Of a stretch of 64,000 bases of DNA, positions 1 to 64,000 are shown piece by piece. The stretch comes from Girardinichthys multiradiatus (taxonomy: Eukaryota; Chordata; Actinopteri; Cyprinodontiformes; Goodeidae). Below the pieces are notes generated by a model, which made no database searches, was not told the DNA's origin, and saw only the letters and a list, made by a program, of their open reading frames with translations. Numbering within the stretch: the first letter of the stretch is position 1; each line of letters opens with the position of its first letter. The position numbers and the translations under genes are program-made. The stretch covers positions 31,327,958 through 31,391,957 of the forward strand of contig NC_061805.1 of NCBI RefSeq assembly GCF_021462225.1. The letters run 5' to 3'.

Positions 1-135
1 AAACGTTAAAGTTTTTGTTTTTAATCGGTAAGGACTTTTATGTTATTTCAGATCTGTCAGAAGACAGGGAATTGTAACCCTTTAAGAATATCTCATATAC
101 AATTAGCATTAGCTAACAGTGGTTGAGTGAATTAC

Positions 136-245
136 CTAGCAATCTGGTTCCTGCGGATATGGTGAAGGAAGCCGTGGGTCATGTCCAAACGACCACCGGG
201 TTTGTATTTCAATTCATGCACTCCTTCGTCTCTTAAAATATCCAT
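136..245 (-). CDS. C2orf68: C2orf68 / UPF0561 homolog, first coding exon (partial gene)
   Basis: Reading leftwards from the ATG at 245-243, the exon encodes 36 residues plus two bases of a split codon and ends at a GT donor (135-134). It contains the block KPGGRLDMTHGFLHHIRRNQ, which I recognise as the conserved N-terminal signature of the vertebrate C2orf68/UPF0561 family, a small charged protein of unknown function. The rest of the gene lies beyond the left edge; no further exon is visible in 1-135. It is head to head with usp39, 450 bp between start codons, as I recall for the human locus, which supports orthology. Recognition of the family is firm; the function is unknown. Confidence 0.85.
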
Positions 246-695
246 TCCGTAAAGTAGTTTGTACACGAATTATAGTATTTAAAAACTAATAATTAAAAGA
301 AGTTTCAATCCAAGCTCTGACAAAAGCTAAGTAAGCTAGCTGCCCATAAATTGTTGATCAATTGTACCATTCCCAGAGTTTACACAAACTGGAAAATTAT
401 ACTAAAACTAGAAGGACGCAAAATCACGGCTATTATTTAATACTAAAGGCAAGGCAAACTAGTAGTTATTTTAGTAACTGAATAGTTTCGGTTGTGATAT
501 CCGAACACGGTTAAACGTGTCCATAAATATTTATTTTAACCCCGGGTTAGGTTTTTGTTAGCTCTTCCGGAGAGCTACGACGCACAACCGCCGCGAGTTT
601 CGAGGAGCTCAAGTTAGACCCATTTATGTATCACAATTAACTCATATTTATCTAGTGTGTTGGTTTAATATTAAGGCCATAGGATAACTGATGAG
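246..695. promoter_or_regulatory. Probable bidirectional promoter between C2orf68 homolog and usp39
   Basis: This is the whole 450-bp gap between two divergent start codons. It has no clear TATA box for either gene and carries a small CpG-richer patch around 555-610, as is common for housekeeping head-to-head promoters. The transcription start sites cannot be placed from sequence alone. Confidence 0.5.
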
Positions 696-699
696 ATGA
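691..699 (+). promoter_or_regulatory. Minimal upstream ORF overlapping the usp39 start codon
   Basis: ATG AGA TGA (691-699) is a two-codon ORF whose stop overlaps the proposed usp39 start ATG at 696-698 by two bases. Both ATGs would be on the mRNA if transcription starts upstream. A start-stop overlap of this kind could lower initiation at, or allow reinitiation on, the main ATG. The sequence fact is certain; the regulatory role is inference. Confidence 0.35.
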
Positions 700-3600
700 T
701 TTCTTTGAAGCGAGAAAGGGTGGATGAGGTCGACGACGATGATAACGAAGATGGGGGTCAGTTTGTTTACTTCTATCGTCGGCGCAACGTTTGTTAGCTA
801 GCAGCTAAAAAGATAGCCAGACATAAAAGGTAGTTGGATTATATGCATGACTTAGTCCAGTCGCACGCTGGAGCGATAACAGATGTTACGAAGGTCTAAT
901 ATGAAGAAGCACGTCTCTTTAAAACATCTATTTGGTTATTTATGCAGTGAGATTAAGAAGCTATATTAGCTAGCATGTTTAGCTAGCTGAGTTGTAGCAA
1001 AATGTGTAGAAACGTCGGTGGCTGTTTTTTGTGATGGATGTTTTTGTTTTTTAGTTGTAACCAAAAGAGGACGAGGGCGTGTAGGAGAAGACCGTAGAAG
1101 CCGCCATTGTCCCTATCTTGACACCATAAACAGGCAAGACTGAGTTAAATGGACTAAATCGTTATAAAACCCCTATGCTAGTAAGATCCATCCTTAGCTA
1201 AGTCTGTCTATTCGCAGGAGTGTGCTGGATTTTGACTTCGAGAAGCTCTGCTCTATATCTCTCTCACATATCAACGTCTATGCCTGCCTCGTGTGTGGGA
1301 AATACTTTCAAGGTAAGCAACACGACCTGGAAATTACCTGAAAGTAACCTGCTAGCACCTGGATTCACTGTCATATTTTCCTTGCAGGCAGAGGTCAGAA
1401 GTCCCATGCGTACACCCACAGTGTACAGTTTAGCCACCATGTGTTCCTCAACCTGCATACACTCAAGTTTTACTGTCTGCCAGATAACTATGAGATCATT
1501 GACTCATCACTAGAGGACATCACCGTGAGTGAAATTGTGTCATATATTTTGATACTATGAATATGCTGTACCATATGTGGAATTGAGATATACCCTCACC
1601 GCTCACTTTGTTAGGTTCGTCTGTTTGATTTCTAACTCAGATAGTGAATCAGTCAATAATCAGGCTGCAACTCCATGCATTTAGTCATCTAGATGTAGTA
1701 AAAAAAATTCTCTGAAATTTAAGCTGTGCACCAGAATTGGAAATAAAGGGAATTTTGTACATGTCATACTTGTTGGTGGCAGTCCGTCTGGTCTAAGTAT
1801 TTGGGAAACAGCTGACCGACTTATGGACACAGCTTACCCATCTTCTGATGGCTACTTCCAGCAGGATAGTGTGTGATGTCACAATGCTTAATTAATGTTC
1901 AACCATTGTTGTTTTACCATGACAATGAGTTTACTGCTCTTAAATGCCCTCTGCAATCATCAAATAATAATCCAATAGATTCACTTTTGGGATGTTGTGG
2001 TACGTGAGATTCTCATCATGGATGTGCATGCAACAAATCTGCAGTAACTGTGTTATGCTTTCATGTCAATATAGACCAAACTCTGAGAAATGTTACTACA
2101 TCTTAATAAATCTATGCCACGAAGAATTACGACAGTCCTGCAGACATAAGGGGGCCCAACCTGGTACTAGTAGGGTGTACCTAGTACTGTGGCCAGTGAG
2201 TGTAGATGCTGCATTGAGTGAAGTTTGTACCTCTTTCTCATTAATTTAACATCAGTTGTCTTCTTATTTCATAGGGTACTATTGTAGTGTAGCAAACTAT
2301 TTAATGTTGCCTGTTGGTTTCCTTTTATTGAAGGTAATTGTTAAATTTCTGTCTATGTATCTTTAATGTGGTATATTTAGGAACTCTATGATTTGCATTT
2401 AGAAATTATACAACATTTTAATTCTGAATGTGTTTCACAAACGTGTTAGCTGGTAAGGGTAAATGAGAAATGAACCCGTCATTCAGAAGTTCACCATTTT
2501 CATATTGCATGTTTTATTTTAATCTTTTTTTAAACTATGTTTGTTGTTTAACAAATGTTGGCTTTTACTTTCTTGTTCTCTTGCTAAAAGCAGCAACTTT
2601 TGGGTTTCTATATGACGCAACAGCTTTATAATCTTATTCTCTCTTCTCCAGTATGTGCTCAAGCCAACCTTCACCAAGCAGCACATTGCTGGACTGGACA
2701 AGCATGGTAAACTGTACAGAGCCTATGATGGGACGACTTACCTTCCAGGCATCGTAGGGCTCAACAACATCAAAGCAAACGACTATGCTAACGCAGTGTT
2801 GCAGGTATCAGTGTGTGATTCTCCAGATTTTATTTTTCGGACTCTGCAGTAATATAAAATAATACGAACAGTTCATTTTTATCTTTCTAGGCTTTTTCAA
2901 ATGTCCCACCTTTGCGAAACTACTTCCTGGAGGAGGAAAACTACAAAGGAATCCGCAGACCACCAGGGGACATCATGTTCCTCCTGGTGCAGAGGTTTGG
3001 GGAGCTGATGCGCAAACTTTGGAATCCTAGAAACTTTAAGGCCCACGTTTCTCCTCATGAGATGCTGCAGGCCGTTGTGCTGTGCAGCAAGAAGACCTTT
3101 CAAATTACTAAGCAAGGTAGTTAATTTGTACTTTGTCTAGCTTCTAATACCTATTGTTTTTGGGGATAAGGTTGTTTTGCTGATGTTTTTTTATCGTGTG
3201 TAGGTGATGCTGTAGACTTCATGACTTGGTTCTTGAATGCTCTGCATGGAGCTCTTGGAGGCACAAAGAAGAAGTCATGTGAGTAGGAGAAAATTCAGAA
3301 GATTTTTGGCACCTTTATTGATGTTTTACGCTTGCTGTTAACTATATTGAAATAGAAAAGTGATTTAAATTCTTGTATAATAAAGGGACGTTAGTGTTTT
3401 GGAATAAAAAAATTTAAATTTGAGTGTTTTCTCTTCTTTGTACTCACAGCAATCATCACAAAAGTTTTTCAAGGCTCAATGCGAATCTTTTCTAAGAAAC
3501 TTCCACACCCAGATTTGGTGAGTTTGCAGCTCACAGAATATTTGATTTGAATTATTAAATTATTTCAATTTGATAGTTTATTTGACATCTAGGGGTTTGT

Positions 3601-6600
3601 AACTCTTTTAGGTTTATTTATTATTTTCCTGTTAGTAATATTATAAAGAAAAAAGAACCTTAATTAGTCAAAACACTTTAGTTTGTTGCACATTTGCTGT
3701 GTGAAAAAAAAAAAGAAAAGATCAATGAGAACTTTTGTCGATCAAAAATCTATCAAGATAACATGTTCATTATAGAAAATAGCGATTGGCAAGTACTGTG
3801 GCTGAAGAGTCTGTCGTTTGTAAAATCTTTGTCTACTGATAGTTTAAGGTAAAATTGAACCTCATTGGTTCAACACAGGGTCTTTGTCTTTCTTTGAGAT
3901 GCAGAAATTTGTTCAGGAGCAATTCAAATTGAATTTGTTACTAAAATGTTCAGTTTTTGCTTTGGATGCATGTAGACTATAAAAAGATTGAAAATAATTC
4001 AATTCAGTTTTATTTATATAGTGCCAATTCACAACACGTCGTATCAAGGGACTTCACAAAGTCAATTCAATGGAATCATACAGATTTACAAGTCAGGTAC
4101 ATACATTCCAATTAATCCTAACAATTGAACAGTGCAGTCAGGTTCAGTTATTTATTCAAATTGGATAGGAAAGGTTTTTCTATCTAAGGAAACCCAGCAG
4201 ATTGTATCCAGTCAGTGACTTGTAGCAGTCCCTCCTCCTGGATGAGCATGTAGAGACAGTGGACAGTCACTGACGTTGACTTTGCAGCAATCCCTCATAC
4301 TGAGCATGCATGTAGCAACAGTGGAGAGGAAAAACTCCCTTTTAACAGGAAGAAACCTCCAGCAGAACCAGGCTCAGTGTGAGCTGCCATCTGCCACAAC
4401 TGACAGGGGGTTTGAGAGAACAGAGCAGAGACACAAAGAGAACAAAGAAGCACTGATCCTGGAGTACTTTCTATGGGAAGGAAAAGTAAAATTTTAATGA
4501 ATGTACAGTACAGCCCAAAAGTTTGGACACACCTTCTCATTCAAAGAGTTGTCTTTATTTTCATGACTATGAATATTGTAGCTTCACACCGAAGGCATCA
4601 AAACTATGAATTAACACATGTGGAATTATATACTGAACAAAAAAGTATGAAACAACTGAAAATATGTCTTATATTCTAGGTTCTTCAAAGTAGCCACCTT
4701 TTGCTTTGATTTCTGCTCCGCACACTCTTGGTATTCTGTTGATGAGCTTCAAGAGGTAGTCACCTGAAATGGTTTTCCAACAGTTTTGAAGGAGTTCCCA
4801 GAGATGCTTAGCTCTTGTTGGCCCTTTTGCCTTCACTCTGTGGTCCAGCTCACCCAAACCATCTCGATTGGGTTCAGGTCCGGTGACTGTGGAGGCCAGG
4901 TCATCTGGCGCAGCACCCCATCACTCTCCTTCTTGGTCAAATAGCCCTTACACAGCCTGGAGGTGTGTTTGGGGTCATTGTCCTGTTGAAAAATAAATGA
5001 TGGTCCAACTAAATGCAAACCGGATGGAATAGCATGTCGCTGCAAGATGCTGTGGTAGCCATGCTGGTTCAGTATGCCTTCAATTTTGAATAAATCCCCA
5101 ACAGTGTCACCAGCAAAGCACCCCCACATCATCGCACCTCCTCCATGCTTCACGGTGGGAACCAGGCATGTAGAGTCCATCCGTTCACCTCTTCTGCGCC
5201 GCACAAAGACACGGTGGTTGGAACCAAAGATCTCAAACTTGGACTCATCAGATCAAAGTACAGATTTTCACTGGTCTAATGTCCATTCCTTGTGTTCTTT
5301 ATCCCAAACAAGTCTCTTCTGCTTGTTGCCTGTCCTCAGCAGTGGTTTCCTAGCAGCTATTTTACCATGAAGGCCTGATTCACACAGTCTCCTCTTAACA
5401 GTTGTTCTAGAGATGTGTCTGCTGCTAGAACTCTGTGTGGCATTGACCTGTTCTCTAATCTGAGTTGCTGTTAACCTGTGATTTCTGAGGCTGGTGACTT
5501 GGATGAACTTATCGTCCGCAGCAGAGGTGACTCTTGGTCTTCCTTTCCTGGGGCGGTCCTCATGTGAGCCAGTTTCTTTGTAGCGCTTGATGGTTTTTGC
5601 GACTGCACTTGGGGACACTTTCAAAGTTTTCCCAATTGTTTGGACTGACTGACCTTCATTTCTTAAAGTAATGATGGCCACTCGTTTTTCTTTACTTAGC
5701 TCCTTTTTTCTTGCCATAATACAAATTCTAACAGTCTATTCAGTAGGACTATCAGCTGTGTACTGTATCCACTTCCTGCACAACACAACTGATGGTCCCA
5801 ACCCCATTTATAAGGCTCGAAATCCCACTTATTAAACCTGACAGGGCACACCTGTGAAGTGAAAACCATTTCAGGTGACTACCTCTTGAAGCTCATCAAC
5901 AGAATACCAAGAGTGTACGGAGCAGTAATCAAAGCAAAAGGTGGCTACTTTGAAGAACCTAGAATATAAGACATATTTTCAGTTGTTTCACACTTTTTGG
6001 TCCAGTATATAATTCCACGTGTGTTAATTCATAGTTTTGATGCCTTCAGTGTGAAGCTACAATATTCATAGTCATGAAAATAAAGACAACTCTTTGAATG
6101 AGAAGGTGTGTCCAAACTTTTGGTCTGTACTGTTGCTCCTTTAGTGGCTTCATCTCGGGGAAAAAAACAAAACAACTAAACTCTGAGCCAGTTTTCAAGT
6201 TTAGAGTATGAGAGAGAGCACATACAGTTAGTCACAGCCAAAAGCTCAGTCAGTAGTTATGTCTAGGAGAAAAATAGTGGTTAAAAACTGAAAGACAGGG
6301 CCAAGTGTATCATCGGTAGGTGAGCATTAAGTTCTTGCCAGCAGAAGCTTGGATGATGTCCCCTCCAGGAAGGTGTCACAGGTAGATACAGAGCCAGGTC
6401 ATATGTAGCTTCTAGGAAGAGAAAAGAGAGATAACATAAAGTTAAAAGCTGAAATAACAGCAAATAATGCATAATTGGAGAGTAGTATGAGAATGTAGCA
6501 AAGAGAGTGAAAGTGGTCATTATGTCCTCTAGCAGCCTAAGCCTATAGCAGCATAACTACAAAGATAGCTCAGGATAACCTAAGCCACTCTAAATATAAG

Positions 6601-9600
6601 CTTTATCAAAAAGGAGAGTTTTAAGCCTAGCCTTAAAAGTAGACAGGGTGTCTGCCTCACGGACTAAAACTGGGAGCTGGTTCCACAGGAGAGGAGCCTG
6701 ATAACTAAAAGATCTGCCTCCCATTCTACTTCTAGAGACTCTAGGAACCACCAGTAAACCTGCAGTCTGAGAACGAAGTGCTCTGTTAGAAACATATGGA
6801 ACAATCAGATTTCTGATGTATGATGGAGCTAGATCATTAAGGGCTTTATATGTGAGGAGGAGAATTTTAAATTATATTCTGGACTTAACAGGGAGCCAAT
6901 GAAGGGAAGCTAAAATAGGAGAAATATGATCTCTCTTTTAATTTTCATCAGAACTCTTGTTGCAGCATTTTGAATCAGCTGAAGGCTTTTAACTGCATTT
7001 TGTGGACATCCTGATAGTAAAGAATTACAATAGTCCAGCCTTGAAGTAACAAATGCATGGACTAGTTTTTCAGCGTCACTCCTGGATGGGATATTTCTAA
7101 TTTTGGCAATGTTCTGGAGATGAAAGTAGGAAATCCTAGAAACTTGTTTCATATGGGATTTAAATGACATGTCCTGGTCAAAAATAACACCAAGGTCATA
7201 CTTGTCTCGTACTCGTCGTCGTCTTCCGGTTTATCCGGGACCGGGTCGCGGGGGCAGCAGACTCAGCAGAGACGCCCAGACATCCCTCTTCCCAGGCACC
7301 TCCTCCATCTCTTCCGGGGGGAGCCCAAGGCGTTCCCAGGCCAGCCAATGTGTCCTAGGCCTCCTCCCGGTGGGACGTACCTGGAACACCTCCCAAGGAA
7401 GGCGTCCAGGAGGCATCCGGTATAGATGCCCGAGACTTGAGGTACTCAGGACGGATCTCATCCACCCCCAAAGCCCTGCCACCACACAGCTTTTTAACCA
7501 CCTCGGTGACTTAAGCCTGGGTGATGAAAGAGTCCAACCCCAAGTCCCCAGCCTCTGTTTCCACCAAGGAATGCGTGATGGCAGGATTGAGGAGATCCTC
7601 GAAGTACTCCTTCCACCGCCCGATAATGTCCCCAGTCGAGGTCAGCAGCCTCCCACCCCCACTGTAAATGGTGTTGGCGAAGCACTGCTTCCCCCTCCTG
7701 AGGCGCCGGACGGTTTGCCAGAATCGCTTCGAGGCCAACCGGTAGTCCATCTCCATGTTTTTTACTTCATCACCAGAGGTCAATTTAATGCCATCCAGGT
7801 TAAGTGATTGACTAAGCAGTTTCTTTTTCAAAGACTTTGGTCCAAAGACGACAACTTCTATCTTGTCTGAATTTAGAAGCAGAAAATTGAAAGTCATCCA
7901 AGGTTTTATGTCTTCAAGACATGCTTGTAGTCTATCTAACTGGTTGGGCTCATCAGGATTTATGGATAAGTAGAGCTGAGTATCATCAGCGTAACAGTGA
8001 AAATATATCCCATGCTGCCTGATAATTTTACCTATTGGAAGCATATATATAGTGATATAGTAATAAAATTTATTTTGGCTGATCAAGTCGGCCAAACTCT
8101 TTTACAGCATCAAAATATAGAGCAGAGAAGTTAAAGGGAACAAATGAAAACAATAAAGTGAGGATTTATGATAACTTGTGTCCTTTATTCCCAGTGTAAA
8201 GTTGACTTAAAGTATTTTTTTTTTTTCATTTCTCAAAACGTTCCAGCTGCCTGAGGAAAAAGAGGTGCTGCTTCAGACAGAGGAGTACCAGGAGCAGATG
8301 TCCGAGTCCACTTTCCTGTTTCTGACCCTGGACCTTCCAACAGCTCCTCTGTACAAGGATGAAAAAGAGCAGCTTATTATCCCTCAGGTCCCTCTTTTCA
8401 ACATCCTGGGCAAGTTCAATGGCAATGCTGAAAAGGTACTGGCCCTAATTAATAAAAAAGAAAACCTTAATTTTTTACTATTAAATGCTACAAGCAAGTT
8501 TAAACAGCCCAGCTACAATTAAAAGCTAATACCAACCCTTTCCACTTTGAATTCAGGAATACAAAACCTACAAAGAGAATTTCCTCAAAAGGTTCCAGCT
8601 GACCAAGCTGCCACCATACCTCATCTTTTGCATCAAAAGATTCACCAAGAACAACTTCTTTGTGGAAAAAAATCCAACAATTGTCAACTTCCCAATCACG
8701 TATGTCTTTAAAAAAAACTGGACAAAACTTGTACTTGTTTTTTTGTTTTAATATGTTGAACATATATTTTCTCTTCAGGGTAAAAATGGCCTTTTTAACG
8801 CTGCCGTTTTATTTGCTTCCACAGGAACGTAGACCTTTCAGAGTACCTCACAGAAGAAGCTCAAGCTACAGAGAAGAATACTTCTTATGACCTTGTTGCA
8901 AACATTGTGCATGATGGGAAACCCACTGAGGGGTCCTACAGAATACATGTCCTGCATCATGTAAGTTGTTGCCATTTATTTCAACATTAGTGACAAATCA
9001 AGGAAAATATATCTTTTTGTACCTTGTTTCCTGGCCTTTTTAAAAATCTTGATCATTAATGTGGAAACAGATGATTTTCCACTGCTTCAGTAAATTAATT
9101 TTGCAGCTGTCCTGCATCGTAGAATCACAATAAAATATCAAAATATGATTTAAAGTGACTTTTTATTCAGGTAAAAGGGTTTGATGTTGAATGTTCCCTA
9201 TTTGACTGTCACTTGCCCTCCTTGTGGCGATCATACGTTGATGCAAAGGGCAGTGTTTGAACTTGAGTTTTTATTAGATTAGAATGGTACCAAAACAGCT
9301 TTAAAACCACTCAAATGTGTCTTAATCTTTTACTCTTTGTACCTGTACTTTTTCTACAGCTGCTATGTGTTCACTTAGGTTTCTCTATTTAATTCCTGTT
9401 TTTTCTCTTAGTTTGTTTTGTACAGTTCTTTAATCGGCTGTTTTTATTTATTTTTTACATCGTTTAAAAATAAAGTGGTATGTTAAAATTATTCTGGGAA
9501 AGTAGAGGGTGTACATTTGTTATAACATTGAACTTTTTATGCTGTGAAACCTGATGTTTCACTAGTGTTGTCATGATGTCCAATGGGATTTCCAAACCAG

Positions 9601-11409
9601 ACTAATTTAAAATCGTTTTTCGTGCAGCCGTTATAGGATTTTACTCAAGGACCAAGTTAATTCAGTTCTGCTTGACCTAAATACTGTTTTACCAAAATTA
9701 TTTTTTCATGACTATGTGTGTGTAACACTGTGTTTGTTTGACCAGGGGACAGGGAAGTGGTATGAGATGCAAGACCTTCAGGTGATCGACATTCTTCCTC
9801 AGATGATCACATTGTCAGAGGCTTACATCCAGGTCAGTCTGCCCCATTTGTTTAAGTGAAAATAGTGATCGATCCCCTGAAGGCTCTATTAAAACAGAAA
9901 CCTGTAGCATATCGTATCTGGTCTATGCTAAGTCCTTGTGAGACTGAAAGGTTCTATATACTGAAACAAGGATCAGGAATTTCATAATAACGTGCAGCTT
10001 CCAAAAACACGAACTGTGTCTTATTTTATGTACAAATAATGTATTAAAACATTGAAGATTCTCTGTTGCACAAATGGATAACAAGTATGGAGCCTCTCAA
10101 CATCAAACAGAAACATTCATAATAACAATGCATAACATGACTTAAAGTGCCTTTACTTATAAAAGAAGGAAAATAATTTAGAATTAAATGCAACAAACAG
10201 TAGACATCTTCTAAATGAAGTAGTAGTTGTCAAGTGCTTTTAGCAAGAATACCTTCTTGCATTCTTCTAATGGAGTAACACAAGTGTACCCAGCAGATAT
10301 TAGCAGGTTATTAAGCCTGGTTATTTGCTTGGGTAGCTGGCCTGCAGTTGGCTGCCTAACAGAGATGTCTCTGTTAGTTTGCCAGCTCTACCTTAAAGTA
10401 AAACTGATAGGAGGATTATTTTATCTTTTAAGTCAGGAGTAAGTGTAGTAGTCTTTTTTTCATCCAGCTGACCAGCGGTGTGACGCATGAATTAGAAGAG
10501 TGGCACCACTGGATGGGTCAGTGCTTCATACAGCCTTAGAAGCTGCTGGCACTTTCTATGCCATCTTGTAAAAAGTAGTTTCTACCAAAGAATTGTTATG
10601 TAGTGACATTTTTGCAGTTTTGAAACCTCGCTATGTCTTGATACCCGTTATGAGGCGATGTCTACCACAGACTTGGAATGACCCTAACAACCCTCAGACT
10701 CTTACAGTCTAATGTCTAATCTTTTCATGCTGTTATTAGGATTTATACCAGTATAATCATCAAAAATATCTCTATTTGTCTAAATAAATCACCCAACCAT
10801 GTAAAATGTTTAAGCTTGTAGACCAAAAATATGAAGTTCTAAAACAGTATAGTATGCAATGCTAAATTAGAAGTAACAATCTATCATCTAGAGCTGTTCT
10901 CACATATTTATGTATTATCTGCAGAATTAAGAGTGATGTATTGGAAATCTTATGACAGTTTAAAAATAACTGAGGAGTATGAGGAAATTTAGAAGGAGGT
11001 CCAAAAAAGGGACTTAGCATCTGTTTGATCACTAATATTCTAATTTACCCACGTCATTCTGATTTAATCTTCTTTTCTGTTCTGTATAATCAATAAATGT
11101 TACTGTAGTAATAGTTGTGTGTACCAGTAATGCCTAGTACCGGATCGTTAGATGAGGAAGACGTAAAACTAGAAAGGACTGTTGGGTTTCCTTAAAATTC
11201 AAAATTATAAAACCATTTTTTCCTAAATTATTCTCTCTATACTTTTCCACAGGGCTAAATATTCGCATTATACATTAAAAAATGTATATTAAGAACATCG
11301 CAAAGGAGAATTGCTGATTTCTTTGTTGTTGATTAGTTTTTTCTCCTATTTTTAACAGATTTGGAAGAGACAAGAGAGCAGTGACACAAACAACCACAGG
11401 GAGGTGTAA
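696..11409 (+). CDS. usp39: Usp39, U4/U6.U5 tri-snRNP-associated inactive ubiquitin-specific protease
   Basis: Twelve coding exons join in frame: 696-756, 1055-1133, 1218-1312, 1388-1524, 2652-2804, 2891-3116, 3204-3278, 3450-3517, 8247-8435, 8557-8699, 8825-8960, 9746-9832 and the terminal 11359-11409, counting 13 segments including the last short one. The product is about 499 aa. It is a spliceosomal protein (Sad1 family) needed for tri-snRNP assembly. Residues about 38-124 form the UBP-type zinc finger (HCPYLD...ACLVCGKYF). The USP fold follows. In the Cys box, GLNNIKANDYANAVLQ, Asp168 stands where active USPs have Cys, so it should lack protease activity, as known for USP39. The acidic N-terminus is shorter than the mammalian RS-rich one. 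Intron 2 uses a GC donor. Intron 8 is about 4.7 kb and full of transposons. The C-terminus ends ...IWKRQESSDTNNHREV. Confidence 0.95.
1795..2212 (+). mobile_element. Tc1-like transposon remnant (3' half) in usp39 intron 4
   Basis: The segment reads like the C-terminal half of a degraded Tc1-like transposase: PSSDGYFQQD-like, then a WDVV-like segment, then MPRRI-like near 2115. It ends in a GTGTACCTAGTA...GTGGCCAGTGAGTG-type terminus near 2209. The same family ends at about 41880. There are many stops and it is non-functional. The rest of intron 4 (1525-1794 and 2213-2651) shows nothing recognisable. Confidence 0.55.
4506..6132 (-). mobile_element. Tc1-like DNA transposon with long terminal inverted repeats
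   Basis: About 210-bp inverted repeats start CAGTACAGCCCAAAAGTTTG and end in its complement. The left target site is TA (4504-4505); on the right it has become TT. The transposase reads on the minus strand from the ATG at 5717: the helix-turn-helix region is MARKKELSKEKRVAIITLRN... and the catalytic part has DESKFEIFG and SPDLNPIE. It is broken by two in-frame TGA codons (5270-5268, 5255-5253) at positions where Trp is expected, and by a one-base deletion near 4850. It is therefore a recent but dead copy. Confidence 0.88.
7196..7756 (-). mobile_element. Internally deleted RTE-type LINE fragment inside the L2
   Basis: Two separate parts of an RTE ORF are joined on the minus strand. The first is an early RT segment (about 7740-7450) with RFWQTVRRLRRGKQCFANT and WKEYFEDLLNP. 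The second is the extreme C-terminus (about 7420-7220) with RMPPGRLP and VWASLLSLLPPRPGPG. The missing centre of about 1.3 kb is present in the copy at 28.1-31.1 kb. Long open frames on the plus strand here are antisense shadows. Confidence 0.75.
9833..11358. other. usp39 last intron, no recognisable content
   Basis: This AT-rich intron of about 1.5 kb has no coding exon, RNA gene or repeat that I recognise. Confidence 0.5.
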
Positions 11410-11601
11410 TAGAGGCAGGACTGTGCTCACTCTGGATGACTGTTAGTTTTGTAATCATTTTTGTTATCAACAAAGTACTTAAATGACTTGGAGGGATAAA
11501 AGGAATAAAAGTGGCAGAGGAGGACCACATGAAGCAAAGAAATGTAAAAGCCTCCATGTTCTCTTGCATTGTTCTGTGTTTTTACCATGTGGATATTTCT
11601 T

Positions 11602-11607
11602 AATAAA
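11602..11607 (+). terminator. usp39: usp39 polyadenylation signal
   Basis: AATAAA lies 193 bp after the usp39 stop codon. The convergent sftpb gene has a candidate signal (TTTATT on the plus strand) about 70 bp further on, near 11673, so the two 3' ends nearly touch. Confidence 0.7.
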
Positions 11608-12091
11608 GCAGCTCCAGGATGAGTGAGTGAATTAAATTGTAATAACACAACACTTTCTCCCATTTTTAGAGTTTTATTTGTATGTTGTCATTGGCACATC
11701 CCATAATCAACAGAAGAGCTGTGAAATCAGAGGAGAATCAGTCATTCATCTAATTGCTTGAGAAAACACTAAAAGTTCTTGCTATGGCTGACAATCAGAA
11801 AATATATTGCAATTTTTATTTTACACTCATAATGACCGAGCTTACCTCAAATACAGAATAACACTTCAAAAAACAAACCAGCAGAAACAGATGATGCACA
11901 CTGAATCCCATGCAGGTATAAAGATTTCTGAGCAATTTGTTTGATTAGATTAGCATAAGATAGGGAAAGTTCCCCAATCAATAAATTATCAGTAAAACGG
12001 TGGAATTACATTTAACATTTTCAGTGCATTACACTTGTCCATAGCAGATCAAGCTCTGCTGTGGTGGGACTGCTGTGGACCTTTCAAGGTG

Positions 12092-15000
12092 CTAATTCTT
12101 CTTCCAAACGTATTTCTCACAGAAGACCTGGTTCTGTAGATTTAAAAACACAAAATACCCCATTAAAACAATGTTTGAAGATACTTCTTCAGTTAATGGT
12201 ATTGGAAAAGGAATGTACTGACTGCAGTCTAATGTTTAGCTGGCAAGCCTGACAGAACAAGCAAAAGTCCTGAGTATACAACAGCGTGCAAAAATATTTA
12301 AACCCTGGGACGTTTTTCACATTTTGTCACAACCACAAACTTTAATGCATTTGTAGAGTCCACCTGTGTGTGATTTAATCTCAGTAGAAATCAAGCGGTT
12401 CTCTGAAGTCCTCAGAGGATGTTTGGAGAACAAACAGCCTTATGGAGACCAAGGAACACATCAGATAGGTCAGGGATAAGTATAAAGCAGTTAGGTTTTT
12501 AAGTAATATCCCAAGTATTAGACATTTGAGCCCTAATTAATTGATCATTGAAAATGTAATGAGCATGGCACAACTGGAAACCTTACTAAACATGCCTGGA
12601 AGGAGCTGATAGACCCAAATAAACTAGAGGAATGTAGACTTAAATTAGCTGAAGAAAACCGCTAAAAAGAGCTATTCCAAAGGTGAAACATGGCAGCATC
12701 ATGCTGTGGGGATTCTTTTTTTCAGCAGGAACAGGAGGGCTGGTCAGAGGAGATGAAAAGATGGATGGAGCTAAATAAAGGGCAGTCATGGAAGAAAGGC
12801 TGTTGGAGTCTCCTAAAGACTTGAAACTAGGGTGAGGTTCCACCTCCAGCAGGACAACACTAGATATACAGTCAGAACTGCAATGAAATGGTTTAGTTCA
12901 AGGTTTATTCATGTAGAATGGTCCAGCCACAGCCCGGACCTAAATCAAATTGGGAATCTGTGAAAAGACTTGAAAATTGATGTACAGACATTCAAGACTT
13001 GCAGTTGTAAAAAAAAGCAATGAACAGTGGTTCTACAAAGCATAGACTGAGAGGGGAGTACGAACATGGGCTGCAATGTTCAGATTTTAATTTGAAAAAT
13101 AAATTTAAAAATAAGAAAAAAAACAATTCCTTCAACTTCACAATAATATTCTTAGTGTTAATCTATAAACATAAAATTATAATAGAATACATTGATGTTT
13201 GGTTGTGACATGACAATGTACTTGTACCTTAATAATTACCCATTACTATAATCTTGGTTATATTTATGAAACAGTTGAACGAACGAAATATAACTGATTA
13301 AATTATCCATAATGAGAAGGGTGATTCAGTGCCACTCCAATTCCAGAAACGTTGGGACGTTCATTAAATTTAAAGTGAAAGCAAAAAAGACAACATAAAT
13401 AACATAAATGTTTAAACTTAGAAAGTGTAGACCTGCATTAACTAAATGAGCTGATTTTAAATGTAATGCCTGCTGCATGTCCCAAAATAGTAAGGACAGG
13501 GGCAACAAAATGCTGAAACAGCAAGGCAGTTCCAAGAGGTTTGGCTGGGAGAGCATTTGACAAGTTAGCTGGTATCTGGTCTGCAATGTAATTAGCTGTC
13601 AAAGAGTGCATAAAAAGACTGAAGGGTAGTACAGTGCATAGCATCATCAAAAGAGTCAGAGAAACCAGAGATGTCTCCCTGCGTAAGGGACCACATCGCA
13701 TCATTCACTGGCATGATTGTCTTACCCAGTGAAACAGTGAAAAAACCTGATGTTCATTTTAACCAGCTAAATCAACAATGATGACTTGCACCTACCCCAC
13801 ATTCCTGAGCAGTGCTTAGGTTTTTGCACCAGTAACTCGGCCCCCAAGTACAAGGATTATTTCCCAGTGGCTCCAGCTTCTTCGATGATATGCACAAATC
13901 AGCTTTCTGCAGGGCAAAAAACACCCAAATAATATGAACAAGAAAAACATTTGGATGTTTTGAGAGTTCAAAATAGACTGGATTTCTCCAAATCGTTTTA
14001 AAAACATGTCAGCGGTGACAATAAAATTGCATTTCATTTAGCTTACATTTCAACCTTCTGATAATCTGTGAATAGACGCTAACATGTTCCTTTCTTTCCC
14101 TTTGAGATTACAGATTCTGTTCATGGCCTTTATGTTATTCTTACTTTGCAAACATGTGGAACATCCATTTGGTTTCCCAAAACCTTCTGCAGCTGAGAGC
14201 CGTGGACTCTGGTGAAAGCCTCACACTGAAAAGAGAGTTCAGAGTTTGTAATGTTAAATAAGAAAGATTGAGAGTTTTTCTTATTAAACTATTAAAAATG
14301 ACAGGTGAAAATTATATTTAATTAACTACATGATGACAGAATACAGTAAATAACTATAGATTTAAGTAGTTTTCAACAGATGTCAGGAGTAGCAGAGACT
14401 CAAACCTTGGGGATGGCTTTTGGGTGGAGGGTGCACACCGACCGGAGGAAAGCTGATGTCTGAGGCTCGGTGGCATTCAGCCCCAGGTGCAGACGGCTCA
14501 GTGCAGCCAGTGTTTGGCAGGACTCACAGTCGGACATCGGGTCCACCTCTGGAAAGACCCCAATAGTATTGACCACATGTTTTCAGAAAACCAAAGTAAA
14601 TTTACAAAAAACCAAAGAACAGTGATCAGTGGGCCAAGCAGGGTGTATGAGGTGTACTTGCTGTTCTACGTTGGACCATTGACTTGATGGATCACCAAAG
14701 GTCGCTTCAGCTTATGGTCACAAGCTGACAGCCCAAAATTCTCCTTGAGGATTTTATGGTAGGAGGGCAGAATTCATTGTTCTATCCATTAAAGCATGTC
14801 ATCCAGGTTTGGAAGTAGCAGAGAGACCCCAGACCATAACACTACTTCCACCGTGTTTGACTTTACCATGGTGTTCTTTTTCCTAAATGCTGGGAAACCT
14901 TTACTCTGGATCAAACGGTATGCTCTCCATTCAAATAGTTCCACCTTCGTCTTATCAGTCCACTGAATATTTTCCCCAAATATTTTCCCCTTGAAATTGT

Positions 15001-18000
15001 CCAGATCAGGGCATGATGTGATATTTTGGCCTCTATTAGCCTACTTCATGTTGTTACACAGGTTCTGTTCGGTGGTTTTTAGATTCTACTGGTATAGCAG
15101 TAAAGTATACTGAAATAGCACTCCGTTCTCCAAAGAGAAGCGGTTAATTGCATAAATGAGCAAGGCGGGGGAACAGTCAGTCAGTCATTTTCTATTCCGC
15201 TTCTTCCATGGTGGGTCGTGGGGAAGCTGGTGCGTATCTCCAGCAGTCTATGGGCGGGGTACACCCTGGACAGGTCGCCAGTTCATCACAGGGCGGGGGA
15301 ACAGCTTCCTTTATTAATGGAATCATTGTTGGAAAACTGACCCTTACTTTATGTTCTCTGTTGCTTTTTTCTTTTCATGGAAGAGTGACAAGGCCCAGTG
15401 ATTCTGTGCTGAACTGCGTTTCTTTCCTGGATGAAGGTATCAATAGAGCTATTACTGCTATTAACTTTGTTTTCCTATATCAGCATTTTGGTGTTTCTTT
15501 GCATGAATCTTCCTTGTTCTGTCAAACCCACTGGTTGCAGCGGACCCATAATTAGCCTGGTTCTGCTGTAGGTTTCTTCCTGTTGAAAGAGTCGGTCTGT
15601 TGCCACGTGCTTGTTCAGGATGGGTTGCTGCAGAGTCAATGACTTGATGCAATCATTTGGTTCCCTGGATATCCAACTTTAACCAGTTGGAGTTTTATGA
15701 CTTAATATGACTGGACTGTGTTATGATTAGGATTAAATTGTAATGAATGCAATCAGACCTCAATTTGACCCAATGATCAGATGGGATTGGACTGGATTAT
15801 TTAAAATGAATTTGGACTAAATTGAATTCTATATAAACATATGTGAATTGAATCTGTTTGTCTTTTAAAAGGCCTTGACATGACATTTGTTTTGAATTGG
15901 TTCAATAGAAATAAACTCCAGCATGTGGATCTAAAGTGTTCTCTAATCTCAATTTGATTTAAAGAATACAGTCCAAATAGAGAGCTTGATTCGATTACAT
16001 GAAACCAAACTGTTTGGGTCGCTTCATATGTGAAATCAAAATATTTGATAAAAGATAAAAACAGTACAGGTCGTAAACCTGCTCGGTACCAAAAAACATC
16101 TAACTGACCTGGAGCCGGCTGCGTCTCAAACAAACAAAGGTGCAAAAGAATGCAGATGGTGTGAGGCGCAGCAGATGATAAAAGGAATTCAACAATCTTC
16201 ACTCCATATTTGTCCACAAAATCATTACATTCAGCCTTATAGCTGGATGGTAACAGATGACAGACCTCTTCCATGACTTTCATTAAAGCTTCCTGCAGGG
16301 TGAGAGAGTGAGAAGATAACTGCTGCTTTAAGTCAGGGTGGTGGGGATTATTATACCGGTGTCAAATGAAAGTCTCACCTCAGTCATATTTTTAGGCAAC
16401 ATTGTTTCCAGTTTCTTGATAAACAACAAACACAAGGTGCAAACTGGGCTGAATACATCCTAGAAAGAGGAATAAGGTACAAGTTGATCATTTACAACTA
16501 CTGTTTCACTTCTGCTGCCTGTTTCTCTTCTGCTTTCTCACTAACTTCAGTTTCAGAGGCGGTGCCAAGTGCAGAGCTGGACGTGTCTTTACTGGGGACA
16601 TGATGGGAAGGCTGCTGCAGTTTCTTGTCCTGGTTGGTTGCACAAAGCCCAAAAACCTCACAGATCTCCTCTGGTTTCTATACAAACAGATGCAGTGTTT
16701 AGTATTGTAAGTCTGATCAAATATACACATAAACAGGTGTAAGGAGAGGTCAAACTCACCCAGTTACTGGATGTTTGCTGCATGATCTTTGGCAGATATA
16801 TTTTCACTTGTAACTCACATTCGGATGCTTGTTCTTTAGGGAGACGCTGACACAAAGCATGCAAGGCTTTAAATACAGTAACCTGTGAAAGCATGATGGA
16901 TAGTTGTTTACATTAACAGTGCCTCCAAAAAATATTTATGGCATAGAACGTTTTCATGTTTTGTCTCTTTACATCCTCTAACTTTAATGTACTTTACTAA
17001 GATTTTATTTTTTAAACAACACAAAGTAGTACAAAACTGGTAAGCAGATAGAAAATGATACATGGGTTTCACATTTTTTTTTTTTTTTTACAAACAAATC
17101 TGTATAGTGCAGCATGCATTTTTATTGAGCCACATGAAACAAAATTTAGATCTCGACTGGCTGGACCATTCTATCACATTCACATGCTTCAGTATAAACC
17201 ATTTCATTGTAGTTCTGGCTGCAATTTTAGGGTCATTGTCCTGCTGGAAGGTGAACCACCACACTACCCTCTAATCTTTTGCAGCCTCTAATAGTTTTTC
17301 TTTTAGGATTTTACTATATTTAGCTTAATTCGTATTCCCATGAACTAAGACCAGCTACCCCGTCCCGCTGCAGAAATGCATCCCCACAGTATGATGCTGC
17401 CACCACCATGTTTTACAGCTTGGATGGTGTATTCGGGCTTAATGCCAAATGGACTTGCTCTGGCTTTCTTCTTGTCTCTTCTATAAAGGCCAGTGTGGAC
17501 TGTACAAATGATAGATATCCCATTGATAGATTCTCCCACCTGAGCTGTGGATCTCTGCAGCTCCTCCAGAGTTATTACAGACCTCTTGACCTCTCTAAAG
17601 AATGCTCTTCTTGTCCACCCTGTTAGAGTAGGCAGGCTTTAGTAGGTTTGGAGCTCTGCTGTATTTCCAGATGATGGATTGGACAGACCTCTGTGAGATG
17701 TTCAGTGTTTTAGATGTTGTTTTATAACCTAACTCTGCTTCAAAATTCTTCACAACTTTCTCTCTGACCTGTCCGCTGTGTTCCATGGTCTTTATGATGC
17801 TGTTTGTTCTTTTATGTTCTCTGGAAACCTCAGAGGTCTTAAAAGAACAGCTGGATTTATGATTAGGTTAAATTACACAGAGGGGGACACTGTTTTCTTA
17901 TTAAATGACTTCTGAAGGCCGCTGGTTGCGCTGGGTTTTATTTAGGAGTATTAGAGTAAAGCCATTAAATATGAATGCATGCCACACTTTTCAGATTTTT

Positions 18001-18738
18001 ATAAGTAAAATATCCTGGTATCAGTGTATCATTTTACTTCCTCTTCACAATTATGCACAACTTTTTGTTGGTGCCTCACATAAAATCCCAATACATGTAT
18101 ATATTTTGTAGCTGCTCCATAACTCCAAGTATACTATTTATTTTTTAATACAGATGCATTTTTTGTCACGCAAATGTTTGCATATATAAATGCATGGATT
18201 TTCATGTTTGTCTACAGTGAGCTGGAACCTTATTTTACCAACTGGAAACCTGCTAATAGAGTTAAAATAAAACCTGCAGGCTCCTACCTTGGTGTCTGTG
18301 CTGAAAACCATGTTGGTGGACAGCTGGATGATCTGGCTGCATTCTGGACACATCCCCTGAGTCTGTGAATAACAGGTAAATAAGACCAGGTAAAACAGCT
18401 TGTTAAAAATGTTTTAAATATGTCTAAATGAAAGTCGCATCTTCTTACCAGAGGTTTTTGTCCAATTAATGATAAAGAATCAACAATAAATCTGGAGTCA
18501 CCTACAGTGAGAACAACATGGTACACGATGCAGAAAAAGATGAAGGTTTTTAAAACGATATAATTTCAGAACCGGTTATGATATAGGTGAATGGGTTTTG
18601 CATGTATTGTCTGGACTGATCAGTAAACACAGAATAAATGGCGACTGGTCGTGTGCCACTGCAAGGCAGACATTATAAAACCTTACCGGAACACAGAGAC
18701 GCAGCGAGAACCAGCAGAACGAACCCAGGGGCGGACAT
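12092..18738 (-). CDS. sftpb: Surfactant protein B-like multi-saposin precursor
   Basis: Eleven coding exons join in frame, in transcript order: 18738-18687, 18501-18449, 18362-18288, 16882-16760, 16677-16510, 16459-16379, 16292-16109, 14548-14406, 14225-14145, 13906-13796, 12133-12092 (stop 12094-12092). The product is about 370 aa, close to the 381 of human SFTPB. A signal peptide ([17 protein letters not shown]) is followed by three saposin-B units with the six-Cys pattern, starting at CPEC (40), CTLC (164) and CESC (253). A C-terminal saposin-A-like motif ([11 protein letters not shown], about 336-370) follows. Such units bind membrane lipid; the product is expected to be secreted or lysosomal. 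The position next to usp39 supports sftpb rather than prosaposin. The end of the fifth exon is uncertain (16510 or 16546). Tc1 remnants sit in several introns. Confidence 0.85.
12285..13060 (+). mobile_element. Tc1-like transposon remnant in sftpb intron
   Basis: The degraded transposase shows VKHG-S-MLWG-like near 12690 and [15 protein letters not shown] near 12930. A terminus reading AAAAATATTTAAACCCTGGGAC lies at the left. The same family lies at 23.6-24.3 kb. There are many stops. Confidence 0.65.
13326..13700 (+). mobile_element. Partial Tc1-like element (CAATTCCA...GTTGGGACG end)
   Basis: It starts with CTCCAATTCCAGAAACGTTGGGACG. It matches, in opposite orientation, the end of the element at 20.0-21.1 kb, including an internal GGACAGGGGCAACAAAA block. 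It lies in the sftpb intron between 12134 and 13795 and has no coding capacity. Confidence 0.6.
14560..15060 (-). mobile_element. Tc1-like transposon remnant in sftpb intron
   Basis: The minus strand reads as a degraded Tc1 transposase centre: an SGLIRRRW / [14 protein letters not shown] block near 14960, then [16 protein letters not shown] near 14840. The frame changes several times. Confidence 0.55.
15180..15300 (+). repeat. Interspersed teleost repeat (ACACCCTGGACAGGTCGCCAG)
   Basis: The segment CATTTTCTATTCCGCTTCTT...TACACCCTGGACAGGTCGCCAG is a dispersed repeat I recognise from many fish genomes, class uncertain. Degraded copies in the opposite orientation lie at 24615-24695 and 38870-38975. 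Confidence 0.6.
15440..15870 (+). mobile_element. Degraded L2-type LINE 3' end
   Basis: TAGGTTTCTTCCTGTTGAAAG and the downstream AATTGAATT-rich tail match the 3' region of the L2 copies at 3990-4503, 34386-35300 (reverse) and 37680-38090. It is non-coding. Confidence 0.5.
16918..18080 (-). mobile_element. Tc1-like transposon remnant in sftpb intron 3
   Basis: The minus strand carries transposase pieces: an N-terminal helix-turn-helix part from the ATG at 17786 ([20 protein letters not shown]) and a central part near 17400 with [12 protein letters not shown]. The C-terminal third is degraded. Boundaries are approximate. Confidence 0.65.
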
Positions 18739-19990
18739 GATTGAGAGGACGGACGGAGACTGACAGACAAGCTGAGGGTTTTTGTTTCTTTTAGAAAAAC
18801 AGCTGTGTTTTTGTTTGGGCTGAACCGGAAATTCAGCCTGACAGCCTCAACCTATCAAAGCGCGGTGCGTAATGCGCAGGCGCTCTAATCAATAAACTGT
18901 TACAGAGGAAACGCTTTTCTTTATACTTTTACTGCTGTTCAGTCAACGTTGTGATGTGGTGGGGAACATTTTTCGAAAGATAATATTTTACCATACGATT
19001 CAACGACAATCGCTTAATGAACTAATAATGTTTTTTCATTGTTTGCAAAGTATTTTTGTATCTAAATTTGGTAGAAAAATCAAACTCAGAAGACAACTAA
19101 TCAGCGCTTAGTTTAACCCTTGTTTCCCATATATACACTTAAGCCCAGAATTATTCATACCTTTGGCAGATGTAGATTTAACTTATTATTTTCTTCAACT
19201 ATGAAGTTTGTTTCTGATTAGAAATGATTTGAATCATTTTGGGCTGAACTGTCAAGAGCAATGGTATAAATACAGATTTTCAGAGGTTTATTTTTTATTA
19301 AAAACGTGAATGTGGCTGAAACTGTTTATATTTCACATGATTTACACAATTTCCTCATTAATACCTAATACAGAGGGGGAAAACAGGGTTGGTTGTCAGT
19401 AAGTGAATGAAATAACAGGGATTAGGTAGGGTAGACCTATTTGTGTTCAGTTCAATTCAATATAATTAAAAAGTATTTTATTAATCCCAAAGGGAAATTA
19501 AATAATATAATTAATAATAGTTATATTGCTCATTACACTGTTAATTATACTAAATGTATGTTCTCCAATTTCGTGGTATATGTGAGATTTGTTTTTAGCT
19601 AAAACCTGAAATTAATGTTTACAATTGAAGGGTTTTATAATTAAATAATGTTCTTTTTCCTACATTTTTTAAAGAAATAGTCTAAAATAGAGCAGTTGGG
19701 CTTGGCAGCCTGTATCTCTTGAAAGTATTTATCTTGAAACTAATTCGACTGAGGGAAAAATTTTCTAAGAAGTGACACTAAAGTAAAAAGTGTGACAACC
19801 AACCCCGTTCACCCCACACTGTATTAGAGAGGAAATGGTTTTATGAAGTGAAATATACACAGCCACAACCATATTTACGTTTTATTCCAGAAAGGCCTCA
19901 GAAGTCACCACTAGATGGCAGTAGAGTAAAGAAAATGTGGTGTTCTAATATTAAGATAAGATTAAGAAATCTAGTTCCAGTTGTAAATGA
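18739..19990. other. sftpb upstream region, no gene seen
   Basis: This holds the presumed sftpb promoter (no clear TATA box) and AT-rich spacer. I see no coding exon or RNA gene. Confidence 0.45.
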
Positions 19991-19999
19991 ATCCACTGG

Positions 20000-21094
20000 T
20001 GGCTCTACAGCGCTTGAACTGAAGATACCTGTTGTAACACGCGCAGAATGTAGCTTGTCTTGCTGAAATAAGCAGGGACGTCCCGGATAAAGACGTTGCT
20101 TAGCTGGCAGCATATGTTGCTCCAAAACCTGTATGTACCTTTCAGCATTAATGATGCCTTCACAGATGTGCAAGTTACACAATTCATGGGCACTAACACA
20201 CCCCCATATCATCACAGATGCTGGCTTTTGAACTTTGTGTTGATAAAAATCTGAATAGTCCTTTTCGGTCCACAGGACACAATGTCCATGATTTCCAAAA
20301 ACAATTTGAAATGTGGACTCATCAAACCACAGCACACTTCCTCACTTTGGTCAGTCCATCTCAGATGAGCTCGGGCCTAAAGAAGCCAGAGGGTGTTTCT
20401 GGGTGTTGATAAATTGCTATGTCTTTGCATGGTAGAGTTTTAACATGCACTTGTAGATGTAGCGACAAACTGTGTTGGCCGACAATGGTTTTCTGAAATG
20501 TTCCTGAGTCCATGTGGTAATATTCATTACTGTTTTTAATGCAGTGCCTCCTGAGGGATCAAAGGTCACAAGCATTCAATGTTGGTTTTCAGCCTTGCCA
20601 ATTACCTGCAGAGATATCTCTTGATTCTCTGAGCCTTTTGATGAAATTATGGACTGTAGACGATGGCATCTAAATTCCTTGCAATATGTTGAGAAAAATT
20701 CTTATACTTTTGGACAATTTGTCCACAAAGTGGTGAACCTCATCCCATCCTCGCTTGTGAACAAACGGAGCCTTTCGAGAATGTTCCTTTAAACCTAATC
20801 ACGTCAGTCACCTGTTTCAAATAAACCTGTTCACCTGTGGATTATTCCAAACAGGTGTTTTTTGAGCATTCTTCAACTTTTCCAGTCTTTTGTTGCCCCT
20901 GTCCCAGCTTTTTTGGAATGCGTCGCAACCATCAAATTTAAAAGTGAAAAGTGAATATTTGAAAAAAAAAAAAACCAAAGAAAAGTTTGAACATTAAATA
21001 CCTCGTCTTTGTAGCGTATTTAGTTTAAATCATTATATATATATTTTTTATTTATGTTTACACAACGCCTCAACTTCATTGGAATTGGGGTTGT
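20000..21094 (-). mobile_element. Tc1-like transposon, internally deleted
   Basis: The right end is CATTGGAATTGGGGTTGT. On the minus strand, an ORF from 20335 carries transposase motifs DESTFQIVFGNHGHCVLW and VMIWGCVSAHELCN and then runs into unrelated sequence after FQQDKLHSARVTT, so the DDE C-terminus is missing. A fragment of the same family sits at 13326-13700. Confidence 0.7.
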
Positions 21095-21439
21095 CATATC
21101 ATTTTGGAGCAGCTTGTTTATTGACAAGGACACATTTAGTGGCACGCCTGGTAAGGATGTTTAAAAAGCTTTAAATTAAATTAATAATTTATGGTGGGAA
21201 TATTATTTCACTGAAAAAAAAAAGAATAATTTTATCAATGAGGAAATAGAAAATCCATGTTGAGAAAACGTTTTTTACAAACTCCCCTGTTACACAATTG
21301 TAGGCACACAGTTAATTCAATGCCTTTCAAATAACTGAAGCATTTTTTATATTTATATTTTACTTGTTTAAGTTGTTTTGAGTTTCTATTAAATTTGAAT
21401 TATTAATCAATCTCTTTCTGTTTCCCTGGGGTTCTTTTA

Positions 21440-22030
21440 GCTTCTGGGTATAAAGGTGGTGGAGGATCCATGTTTATCTTGCCACAACCCAAGATCTCAT
21501 GACCTCTTTGAAATACTAAAAATAAAATCAGTTCTAGTTAAGCTGTTAAGTTGAAAATGTGTAGTAAGTGGTTTTTTCAGCAGGATTGTCTGAATCAATG
21601 GTATAATTAAACCAGAAATGGTTCCCCAAACACAAAATCAACCTTTCTAAATGGCCAACCCCAGACCTAAATCCTATAGAAACCCTGAGGGTTGAGCTGA
21701 AGAGAAGCACACATAAAAGAATATTTATGACTCTGGATAATCTAGATAGAATGTGCAAAGAGGAATGATCCCCCTCTGTGTGCTCCAACCCCCTGTGTGC
21801 TCCAGCCTTGTGAAATATTACAGAAGACAATGCGCTGCTCTATTGGCAATGACGAGTTGTACAACAGCGGTAACAATAATTGTGCAACTGGTGATGTTAA
21901 AAAAACAGTTCTTTGTTTACAGTTATTTTAAGACGTTTTACACCTCTTTACAGGTGACCCTAAAACATTTGCATGTATATTTAGGAAATTACTGAAAATG
22001 AGAATAAAGGTTTGTCATTGGGGTGGGTGA
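21440..22030 (+). mobile_element. Tc1-like transposon remnant
   Basis: The plus strand around 21650-21720 reads WPTPDLNPIETLRVELKRST, the third-acid segment of a Tc1 transposase. The rest is degraded. Confidence 0.6.
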
Positions 22031-22439
22031 CACAATATACAACAATCCTACAAGGAATTTCCACCTTGAAACAGACCTCGCTGTCCACAGTGAGAAACAG
22101 TTCACTGTAAAAGACCCGATAGACTGTGGATGAGCTGCGCTCTCCTAGAGGAAGTAAGGAGGAAGGTACAGAGCACCAGGAAGTCTCTGACTCTTGGTCC
22201 AGATGTGGACCAGTTTTAAAAAGAATATTTCCCCATTATCGAGTCGCATAATGGGTCAGAACAGTTCTGAGGAGTTGCCTCCTCCCTAGCGAGAAACGTT
22301 GGATTTTATGTTAAAAAATATGGGCAATAAGTTTCGAATCTTTTAATTCTTTTCAGTCTGTAGTCCAACTTTTCTTCACTTTCCTTTATCAGGCCACTGC
22401 AATGTACCCTTTTTTGTTTTTTTTGTAACTGCAATATCT

Positions 22440-22515
22440 TTTTTTTTAATCATGTAAAGCGCTTTGAATTGTCTTTTTGCTGAAATGTGCTATACAAATA
22501 AACTTGCCTTGCCTT
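22440..22515 (+). repeat. LINE 3' tail
   Basis: GTAAAGCGCTTTGAATTGTC...GTGCTATACAAATAAACTTG is a typical teleost LINE 3' terminus. The sequence upstream to about 22090 may belong to it but is not recognisable. Confidence 0.55.
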
Positions 22516-23560
22516 ATTAAGACAGGTTTTATCACCTCAGATGTATACATTTTGAAACATAGCAAAATGAGATCGAGCAAGGGTTATTTACATGGCAGCA
22601 TTTTTACACCAGGCAATTTAAAGTGAAATGTCTATAAAAATAAAATTAAAAGTCAAGAAATTATTATTTGGGCATTACATATCAGGAAAAAGCTGTTAAA
22701 ATGCAATTTAAAAACAAAAAAACAGTTATGAGTAAGTTGCTGTTGATAATTTTTTCAGCGCTATTTAAATACAAAGAGATCAACAGTGTTTACAGATTAA
22801 TTCAAGATGACCTCCATTAGGTCATGAGAAATGATTCTGCAAAGCTATATTTCAATGACCTCCTTTTAGATATAATCTGCTTTGTCGGCCATTCATCTAA
22901 TCTCATTGTGTGTAACGGAAAAAAGGTTTCCTTAGTCACACAGGTCATATTTACATTGTCTAAAAACAGTGGCTCATGTAGCAAGAGTTGTTTAATTAGA
23001 TCTTCTAGTAATTCACCACCCACATTTTAGCTTCTGACGTGTGTCTGATCTTTGCTCTAATACTGCTCACTAAGCTTTAAAACCTCAAACCAATGAGGCA
23101 TAAAAATGCTGAATTATAAATATTAAATGAAAGGTACACAAAGTTCACAAGGTACCAGTTTTAGTTGATTCAATGAGTAATGGAGCCACTTTAAAAAAAT
23201 GCTTTCAAGAAGCCTGTAAGGCATCCAGATACACTAGTAGCTGTTTCTAGGAATTGCTGACAGAAACAACTTTAAACCTGTTGTTCAAAACAGTACCAAG
23301 CAAATATAAAGGATGTAAAATGTACATCCTTAAATGCCAATTTTCTTATTCTATATGTTCCATCCATCCATCTATTTTATATGTTGGAATGTAATAAAAC
23401 TCCATTAACCTTAAGATGTTCTGTTATGAGTAATTGGAGTTGACTTGTGTGTAATTTATTTTCATTGTAAATGCAGATGCTCTTTGAAGGCTTCAGAGGT
23501 GTGTTAAAGAACATTAGAGAAAAAACAGCATCATGAAGAATAAGAAAGAGCATGACTAAT
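22516..23560. other. AT-rich spacer, nothing recognised
   Basis: I see no coding exon, RNA gene or repeat that I can name in this stretch. Confidence 0.4.
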
Positions 23561-23569
23561 TCAATCTGC

Positions 23570-24270
23570 CAATCTACCAAGCCATGGACGTCCATCTGAG
23601 CTGACCGGATGGGCAAATCAGCCAAAAGGCCCACAGTAACTGGAGGAGCTGTGGAGATCCACAGCTCAGGTGGGAAAATCTGTCAACAGGATAACTATAA
23701 GACAAGATCACCACAAATCAGGCCTTCATGGAAGAGTAGCAAAAAGAAAGCCATAAGAAGTCCTGTTCAAATATTGCCACAAGCCACATGGAGAACTCAA
23801 CAAACATGTTGGGGTAAAGTAATGCTGCACATCACCCTTTTTACACCATACCCACTGTGAAACATGGTGGCAGGATCAAGCTGTGGGGATGTTTGCTTTT
23901 TTTGGTAGGAATGTGGAGGCTGGTTTTAGTTTATAAAAAGATGGATGGAGCTAAATTTGTAGCAATCCTGGACTAAAACCGTTTGGGAGCAGGAAAAAGA
24001 CTCTAGATTTGAGAACTAAATTGAATTAGGAATCTGTGGCAAGACTTGAAAACCGAGGCTCTCCATCCAATCTAATGAAGGTTGAACTGATTAATGAAGA
24101 ATTTTGGACTTTCAGTCCCTACATGTGTAAAGATGTCAGAGACATACCGCAAAAGGCCTGCAGTACTTATGAAAGCTGCTTCTATACAGTATTGACTCAA
24201 GGAAGCAAAACACAGATGCATGCTACACCTGTCAGGATTCTATTTGTTATATATATTTTTAATTAGTAAG
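23570..24270 (+). mobile_element. Tc1-like transposon remnant
   Basis: The plus strand shows degraded transposase: VKHGGRIKLWGCLLF-like at about 23858 and a following KRWMELN-like block. It is the same family as 12285-13060 and is heavily mutated. Confidence 0.6.
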
Positions 24271-24614
24271 ACTTGGTTATGAGCATAAAGACTCTCAACA
24301 GGGGTTGACTGGTTGCTTGGCCACAATATCACATATTTATCAAGTCAGATAAAGTCAGGATAAACTTCAGAGAGAAGTAAACCCTATTTCCATAAAAGGA
24401 ACTTAACTAAAAAATTAGTAAATTATCACAAAAAACTTGAGTTGATAATGTGATACTTTTTGCATGATAGTACTAGGTGCTCCAGTAATTTTTCCTCACA
24501 GCTTTCTCCTGCCCACAGTCTGTTAACATGCATTTTAGGGAAACTGATTACTCTAAATTCCCCTTTAGAGGTGAGTGTGAGTGTTTTTGTTTATCTGCAT
24601 GGTTGTTTGTCCTG

Positions 24615-24695
24615 TTTGTCTCTGTGGTGTCCTGTGATGGACTGGCCATCTGTCAAAGGTGTACACCGCCTCTCACATAATGACCGCAGGAGATA
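24615..24695 (-). repeat. Copy of the GGACAGGTCGCCAG-type teleost repeat
   Basis: GTGATGGACTGGCCATCTGT...GTACACCGCCTC...GACCGCAGGAGATAG is the reverse complement of the repeat at 15180-15300. Confidence 0.5.
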
Positions 24696-24714
24696 GAATA
24701 TTACATATAACCAA

Positions 24715-25140
24715 TAAATGATTTATGATCCAGAACTGCTGTGTTATGGCCATGTTTTGGCCTACACAATCATTGGGAAGACTTCTAACTTGACAGCTCT
24801 TTAGCAGAGAATTACTGACACCCTCCACAGCCTTATTAGGCAAAATCCATTCTAGAGTTGAAAGAAATCTGTGGACTGCAGCTACAATCAGAGCTTCAAA
24901 AGCCACCAAATACAGATGTACACATTTCTGTCAGGCAGCTATTACAATCCTTGTGTCAAAGCAACTCCTGAACCACAGACGTCAGAAGCTTCTAACCTGG
25001 GCTAAGGAGAAAAAGGAGTGGACTGTTTCCATTAGCTGCAAGCAATAGTCATCACAATTTACAGAAATAAGGGCTTGAAATATATTACTCTGTGTATCTA
25101 TATATATGAATTATTAACATAAATTAACTTTTGATGATAG
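24715..25140 (+). mobile_element. Internally deleted Tc1-like element, partial
   Basis: It shares with 26.9-28.0 kb the block ...GGCCTACACAATCATTGGGAAGAC near its start. Its end reads GGGCTTGAAATATATTACTCTGTGT...TTAACTTTTGATGAT, matching the terminus of a common Tc1 family. Confidence 0.55.
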
Positions 25141-26885
25141 TAATTTATTAAGATACTTCTTTCAATATTTAGCACAGCAACCAAAATGGTCTCCAACCCT
25201 TTTCATAAAAACTCCTTCTGAAATGTCTTTTAAATTATTTCTAAAGCCAAACACCAGAAGAGGAACTTCTCTTGTTCCTCTTTAGTCACTGAAGAAAGTT
25301 ACTATGATCTAAACATGTTGAGATAGTAAGCAGCCAGCTTTAAAACATGGCAGACAAATAAAAAAGTTACATTTATTGCTGTAACATTGTTCTTGTCTTC
25401 CAAATCTGTGATTTTTAGGCTGAAGATTAATTTGAAAAGCGAAAAGGAGAGATTTAGCTGATAAATACCACAAAAATACCATGTTCCATGCTCAGGAGAT
25501 ACAGAAGGTTTAAACAGAATACTTAGTGTGCTCTCAGTCTAGATGTACAGTATATAAGATATAAAGTTATCCTTTACTGCTATGAAATGTAGTTGTATTA
25601 CCTTATTTACACTAATTGATTATTGGTATGTTTTATAAACTTTCATAATGTAGCAGGTCCTGTCTAATTATATATTCTTGCAAATCACTGCCACTCACTG
25701 TGTTCCAGTATAGAGGTGTGTCTGTTCTATTCTGGTCTAATGCATTGCAGTGATTTGTTCCTTTACCATAACCTCTTAAACCTGTAATGGGTGTTTGTGA
25801 CGTTTGTGCTTGAAATAACACGCCAAAATGCGAATGAAAATTCTTGTCTTCCTTTGCTGCTGGTTGAGAAAATTCTGGGCGGATTGAGATCTCTGCTTTC
25901 AGCAGACCTGCTGTCTGTCAGTGTAGGAGCCATGTGGTGAACAGCCGAGGCCAAGTTTTGCAGTGATGCCATTTTGTGGAAGTTGTTTACTTTCTGATTA
26001 AACTGCTTGTAGTTTTAACTGTGTTTGGTGTTCGTGGAAATGATTTATACCACCTCTTTTCCAAGATTTTAACATTTCCATGGATACCACACATGTCGAT
26101 GTTTAACTTACGAAACTTATAGTAATGAAAGTAGAAAAAAAGTAAATAAAATTGTTCCACTAGTACTGGGGGTTGGGGCTTAGGAGGTCAAGAAAAATAG
26201 AAACAGTTTCCATCACAGATACTTTATTCTGTAGAACATTCTCCACAAACCAATCATGTGAAAACTGTAAGCAAAAACAGAGATTCCTCCAATGTTCACA
26301 TTCAAATACTGGCTAGATTTAAACAAATAAGTGATGGAACATTTTCCATCCTTTACTGCTTCTGATTTTACTAAATGATAATTCTTTTTAATGATAGCCA
26401 TAGATATTCTAGCATCATCATCACACTGCTGGGGATCATGATGATGATAAATGCTCCCAGGAAACATTTCTGCAGTGCTGTAAAGCATGTTGACAAACGA
26501 ATAGCTGTCTTTAAAAATCAACCCATTGTTCAAATTACTGTCACTCCCTAAAGGGGAAACGTTAGTCTTTAAATAACCACAGCATATTTACGCCCTCCTC
26601 TTAGACAGAAAACTATGTTGACAGGTCCTATACTTCTGCTCCCTTCTGCTGCACTGTCAGTAATTAGACTCACCTGTTTCCTATCCAGCATTTATTGCAC
26701 TTGTTGCATTTGTTTATTGCCAGTTTCTCCTGTTCTGCACCCTGCGAGTTTTTCCTGCCAGTTCTCTAAGCTTTTAGGATTTATTTGCTTCCTGTGTACT
26801 TTTGTAAGTTGGACCCTCTTTCATAAACATTCACCTGATCTCGTTGCCCTCCTTATCACTTCATTAGGGTCCTCAGCACAAAAAC
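25141..26885. other. Spacer, no gene seen
   Basis: No coding exon is recognised. The part 26600-26885 resembles the U3/R-like sequence of fish LTR elements but lacks definable ends. Confidence 0.35.
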
Positions 26886-26889
26886 CTCT

Positions 26890-28017
26890 ACAGGTTGGGT
26901 CGCTGCATCTAAAATAATAAAAATATTGTGAAAATGGTCAAAATTTGTTGTCACTCATTTCAGAATATTTAACACATATTATATAGATTACTATATATAA
27001 TTATTACATATAGAGTGAAATATTTCAAGCCTTTATTTCTTAGAATTTTGATGATTAGATAATGAAAACCCAAAATTCAGTGTCTCAGAAAATTAGAACA
27101 TTGTATAACAGCATTTTTAATGTATAAATGTTATGTAATGGCAAAATTGTGGCCTAAGTGATCATTGGGAATACTGCTGACTTTACAGATGTCCAAAGGA
27201 CAGGTCATTGCTAAAGAAGCTGATTGTTCACAGAATGCTGTGTTCCAAGCATATTCATAGAAAGTCGAATGAAAGGAAAAAGTTAGGTAGGAAAAGGTTT
27301 ATGGGCAACGGGGATAACCATAACCTTGAAATAATTGTCATGCAAATTCCATTCAAGAATTTGGGGGAGCTTCATATGGAGTTCCCTGAGGCTGTAGTCA
27401 GTGCATCAAAGCCACTATGCGCAGACGAATACTACACATCATCTGGGACCAAGATGGCACCACCGCAAATGTTGCATTCCTTGTGTAAAGCCTCTTCTGA
27501 ACCAGAGACATTAGAAACACCTTACTTAGGGGTGATGATGGCTCAGGTGGCAGGGGTTGGTCCTGTAACTGGTGGGCTGCTGGTTCTAACTCTTGCCCTG
27601 TCCGTCTCAGTTGTTGTGTCCTCGGGTAAGACACTTTACCTGCCGGGCCTGCTATCAGCGGTGATTAAATGGCTGCCCCACTTCTGTCATGGCAATTGTG
27701 ACTACAGTGTTGGTTACCACTGTCAGACTTGATAAAAGCACCATACAGAACCACAGGCTGATTATCTCAATGCCACGCTGCATCGATGCAGTAATTCATG
27801 CAAAAGGAGCCCCAACCAATTATGTACTAAGAGAGCAAAGACATGAAAATACTTTTCAGAAGCTTGGCCTTGTTATCAAAATTGAGAGAAAAAAAGGCTT
27901 GAAATAAGTCACTATGTATTCTGAATCTATATAATATATAAGTTTCACTTTCTGAAACGAGTGACAAAATTATTGACCTTTTTCATGATATTCTAATTTT
28001 TTAAAAATGTACCTGTA
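26890..28017 (+). mobile_element. Internally deleted Tc1-like transposon
   Basis: Near the right side, the plus strand reads HRLIISMPRCIDAVIHAKGAP (about 27755-27815), the C-terminus of a Tc1 transposase. The right end is TTAAAAATGTACCTGTA (28017). The left end is degraded near 26890. The centre is replaced by other sequence with a 174-codon open frame (27208-27732) that does not resemble transposase. Confidence 0.6.
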
Positions 28018-28089
28018 GATCTATAAAACATGCCATGATCTACAACAAAAAAAGATTTGAACTCAATTCAAATGTTTTACATATACATA

Positions 28090-31068
28090 CCAGCCCAAAA
28101 TTTTCCCCCAGTGGGCCCACCAACTGCAGGGGGAACCGTGAAGGACCGGTGCAAAGAGGATTGGGCGGCAGACGAAGGTGGAGACCTCGGCGGCCCGATC
28201 CCCGGATGCTTAGGCTGGCTCTAGGGACGTGGAATGTCACCTCGCTGGGGGGGAAGGAGCCTGAGCTGGTGCTGGAGGTCGAGAAATATCGACTAGAAAT
28301 AGTCGGGCTCGCCTCCACGTACAGCGTGGGCTCTGGAACCCATCTCCTCGAGAGGGGCTGGACTCTCTTCTACTCTGGAGTGGCCCGCGGGGAGAGGCGG
28401 CGGGCTGGGGTGGGTTTGCTTGTTGCCCCCCAGCTCAGCCGTCTCGTGTTGGGGTTTACCCCAGTGGATGAGAGGGTCGCATCCCTGCGCCTTCGGGTTG
28501 GGGAGAGGTCTCTGACTATCATTTCAGCCTACGGGCCGAGTGGTAGTGCGGAGTACCCAGCCTTCTTGGCGTCCCTGTCAGGGGTGCTGGATAGTGCCAC
28601 TCCTGGGGACTCCATTATTCTGACACCTGGAGAGGCGTGATTGGGAGGAATGGCCTCCCCGATCTGAATCCAAGTGGTGTTTTGTTATTGGATTTCCATG
28701 TTCAAACATAAGGGTGTCCATCAGTGCACTTGGCACCACGATACCCTAGGCAGGAGGTCAATGATCGACTTTGTTGTGGTATCATCAGATCTTCGGCCGC
28801 ATGTTTTGGACACTCGGGTGAAGAGGGGCTGAGCTGTTCACTGATCACCACCTGGTGGTGAGTTGGATCTGCTGGAGGAGGAAAAAGCCGGACAGACTTG
28901 GCAGGGCAGGCCCAAGCGCATAATGAGAGTCTGCTGGGAACGTCTGGCGGACCCCTTGGCCAGGGATGTATTCAACTCTCACCTCTGGGAGAGCTTTGAC
29001 CAGATTCCGAGGGATGTTGGAGACATAGAGTCCGAATGGACCATGTTCTCCACATCTATTGTCGATGCTGCTGCCCGTAGCTGCGGCCGTAAGGTCTGCG
29101 GTGCCTGTTGCGGCGGCAATCCCCGAACCTGGTGGTGGACACCAGCAGTAAGGGACACTGTCAAGCTGAAGAAGGAGTCCTATCAGCTGTAGTTGGCTTG
29201 TGGGACTCCTGAGGCGGCTGACGGGTACCGTGGGGCCAAGCGTGCCGCGGCCCGGGCAGTGGCAGAGGCAAAAACACGGACCTGGGAGGAGTTTGGTGAG
29301 GTCATGGAGAAGGACTACCGGTTGGCCCCGAAGCGATTCTGGCAAACCGTCCAGCGCCTCAGGAGGGGGAAGCAGTGCTTTGCCAACACTGTTTACAGTG
29401 GGGGTGGGGAGCTGCTGACCTCGACTGGGGACATTATCGGGCGGTGGAAGGAGTTCTTCGAGGATCTCCTCAATCCTGCTATCACGCATGCCCTGGTGGA
29501 AACAGAGGCTGGGGACTCGGGGTTGGACTCTTTCATCACCCAGGCTGAAGTCACCAAGGTGGTTAAAAAGCTCCGCGGTGGCAAGGCTTCGGGGTTGGAT
29601 GAGATCCGCCCTGAGTACCTCAAGTCTTTGGATGCTGTGGGGCTGTCATGGTTGACACGCCTCTTCAACATTGCGTGGCGGTTGGGGACAGTGCCTTTGG
29701 ATTGGCAGACTGGGGTGGTGGTCCTGCTACATAAGAAGGGTGACCGGAGGGTGTGTTCCAACTACAGGGGGATCACACTCCTCAGCCTCCCTGGTAAGGC
29801 CTACGCCAGGGTATTGGAGAGGAGAGTCCGGCCAATAGTCGAACCCCGGCTTCAGGAGGAGCAGTGTAGTTCTTGTCCCAGCCGTGGGACACTGGACCAG
29901 CTCTATACCCTCTACAGGGTACTTGAGGGTTCATGGGAGTTTGCCCAACCGGTCCACATGTGTTTTGTGGACCTGGAGAAAGCATTCGACTGTGTCCCTC
30001 GTGATGCCCTGTGGGGGGTGCTCCAGGAGTATGGAATCGGTGGCTCTTTACTAGGGGCCATCCGGTCTCTGTACAAGCGGAGCAGGAGTTTGGTTCGCAT
30101 TGCCGGCACTAAGTCGGACCTGTTCCCGGTGCATGTTGGACTCCGACAGGGCTGCCCTTTGTCACTGGTCCTGTTCATAATTTTTATGGACAGGATTTCT
30201 AGGCACAGCCAAGGGCCGGAGGGGGTCTAGTTTGGGGACCAGAGGATTTCGTCTCTTCTTTTTGCAGATGACGTGGTCCTGCTGGCCCCATCTAGCCAAG
30301 ACCTACGGCATGCACTGGGGTGGTTCGCAGCCGAGTGTGAAGCGGCTGGGATGAAGATCAGGTCCTTCAAGTACGAGGCCATGGTTCTCGACCGGAAAAG
30401 GGTGGCTTGTCCTCTTCAGGTTGGAGGGGAGTTCCTGCCTCAAGTGGAGGAGTTTAAGTATCTCGGGGTCTTGTTCACGATTGAGGGAAGAATGGAGCGA
30501 GAGATCGACAGACGGATCGGTGCGGCTGCCACAGTAATGGGGGCGCTGTGCCGGTCCGTTGTGGTGAAGAGAGAGCTGAGCCGAAAAGCGAAGCTCTCAA
30601 TTTACCGGCCGGTCTACGTTCCTACCCTCACCTATGGCCATGAACTGTGGGTCATGACCGAAAGAACGAGATCCCGGATACAAGCGGATGAAATGAGCTT
30701 CCTCCGTAGGGTGGCCGGGCACTCCCTTAGAGATAGGGTGAGGAGCTTGGCCATCCGGGAGGGACTCGGAGTAGAGCAGCTGCTCCTCCACATCGAGAGG
30801 AGCCAGTTGAGGTGGCTCGTGCATCTAAACCGGATGCCTCCTGGACGCCTTCCTCGGGAGGTGTTCCAGGCACGTCCCACCGGGAGGAGGCCCAGGGGAC
30901 GGCCCAGGACACGCTGGAGGGACTATGTCTCTCGGCTGGCCCGGGAACGCCTTGGGCTCCACCCGGAGGAGCTGGAGGAGGTGTCTGGGGAGAGGGACGT
31001 CTGGGCGTCTCTGCCGAGTCTGCTGCCCCCACGACCCGGTCCCGAATAAGCGGAAGATGATGAGTACG
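28090..31068 (+). mobile_element. RTE-clade LINE, nearly full-length but inactivated
   Basis: The element encodes an APE-type endonuclease and a reverse transcriptase. The endonuclease starts near 28207 with [19 protein letters not shown]. It has lost about 40 bp at 28622 (the GDFNAHVG part) and another piece near 28696. The RT runs in one frame from 28863 to 31049 except for two TAG codons, at 29190-29192 (expected Trp) and 30228-30230. RT motifs include GLRQGCPLS and LLFADDVVLLA; the C-terminus is SLLPPRPGP. The base composition is clearly more GC-rich than its surroundings. Assignment to the RTE/BovB group is from memory of the endonuclease sequence. Other copies are at 7.2-7.8, 39.9-40.3 and 52.2-53.3 kb. 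Confidence 0.85.
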
Positions 31069-33335
31069 AGTACCAGCCTAAAATCAGAACTGGAGCTAGA
31101 TAAATAAAGTATAAGAATATAATTAAGGAGGCAAATACAACTTTTTATTCATATAGGTTATTCAAGAAATATTGTTATAGTGGCTTTTCCAACTTTTCTA
31201 GTGAGCTCCCAACATGCCAACATCATGAAAAAATACTGAGATAAAAGAGTGAATCTCATGAAAAGTAGACCACTTTAACAAATAACATCTGAAATCTTTC
31301 TGGGACCAAAATTGGTTGCATTTGAAACAGTGATCTCTTTTTAAGGAGGATTAATAAGTCCTACTTATTAATTCAAGAAGCCACATACCTTCCATCAACA
31401 TTAACACAAAGAAAGAAAACATGTTCTAATTACACTCAAAGGTATTTAGATAAATCCTACCCTCTTTAAAAGGAACACCTTATTTCCTCTTGTTTACTGG
31501 AAGCCAATGCATTGATAGAAAGTATTTTAATCCTAGAGATAATATAATTGTCGCTCAACTGATTTTTGTCACGCACAATTGCTGTTAGTTTTGTTTAGGC
31601 AGTTTCTCATGACAAAGTGACGTTAAATACAAGATGTTTATTCTTGGGTAATCAGCAGAATCATGACCTCGCACTGCAGCGTCATGTTGGGGGCTAAGCT
31701 AACTACGGCTACAGTGTAGGACTGTGTTAGATCCAGATTTCTATATGAGATGGAGTGTAAGGTTTGTGTGTGCTGAGGTTAAAATCCCACCACTAACTAA
31801 AGGACATGATCAGTTAGATGCTAAGAGACATAAAAAAAAACAACAGGGAAGATTGCTAATTTTTTAAAGTTTATCTGGAAAGTTTAATGTCAGCATTAGC
31901 AACTAGCGCACCTTGTTAGCTGAGCAGCAACCAATCTCTATGGAGCACCATAGCTTTGGTCACCTTATTTCCTAGAGGTTCACTTCAGTTCAGTTCAGTT
32001 CTTTACAGTCCCACAGAGGCAAATTTGGTTCACAGCAGCAGTCAACGACAGTCAAAGCAAAATCCACATCAACACAATCTCCACATAATAATCAACATAT
32101 CAACAAGGATTTAAAAAACAATAAAATCGTTAAACATTCTTAAATGTGCCAAGCTTGGTCAAAATTTTTTAAGAACTTTAATTACACTTGGGACAAAAGA
32201 ATATTTGTACCGATTGCACCTCATAGTTGGCAACCTATACCTTCGACCTGAAGGAAGGAGGACAATCTCCTCCAAAACCACTACTCCACATAGACCACAA
32301 ATAATAGGAACTGCCAAAGACTGACAAATTTTAGGATTCTTATGTGTACAAAAGTTAATAAATTTGTAACTGATTCATATTTCATTTTTGGTTAGTTCTT
32401 GCAGTTCTTGAGCCATGGAGCGGTATCAAACTGAAGGGTACAAGCTAGAGGACCTGTGAGGGTAACCTAATGCTACCTAATGCTAGCTTGCCCAGCATAC
32501 AATTATTTAATGGTTGAAGATATTAGTTATTATATGTATGTTGTGACTAGTGATGCCTGGCCCTACCCAATCAGTGACCGACAGTCTTCTGACTTTGCGT
32601 TTTCAGCATGGATCAGCATGGTTGGAACTGCAAGCAAGCAGGTACTAAAAATAGTAATGTTGTTTCACAGAATGTTAGAAATAAACATAAAACTTAATTA
32701 AGGAAAGCAATTCCCTACTGTTTTGTAAATTTTTTCCGATAGTTGAAACAGTTTATGACCCAGCAATGTGTCCCTTATGATAAGTCACAACTGCCAATCT
32801 CTGTCTCTGTATGGAACTAACAATTATACCCCAAGAATCCCAAAATGCAATGCGTTGTGGTATCTGTGCTCATTCCTTAGAGATGGCGCCATTATTGTTT
32901 CTACACTATAAAAAGGAATTTAGGAGGAGATCAAATATAAAAAGCAGTACATAATTGTGAGGTGGAAGCCATCTTTACAACCTGAGCTATATTCACATAC
33001 GGTATTTGTCTCTTCAAAATTAAGAGGTATTAGGTGTGTAATTCCACTATAATGTTTGTTTCTCATATCATTACTCTGTAAAATGAACTAATGTGACTAT
33101 TTTGAGACTCCAGTGATCTACTTAATCTTTGACTGGAGACACACGTTAAGGTCCTACTGTGAGAACCTGTGACAACATGATTACTGTGTGTAAAAGATAA
33201 TTAGAGGTTTAAAACCTTATGTGAAATTAAGATGTTTTTCAGGTATTTTAAACTGGAATTTCTCCGTCATGTGAGGCATGTTTACTTTGAGCGGCCCTTT
33301 TACAAACACAGACTTTATAAGTGAATGAAGACATT
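31069..33335. other. Spacer; a possible degraded LINE tail at 31975-32345
   Basis: No host exon is recognised. The segment 31975-32345 (TTCAGTTCAGTTCAGTTC...CGACCTGAAGGAAGGAGG) looks like an old dispersed repeat, class uncertain. Confidence 0.35.
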
Positions 33336-33339
33336 CAAT

Positions 33340-33650
33340 GCTTGCAAAGCATTCGTACCTCTTAAACCTTTTCATATTTTGTTACAATACAACCATTTCT
33401 TTAATTCTTCGATTTATTTTATAGGGAATTTATCACCCCGTTGTATCAACATAAATTACTGCACAATTGTGATGTAGAAGGCAAATCGCACGTAGCTTTC
33501 AAATTCTATTTCTTTCTACTAAACCTGAAAAAGTGGTGTGCATCTGTATTCAGCCCTATTTCCCCTAATACCCTTGAATGAAATCCAGCAACTAACTGCC
33601 TTCAGAAGTCACCCAAGTAAACAGTCCACCTGTGTTTGATTTGATCTCTA
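33340..33650 (+). mobile_element. Tc1-like terminal fragment
   Basis: CCTCTTAAACCTTTTCATATTTTGTTACA and the downstream sequence match the end of a common Tc1 family. A related end in the opposite orientation is at 37315. A solo LTR begins immediately at 33651, so the LTR probably inserted here. Confidence 0.45.
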
Positions 33651-34135
33651 TGTCAAGTTCTCAAGGTGTTTGAGTTTCTTTGTTGGTCTGTTTCCTCCCT
33701 GTTGGTTTTGTTCTCTAGTTGCTGTTATTTTAGTTTATTTATTGTAGATTAGGTTCTTGGTTCATTATTGTATTTTGTTACATTTAGATATTTCTGTCAC
33801 TTCCCTGGACTTCTCCGTGTTCCTGATCATTTGTGTTAATTAGCCTCCCTCCTTCAGTTGCTTTGCATTATCTCTGACAAAGCTGCTCCACATTTCATCT
33901 GATTAGCTCATTGGTCATTTCTCCCCACTGGCCTCTGTGTATAAAGGTGTCTCGTTTTTATTATTCTTCACTGAAATCTACTGTTTGCCTGCCTGCTTCA
34001 TGCTAGACCTCTTGTTTGTGTCCTACCTCTTTGTATAAGTTACCATTTCATTGTCATTAAATGTTTCTACTCATCATGCAGCTCCCAAGTTCCTGTTTGC
34101 ACTTTGGTCTGGTGAAGAACCAGTATTCTATGACA
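33651..34135 (+). mobile_element. Solo LTR
   Basis: The 485-bp segment begins TGTCAAG and ends TATGACA (TG...CA with inverted ends). It is flanked by perfect 5-bp duplications CTCTA (33646-33650 and 34136-34140). No internal region or coding sequence is present. The 5-bp duplication fits a Gypsy-like or retroviral-type integrase. A TATA-like GTGTATAAAGG lies near 33937, as expected of an LTR promoter in plus orientation. Confidence 0.75.
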
Positions 34136-34385
34136 CTCTATTTATCTACACTGGAAGATTAATTAAATTGTTTGAGAAGAATTTATTTAATAATGAGGTA
34201 AAATTTCTGTTACTGAATAAATACCTTTTAAAAGATGTCTTTTAGTTTTTAAATACATAATTTTAGTGTGAAACACTGATTAAAATTAAAAATCAGTTAT
34301 TTATTTTGTTAAACAATTTGGGTTTAAGGAAATGACTGAGCCTTTTAAGTTAATTAATAGCCTTGGGTGAGCTGTAGACCTTGAC

Positions 34386-35300
34386 ATTCAATTCAATTCA
34401 ATTCAATTTTATTTATATAGCGCCAATTCACAACACATGTTGTCTCAAGGCACTTCACAACAGTCAGGCACATACATTCCTATTAATCCTAACAATTGAA
34501 CAGTGCAGTCAGAGTTAGCTTTTTATTCAAATTGGATAAAAAGTTTTTCTATCTAAGGGAACCCAGCAGATTGCATCCAGTCAGTGACTTGCAGCATTCA
34601 CTCCTCCCGGATGAGCATGTAGAGACAGTGGACAGTCACTGGCGTTGACTTTGCAGCAATCCCTCATACTGAGCCTGCATGTAGCGACAGCGGAGAGGAA
34701 AAACTCCCTTTTAACAGGAAGAAACCTCCAGCAGAACCAGGCTCAGTGTGAGCGGCCATCTGCCACGACCGACTGAGGGTTTGAGAGAACAGAGCAGACA
34801 CACAAAGAGAACAAAGACGCACTGATCCAGGAGTACTTTCTATGGGAAGGAAAAGTAAATGTTAATGGATGTAGCTCCTTTAGTCGTTTCACCTAGAAAG
34901 AAAGAACAGATAAACTCTGAGCCAGTTTTCAAAGTTAGTGTCTGAAAGAGAGAACATACAGTTAGTTACAGTTAAGCACAGTCAATCGCCATGTCTAGGA
35001 AAGAGAAAGGGTTAAACACTAAAAGACAGGGCCATGTGGATCATCGGTAGAGGGTGAGCATTAAGTTGTTGCCCGCAGAAGCTCGGACAATTCCCCTCTC
35101 CAGAAAGATGTCACAGGTAGACACAGAGCCAGGCCAGGTGTAGCTTCTAGGAAGAGAAAAGAGAGAACAAGGTTAAAAGCTGAAATAACAGCAAATAATG
35201 CAAAATTGGAGAGTAGTGTGAGAATGTAGCGAAAGAGGGTGAAATTGGTCATTATGTCCTCCAGCAGCCTAAGCCTATAGCAGCATAACTACATAGATAG
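34386..35300 (-). mobile_element. L2-type LINE 3' end, 5'-truncated
   Basis: It starts with repeated ATTCA units and TTTTATTTATATAGCGCCAA (reverse of the 3' tail). It matches 3990-4503 plus 6135-6560 without the Tc1 insertion. A second, more diverged LINE tail (GGCGCTTATTTACAACAATG) follows at 35300-35395. Only 3' untranslated sequence is present. Confidence 0.65.
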
Positions 35301-35686
35301 TTTCAGTTCAGATTATTTAGTTAAACGGCGCTTATTTACAACAATGTCGTCTCAAGGCACCCCACAGTCACAACAGTTATCCCTGCTGATAACTCCATGC
35401 TACATCTTCTAAGTCAAACAAAAATCATTTTAGTTTTGGCAGCAAAGAGGTTTGGCAGTACACCAGTGATAAATATTCTGGGTGTTAATGTTTCAATAAA
35501 ACTCAAACCCAAGTATTAACAAATAAATAAATGAGGTAACCATGATTTACTTTAATTCACAAAAAATTTTAAAATAGAACTTTAGTTAGATGCATCATTG
35601 CACTGTGCGTCTAAAATAACTACTTTAATCAAAATTTCCACAGCATCATTAAGACATTATAGTTAACATTCAACCTATATAGGACC

Positions 35687-36066
35687 CAGTGGTGGATGCT
35701 GGTCTTTCAAGGAGGGGAAGCTCAATTTCAAGATAGCTGATTCGCTTGATTTTGCTGTCAATCAAAAAGTGATTCAGCCTCAGACAGATCATCCAATCAT
35801 CATGCAGAAGCTGAGCGTCCGATGGGCGGGACAAAGCCCAGCAATTTTGCTTCGCTGTTTAAAGCACTGTGAAGCTGCGGGAATGAGTGAGAGGAAAGCC
35901 GCGTCGTTACCAGTGATAAGAAGCTGATTCTGAACAAACGTTGAGCGCGTTGTAGTGCATATTTAGTCAATGACAAGTACACACAACAGTATATATTTGA
36001 TCACTTATTTTATGACATTTAAAGGGAAGCTGAGCTTCCCCTGCAGTCTTAGAGCAATCGCCACTG
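35687..36066. mobile_element. MITE-like element with CAGTGG ends
   Basis: It starts CAGTGGTGGATGCTGG and ends AGCAATCGCCACTG, giving short imperfect inverted ends CAGTGGYG. The element is 380 bp and has no coding capacity. It has an inner inverted pair GGGGAAGCTC / GAGCTTCCCC. The superfamily is unknown to me. Confidence 0.5.
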
Positions 36067-37314
36067 GTAGAATCTGACCTATAACCTTCATATTCCTGGG
36101 GAAGACCTAATAGACCAATAAGGAAGAAGCACCTTGTTCAGCAAGACAATGGTTTAACAAGTTAGTATTTAAATCAAGACTGCATTATTTTCAATCAGAT
36201 TTTTGTTTTATTTATTTTTCTCCACCTTTTTGTTTAAATTTCACTGAATGATTTTTTGTTCTTTATTTTTCTTATGTACTATTTTGACAATAGTCAAATG
36301 TGACTTAAGTAAACATTTTTTAAATGTTTTGTGCAATTTCATTTATTTTTCTAGCATATTTATCTAAGTAGTTTGACATGAATTGTAATTCATTTCAAGA
36401 GTAATTTTATATTGTATTTCCTTTGATGTGTTGATTTTTATCACTCTTTTTCTATAATTTTTTTCACCTGTTTATTTTTGACCATTTTGCTATTGCGTTT
36501 TGCTAACATCTTTCCTTGTCTTACTGTGAAGCACTTTGGAAATTGTATCGGGGAAAATTGCTATATAAATTAAGCTTACATATTTGCCGATTTGACACTA
36601 TATTCTGCTGAATTCTTTGTAACCTGAAGTGTATTTAAAACTCTATTTGCCTTAAAAAGTTAGAGTATTCAGTGTGATTCCCCTAAATTAATTTCTGCTG
36701 TTTTCCTTTGGAAGAAGTTCCCTGGCTCATTTCTTGGTAAGATGAGCCTTGGTCAGATTACCCAACAAATTCTTAACCAACTAAAGCTATTTGCTTGTTT
36801 AAATCCAATGTGATCCTCCTACCCTGTGACAAGGTCTTATTGTGATATCCAATGACAGCATGAGCACTGTGTGTAAAAGATAATTATGGGTTTTATACTT
36901 TAGGTCAAAAAGGTACACATTACTTCTGTTTCAAATCGGAGCTTTTCTTCTTCTTCATATTCAGTGACAAGCTGAGATTCTCTTTGATGCAAACAGCATC
37001 TTTAAACACATTTAAAATTGCAACATTTTTCTATTCAACCTCTGCAACAGAAGTTTTTTGTGAGGTAAACTGTTTTGTATATTGGTCATTTGGGCTGTTT
37101 TAATATTTACCAAAATACTGATAATTAAGGACTTTTAGTCAGATGGCTATTGATGACAAAAATGTTTTCTTTTCAAATGGGTTGACATAGATCCTGACTG
37201 CCTGCATTTCCGTATGCAAAATGTTTCAGTAATGAATGTGTAGAAACAATTTTTATTGACAGCCATGATTATAATCGTACAATTTTAGCATGTTTAACTA
37301 CTGCCTCTTTACAA
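36067..37314. other. Spacer with a LINE-like tail at 36520-36585
   Basis: CTGTGAAGCACTTTGGAAATTG...TTGCTATATAAATTAAGC is a common fish LINE/SINE terminus. Nothing else is recognised. Confidence 0.4.
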
Positions 37315-37630
37315 CATGCATACCCCTTAAACCTTTTCACATGTTGTCACATTACAACCCCAACTTGCATGTATTTTATTAATATCTGGAGTGCATTTTT
37401 CTTCACAACCCCTGAGTTAAATTTTGTAGGTCTACCTTTTGCTATAAATACAACTGTTAGTCTGTTGGGTATGCTTCTATGAGCCTGAAAATTTTGCCTA
37501 CTCTTATTTTCAAAATTGCTCAAGCTCAGTCAGATTACATGGAGAGCATCTGTGAACATTCATTTTCAAGTCTCGCCACAGATTCTCAATTTTAGGATTT
37601 AGGTCTAAACTTTGGGGCCTTCTAACATAT
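37315..37630 (-). mobile_element. Tc1-like transposon fragment
   Basis: The minus strand reads a degraded ENLWRDLKMNVHRCSP-like stretch near 37590-37540. The terminus is CCCTTAAACCTTTTCACATGTTG at the left. It is the end of an inactive copy. Confidence 0.5.
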
Positions 37631-37679
37631 AAATCTGCTTGCATCTTACCCTTCCACTGTTGCTCTGACCCACTGTTGG

Positions 37680-38090
37680 TCATGGCAGCTGGCCGGTTAC
37701 ACTGAGCCTGGATCTGCTGGAGGTTCCTTCCTGTTGCAGGGGAGTTTCCTTTTCACTGTTGCTACATGCATGCTCAATATGACGGATTGCCGCAAAGTCA
37801 GCAAAACTATGCAAGCAACCGTCCACTGTCGCTACATGCTCATCCAGGAGAAGTGAATGCTGCAAGCTACTGAGTTGATGCAATCTGCTGTGTTTCCTTC
37901 AATAGAAAACTTTTTTACCAATTTGAATAATAAACTGAGTTTGACTGCATTTTTTCATAACTAGGATCAATTGGGATTTAAGCATTTGACTTGGAATCTG
38001 TATTCGATTGACTTGACTTTGTTTTTCATAAAGTGCCTTGAAACAATATTTGTTGTGAATTGGAGCAATATAAATAAACTGAACTGAAAT
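37680..38090 (+). mobile_element. L2-type LINE 3' end
   Basis: TGGAGGTTCCTTCCTGTTGC and the end TTGTTGTGAATTGGAGCAATATAAATAAACTGAACTG match the reverse of the L2 ends at 3990 and 34386. It is non-coding. Confidence 0.6.
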
Positions 38091-39359
38091 GAAAACCGAA
38101 TATCCAGTTCCTTGTCCCATTCCAAGTTTCTGTCTGCATTTTAGTCCCAGTTCACTTGAGGTACACTCTGGAACCAGACTGTAAGAAAGGCTGCTGTAGA
38201 GGCTTTTTTTGCAGGTTGTGCCTTCAGTGTTGTCCTAAAGATGTAACTTAAAACTAGGAAGCTCAATTTCTTACCAACCTTTGCACTGAATTTAAAGATT
38301 TTAATTAGGCTATTTCATCCTGCGGTTAAACTGATGCCACAATGAAGATTCTCAGCACAAAGGTAAACACTCAGTGCTTAAGTTCTCAGCATTTTCTGTG
38401 CTTTCTCCTGCAACGTTTCTGTCAAATTAAGAGAATCAAAACAGCAAGACAACAAGCGTCACTCCATAACTGATTGTTTGGATGTTTCCTTTTGAGGCCA
38501 GACTTTACAAATATTAGCCAGTGGTTCCTGCATATGTCTGCTGGGTGGGGCAGTTGTTAGTAATGATACCTGACAGCAAGAAGTTCCTGGCTTCAAATCC
38601 CAGCTGCTGTTTATCAGCACAAAGTTTGCATGTTCTCCCTGTTTGTTCCCTTTCAGCTTCCTCCAGTAATTCAAACATGCATGTGAGGTCAACTAAATGT
38701 GTTATTTTTCTACTCCACAGTAGTCAGCAGTAGCTCACAGACTTTCGAATAGTATGTTTTGTTGTAAAGAAAACCCAATTATGAGCATTTGAGTAAAGTT
38801 CTACTCTAGTCCTACAAAGAATGTGATTTTCAGAACAGCACAAATGTCACTATATGACCAAACCTATGAGGACAGGTGACGTGCCCTGAGTGTACTCCAG
38901 TTCTCGCCAATCGACTGCTGGTGAATTTCAGTCCAATCCTGCATGGATTAACGAGACCTAATAAATCAATGGATGGAGAAACTTAACCTATTATATTATT
39001 TAATACTTTCAATGATGCTTTAAATGGAAACCAGCTTTAGTTAGAACACAAACTCGAATGGGTTCTAATCACAGCTTCGAGTAATGGCATTGTAATCAGC
39101 GTGTCACTATAAAGAAGACAACTACTTAAAAAAACAGCTTGTGTGAACCTGGTTTACTTTTAAATTATTTTCAGTCACTTCCTGCCTGACAATTGAACAA
39201 CCACACACTGCCAGAAAGTGGATCTGTGTGCTTAACAGCATTCCAGTCTAAAATCTGATCATACCAAAAAGACATTTCCTGTTAATCTAACAAGGAACAG
39301 AAACTCTGACACACTTAGAATTAGCTTTCCAAACTGTGTAGACATTCATGACTTCAGGG
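38091..39359. other. Spacer; degraded repeat at 38870-38975
   Basis: The patch at 38870-38975 (GACAGGTGACGTGCCCTGAGTGTAC...) is an old copy of the repeat at 15180, opposite orientation. No gene is seen. Confidence 0.4.
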
Positions 39360-39895
39360 ATCTATACTACATTGCCAAACATACTCACTTATCTGCCTTC
39401 ACACAGAGATGAATTTGTGCAGCATTGTATTCTTAATACTTGTGGTTAAATATGATGTCGGCCTACTGGCAACACCTACCCAGAAAGCTTAAGAGTCTGT
39501 TTGTGGACATTTGTTTAACATTGTTCCAGAAACCCATTGGTAAGGTCAGACACTGATGTTGGATGAAAGGCCTAGATCAGTCTCTGTTCTAATTCATCCC
39601 AAAGGTGTTCTATCTATTTGAGGTCAGGACTCTGTGCAGGTCAGTCAAACTCTTTCACACCAAACTGGCTCATCCATGTGTTTTTGGACCTTGCTTTGTA
39701 CAGCCATATTGGAACAATAAGACATCCTGAAACTGTTCCCATAAAGATGGGAGCATGAGAATGTCCAAAATGACTTGGTATGCTTGGTAGCATTAAGAGT
39801 TTCTTTCACTGGATTCCAAGCCCATCTCCTGAGAAACAATGTAACACTACAACCCCCTCTGCAGCAAACTTTACACTAGATACAATGCAGCCCTC
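39360..39895 (-). mobile_element. Tc1-like transposon remnant
   Basis: The minus strand reads a degraded transposase C-terminal part (HKARSIKTWMSQFG-like near 39690, then IEHLWDELE-like near 39610). A diverged terminus ACATTGCCAAACATACTCAC lies at the left. It abuts the RTE fragment at 39896. Confidence 0.55.
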
Positions 39896-40285
39896 TCCAG
39901 GTCAGAGGGCAGTTCCTGCCTCTAGTGGAGGAGTTAAAGTATCTCAGGGTCTTGTTCACAATTAAGGGAGAATGGAGCGAGAGATTAATTGGTGGGGCTG
40001 ATGCCGGTCACTTGTGGTGGAGAGAGCTGAGCCAAAAGGTAGTAAAGGTAGTAAAGCTCTGAATTTACCGATCGATTTATGTTCCTACCCTCACCTATGG
40101 TCACGAAGTCTGGGTGATGACCGAAAGAGCGAGATTCCTTAGAGATAGGGTGAGGAGGTCAGCCATCCGGGAGGGGCTTGTAGTAGAGCCACTGCTCCTC
40201 CACATCAAGAGGAGTAAGCTGATGTGGCTCGGGCCTGAAGCTGGGAGGAAGCCCAGGGGACGCCCAGGACACGATGGAGGGACTA
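39896..40285 (+). mobile_element. RTE-type LINE 3' fragment
   Basis: It matches the RT C-terminal region of the 28.1-31.1 kb element: LPLVEELKYLRVLFTIKG-like, then VPTLTYGHEVWVMTERAR. Several deletions are present. It is cut off by the element starting at 40286. Confidence 0.7.
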
Positions 40286-41533
40286 CACTGCAAAAAAGGA
40301 AAATCTTACAAGTATATTTTCCTAACTTTTAGTCAAAACCTCTCATCACACTTATTATAAGTCAAAACCATCTACAGAGATAAATTTTTAAGTGAGATAT
40401 AACAACTTGTTTTGAGACAATGGATCTTGAAAATCTTGACAAGTGAAATAGTCTTGAAAACGTATTTGTTTGAGTAATTTCTTAAATGAAACAAGTTTTC
40501 TTTGACATTTCAGACAAGTTTGAAGTTCCTGTGAGGTTTGTAAAACATAAAGTCTTGTTTCAAGAAAAAAAATGAACTTAAATTGAGACAAATCTGCTTT
40601 ATTGACAATCAACAACGATATCAACAACATGCCCAAATCACAGTGCATTACAAAACATTCTATAAGTGTAGCTATTTTTAATACATTTCTGTCAAACCAA
40701 ACATTCAAGTGATTTGGAAAAAAGACAGCTAAAATCATATTTCATTCTCTGTTCTGTTGCACTCTGGACAGATTCCAGCATATTATTCCAAAGGTAATGA
40801 TTACAAATACTGTTCTATACTACAGTAATTGGCAATACTCTAAAACATTGTTTGGTCCAAATACCCAGACTCACCACTGAGTCAAGACTGACACTTGATG
40901 ATATCCGTGGGGTCATATTTCACTGCAATGTACTTACTATTATTAAAATTCACATAAGAGTATGGTGTATAATCAATACGATTGTCTGCATCCATGAAAA
41001 ATATTGGCTTGAGCTAGGGAGGGAAAAATACTAAGATAAAAACAAGTTGGAGAAGGGTTATAATGCTGCAAATACATTTCTTAATGCTAGTCAGGAATGT
41101 ATACTTAAAGGTAATTTGTCTTAAAATGCAATGTTCAAATGTTAATTTAAGTTGGTTTTGGACCTGGATCCAGAACATTGCCACAATTATGAAACTAAGA
41201 ATGAGTTAAATAAATTTTAAAAGAAGAGGATAACATTCAAGCTGAAAAAAAGATGCTACCTTTTGGGGGAAGGACACTACTTTTGGGTATAACAAGCTTA
41301 TTATGAGACGCAAAACTTCACAATTGTAGTAAAATACTGCTCAGAATGAGTTTTCGTGGCTAGTTTCAAGATTCTCTATACCTTGTGATGGTTTAATGCA
41401 ATGTCTTATTTCTAGAAATCTTGTCAAGTTAATTTTCACTTGTTCCATTGGCAGATTTCTTTGCTTATTTCAAGCCAACAAATTGCATTTTACTTTTTTT
41501 TAACTTATTTTTGAAGTGCCATTTTTTCCAGTG
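40286..41533. mobile_element. Non-autonomous DNA transposon with CACTGCAAAAAA ends
   Basis: It starts CACTGCAAAAAAGG and ends GCCATTTTTTCCAGTG. TA lies on both sides. It is 1248 bp and AT-rich, contains repeated TTGTTT/ACAAG-type motifs, and has no transposase frame. Confidence 0.55.
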
Positions 41534-41559
41534 TAATTGATGAGTGGAAATAAAAAACT

Positions 41560-41885
41560 TTTTTCTGCAAGTGATATTTCTTGATTGCTGTTCTTGGCAT
41601 CCAAGAACAGGAACATGAGGTTACGATTCATGCAAACACCAAAATGTGTCCAGGTCTAATGAATCTTGATTTTGTGTGTTCAGGCTGATGCTTGTAGTGG
41701 TATAATGATGTGGGAGATTTCTTGGCACACTTTGGGCCCCTTAGTATCAGCTAAGTTTGTTAAAATGCCACAGCCTACCAGAATATTGAACTTGTTTAAG
41801 ATTTAAGGCAGTTCTGAAAGTCACGAGGGGGTTCCAACCCAGTACCATCATAGTGTACCTTATGAAGTGGCCTGTAAATGTAAGT
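41560..41885 (+). mobile_element. Tc1-like transposon remnant (3' half)
   Basis: It is the same family as 1795-2212: TTGGGCCCCTTAGTATCAGC, AATGCCACAGCCTACCAGAA and an end GTGTACCTTATGAAGTGGCC. It is non-coding. Confidence 0.55.
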
Positions 41886-43283
41886 ATGGATATATGTGTT
41901 TAACAGGAAAAAAAAAACATCAGTTCATAATCAAAGAAATCCTTTTAATAACAGGGAGAACTTTTAATGACTAGGTACAAAAAATATCTTCTATCATTCA
42001 CTATCTCTTTTGTTTTTCATATAATCTTAAGTTATATTTAGGTTATTTAACCTTTACAATAAGCAGAATATAAATCCACAGAGGACAATAAGCACAGGAA
42101 CCACAACAATAAAAAGAATCTAGATTACAAGTAAGCCAAGAAATATAAAATGTATTGCTCTCTTTAACAGAAAATGAGCCATCGCTAAGAGAAATGTAAA
42201 TGTAAAAACATATTAAGGTTTAACTTTGATGCATTTGTTGTTTTTAACTGTTTCTGCTGTCTAGAAGAATCCACTCTGCAAGGCTTTTCCTACTCTTATG
42301 ACCTTTAGTGCATGAGTGCAAAAAAAGACAATGACTGAGCTGTTTTTATTTTGTCTAAAAAACAGAACCTTGGAAACCTTATTTTCACCTGTTGACTTCT
42401 CATAAAATGTGAGGATCCATTTCCTGTCAGGAACTTGCTGTATAATGGTATTTGCTTTGACTATACATGCATAGGATATGGATAGAGTTTAGACCAACTG
42501 TGGAACATGAAAACTAATTTAAAACTATTTTTGTAAATTGTTATTTCATAAAATGATACTAAAATGGCATTCTGCCTCATTTCTCCACTTGTAAACGTTT
42601 AAATAAGCTTATTTTTACTTTATTCAGATCAGAAAAGTATTGAAAACTTTATCTTCTTCTGCTGTTCTTATCATCATTGCAGAAGCATTGTAACTCATGT
42701 AACATGGAATTTCAGACTACTGCGGCCGGTTTGAAACCAGGAATGTTTTCCTGGTTTCCTAGAGAAAAGTTGCTTTTCATTTTTTTTTTCTTTTCTAGTC
42801 TTAACATTGTAAAAATAACATAAGTAGCACAAATAACTACCACTTGACCCACTGTAGCCATTTATAGGGATACAATCTGCTGGAAATAAAAAGAGTACGC
42901 AGACATTAAAATGGTCTGAATAGACATGTGACCTACCCCACATCTCACCTATTGACTGCTGGAAAACACCAATTTCTTTTTTGCAGAAATGCAAAGGTGA
43001 CAATGTAACAATAACAACCTAAATTTCAAGAAAGGAGGAATAGGAGTCCAATACAGTATCAGATTCTCCATCAATTTAAATGCCCGTTGTTTTTTATTTG
43101 ATCAACCCTGAAAAAAACAAAAAACAAAAAAAAGCCAAATGCAAAGATGTTGACAGCTATATGTTTGCTTAACGCTGAGGTTTTGAAGGAGGAATGATGC
43201 AGACCAGGAACAAGGAAGGACAAAATCAATTCTTTGTCTAAGTTATGGCAAGATTCCTAACATGAAATGACACGCCCAAAACG
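41886..43283. other. Upstream region of the peroxidase gene
   Basis: AT-rich sequence without recognisable exons. It should contain the distal regulatory sequence of the peroxidase gene, but no element can be named. Confidence 0.4.
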
Positions 43284-43290
43284 TATAAAA
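43284..43290 (+). promoter_or_regulatory. TATA box of the peroxidase-C1q gene
   Basis: TATAAAA is followed about 25-30 bp later by a probable 5' non-coding exon ending CATTACAG at 43393 with a GT donor at 43394. The tandem copy has the same layout: TATATAA at 59092-59098 and a non-coding exon ending at 59178. Both exons share a GCAGCTGGAAG...GGATGC stretch. Confidence 0.65.
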
Positions 43291-43527
43291 AGATAGATGC
43301 TGACTGTATGTGTCAGCCTCTTCTTGCAGCAGCTGGAAGTCCAACTTGGATGCAGAAGGACAACTGTGGGGTTTAGGCTTAGCTTCATTACAGGTGATCT
43401 TTTGAATTCTTAACATTATGAAGGCAATTGTATAAACCATATGGAAACTTTGCATTTTTTCAGTTATAACATTTTGAAATATGTCTTTTCCTATATTGTA
43501 TTGAGAATATTTGTTCTTTTTCTAGGG

Positions 43528-46500
43528 ATGAATAAGTTTCTCTGCCTATTGGCTGTTGGTCTAACCCTTGGCTTGCAATGCCAAGTGGATGCCAGTGAGT
43601 AGTTTTCTTCTTCTAAAATCTTAGAAACAATTGACAACATATGTATTACTGAGTAATTTAAGTTAAAATGTGTGTCTTCAAATGTGACCTATTGTTTTCT
43701 ATAAAAACTGAAACTTCTGTTTTAAACTTTGGTGCATTAGGTTGAAATAAATAAATAAATAATTAATTAACTAAATTAGTTTAAATATGTCACAAAACCA
43801 GTACAACTAATTGCAAACTATAAATTTAAGAAACTGTATTTTTTTGCATTCAGAACGCCATTTGAGCTACAGTTTCATTGAAAAATGTGTGAATAATGCT
43901 AAAGCCAACGTGGACGCAGCCTATACATACTCCCGTCAAGAGTGAGTGTAAAACCCCGTTCTTCTGCTTTTCTTTCACCTCTCAATATAAAATAATCCCC
44001 CAAAAAAGATATGAATGAATACCTGAACTCTTTATACAACAAAGGAGCGTTGACCGGGTGAAGAGAAACGCAAGCCCTGCCGATGTCCTGAGACTTCTGA
44101 AGCAGCCCAGCGGACCGTCCAGAGAGGCGGTGCGTGCTGCTGATTACATGGACAACACTCTGCATCTGATCAAGAGGGCTCTGGCAAAACGTCAGAAACG
44201 CTCCATCAATGCCACAGGTTTGTGTTCAAATTGACCTCTTTGAGGTATGCTGGCATGGCTTGAACTCACAGCTAACATTTATTTTTCTCATGCTTTATTT
44301 AGACCTGATCTCTGCAGAGGATTTGACAACGATTGCCAGACTCACAGGCTGCTCTGCTCAAGTCAGAATTATTAAATGCCTGGATATTCCCAATCTCTAC
44401 AAGTATCGCACAGCAAACAACACCTGCAACAACATGTATGGGAACTATTCATTAGAAGATGTTTACTTCATATCCCTGACAGCCAGAACTAAGTGTTAGA
44501 TAGAAATCAAAGGGAGCAAGAGTAACAAATGTCATTCAAAATCATTTTGGACTTTGTTGTAAGGATTTGGCTTTAAACTCCTGTTACATGTTGTAACCTT
44601 TTAAAAAAAACATGGAAGTATCAAACTTAGGTGTTATTGCTTCCACTTATAGTGAAAACCCTCGCTGGGGTGCCTCCAACATCCCGTTCCTCCGCTGGCT
44701 GCCCGCTGAATACGAAGATAAAATCAGTACTCCTAAAGGCTGGACCCCGAACCTGAAAATCAACAATCGCCTTCTTCCCTTGGTAAGTACTTCAGAGAAG
44801 CCTTTTCTGACAATGTTCATCAGAAGATAGAAGATACTAAAACGCATCCTCTCTTTGTCTCCATTCCTCCCTCAGGTGAGAAAAGTGTCGAATCGTATCT
44901 TGTCAACAGCTAATTCCGATGTGGACAGTGACCCCCTCTACACCTACCTGCTCACAATCTTTGGCCAGTGGACTGACCACGACCTCACTTTAACCCCTAA
45001 CTCTCCTTCCATCAGGTCATTTAATGATGGCATTAATTGTACGGAGACCTGCACCAACACAGAGCCATGCTTCCCAATTGAAGTCAGTGATGAAAAAATT
45101 TAACATTATTTTTGCAGAAGATGAAAACACATTTAAGGCATTAAAGTCTAACAGTTTCCTGCCTTCTAAACAGTTCCCCTCCGATGACCTCCGCGTTAGG
45201 GATAACTCTGAGAAGTGCATGAGCTTCACCCGCTCTGCACCAGCTTGTGGTTCTGGGAACTCTGGATACATCTTCGGATCCCCCACTGTTCGCCAGCAGA
45301 TGAACACCCTGACAGCCTTCATCGATGTGGGTCAGGTCTATGGTTCCGACCATTCCAGAGCTAGTCTGCTCCGGAACTTCAGTACAGATGGCCTGTTGAA
45401 GGTCAATGAAGAGCATAAAGACAACGGCCGTGACCTCCTGCCATTTACCACGGGGTTCAACTTCTGTGCCACAAGGCAACGTATAACCAAGGATACCAGT
45501 GCTGAGGAGGTGCAGTGCTTTTTGGCTGGTGAGTCTCAGTTAAAAGAAGTGACTCATATGTGATTCATATAGATCTGTAAGCATGTCTCATGACTGAATA
45601 TTTTGGTTCGGTCTGGAAGTTATTGTTATCAGGTCATTTAATTGAATGTGACCTTATAGGTGACGGCCGTGTCAATGAAAACCCCGCACTGGCTTCCCTG
45701 CACACTCTGTTGATGAGAGAGCACAACCGTCTGGCCCACGCCCTCGCTTCGCTCAATCCACAGTGGAACGGAGAGAAGCTTTACCAAGAAGCCCGCAAGA
45801 TTATGGGTGGATACTTCCAGGTAAGAGACAGGAAGAGGAGCGCAGATCTGTAAACCAAGGTTTCACATCCCAGAAACATTGGGCTGGAGTTTTCTGCATA
45901 TATCTAGTCATTTTAAGACAGATCTATAAGGTTATATAAAAATACATTAAAACATGCCCAAAACTCAAAATTTACTCTGTTGACTGAATGTCTTTCAAAC
46001 AGATTGGAGAACCCAAAATAGGTTCTAAAAGAATTCTCTGCTTCATGCATGGCAGTGAAAGAGTATTACCATTTAAAGTTAACCCAGTTCCTCTGTTCTG
46101 TAATAGGTTATTACTTATAGGGACTGGCTCCCCCACATTGTTGGACCAGAGGCCATGTCGAGGCAGTTGTCCACCTACCCCGGTTATAATAAGAGCATAG
46201 ATCCCAGCATAGCCAATGTGTTCGCCTCAGCTGCCTACCGATTCGCTCATCTGATGGTTCAGCCCTTCATCTTCCGCCTTGATGAGAATTACGAGGAACA
46301 CCCGCAGTATCCCACCGAGCTGCTGCACAGAACCATGTTTGCTCCTTGGAGGATAGTCTTTGAAGGTAAGAATTTGAACTTCTAACTCTGCCGTAAGGTA
46401 GCAAATGAACATGATGATCAAATCTGAATGTTTCCATTTTCTCGTCAGGTGGCCTGGATCCAATCTTGAGAGGGTTGGTAGGTCGTCAGGCTAAGTTGAA

Positions 46501-48323
46501 AACACAGAATAAAATGATGACTGAGGAGCTGAGGGACAGACTGTTTAAATTCTCTGTAAAACTGGCGCTGGATCTGGGATCTCTAAACATGCAGAGAGGA
46601 AGAGACCATGCACTCCCTGGTATTTATTAATCCTAGATGCTTGATTTTGAAATTCCTCTTTCCTACACACCGGGCTTAGCCTTTTCTACAATGTACTCAC
46701 CATCTTTTAAACGGTGTCTCCCTGATTTAGGCTACAACAAATGGCGAAAGTTCTGTGGCCTGTCACAGCCAAAGACTCTGAATGAGTTGGCTAAGGTGAT
46801 GAACAGCACAGATTTGGCCAAAGGACTTCTGGATCTTTATGGTACACCTGACAACATTGATCCATGGCTGGGAGGAGTGGCTGAGCCATTTATCCGTGGA
46901 GGAAGAGTGGGACCCTTGTTTGCCTGCCTGATTTCCACTCAGTTTCAGAAAATCCGTGAGGGAGATCGGTTAGTCAACAGAAAATTACTAAACTACCAAA
47001 GATCCAAAGATCAATGCATTGTATGTGTTTTTACATCCTAAGAAACCAATCTCAAACAATGTGTCTTATTTTAGGTTTTGGTGGGAGAACGATGGTGTCT
47101 TCACAGATGCTCAAAGGCTGGCTATTAAGGACACATCTCTGGCCCGAATCATTTGTGATAACACTGGGATAACTGAGGTTCCTCTAAAGCCCTTCCAGTA
47201 CCGACCTCGAGGCTCTGGATACACCCAGTGTAACGACATCCCTCCATTTGACCTCAGTCCATGGAGAGAGGGTGGTATGTTTGCATTAAGATTTTCCAAG
47301 TGTTGCCAGAGGAAACGTCAAATATGATATTTATTAAGTGTAACAAAGTTCTTTGAAAAAAACCAACCATTGATTTCTTTGCTCTAGCTACAGGTCCAGA
47401 AGATCCAAAACCAACAGGTAGATATTTCACTTCCTTTGAATGCAAATGTTATTGATGCTGTATTATCACTATAAAATGCTGAAATTGTCCTTAAGTACAT
47501 GGTCATTTAGTGTTCACATATCTCAGTTGTTCACAGTTTAGTATCTGTGTGACTTTTACCTCCATACTGCTTCATTTTCACTTTGATCATAATCTCACGG
47601 GGATTCAGAAATTTCATGTAAATCTAAACTTATGTTTCTTTCATTTTTGAATAGTTAGGTTGACATAGTAATAATAGGTCTATTTAATTTTATTATTTGT
47701 ATTTTATTATACATGTAGAAAAATACAGATTTTTACGTAAGTTTTTTATTTTTCACAAAAGGTCGACCTGGACCCCCTGGACCACCAGGTAGATGTTCTA
47801 TGTCTTTTAGTAATCATAAACAATGTAACTGATGCAGCACAGGTAGCATTTTACAACACTTTATGAACAATGTTCTTGCATGTAACAGTGCTCATGTGAT
47901 TTTGTACCAGGTCCACCAGGACCTCCAGGACCCCCCGGCACAGTGGAGAATGTTGCCTTCTCTGTGCGCCTGGGTGACAACATTCCCAAATGTGGCACCC
48001 CCATCCCCTTCCATGATGTAATCTATAATGGACAGAACAGCTACGACCCCGAAACCGGCTTTTTCACCTGCAAGCACCCAGGTGTCTATGAGTTTGAGTT
48101 CCACTGCGCCATCTATGAGAGCGCAGCCAGCCTGGATCTGCTCCGTAACGGAGATCTGGTTCTGCACTCATTCACCACCCGCCAGAGTGGCTACATCACA
48201 GCCAGCGGCAGCATCTTCATCAAGCTGAAGGAGGGAGACAGGGTGTGGCTGGTGGCTAACAGTGGTGGCAACGGACTCACTAGAGATAGCTACTTCTCTG
48301 GTCATCTGCTGTTCACTGAGTAG
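43528..48323 (+). CDS. Myeloperoxidase/eosinophil peroxidase-like heme peroxidase with C-terminal collagen-C1q module
   Basis: Coding exons: 43528-43594, 43854-43941, 44045-44217, 44303-44435, 44653-44782, 44876-45082, 45174-45528, 45660-45820, 46107-46365, 46449-46619, 46731-46968, 47075-47274, 47388-47417, 47762-47788, 47911-48323. All phases match; about 883 aa. A signal peptide ([18 protein letters not shown]) and propeptide precede the animal heme-peroxidase domain (about 150-727). Residues by MPO alignment: Asp231-His232 (distal His, heme ester Asp), Arg388 and Glu391 (MPO Arg239, Glu242), His486 (proximal). MPO's heme-linked Met243 is Asn392, so no sulfonium bond is expected, as in EPO/LPO. 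It should oxidise halides or thiocyanate with hydrogen peroxide, in granules or secreted. Residues 738-756 are six Gly-X-Y triplets; 758-883 form a C1q domain ([10 protein letters not shown]...FSGHLLFTE). This looks like teleost mpx/epx, but MPO family members I know end near residue 730-760 without C1q. Confidence 0.92.
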
Positions 48324-48473
48324 GACGGTGTTAAAGTGCTCGTCCAATTGCAAATTTAAAGCAGTTAAAATCAAAACTTAAAAACTGAGTGCATTCAAAG
48401 ATTAACAATGCGTTTTTCGTGATCAAAATATGTAAGGTGAATAAAATGTGTGTTGCTACTTTATGTGTACATT

Positions 48474-48479
48474 AATAAA
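48474..48479 (+). terminator. Polyadenylation signal of the peroxidase-C1q gene
   Basis: AATAAA lies 151 bp after the stop codon. It supports the C1q exon being the true last exon. Confidence 0.65.
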
Positions 48480-48499
48480 CTGTGATCTCTTGTGCATTA

Positions 48500-51290
48500 G
48501 TTGTTTAATTGTCCCTCTAAATAGATCCAATCAAAACACTTGTATTTCCTTTACTTGTCTACCTCATCTATTTAGAAACCCATTTAAGTAAGCCACAGCA
48601 AAGCTCAAGATAGCTTACCTATAGAGCAGAATAAGGTATTTCTGAATTAATTAAGGTCATTTTCCACAAACATGGAAGACCCCTAGGTTTTTCAAACTTA
48701 AACCTGGATCCTTATCAACACAAATTTCCTAACATTGTAACTGAACCACTAGGTTAATATTACCTTTCAGTCAGACTCAGTATGACAAAGACCAACCCAA
48801 ACTTAATTCCACATTTGAAGCAAAGTGTTGGATTCCTTACCAGGACTTTACTAGCCTGCATTTAAGAATTTCTGAATCTGTTTGCAATTACATATAACTG
48901 GATTGACAGACAATATGAATGAGGGTTTGCACATTATACCAGGCAGGTTGGTGTTCCCATGGTAAACTCCAAACTGTTTCTAAAGCCTAGGTTAAGATAG
49001 CTGTCCCAGTACAAATCAAAGCCGATGATGTTCCTTTATTTTCTCTGTATTATATACAGAGAATATAACCTTATTTAAAGTCACATGACCCTATAATTAG
49101 TTCCCCCAAATTAAAGTAGTTGCAAAACTGCATATATAACAGTTTAACTTTAGCTTGCACTTCCTGAAGATACTTTTTGGGATGAGGATTAAAATAAAAC
49201 TTTGAAATTAGTGAACTGACAGCCAAATTACATACATTTTCGCAACAGGATGAACCCCGATCCCCAACCCAAATATTTTCATACACTTTCAGCACAATAT
49301 GGTTTAATGTCCAAAGATGTTGAATAAAAGATTAATTTGAATGTTAAGAGTCTAGCCTTAATGAGGAGCTATTGTGATGTATTTCAAGCTATTTTTCAAT
49401 TACTTAGAACACTTAAGTGACATTAAACCCTAAGGCTAATTAAGTTAACATCAAAGTAAATATAGAAAATTCTAAATAGCAGCAAAACCCAATAGAACCC
49501 AGAACTGAATCCTTGAAGTAATATGGTTTATTTGTTTCATTTCCACTGTCAACATGAAAATACCATTTAATAATAGGTTAAAGGTTAGGTTATTTTTTTT
49601 TTTTTCAATTAGCCCCCAGAGATAAAATAATAATAATAATTTCTTTGATAAAAAGACATTTTAAGTATACATCCTTTCCCCAGTGATTTTACCCTGTTTG
49701 TAATAGATATCAAGAACGTAAGCACATGTTTAAGGCTTTTTATTAAACATTTGTAATATTGAGTGCGGGCCAAAGCCTATTTAGACCTATGTCCATGCCT
49801 AAGGTATTTGCTTTTAGACGTTACTGAGCAATTACGGAAAGTGGGTTTTTGTTATTTTTTTGTTTTTACCATAAGTTGTAAGCCTTTCTGACATCGCTAA
49901 ACAGGAGTTTGACATTCTCTTTAAGATCCTGAAGACAGTGTCTAATTTAATTTATGATTAAAATGATTAGAAAATAGAAATAGGATATAAATAATTTCTT
50001 ATGCGTTGCTGGTGTTCGTAGACATAAGACACAGACAGTTCTTCCAAGTCAATAATTGGCCTGTTTTTTTCATAAGCAAATTATTGCCCTGCTATAAAAG
50101 AGAGACATAAATCTTCCAAACACATCTAAAAGGCATCTCGTTGTGCTGCATTGTTTTGGTCATTTGTTATCTGAATAAATGCAAAAATTCCCCGTGTCTT
50201 TGTGCGGTAGCAACTTGTTTTTCAGCTAAGAACTTGTCCATCGAGGATGCAGAAGAGGAACTAGGAAGATAATATTCCCAAAAGCAGCTACAATGGAATA
50301 ACAACATTTGTGGCAGCAGCTTCTAAAAACCCAAAAGAACCATTTAGGCCTAATTTGGCTTTCAGTCAGCAGCTTGAAGCTTTAGGTGGATGCAGAGAAA
50401 CCTTACAGAGCTCTAGAGCGCACATGCGACCTATTTATTACACTTTTACCAAGCGTTGTACCCCAGTAAAATAACAGCAAAATCCAGAAATGCAAAACAA
50501 CACAAACACTGTCATTACAGTAATTAGGGGACCAGCAACAGCAGGTGCCATGGTAGGTTTCCCTGACAGGATTTGGTTCCCCTGTGTTAGAGGGGCACAC
50601 TAAGCAGAAAGAACAAATCCAGTTGAATGCTCCTTAATTTCAAGCAACTACGTAGAATTACCGATGTCTTACTTTTGTTATAAATTATTATTGTTTTATA
50701 GACAAACTTCTAGGTTTGCTGGTGTTACGACCCCACTCGGTCTAGGGGTAGGGGGAAGTAAACATTCAAACCGGGTGTTATTGGTTTTGTGAAAGAAAGA
50801 GTAATTTATTTCTTTTTAGTTCAGTTTCCGTTATTTTTAACAAAACAAACAAAAGGAGGGTACTTAACGAAGTACAAACTGTATGAAAATAAAGAAATAA
50901 GGGGTAAAACCCAAAATACACAATGACTATAAATTTAACAAAATACACAACAATCAGTAATTTAACTAAAAATAATCCCCCAAAAGGAGGGACAAACTAA
51001 TTCAACAATTTCCTAAATCAAAGCGTCCCTGCTAACAACAAGCAAACAAACAAATCAAGATAAAGCTTCACAAACTTTAAAGAGACTCCTCTGAGCCAAG
51101 ATGGAGTCAGGCTAACCATCAAGCAGGTGAGCACACAAAAATACCCAAACTTCAAAGTTTCACAACACCAAGGCCAGAAGTGGCGAGCTGTTCTGTCCAA
51201 ATCACAGCTGCCTTTAGTGGCAGGTGCAGAGACTTTATATAGTGTAGTCCCTTTAATGATTGGCGGCGAATTTGAAAGAACCAAAAAATG
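48500..51290. other. Spacer between peroxidase copies, no gene seen
   Basis: AT-rich sequence with no recognisable exon. TGTTACGACCCC at 50723 looks like an LTR start, but no matching end or target duplication was found. Confidence 0.4.
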
Positions 51291-51449
51291 AATAGTCCAA
51301 CATGAACTCCCGGAGACGTCCAGCAGGAGGAGTGCAGAGCGCGCAGGGAGATCCGAGTCCGTCAGGAACAGCGAAGAAGAGTGTATCCAGCGAAGAAGAA
51401 ATCCGATCCCATCAGAAACATCGGTACCAATTATGGAAGCAAATTGTTA

Positions 51450-51850
51450 CCATATTTCAAATGAAAAAGCATTTTCAGAAATGCTTTTTCATTTTAAGAA
51501 TGTGGCTGCATTGTTTGACTCATAAATGAAATTAGTAATCAATAATCCTATTTGCATTTTAATTTTCTTCTTCAAGACTGCTCATTCTTTCACGTAATTA
51601 AAATGAAAAAGAAAAATACTTTTGAGATTTATTTTTCAAAATATGCCCCAGCAAATAGATACCAAAATTCAATTTGAAATGTAAAATTTGAAAATGAAAA
51701 AGCATTTCCAGAAAAGCTTTTTCATTTTAAGAATGCGGCTGCGTTATTTGACCCATAAATAAAATTAGTAATCAATCATCCTATTTGCATTTGCATTTTC
51801 TTCTTCACGACTGGACATTTTATGCCATAATCAAAAAGAAAACAAAGCAG
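51450..51850. repeat. Two direct copies of a 125-bp unit, each with a hairpin
   Basis: Units at about 51463-51590 and 51693-51820 are roughly 90 percent alike by eye. Each starts with an inverted repeat: GAAAAAGCATTT...AAATGCTTTTTC (51463-51490, perfect 12-bp stem) and GAAAAAGCATTTCC...AAAGCTTTTTC (imperfect). Further GCTTTTTCGTTTTCG / CGAAAACGAAAAAGC elements lie at about 51860-51920. This is probably a non-autonomous transposon with sub-repeats. Confidence 0.6.
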
Positions 51851-52204
51851 ACATTGCTTTTTCGTTTTCGTGGTCTGCCCGCAAAGTACTGCCCAGAACT
51901 CGAAAACGAAAAAGCATTCCGAGCTGCGGGCGCAGAAGAGTGACGTTAGCAGCCGCCCTTCCTCAGCTCCCTGCTGACCGAGCTACCCATCTTGTTCGGT
52001 GGGAGGCGCTGTGCACGTCTGCAGTGCATTACATTGCAAATGTGCCGAGAAATTGATTGAATTGCAGCAGGGCCGAGCTCAATTTGTGGCAGTGGCATGC
52101 AGAACTAACCCTAACCCTACAAATGAGTGGCTGCAAATGGCTGCACTTGAGTGTGAGTGACTGTAGAAGCGGTGATTATATTACAAACTGTATTGCCAAC
52201 TCTG

Positions 52205-53350
52205 TCCGGCTTTCTCCTCCTCCAGCGGATCCAACTCACCACCAGGTGGTGATCAGTGGACAGCTCAGCCCTTCTCTTCACCCGAGTGTCCAATACATGC
52301 GGCCGAAGGTCTGACGACAACAAAGTCGATCATTGACCTCCTGCCTAGGGTGTCCTTGTGCCAATTGCACTGATGGACACCCTTATGTTTGAACATGGTG
52401 TTCATTATGGACAATCCGTGACTAGCACAGAAGTCCAATAACAAAACACCACTCGGATTCAGATCGGGGAGGCCATTCCTCCCGATCACGCTTCTCCATG
52501 TGTCACTGTCGTTTCCCACGTGGGCGTTGAAGTCCCCCAGCAGAATAATGGAGTCCCCGGGAGGGGCATTATCCAGCACCCCCGACAGGGACAACAAGAA
52601 GGCCGGGTACTCCGCACTACTGCTCGGCCCGTAGGCCGAGACGACAGTCAGAGATCTCTCCCCAACCCGAAGGCGCAGGGATGCGGCCCTCTCATCCACT
52701 GGGGTAAACCCCAACACGAGACGGCTGAGCTGGGGGGCATCAAGCAAACCCACACCAGCCCACCGCCTCTCCTCGTGGGCCACTCCAGAGTAGAAGAGAG
52801 TCCAATCCCTCTCAAGGAGATGGGTTCCAGAGCCCACGCTGTGCATGGAGGTGAGCCCGACTATATCTAGTTGATATCTCTCGACCACCCGCACAAGCTC
52901 AGGCTCCTTCCCCCCCAGCGAGGTGACATTCCACGTCCCTAGAGCCAGCCTAAGCATCCGGGGATCGGGCCGCTGAGGTCTCCACCTTCGTCCGACACCC
53001 AATCCTCTTTGCATCGGTCCCTCACAGTTCCCCCTGCAGGTGGTGGGCCCACTGGGGATGGCCTCGCGTTTCTTGTTCGGGCTTCGCCCGGCCGGGTCCC
53101 ATGAGGAGCAACCAGGCGCTCTCTGGCGAGTCCCGACCCCAGGCCTGGCTCCAGGGTGGGACCCCGGCTTTGCCGTACAGGGCGACGTCATGTGCCTCGA
53201 TATATTAGTCCTCATGAAAGATTCTTGAACCGCTCTTTGTCAGACCCGTCACCTAGAGCCTGTTTGCCATGGGAGACCCTACCAGGGGGATTTAAGCCCC
53301 AGACAACATAGCCTCTAGGATCATTTGAGCACTCAAACCCCTCCACCACG
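52205..53350 (-). mobile_element. RTE-type LINE 5' end with intact endonuclease frame
   Basis: An open frame of 316 codons (53215-52265) reads through an apurinic endonuclease domain: [46 protein letters not shown]. This is the region deleted in the 28.1-kb copy. The 5' untranslated part extends to about 53350. The element stops at about 52205, after a KPDR motif, so the RT is missing. That is unusual for a LINE, which normally loses its 5' end. Confidence 0.8.
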
Positions 53351-54009
53351 TTAAGGTGGCGGTTCAAGTAGGGGGGGTTAGTAATCGTTACTAGGTAAAT
53401 TTGGATGAGAGGCTTCAAAGCATTTATAGAATAGCAAATTCTGCAAAGGAGAGTACAGTGCCATAAGATAATCTGGATGTGGTGTTTTGAAGCTTTTGTT
53501 GGGTGCACATCTATTGTAGATACATCTTTTCTTGGACTTGCTGGTATCATGGCGTTTCACCAGTTTGGTATTCATTTTTCTTGTGGTGTCTTACTGATAT
53601 TTGCTTCACTGTGACACTTCTGGCATCTTTCATGCTATAATGTGTTGTGCTTAGCTCTCTAAATCAACTGCGTGCCCCTTAGTTAACTTTCAATGTGTCC
53701 TTCTCTCCTTATAGTTTTTCTGGGTTTAAATTATTTTTTTTTCATAATAATCTCAATTTCGCATTATTATTCTGGACCGTTTGTTTTTCTTTTTAATTAT
53801 TCCCTTCCTTCTCTCCATTACTTCCATCTCCACTACAGATCTGTACATGTTCAGAGATTGCTGTTTTCATTTACTTACCCCTCCCACAACCCATTAAGAA
53901 TTGTGGCAGATTTTGAAAAAATACTGCATTTTTCCTTTTTTTCACCCTTTTAACTATCAATAAATCTAGCTATTTTTCATGAATCCCAAGTACCTGGTGA
54001 GAATCCAAG
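53351..54009. other. Spacer, nothing recognised
   Basis: No exon or named repeat is seen. Confidence 0.4.
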
Positions 54010-54270
54010 CATGCGTGGGGATTGGTAAAAAGACTGAATTTATATAGTGCTTTTCTAGTCATACTATCACCATACTATCATCCAATGGCTCTCACAAATG
54101 TGCACACATTCATACACCGATACGCAGATTGCTAGGCAACTTGAGGTTAAGTGCCTTGCTCATGGGCACATCGAAATGTGACATGAGAAAGGTAAAACAG
54201 AACCAACGACTTTTGGATTGCAAAATGACTACTATTCACTTTGAGCCACAGTTGCCTCAGAACATTCAAA
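54010..54270. repeat. Common teleost interspersed repeat
   Basis: TTTATATAGTGCTTTTCTAGTC...CACACATTCATACACCGATA...AAGTGCCTTGCTCATGGGCACATCG matches a dispersed fish repeat I recognise. It is non-coding and its class is uncertain. Confidence 0.55.
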
Positions 54271-56586
54271 CTCCATGCACAAAGACTCTGACCAAGATTT
54301 GAACCTTCCTGCTACAAAGCAACAGTGCCAACACCTGTGCCAACCACTATGCATCTTGCTGCAGAAACATTTTTGACACTTCATTTTCAATTTTATTTGA
54401 CCTGAATTCCCATCTGTCATCTCCTGTGAAGTTATCTTGTTAATTACACTACCTGTAGTTTTTCTCGAAACAAACAGGGACATTAGATGTCTGTAAAATA
54501 TTTTTTTAATTGGGAGGATGTCACAATGCAATAACTAAGGGACTGGAATAATGTTCACGTATTAAAAACCCTGACAAAACAGAGACAATAAAAAGACAAC
54601 TTGCATTGTAAAAAAACTCATCATACCCCTGGAAAATACAATCTGGGGATTATAGGGAGATTTTAGAATATATGATCAGTCTTTGGTAGGGAAAACAACA
54701 TGGTTATTTTGCTCAGAAATAAACAGAAATATGGAAGCAGAAATTGGAAAACTGGTCATGAGTCATTGCTTGACATCAACAAAAATGGTGATACAGAGGT
54801 TCTGCTGCTGTTTCTGTTGAACTGTACCGCAATTAAACACAATACAAAAGCTGCTTCCCTGTAGAAAGAGGACTCAGTCATTCAATGAATTTGACCCCAA
54901 ATCAGCTTTCGGATTTTAAACTTACTGGACACAATGTTTTTACTTGATAAACATCAGTAAATCTTTCTCTATTATGTTTCTGCTTAGTTTTGTCCTCTGG
55001 ATTAGACTGACACCTTGTGGACATTATCCAAAGTCGCAAGTCAAAGTTGTGTAAGTGTTGGACCAAGTGACATATTGTCAAATATCTTTAAGACAACATA
55101 TTCAAGTTTTGACACATTTTTACAAGTACTCACATTATGGACAGTGACCAAGACCACTCAGTTTAAATGAATTCAAGTCAGTTTTATCTATGTATGTAAG
55201 CCAGAAGATTGGATCGAATCTCTGATTCAACCCCCCCATACCAAGCAAGCACAGGGCAATGGAGGATAGGGGAATAAAACCTTAAAAGTGCATAACGTCT
55301 AGCAGAATCAGGGCAGTGTGCCCCAACTTGCCAAAGTCGAATAATACTGAAATAAAACATCTGAAGATGAATGCTTTTGTGCTTTTTTCTGTTGTTCTTT
55401 TGTTCAACAAATACACACCTAGTTCTACTTCTTATTCAGTCTTCGAAAATCTATAATATTTGTATTATTATCTTTGTTAGAGGCCAGTTTAAACATCACA
55501 TTACTGTAAGAAATACAGACTGAATGTTTTGTTTATCTAGCTTCTCAAAATGTTTGTGTCTTTTTGGGTTCACAGAAAGAACTATGATCCAGTAACTTGT
55601 CTTTTTTTAATAGGATATATAATACAGAGAACAATGGAATTAATAAATGCACAATAGCACATACAATATCTATAAAAATACCATACAAATACAGTAAATA
55701 ACATATAAAAATACCAGATAAGAAAAAACAATAAAAAAACAACCTCAGGAAAAAGTTTCTTGTAAAGATCAAGAATTTGATTCATTGCTTATTGTATAAC
55801 ATTGCAAAACATTTAACAAGAGAGTTCTAGTCAGCATAACATATGGACATAGAACTTGGCATATATTGCTACTTATGTAATTAAAAACATACTAAAAGTC
55901 AATTTGTGGATGTTCAAAGTAGCAGACGTAAGAGTTAAATTAGGAATATTATGGCTTTCAATAGAAAAGCATGACTTAAGACCAAACCAGAATTTACTGG
56001 GGACCTCTCATACTAAGAGTAGATGAGAGATTATTCAGTATCGTTTTCAAAAAGTACATAACAAATCAATTTCCACAAATTTTGCGTGGAAGACTTTAAC
56101 AGGTATGTATTTTATGGAGGGTTTCAAAGCGTATCTCTTTAGCCGTTTTTGAAGTGCAGTGTCTACAGATGACCTCTGGGAAAATTGTGCTTTTGGAATG
56201 ATCTTATGTTTTTACCGAAACACTTTTTTGATGTGGTCGCTGTTGCATTGAATGTCATTTATTTTAAGTCTGTCACAGATGTTAGATTAGAATAAGAAAC
56301 CAGTTGGATTAGTTATTGCAAGAGTCACCAGGTTAAATTCTTTAAATGAAAATTGTATTTTGACGAAAAGTCTTAATACCAATACCTATCACCTGAAATA
56401 TCGAACAGCTGAAGTAGGTGACATCCCTCTATGAAACCATTCAAAAAGAAAAAGTGATTTATTTCTACAAAGTAAATTGCAATTACTCCAGAGAAGAGAT
56501 TTTGTGGGGAAATGTTGTGGACAAAAGCCAACTTCCAGGTAAGGAGAGTTTCCTGGGGGAATTGAAAGCTTAGAGTTGTCTGATCC
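54271..56586. other. AT-rich spacer, nothing recognised
   Basis: Short open frames here are AT-rich and resemble no family. No RNA gene is seen. Confidence 0.4.
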
Positions 56587-57128
56587 TGTTAAGGCTTGAG
56601 CAATGGACGAACCCAGAATGCAGACTAGCAGGCAGCATGATGTTAAATGGAAAAATATTTAATAACAAAAAAACTCACTCACAGGAGGTGACGGCAAAAA
56701 CAGACATGGGCAGGCTTGGCAAGACAGGCTTCGTGTGAACAGCAGGACATGAGCATGAAAATGAAAAATGTTTCCGCGCCGACTAACTGAACAAGGTGTG
56801 TTTAAATGGAGCATGATACAGGTGGAACACAAAACTGATTAACATGGTGCAGGTGAACCGAATAAACTTAATTGACAGAACAAAACGTGACTGGAACAAA
56901 ACATGGCTTGAACAGAACACAAATCCAAGGAAACAAACTAATAGAAACATAACTAGAAAAACATGAAACGAAAGCATAACCAGATCCAAAAACTTAACTT
57001 GACCGCACATGAACAAGACAAAATCTAAAGCATGACTAGGAAAATAATAAACAGAGACATGATTAAAGACTGGAGCAGTGAAAAACATAAGGAAAAAACC
57101 AAAAACCAAACAACCCCAAATCATAACA
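56587..57128 (-). mobile_element. Solo LTR
   Basis: The 542-bp segment starts TGTTAAGGCTTGAG and ends CCCCAAATCATAACA (TG...CA, inverted ends TGTTAAG/TGTTATG). It is flanked by perfect 5-bp duplications GATCC (56582-56586 and 57129-57133). No internal coding sequence is present. Similarity in style to other fish LTRs (ACCCAGAATGCAGAC end) suggests it reads on the minus strand; strand is tentative. Confidence 0.75.
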
Positions 57129-57133
57129 GATCC

Positions 57134-59091
57134 AGTAACTCCTGCAGGTGTGGCCCTCCTGGAATTATTTATGGACACGCAATACCTTTTTCAGTCAGGG
57201 TAGGACTGAGGATTTGCATGCAGTGGCGGCTACAGGTTGCCTTGGGGCCACCATTTCCAGTAAAGTCTAACTATCAATGTAGATTACAGATTACATCGTC
57301 CTCCGTTCAGCAGGTCTATTTCACGCCATTTTCCCATGGAACCTGTACCTGAAATGAAATCAGGCCAAATAAATTGTGTAAAACAGCAAATATATGACCC
57401 AGAGTGATCACAGATTATGATAAAACATAAAAAAAAAAAAAGAAAACTTAGTTATCCTAAAACTTACAAAACACATGCGTTTGCATATTGTAAACTGAGG
57501 ATCTCCACTGAATGACAAGTGTGATGCCACCCACTAAATTACACTTTTCGCGTGTCTGTTTTTTGTTTAATATGTTCACCGAGCAATACAGAAAAATGCA
57601 CATGTGGTTATTACATGTGTCTTCAAATAGACATGAACAGGCGTATGAACCGTAGAAAGTACTCAAGCTGTTATTGAAATGTATTGTAAATATACAGAAA
57701 CGTCAGAGTAATGATAACTTATAACTACTTTTTAAAGTATAACCGCAGCAGCTTAATAGTTGGCCAGATGGAGGGTGAAACCAAAATTCATAACATAACA
57801 TAAGAACTTGATTTAGGGATGCTGAACATACCTGAGTTAAATATGCTGGTATTGCAACTTAGAATAACTTTAAATAAATAAATAAATAAAGCTGCCTAAC
57901 GTAAAAGAAAGCAATTCCATGTTTTCAAGTATACAAACTCAGCTTTGTTGGTTTTGATACGTTAGTATACATGCTTTTTAGGCCCCGTAAAATTTATAGG
58001 ACATGAATATTAAAAAATAACAAACAAAAAACTAATTTATCTGAGTCTTAAAAATCTCACTTTTATATTCGAGTTGTGAGCATGGTGTCGTTTGAGGGCG
58101 ATGCTACGGGTGAGTGACAGAAGAGTCAAGATGAAGGACCGAAAAAAGAAGAAAAGTCCTTCATTACACTTGGAAACATGCGTTTTCATTTCAGTCATTT
58201 AAAAACACATAATAACTCAGATTTTGTTCACTAAAAATATAATGTAAACTGGTAGGATCTTCAGCACATATTACCATTTGGTCCCTGATTCCTGCGGTGT
58301 GATGTCATACTCCTGAAAAGACAAGAGACGATTGTTTGTACCACACCACTCATACCAAAGATAATTTAAAGTAGGCATATTTTAATATTAATAGGGAAAA
58401 AAGGCTAATAGCTCAAATAAGACAATTGGATTGATTGTGTTGTAGATTCTTAAATCTCCTGATGCGGACTGAAGCTGGTCGATCATAAGAGATTTTATAA
58501 ATTCAAAGAAATAAACTCAAAACCTGAAGCTCCGTCAGGAATGTTTAATGGATGTTTCTTAAAATTTCTTTAATTCCTGACATTTTTAGTCGCTGTGTTT
58601 TTACAGACTACAAAACATTATGGGGATTGTCTAGAAAATAGTATAAAATGGAGTTGGAAAGAAAACTGTTCAACATTCAGCTGTCTGGGAGTATCTGGGA
58701 GCTGCTGCTGCCATCTTAGAAAAACAGAAACATTTTAGGGCTAAACTGGCCAAGACTAAACAGGCCTAAAGCGACAAAATCAGTTTGACCTGAAATGTGC
58801 AAATTCCCAATGGGTAGCCGAAACTCTAGCTACATGTTTTCCCTTAATACAAAAAAAAAAAAGAAAGAAAGAAAGAAAAAAAGCAGTTTATCTGTTTTAT
58901 ATCGGACACCTTGTTCTCATCAACAACGTCACTTCATTCAGGAAGAAACTAGAAAATCGCGCAGGTCAGGGTGTGATCCCTCTGAGTTTCTGTGAAATTT
59001 AAAGTGTTCAAATAGGATGCTGCAGGGACGGAAATGCGTGGGAAAAAACAAATCAGTTTATTGCTGCATCCAGATGTGTTTTTGCTGCGGT
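57134..59091. other. Region upstream of the peroxidase copy
   Basis: There is no confident gene. Two splice-acceptor-like sites on the minus strand are followed by very short open frames (57354-57320 and 58312-58271). A GAAA simple repeat lies at 58851-58882. Confidence 0.4.
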
Positions 59092-60211
59092 TATATAAAC
59101 CCGGACAGCAGTCAGATTGCAGCTGGAAGCCCTCGGTGGATGCTGAGGAATATAGTCTGGTTTTACATTTACTTACAGGTACTTGCACTATTTCCTAATG
59201 TTCAGATGTTCAGAGACTGTTGTTTATATATGTTTAACATCTAGATGTTCATATGCGTATTCCAGAGAGTGACTGCACTGTATTTGCGTGTATTTTACAG
59301 AGATGGACCATTTCGAGTGGCTGCTGACTGTAGGTCTCATCCTGTGTTTGCAATGCCATGTCGTAGGTAATATATCGGTCTTTTTGTTATAACAAATACA
59401 TTTAAATTCATTGCCAATTTTTAAATGATTTTAATGTAACTGATTTCAAACATCTTGCTTTTATATTACAATATGTACAGACACGAGTAACTGTGCAACA
59501 TGTCTTCTTAACGTAATCGTTTAATGGAATTATTACTATTTTTCTGCAGATCTCCATCTCAGCATGAAGCTGATTGAAAAATATGTAAACGAAGCCAAGG
59601 CCAACGTGGACGAATCCTACACATACTCCCGCCGAGTGTGAGTGCATCATTCAGTGATTTATTCCTAAACTGAGCTTGTTTCAGCTGAAAATGTTAAGAA
59701 ATAGGACCTCTCTACAAAACGCAGGAGCATTGACCGGGTGAAGAGAAACGCAGTCGGCCCTGCAGACGTCCTGAGGCTGCTGAAGTAGCCCAGCGGAGCG
59801 TCTAGAGAGGCGGTGCGCGCTGCAGACTACATGGATAACACTCTGCATCTGATCAAGAGCTCCCTGTCCATACGTGACTGACGCTCCATCAACGCCACAG
59901 GTTTGAGTTTAAAATGAAAATGAGAGGTTTCCTCATACATGTTTTAAATAAAGCTGTTTCTCTGTTGTGTTGATTAGATCTGATCTCTGCGGAGGATCTA
60001 GAAGTGATCGCCAGACTGACAGGCTGTTCTGCGCAACTCAGAAGTGTTTCCTGCCAGAGCGTTTCACAACCTGAATAAGTTTTGCACTCCAAGCAGCATC
60101 TGCAACAACATGTGAGGCACCTTATTATTATAAGACCAGCGGTATTTCACTGCTATGGATGAAGTGCAAAAATATAGCTGCAGGGATCTACAGAGTTAAC
60201 TCGTTCTGGTT

Positions 60212-60880
60212 TAGAGCTGAAACAATACATTTAATTAATTTCAATTAATCAATTATTGAAATAATCTAAACTAATTTAGGAACGAATAGTCGTTTACTGG
60301 AGTATACAGACTCTAAAACATGATATTTGCTGAAAGAACAACCCACTCAGAGCTACAATTAAGCCAAAATTGTACAAAAAATACATTTTGCATTTAAGAT
60401 AAATGAACAGTGTTACATTGGCACTTAAGTGCGTTACAGGGGTTCTGTTTTATCTGAATAACATTATGCTTTTTGATGTAAAAAAATCCAGAATGCAACA
60501 TGCAAGTGAAACTTTATGTACTTTTTTTTTTAATTACAGAGGCAGCTAGGACTGCATTTTTCAACCAAAAAGGGCTGAGCTTCAGACATGATGTTAGAAC
60601 TTTTTGTTTTAGCTGCAGTTGCATCCTTTGCTACACTGGTTCAAGTATAGAGGCTGTTTCTGAAAGAAAGGCTTATTGGATTTTAGGCAGAACAATGTTC
60701 ACTTTATTCTTTAAAAAATGAATAGAATTATTTGTTTACTTGCATTTTCTTTTTTGTGTATTTCTATTACTCATAAAATAACCTTAAGTAGTTAAAAGAA
60801 AAATCTGCAGCAAGTCGCAATTTTGTATCCGATTACTCGATTAATCGTCAGAATAATCGATTGAATAGTTGATTACTAGG
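60212..60880. mobile_element. hAT-like MITE (CGATTAATCG type) in pseudogene intron 4
   Basis: The ends read GAGCTGAAACAATACATTTAATTAATTTC and CGATTACTCGATTAATCGTC...GATTGAATAGTTGATTACTAGG. These are the typical termini of a fish non-autonomous hAT family (degenerate inverted ends). No transposase is present. Confidence 0.55.
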
Positions 60881-61686
60881 CCGCCTTTCGATCATATTTG
60901 TGGTTTTGTACAATTTGTCCACGATCCACTGCTGGTAACATCAATATTGTTGGTTTCTAACTTACTTCCCGGGTAATAAAATAACTATGGATATTTTACC
61001 AAATTAAAGAACAGATTTTAAAAATCTTGGGTATAAATAAAATAGGAAAACTTTTTATCTTGTGTCCTGAGTGAGTTTTGTAGTTCATGTGCATGACAAA
61101 GCATTAATGCGAGAACCCCGCTCGCTCTTGTTGGAGCCCATTAAAAACAAGTAGAAAATGCAAAGCTAAAATTGTTTGGTTTTTACTTTTCCATCGAATA
61201 GTAAGAACGTCCTCTGGGGCGCCTCCAACATCCCGTTCCTCTGCTGGCTGCCCGCTGAGTATGAAGATGAAATCACTACTCCTAAAGGCTGGACCCATTA
61301 CCTGAAAGTCAGCAGTCACCTTCTTCCCTTGGTAAGCACATCAGAGTGTACCTTCTTCTCTTCTTTTAATCCCACATGCAGATGCAAGACATCCCCTCTT
61401 TGTCCTCCCTCAGGTGAGAAATGTGTCCAACCATATCCTGAAAAAAGTTAACTCTGATGTGGACAGTGACCCCCTTTACACACACCAGATCACAATCTTT
61501 GGCCAGTGGACCGACCATGATCTCACTTTTACCCTTCACTCCCCGGCCATCAGATCATTTAACGGCGCCATTGATTGTGACAAGAGCTGTGCCAACACAG
61601 AGCCATGTTTCCCCATAGAAGTCAGTGTTGATACATTTCAACATTACATTTCTCACAGATAAAAACCCATATGAAGCATTAAAATA

Positions 61687-63278
61687 CAGGTCCTTCTCAA
61701 AATATTAGCATATTGTGATAAAGTTCATTATTTTCCATAATGTAATGATGAAAATTTAACATTCATATATTTTAGATTCATTGCACACTAACTGAAATAT
61801 TTCAGGTCTTTTATTGTCTTAATACGGATAATTTTGGCATACAGCTCATGAAAACCCAAAATTTCTATCTCACAAAATTAGCATATTTCATTTGACCAAT
61901 AAAAGAAAAGTGTTTTTAATACAAAAAACGTCAACCTTCAAATAATCATGTACAGTTATGCACTCAATACTTGGTCGGGAATCCTTTGGCAGAAATGACT
62001 GCTTCAATGCGGCGTGGCATGGAGGCAATCAGCCTGTGGCACTGCTGAGGTCTTATGGAGGCCCAGGATGCTTCGATAGCGGCCTTTAGCTCATCCAGAG
62101 TGTTGGGTCTTGAGTCTCTCAACGTTCTCTTCACAATATCCCACAGATTCTCTATGGGGTTCAGGTCAGGAGAGTTGGCAGGCCAATTGAGCACAGTGAT
62201 ACCATGGTCAGTAAACCATTTACCAGTGGTTTTGGCACTGTGAGCAGGTGCCAGGTCGTGCTGAAAAATGAAATCTTCATCTCCATAAAGCTTTTCAGCA
62301 GATGGAAGCATGAAGTGCTCCAAAATCTCCTGATAGCTAGCTGCATTGACCCTGCCCTTGATAAAACACAGTGGATCAACACCAGCAGCTGACACGGCAC
62401 CCCAGACCATCACTGACTGTGGGTACTTGACACTGGACTTCTGGCATTTTGGCATTTCCTTCTCCCCAGTCTTCCTCCAGACTCTGGCACCTTGATTTCC
62501 GAATGACATGCAGAATTTGCTTTCATCCGAAAAAAGTACTTTGGACCACTGAGCAACAGTCCAGTGCTGCTTCTCTGTAGCCCAGGTCAGGCGCTTCTGC
62601 CGCTGTTTCTGGTTCAAAAGTGTGAATGCGGCACCTGTAGCCCATTTCCTGCACACGCTTGTGCACGGTGGCTCTGGATGTTTCTACTCCAGACTCAGTC
62701 CACTGCTTCCGCAGGTCCCCCAAGGTCTGGAATCGGCCCTTCTCCACAATCTTCCTCAGTCACCTCTTCTCGTTGTGCAGCGTTTTCTGCCACACTTTTT
62801 CCTTCCCACAGACTTCCCACTGAGGTGCCTTGATACAGCACTCTGGGAACAGCCTATTCATTCAGAAATTTCTTTCTGTGTCTTACCCTCTTGCTTGAGG
62901 GTGTCAATAGTGGCCTTCTGAACAGCAGTCAGGTCGGCAGTCTTACCCATGATTGGGGTTTTGAGTGATGAACCAGGCTGGGAGTTTTAAAGGCCTCAGG
63001 AATCTTTTGCAGGTGTTTAGAGTTAACTCGTTGATTCAGATGATTAGGTTCATAGCTCGTTTAGAGACCCTTTTAATGATATGCTAATTTTGTGAGATAG
63101 GAATTTGGGGTTTTCATGAGCTGTATGCCAAAATCATCCATATTAAGACAATAAAAGACCTGAAATATTTCAGTTAGTGTGCAATGAATCTAAAATATAT
63201 GAATGTTAAATTTTCATCATGACATTATGGAAAATAATGAACTTTATCAGAATATGCTAATTTTTTGAGAAGGACCAG
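61687..63278 (-). mobile_element. Tc1-like transposon in pseudogene intron 6
   Basis: Left end CAGGTCCTTCTCAAAATATTAG and right end TTTTTTGAGAAGGACCAG form inverted repeats of over 200 bp flanked by TA (61685-61686, 63279-63280). The transposase reads from 62950 on the minus strand. A 230-codon open part (62656-61964) keeps the DDE residues in SDESKF, FQHDLAP and SPDLNPIENLWD. The N-terminal part has an in-frame TGA (in the ISE*IGC segment) and a shift near 62640, so it is inactive. Terminal repeats are almost unmutated, so the insertion is fairly recent. Confidence 0.88.
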
Positions 63279-63684
63279 TACATCTTTTTTTCCATTCTGA
63301 GGTTTCCTATAAGCAACCCCCGCTTTAATGATAGCTTTGAGAATTGCATGCCCTTCGCCCACTCTGCACCAGTTTGTGTTTCTGGTGAAACTGGACACAG
63401 CTTCGGAGCCAGAACTATCCGCAAGCAAATAAACACTCTGACATCCTTCATTGATGCGGGTCAGCTCTATGGTTCAGATGACAGCAAAGCTCGCCTGCTC
63501 CGGAACTTCAGTACAGATGAGGGCCTGTTAAGGGTCAATAAAAAGCATAAAGACAACGGCCTGGACCTCCTGCCATTTACCAACATGTGTGCCACAAGGA
63601 GACGTATGACCAATAATGACAGTGCTGAGGAGGTGCCGTGCTTTTCTGCTGGTGAGTCGGACTAAAATATGCCTACTGGGAAAT

Positions 63685-64000
63685 ACAGGACTGTGTAAAA
63701 GTATTTGTCCCCTTGCTATTTTTTTCTTTATTTAACATCAGATAAAGATAACCTGGGTAAATGCAAAATGCAGTTTTCAAATAATTAACTCATGCAATAC
63801 AAAAAAGCTATGCAAGCCAACCTGTTCCTATGTGAAAAGTAAATGCCTCTTAATCCTTTTGTTGGTTGTCCCACTTATGGTGCTCCATTTTCTTGCAATA
63901 AGTCTTTTACATCACCACGGAGTAATTGTGGCCCACTCAGAAACAATAACATTCACACAGCAAGGAACTGTTATAAAATTAAACAACAGCCTTTACAAAA
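63685..64000. mobile_element. Edge of another DNA transposon
   Basis: GTGTAAAAGTATTTGTCCCC...AAAGATAACCTGGGTAAATGC...AAGTCTTTTACATCACCACGG resembles the terminal part of a common fish DNA transposon. It runs past the window; the superfamily is not resolved. Confidence 0.5.

Follow-up and report, generated by a model that had tools for sequence, protein, structure and literature searches.

A heme peroxidase gene with a collagen-like stalk and a C1q head in Girardinichthys multiradiatus and other ray-finned fishes

Introduction

In fishes, MPO/EPX genes are used to mark granulocytes and to gauge innate defence, and the proteins that they encode are usually imagined on the model of human MPO. 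In MPO, Met243 forms a sulfonium bond to the heme; mammalian EPO and LPO are without this methionine and prefer bromide and thiocyanate. Both MPO and EPO of mammals carry a strong basic charge, by which they adhere to bacteria. The cysteine that forms the inter-subunit bridge of MPO is also found in monomeric mammalian relatives.

In a study of flounder, MPO is described as most expressed in the head kidney and as having a role in extracellular traps (PMC9908613). Among proteins bearing C1q domains, those of molluscs bind microbial patterns (PMC13337447) and one from a crinoid is a LacNAc-specific lectin (PMC6409975), while a calcium at the trimer axis, as in adiponectin, collagen X and otolin, depends on a pair of acidic residues eight apart (PMC8211825). 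Here we describe a fish gene in which a peroxidase and a C1q domain are joined by a short collagen-like stalk.

Results

Gene model

The window, by which we mean the whole 64,000-nucleotide stretch of Girardinichthys multiradiatus DNA that was analysed, contains a peroxidase-stalk-C1q gene predicted by splice-site search and phase count. The gene has 15 exons (43528-48323, +) and encodes a predicted 883 residues, with a precursor mass of 98.8 kDa that would fall to 87.1 kDa once cut at RQKR-104. GT-AG at every splice site was a condition imposed by the search, and the frame stays open throughout under 32 combinations of nearby sites, whose products differ slightly, by a few residues in exons 3, 12, 13 and 14. 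Exon 1 (43528-43594, +) provides the start codon and, judging from its hydrophobic leader, a likely signal peptide. Exons 2-3 (43854-43941 and 44045-44217, +) align with proMPO and encode the propeptide, whose last four residues (101-104) are the furin-type sequence RQKR. The animal heme peroxidase domain occupies exons 4-12 (44303-44435, 44653-44782, 44876-45082, 45174-45528, 45660-45820, 46107-46365, 46449-46619, 46731-46968 and 47075-47274, +), the last of which has the donor GTATGT.

Behind this domain, exon 13 (30 bp; 47388-47417, +) encodes the linker TGPEDPKPT and the first base of the first stalk glycine, exon 14 (27 bp; 47762-47788, +) the collagen-like (G)RPGPPGPP, and exon 15 (413 bp; 47911-48323, +) the end of the stalk, the entire C1q domain recognised by Pfam and the stop codon TAG. 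Introns 12, 13 and 14 are all in phase 1, the symmetrical phase classically tied to extracellular module shuffling, and the codons that they split encode one alanine and two glycines. Read across the joins, the stalk is GRP followed by five GPP. An initial annotation of this DNA had placed two small exons and a large last exon here, adding six Gly-X-Y triplets and a C1q domain in the frame of the peroxidase; its coordinates are correct, its triplet count agrees with ours, and splice-site search, phase count and Pfam domains all uphold the same-frame fusion, for which the join of 47417 to 47762, which it did not name, is also required. Two AATAAA polyadenylation signals located by motif scan (48440 and 48474, spanning 48440-48479, +) begin 117 and 151 bases past the C1q stop codon, and no further AATAAA or ATTAAA occurs within 46900-48700. 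We regard the fused protein as almost certainly real in this fish.

Peroxidase domain

The Pfam An_peroxidase profile matches residues 144-699 over its positions 1-528 of 530 (625 bits, E 1.1e-187; cut-off 25). Human promyeloperoxidase (5mfa) aligns to residues 29-726 (704 bits). Since human MPO stops two residues past the point that matches residue 726, exons 13-15 have been added past the enzyme's original terminus; a search of the sequences of solved structures confirmed, for solved mammalian chains, the earlier claim that the mammalian family is without such a tail.

We take the catalytic residues, in MPO numbers, to be Gln91, Asp94, His95, Arg239, Glu242, His336 and Asn421. The window protein keeps them all, namely the distal Gln, Asp and His, the Arg, the Glu of the heme ester, the proximal His and the Asn. 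Each of the 130 fused proteins that have letters at these positions retains them (Asn421 in 131/131); among 80 unfused relatives, Asp94 is found in 77 and Glu242 in 78, and they are thus missing in 3 and 2, respectively. The position of Met243 is occupied by Asn in the window protein, in 124 of 131 fused proteins and in all 80 unfused relatives, and without this methionine the protein does not qualify as a myeloperoxidase proper. Because the residue of the sulfonium link is replaced, EPO/LPO-like behaviour is to be expected, and a bromide or thiocyanate chemistry would be more likely than MPO-type chlorination.

The pI of the peroxidase part has a median of 6.2 in fused proteins (n=129), as against 8.58 in unfused ones (n=80), and is 7.86 in the window protein. 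A fused enzyme without basic charge would gain more from a head, a consideration that is only suggestive, as the fused and unfused groups also differ in ancestry. The equivalent of Cys153, whose position we take to be that of the inter-subunit bridge in MPO, is present in 131/131 fused proteins and equally in 80/80 C1q-less relatives, as it is in the monomeric mammalian relatives, and was therefore set aside as proof of MPO-like dimers. On the evidence of its sequence, overall similarity and active site place the gene in the MPO/EPO/LPO family, while its head places it in the C1q superfamily.

Stalk and C1q head

The Pfam C1q profile matches residues 762-880 over its full length (1-127 of 127; 93.6 bits, E 1.4e-26). 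This complete domain adopts the jelly-roll fold of the C1q/TNF superfamily in a model of exon 15 (pLDDT 90.7). The closest solved heads are the trimers of collagen X, collagen VIII and adiponectin, and there is no special closeness to the recognition heads of C1q A, B and C. Trimerisation, which the initial annotation had put forward, is likely in view of these nearest relatives; the modelling covered single chains. The two axial-calcium aspartates of adiponectin align with Thr and a gap, so that the head does not group with the calcium-axis C1q trimers.

As in soluble defence collagens, a Gly-X-Y stalk, here of six triplets, adjoins the head. Counted with a terminal G-x-x included, by which the window protein scores 7, the Gly-X-Y run is at least four in 97 of the 131 fused proteins, three in 6 and two or fewer in 28. 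The last group suggests that a collagen rod is not strictly required, and judged from the aligned proteins the stalk is the dispensable part. The full-length model of a homologue, Anableps P0002, was of low quality, with a mean pLDDT of 63 (under 50 in the stalk) and a Foldseek rmsd to MPO of about 8.5, and the domain arrangement that it offered was dropped because confidence was too low.

One gene with a constrained C1q exon

According to the initial annotation, a C1q exon with a start of its own would count against the fusion. We looked for such a start and found the stalk and C1q part to be devoid of Met, and a tblastn search of the window with three C1q-bearing proteins as queries brought up no second C1q exon; on these two grounds a separate C1q gene was rejected. 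The idea of a species-specific accident was likewise discarded, as homologues in other fishes bear the same fusion.

A decayed second copy of the gene lies in tandem, its first part identified by homology at 59555-63656 (+). It runs past the window as far as stalk exons and a C1q exon of its own at G000:C12:31397824-31398207, and over its whole length it carries seven in-frame exonic stops (eight in the dN/dS matches, one of which lies in an intron edge taken into a match), while its C1q part is still open and 80% identical. The window copy has no such stop, and the C1q part as a relic was accordingly rejected. By Nei-Gojobori counting with our own script, dN/dS against the decayed copy, whose decay drives the ratio towards 1, was 0.33 over the 128 codons of C1q; the peroxidase matches, which take in some intron edges, gave 0.34 over 723 codons. 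Mean identity to the window protein, taken over one set of 100 C1q-bearing proteins, was 66% for the head and 70% for the peroxidase domain. Both comparisons indicate that the head is constrained about as much as the enzyme; the rod, by its triplet counts, is not. In alignment A2, the C1q exon was set against 63 of 231 proteins hand-picked for spread (alignment A1 comprised 60 of 213, picked likewise), and it is 40 to 85% identical to these 63 fish proteins; this conservation, together with the dN/dS of 0.33, argues that the fusion is not due to chance.

The entire fused frame also runs uninterrupted in P0037 (894 aa) and P0168 (893 aa), on contigs of 2768 and 2932 bases. Since a gene of 15 exons should be interrupted in genomic DNA, these contigs are presumably spliced RNA, in which case the same join exists in the transcripts of other fishes.

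Several other elements were observed in this stretch of DNA. A Tc1-like transposase (DDE_3, E 3e-20) lies at 61967-62683 (-), between exons of the decayed copy, and a Tc1/Sleeping Beauty-type transposase in two pieces at 4836-5735 (-). Remains of non-LTR retrotransposons comprise a reverse transcriptase at 29193-30227 (+; E 1e-19) and an endonuclease at 52268-53239 (-; E 1.5e-7). A saposin B-type domain (SapB_2, E 4e-10) at 15804-16361 (-) is likely part of another host gene.

Distribution among ray-finned fishes

The initial annotation rightly guessed that the architecture might already stand in databases. Protein search returned more than 100 such records, usually named 'eosinophil peroxidase-like' or 'C1q domain-containing protein'. 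A C1q domain is present in 100 of 118 proteins under 1000 residues from the best 120 of 1419 matches (two proteins over 1000 aa were dropped) and, when these are merged with the best 120 of 2061 matches, in 131 of 211 aligned proteins including that of the window; these proportions, like those from the best 120 of 2636 matches, hold among the matches listed and not for fishes at large. The alignment comprised the window protein and 210 of 213 others, P0001, P0087 and P0187 having been dropped by length, and a protein had to fill at least 90 of the 126 C1q columns to be scored as C1q-bearing, which puts the partial domains of P0097 (for which Pfam lists C1q) and P0165 among the C1q-less. Many records are automatic gene models in which some joins may be annotation errors, and in P0191 at least, a row scored as fused, the C1q part is broken.

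The fusion occurs in eels, herrings, milkfish, carps, characins, pike, smelt, cods, many spiny-rayed fishes and, among bonytongues, Arapaima. A search with a gar protein (best 120 of 2636 matches) added bowfin P0214, in which both domains score above cut-off. By the accepted fish tree, this dates the fusion to no later than the common ancestor of bowfin and teleosts; it may be older. Two gar models and one paddlefish model have neither a Gly-X-Y tail nor C1q. The sturgeon models P0216 and P0217 (Acipenser) carry a degenerate Gly-X-Y-like tail and no C1q, and Hucho P0165, a salmonid, retains a truncated C1q-like remnant; these are possible losses of the head.

On a peroxidase tree of 210 of the 211 rows, rooted on gar, the window protein falls within a set of nine (SH-aLRT 99) together with Anableps, Fundulus, Gambusia, Xiphophorus, Cyprinodon and one more protein, a position that makes its bearer a likely relative of killifishes, and P0168 clusters with a Danio record. 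In the open-licence PMC literature, searched by titles and abstract openings and hence weak evidence of absence, we found no description of a C1q-tailed peroxidase. The available text of a Lates skin-mucus proteome (PMC13030388) and of a salmon gill and serum proteome (PMC8066739) names 'C1q domain-containing' and 'eosinophil peroxidase-like' entries that are not attributable to the fusion, and that of a sole transcriptome paper (PMC6754371) holds nothing on the fused protein. The feature is thus real, old and widely recorded in databases, and apparently without a functional description in the literature searched.

Forms with and without the head

The head is itself dispensable, since 80 of the 211 aligned relatives are without it, including the eight salmonid rows. 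The tree contains two large fish clades with C1q-bearing members in both, and well-supported branches force at least 28 changes of the C1q-presence label, a count that includes isoforms and incomplete models. Different tails accompany identical peroxidase domains (581 columns) in Lates P0208 and P0206 and in Seriola P0053 and P0117, and nearly identical ones in Anguilla anguilla P0125 and P0121 (99.4% over 519 columns) and in Myxocyprinus P0141 and P0142 versus P0136 (99.1%). Such pairs would be read most simply as one gene with alternative 3' ends; tandem copies that are almost identical, or faulty models, are a possible explanation too. In the gene described here, a possible read-through past the exon 13 donor would match these C1q-less ends, carrying the open frame to a terminus close to that of Xiphophorus isoform X3 (P0040), PTG-KLFTSFDINYYW....

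A paralogue on contig C8 of this fish is 81-95% identical to Lates P0206/P0208 in 6 of 9 matched stretches and 56-66% in the others, and no C1q-like exon was found within about 15 kb downstream of it (outside the tandem copy, all matches had E values of 0.4 or more). Many C1q-less fish peroxidases end in a repetitive acidic tail rich in Asp, Pro and Leu that closes in NEI or NEV and a few residues. Sardina pilchardus P0202 (828 aa) carries a SUEL (galactose/rhamnose-binding) lectin domain in place of C1q and may represent a second type of fusion between a peroxidase and a lectin. Its peroxidase is 84% identical to that of the C1q-bearing Sardina P0075; P0202 is a single gene model, for which a false join with a neighbouring lectin gene is conceivable.

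Discussion

On balance, we lean towards reading the gene product as a secreted eosinophil-peroxidase-type enzyme that is trimerised by its C1q head and held on bound surfaces. Trimerisation through the head is the probable component of this reading, while surface targeting, which we infer, has about an even chance of being correct. The enzyme would be made by granulocytes, secreted and cut at RQKR, and would form through its head a trimer of about 260 kDa without an axial calcium site, the acidic residues being missing. The head would bind a microbial, apoptotic or matrix ligand, and the bound enzyme would oxidise bromide or thiocyanate with hydrogen peroxide at that site. A headless enzyme would also be made; since fish appear able to produce one by alternative 3' ends, the head would be an optional tether. 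If real, the lectin swap in sardine P0202 would be the strongest hint that the C-terminal end of the protein serves binding.

It is tempting to speculate further on a pattern-recognition oxidase of ray-finned fishes, a tentative proposal that we consider rather doubtful as it stands. One granulocyte gene would, by choice of its 3' end, yield either a free peroxidase or a three-headed trimer landing on microbes; pairing through the Cys153 equivalent could give hexamers or lattices that coat the target, and the sardine lectin swap would represent the same design arrived at twice. Were this true, recognition and killing, elsewhere divided between complement and MPO, would be united in one molecule.

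Among alternatives to a surface-held enzyme, the most serious, though unlikely, is that the head serves oligomerisation or storage only, in granule packing, stability or matrix retention without recognition, in the manner of the network-forming collagen VIII and X heads. The differences in Z between heads are small, however, and similarity of fold shows no function; moreover, the lectin domain that the sardine model carries in this place is not expected to trimerise likewise. It is improbable that the head is a receptor ligand in the style of adiponectin, C1QL or cerebellin, with the protein acting as a signal delivered with or modulated by peroxidase: the fold family does include such ligands, but the retention of the catalytic residues throughout the fused proteins suggests an enzyme selected for activity. 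Finally, there is only the slightest chance that the join is an illusion of annotation, with peroxidase transcripts that stop in either exon 12 or exon 13 and a C1q exon that is a relic or part of another gene. In its favour, C1q-less ends exist in other fishes, read-through of donor 13 would yield a short tail resembling that of Xiphophorus, and the joins in this species are predicted ones. Against it, the C1q exon is free of Met and agrees in phase, the same architecture recurs across ray-finned fishes, the C1q dN/dS is 0.33, and open fused frames stand on contigs under 3 kb.

Returning to the surface-held enzyme, a natural oxidant enzyme with a possible recognition head offers a system in which confinement of peroxidase damage to a target is testable by deleting one exon. 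If many fishes make a C1q-headed enzyme, neither peroxidase assays nor gene names keep apart two forms that perhaps act in different places.

The pairing of peroxidase and C1q is a variant of both the MPO/EPO/LPO family and the C1q superfamily. With MPO (5mfa, 6bmt) the window protein has in common an alignable propeptide and peroxidase domain, the distal and proximal His, the Arg, the Glu of the heme ester and the Cys at the inter-subunit bridge position. MPO stops at the peroxidase domain, whereas the window protein adds a stalk and C1q tail; Met243 and Cys150 of MPO are replaced by Asn and Ala, and no sulfonium link is expected. EPO and LPO (8ogi, 6ky7) are likely to resemble it in a two-ester heme and a preference for bromide or thiocyanate, an expectation drawn from their lack of Met243 and not from alignment, and differ from it in having no C1q tail. 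Their bit scores in the solved-structure search lie below those of MPO, and sequence alone does not therefore make the window protein an EPO orthologue. Collagen X, collagen VIII and adiponectin have longer collagen parts. The NC1 domains of the two collagens, like adiponectin, come with no enzyme, and the axial calcium acids of adiponectin are unmatched in the window protein.

Flounder MPO (PMC9908613) is a relative from among the fish MPO/EPX proteins, but at 770 residues it is described as a signal peptide and peroxidase domain only, and the main text of that paper contains no mention of C1q. Closest of all are the fish eosinophil peroxidase-like proteins with C1q, such as Anableps P0002, to which the window protein is 82% identical over its whole length, Fundulus P0003 and bowfin P0214. 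These have the same architecture, with up to 18 Gly-X-Y triplets or, in some, almost none, compared with six here, and the window gene is a member of their group.
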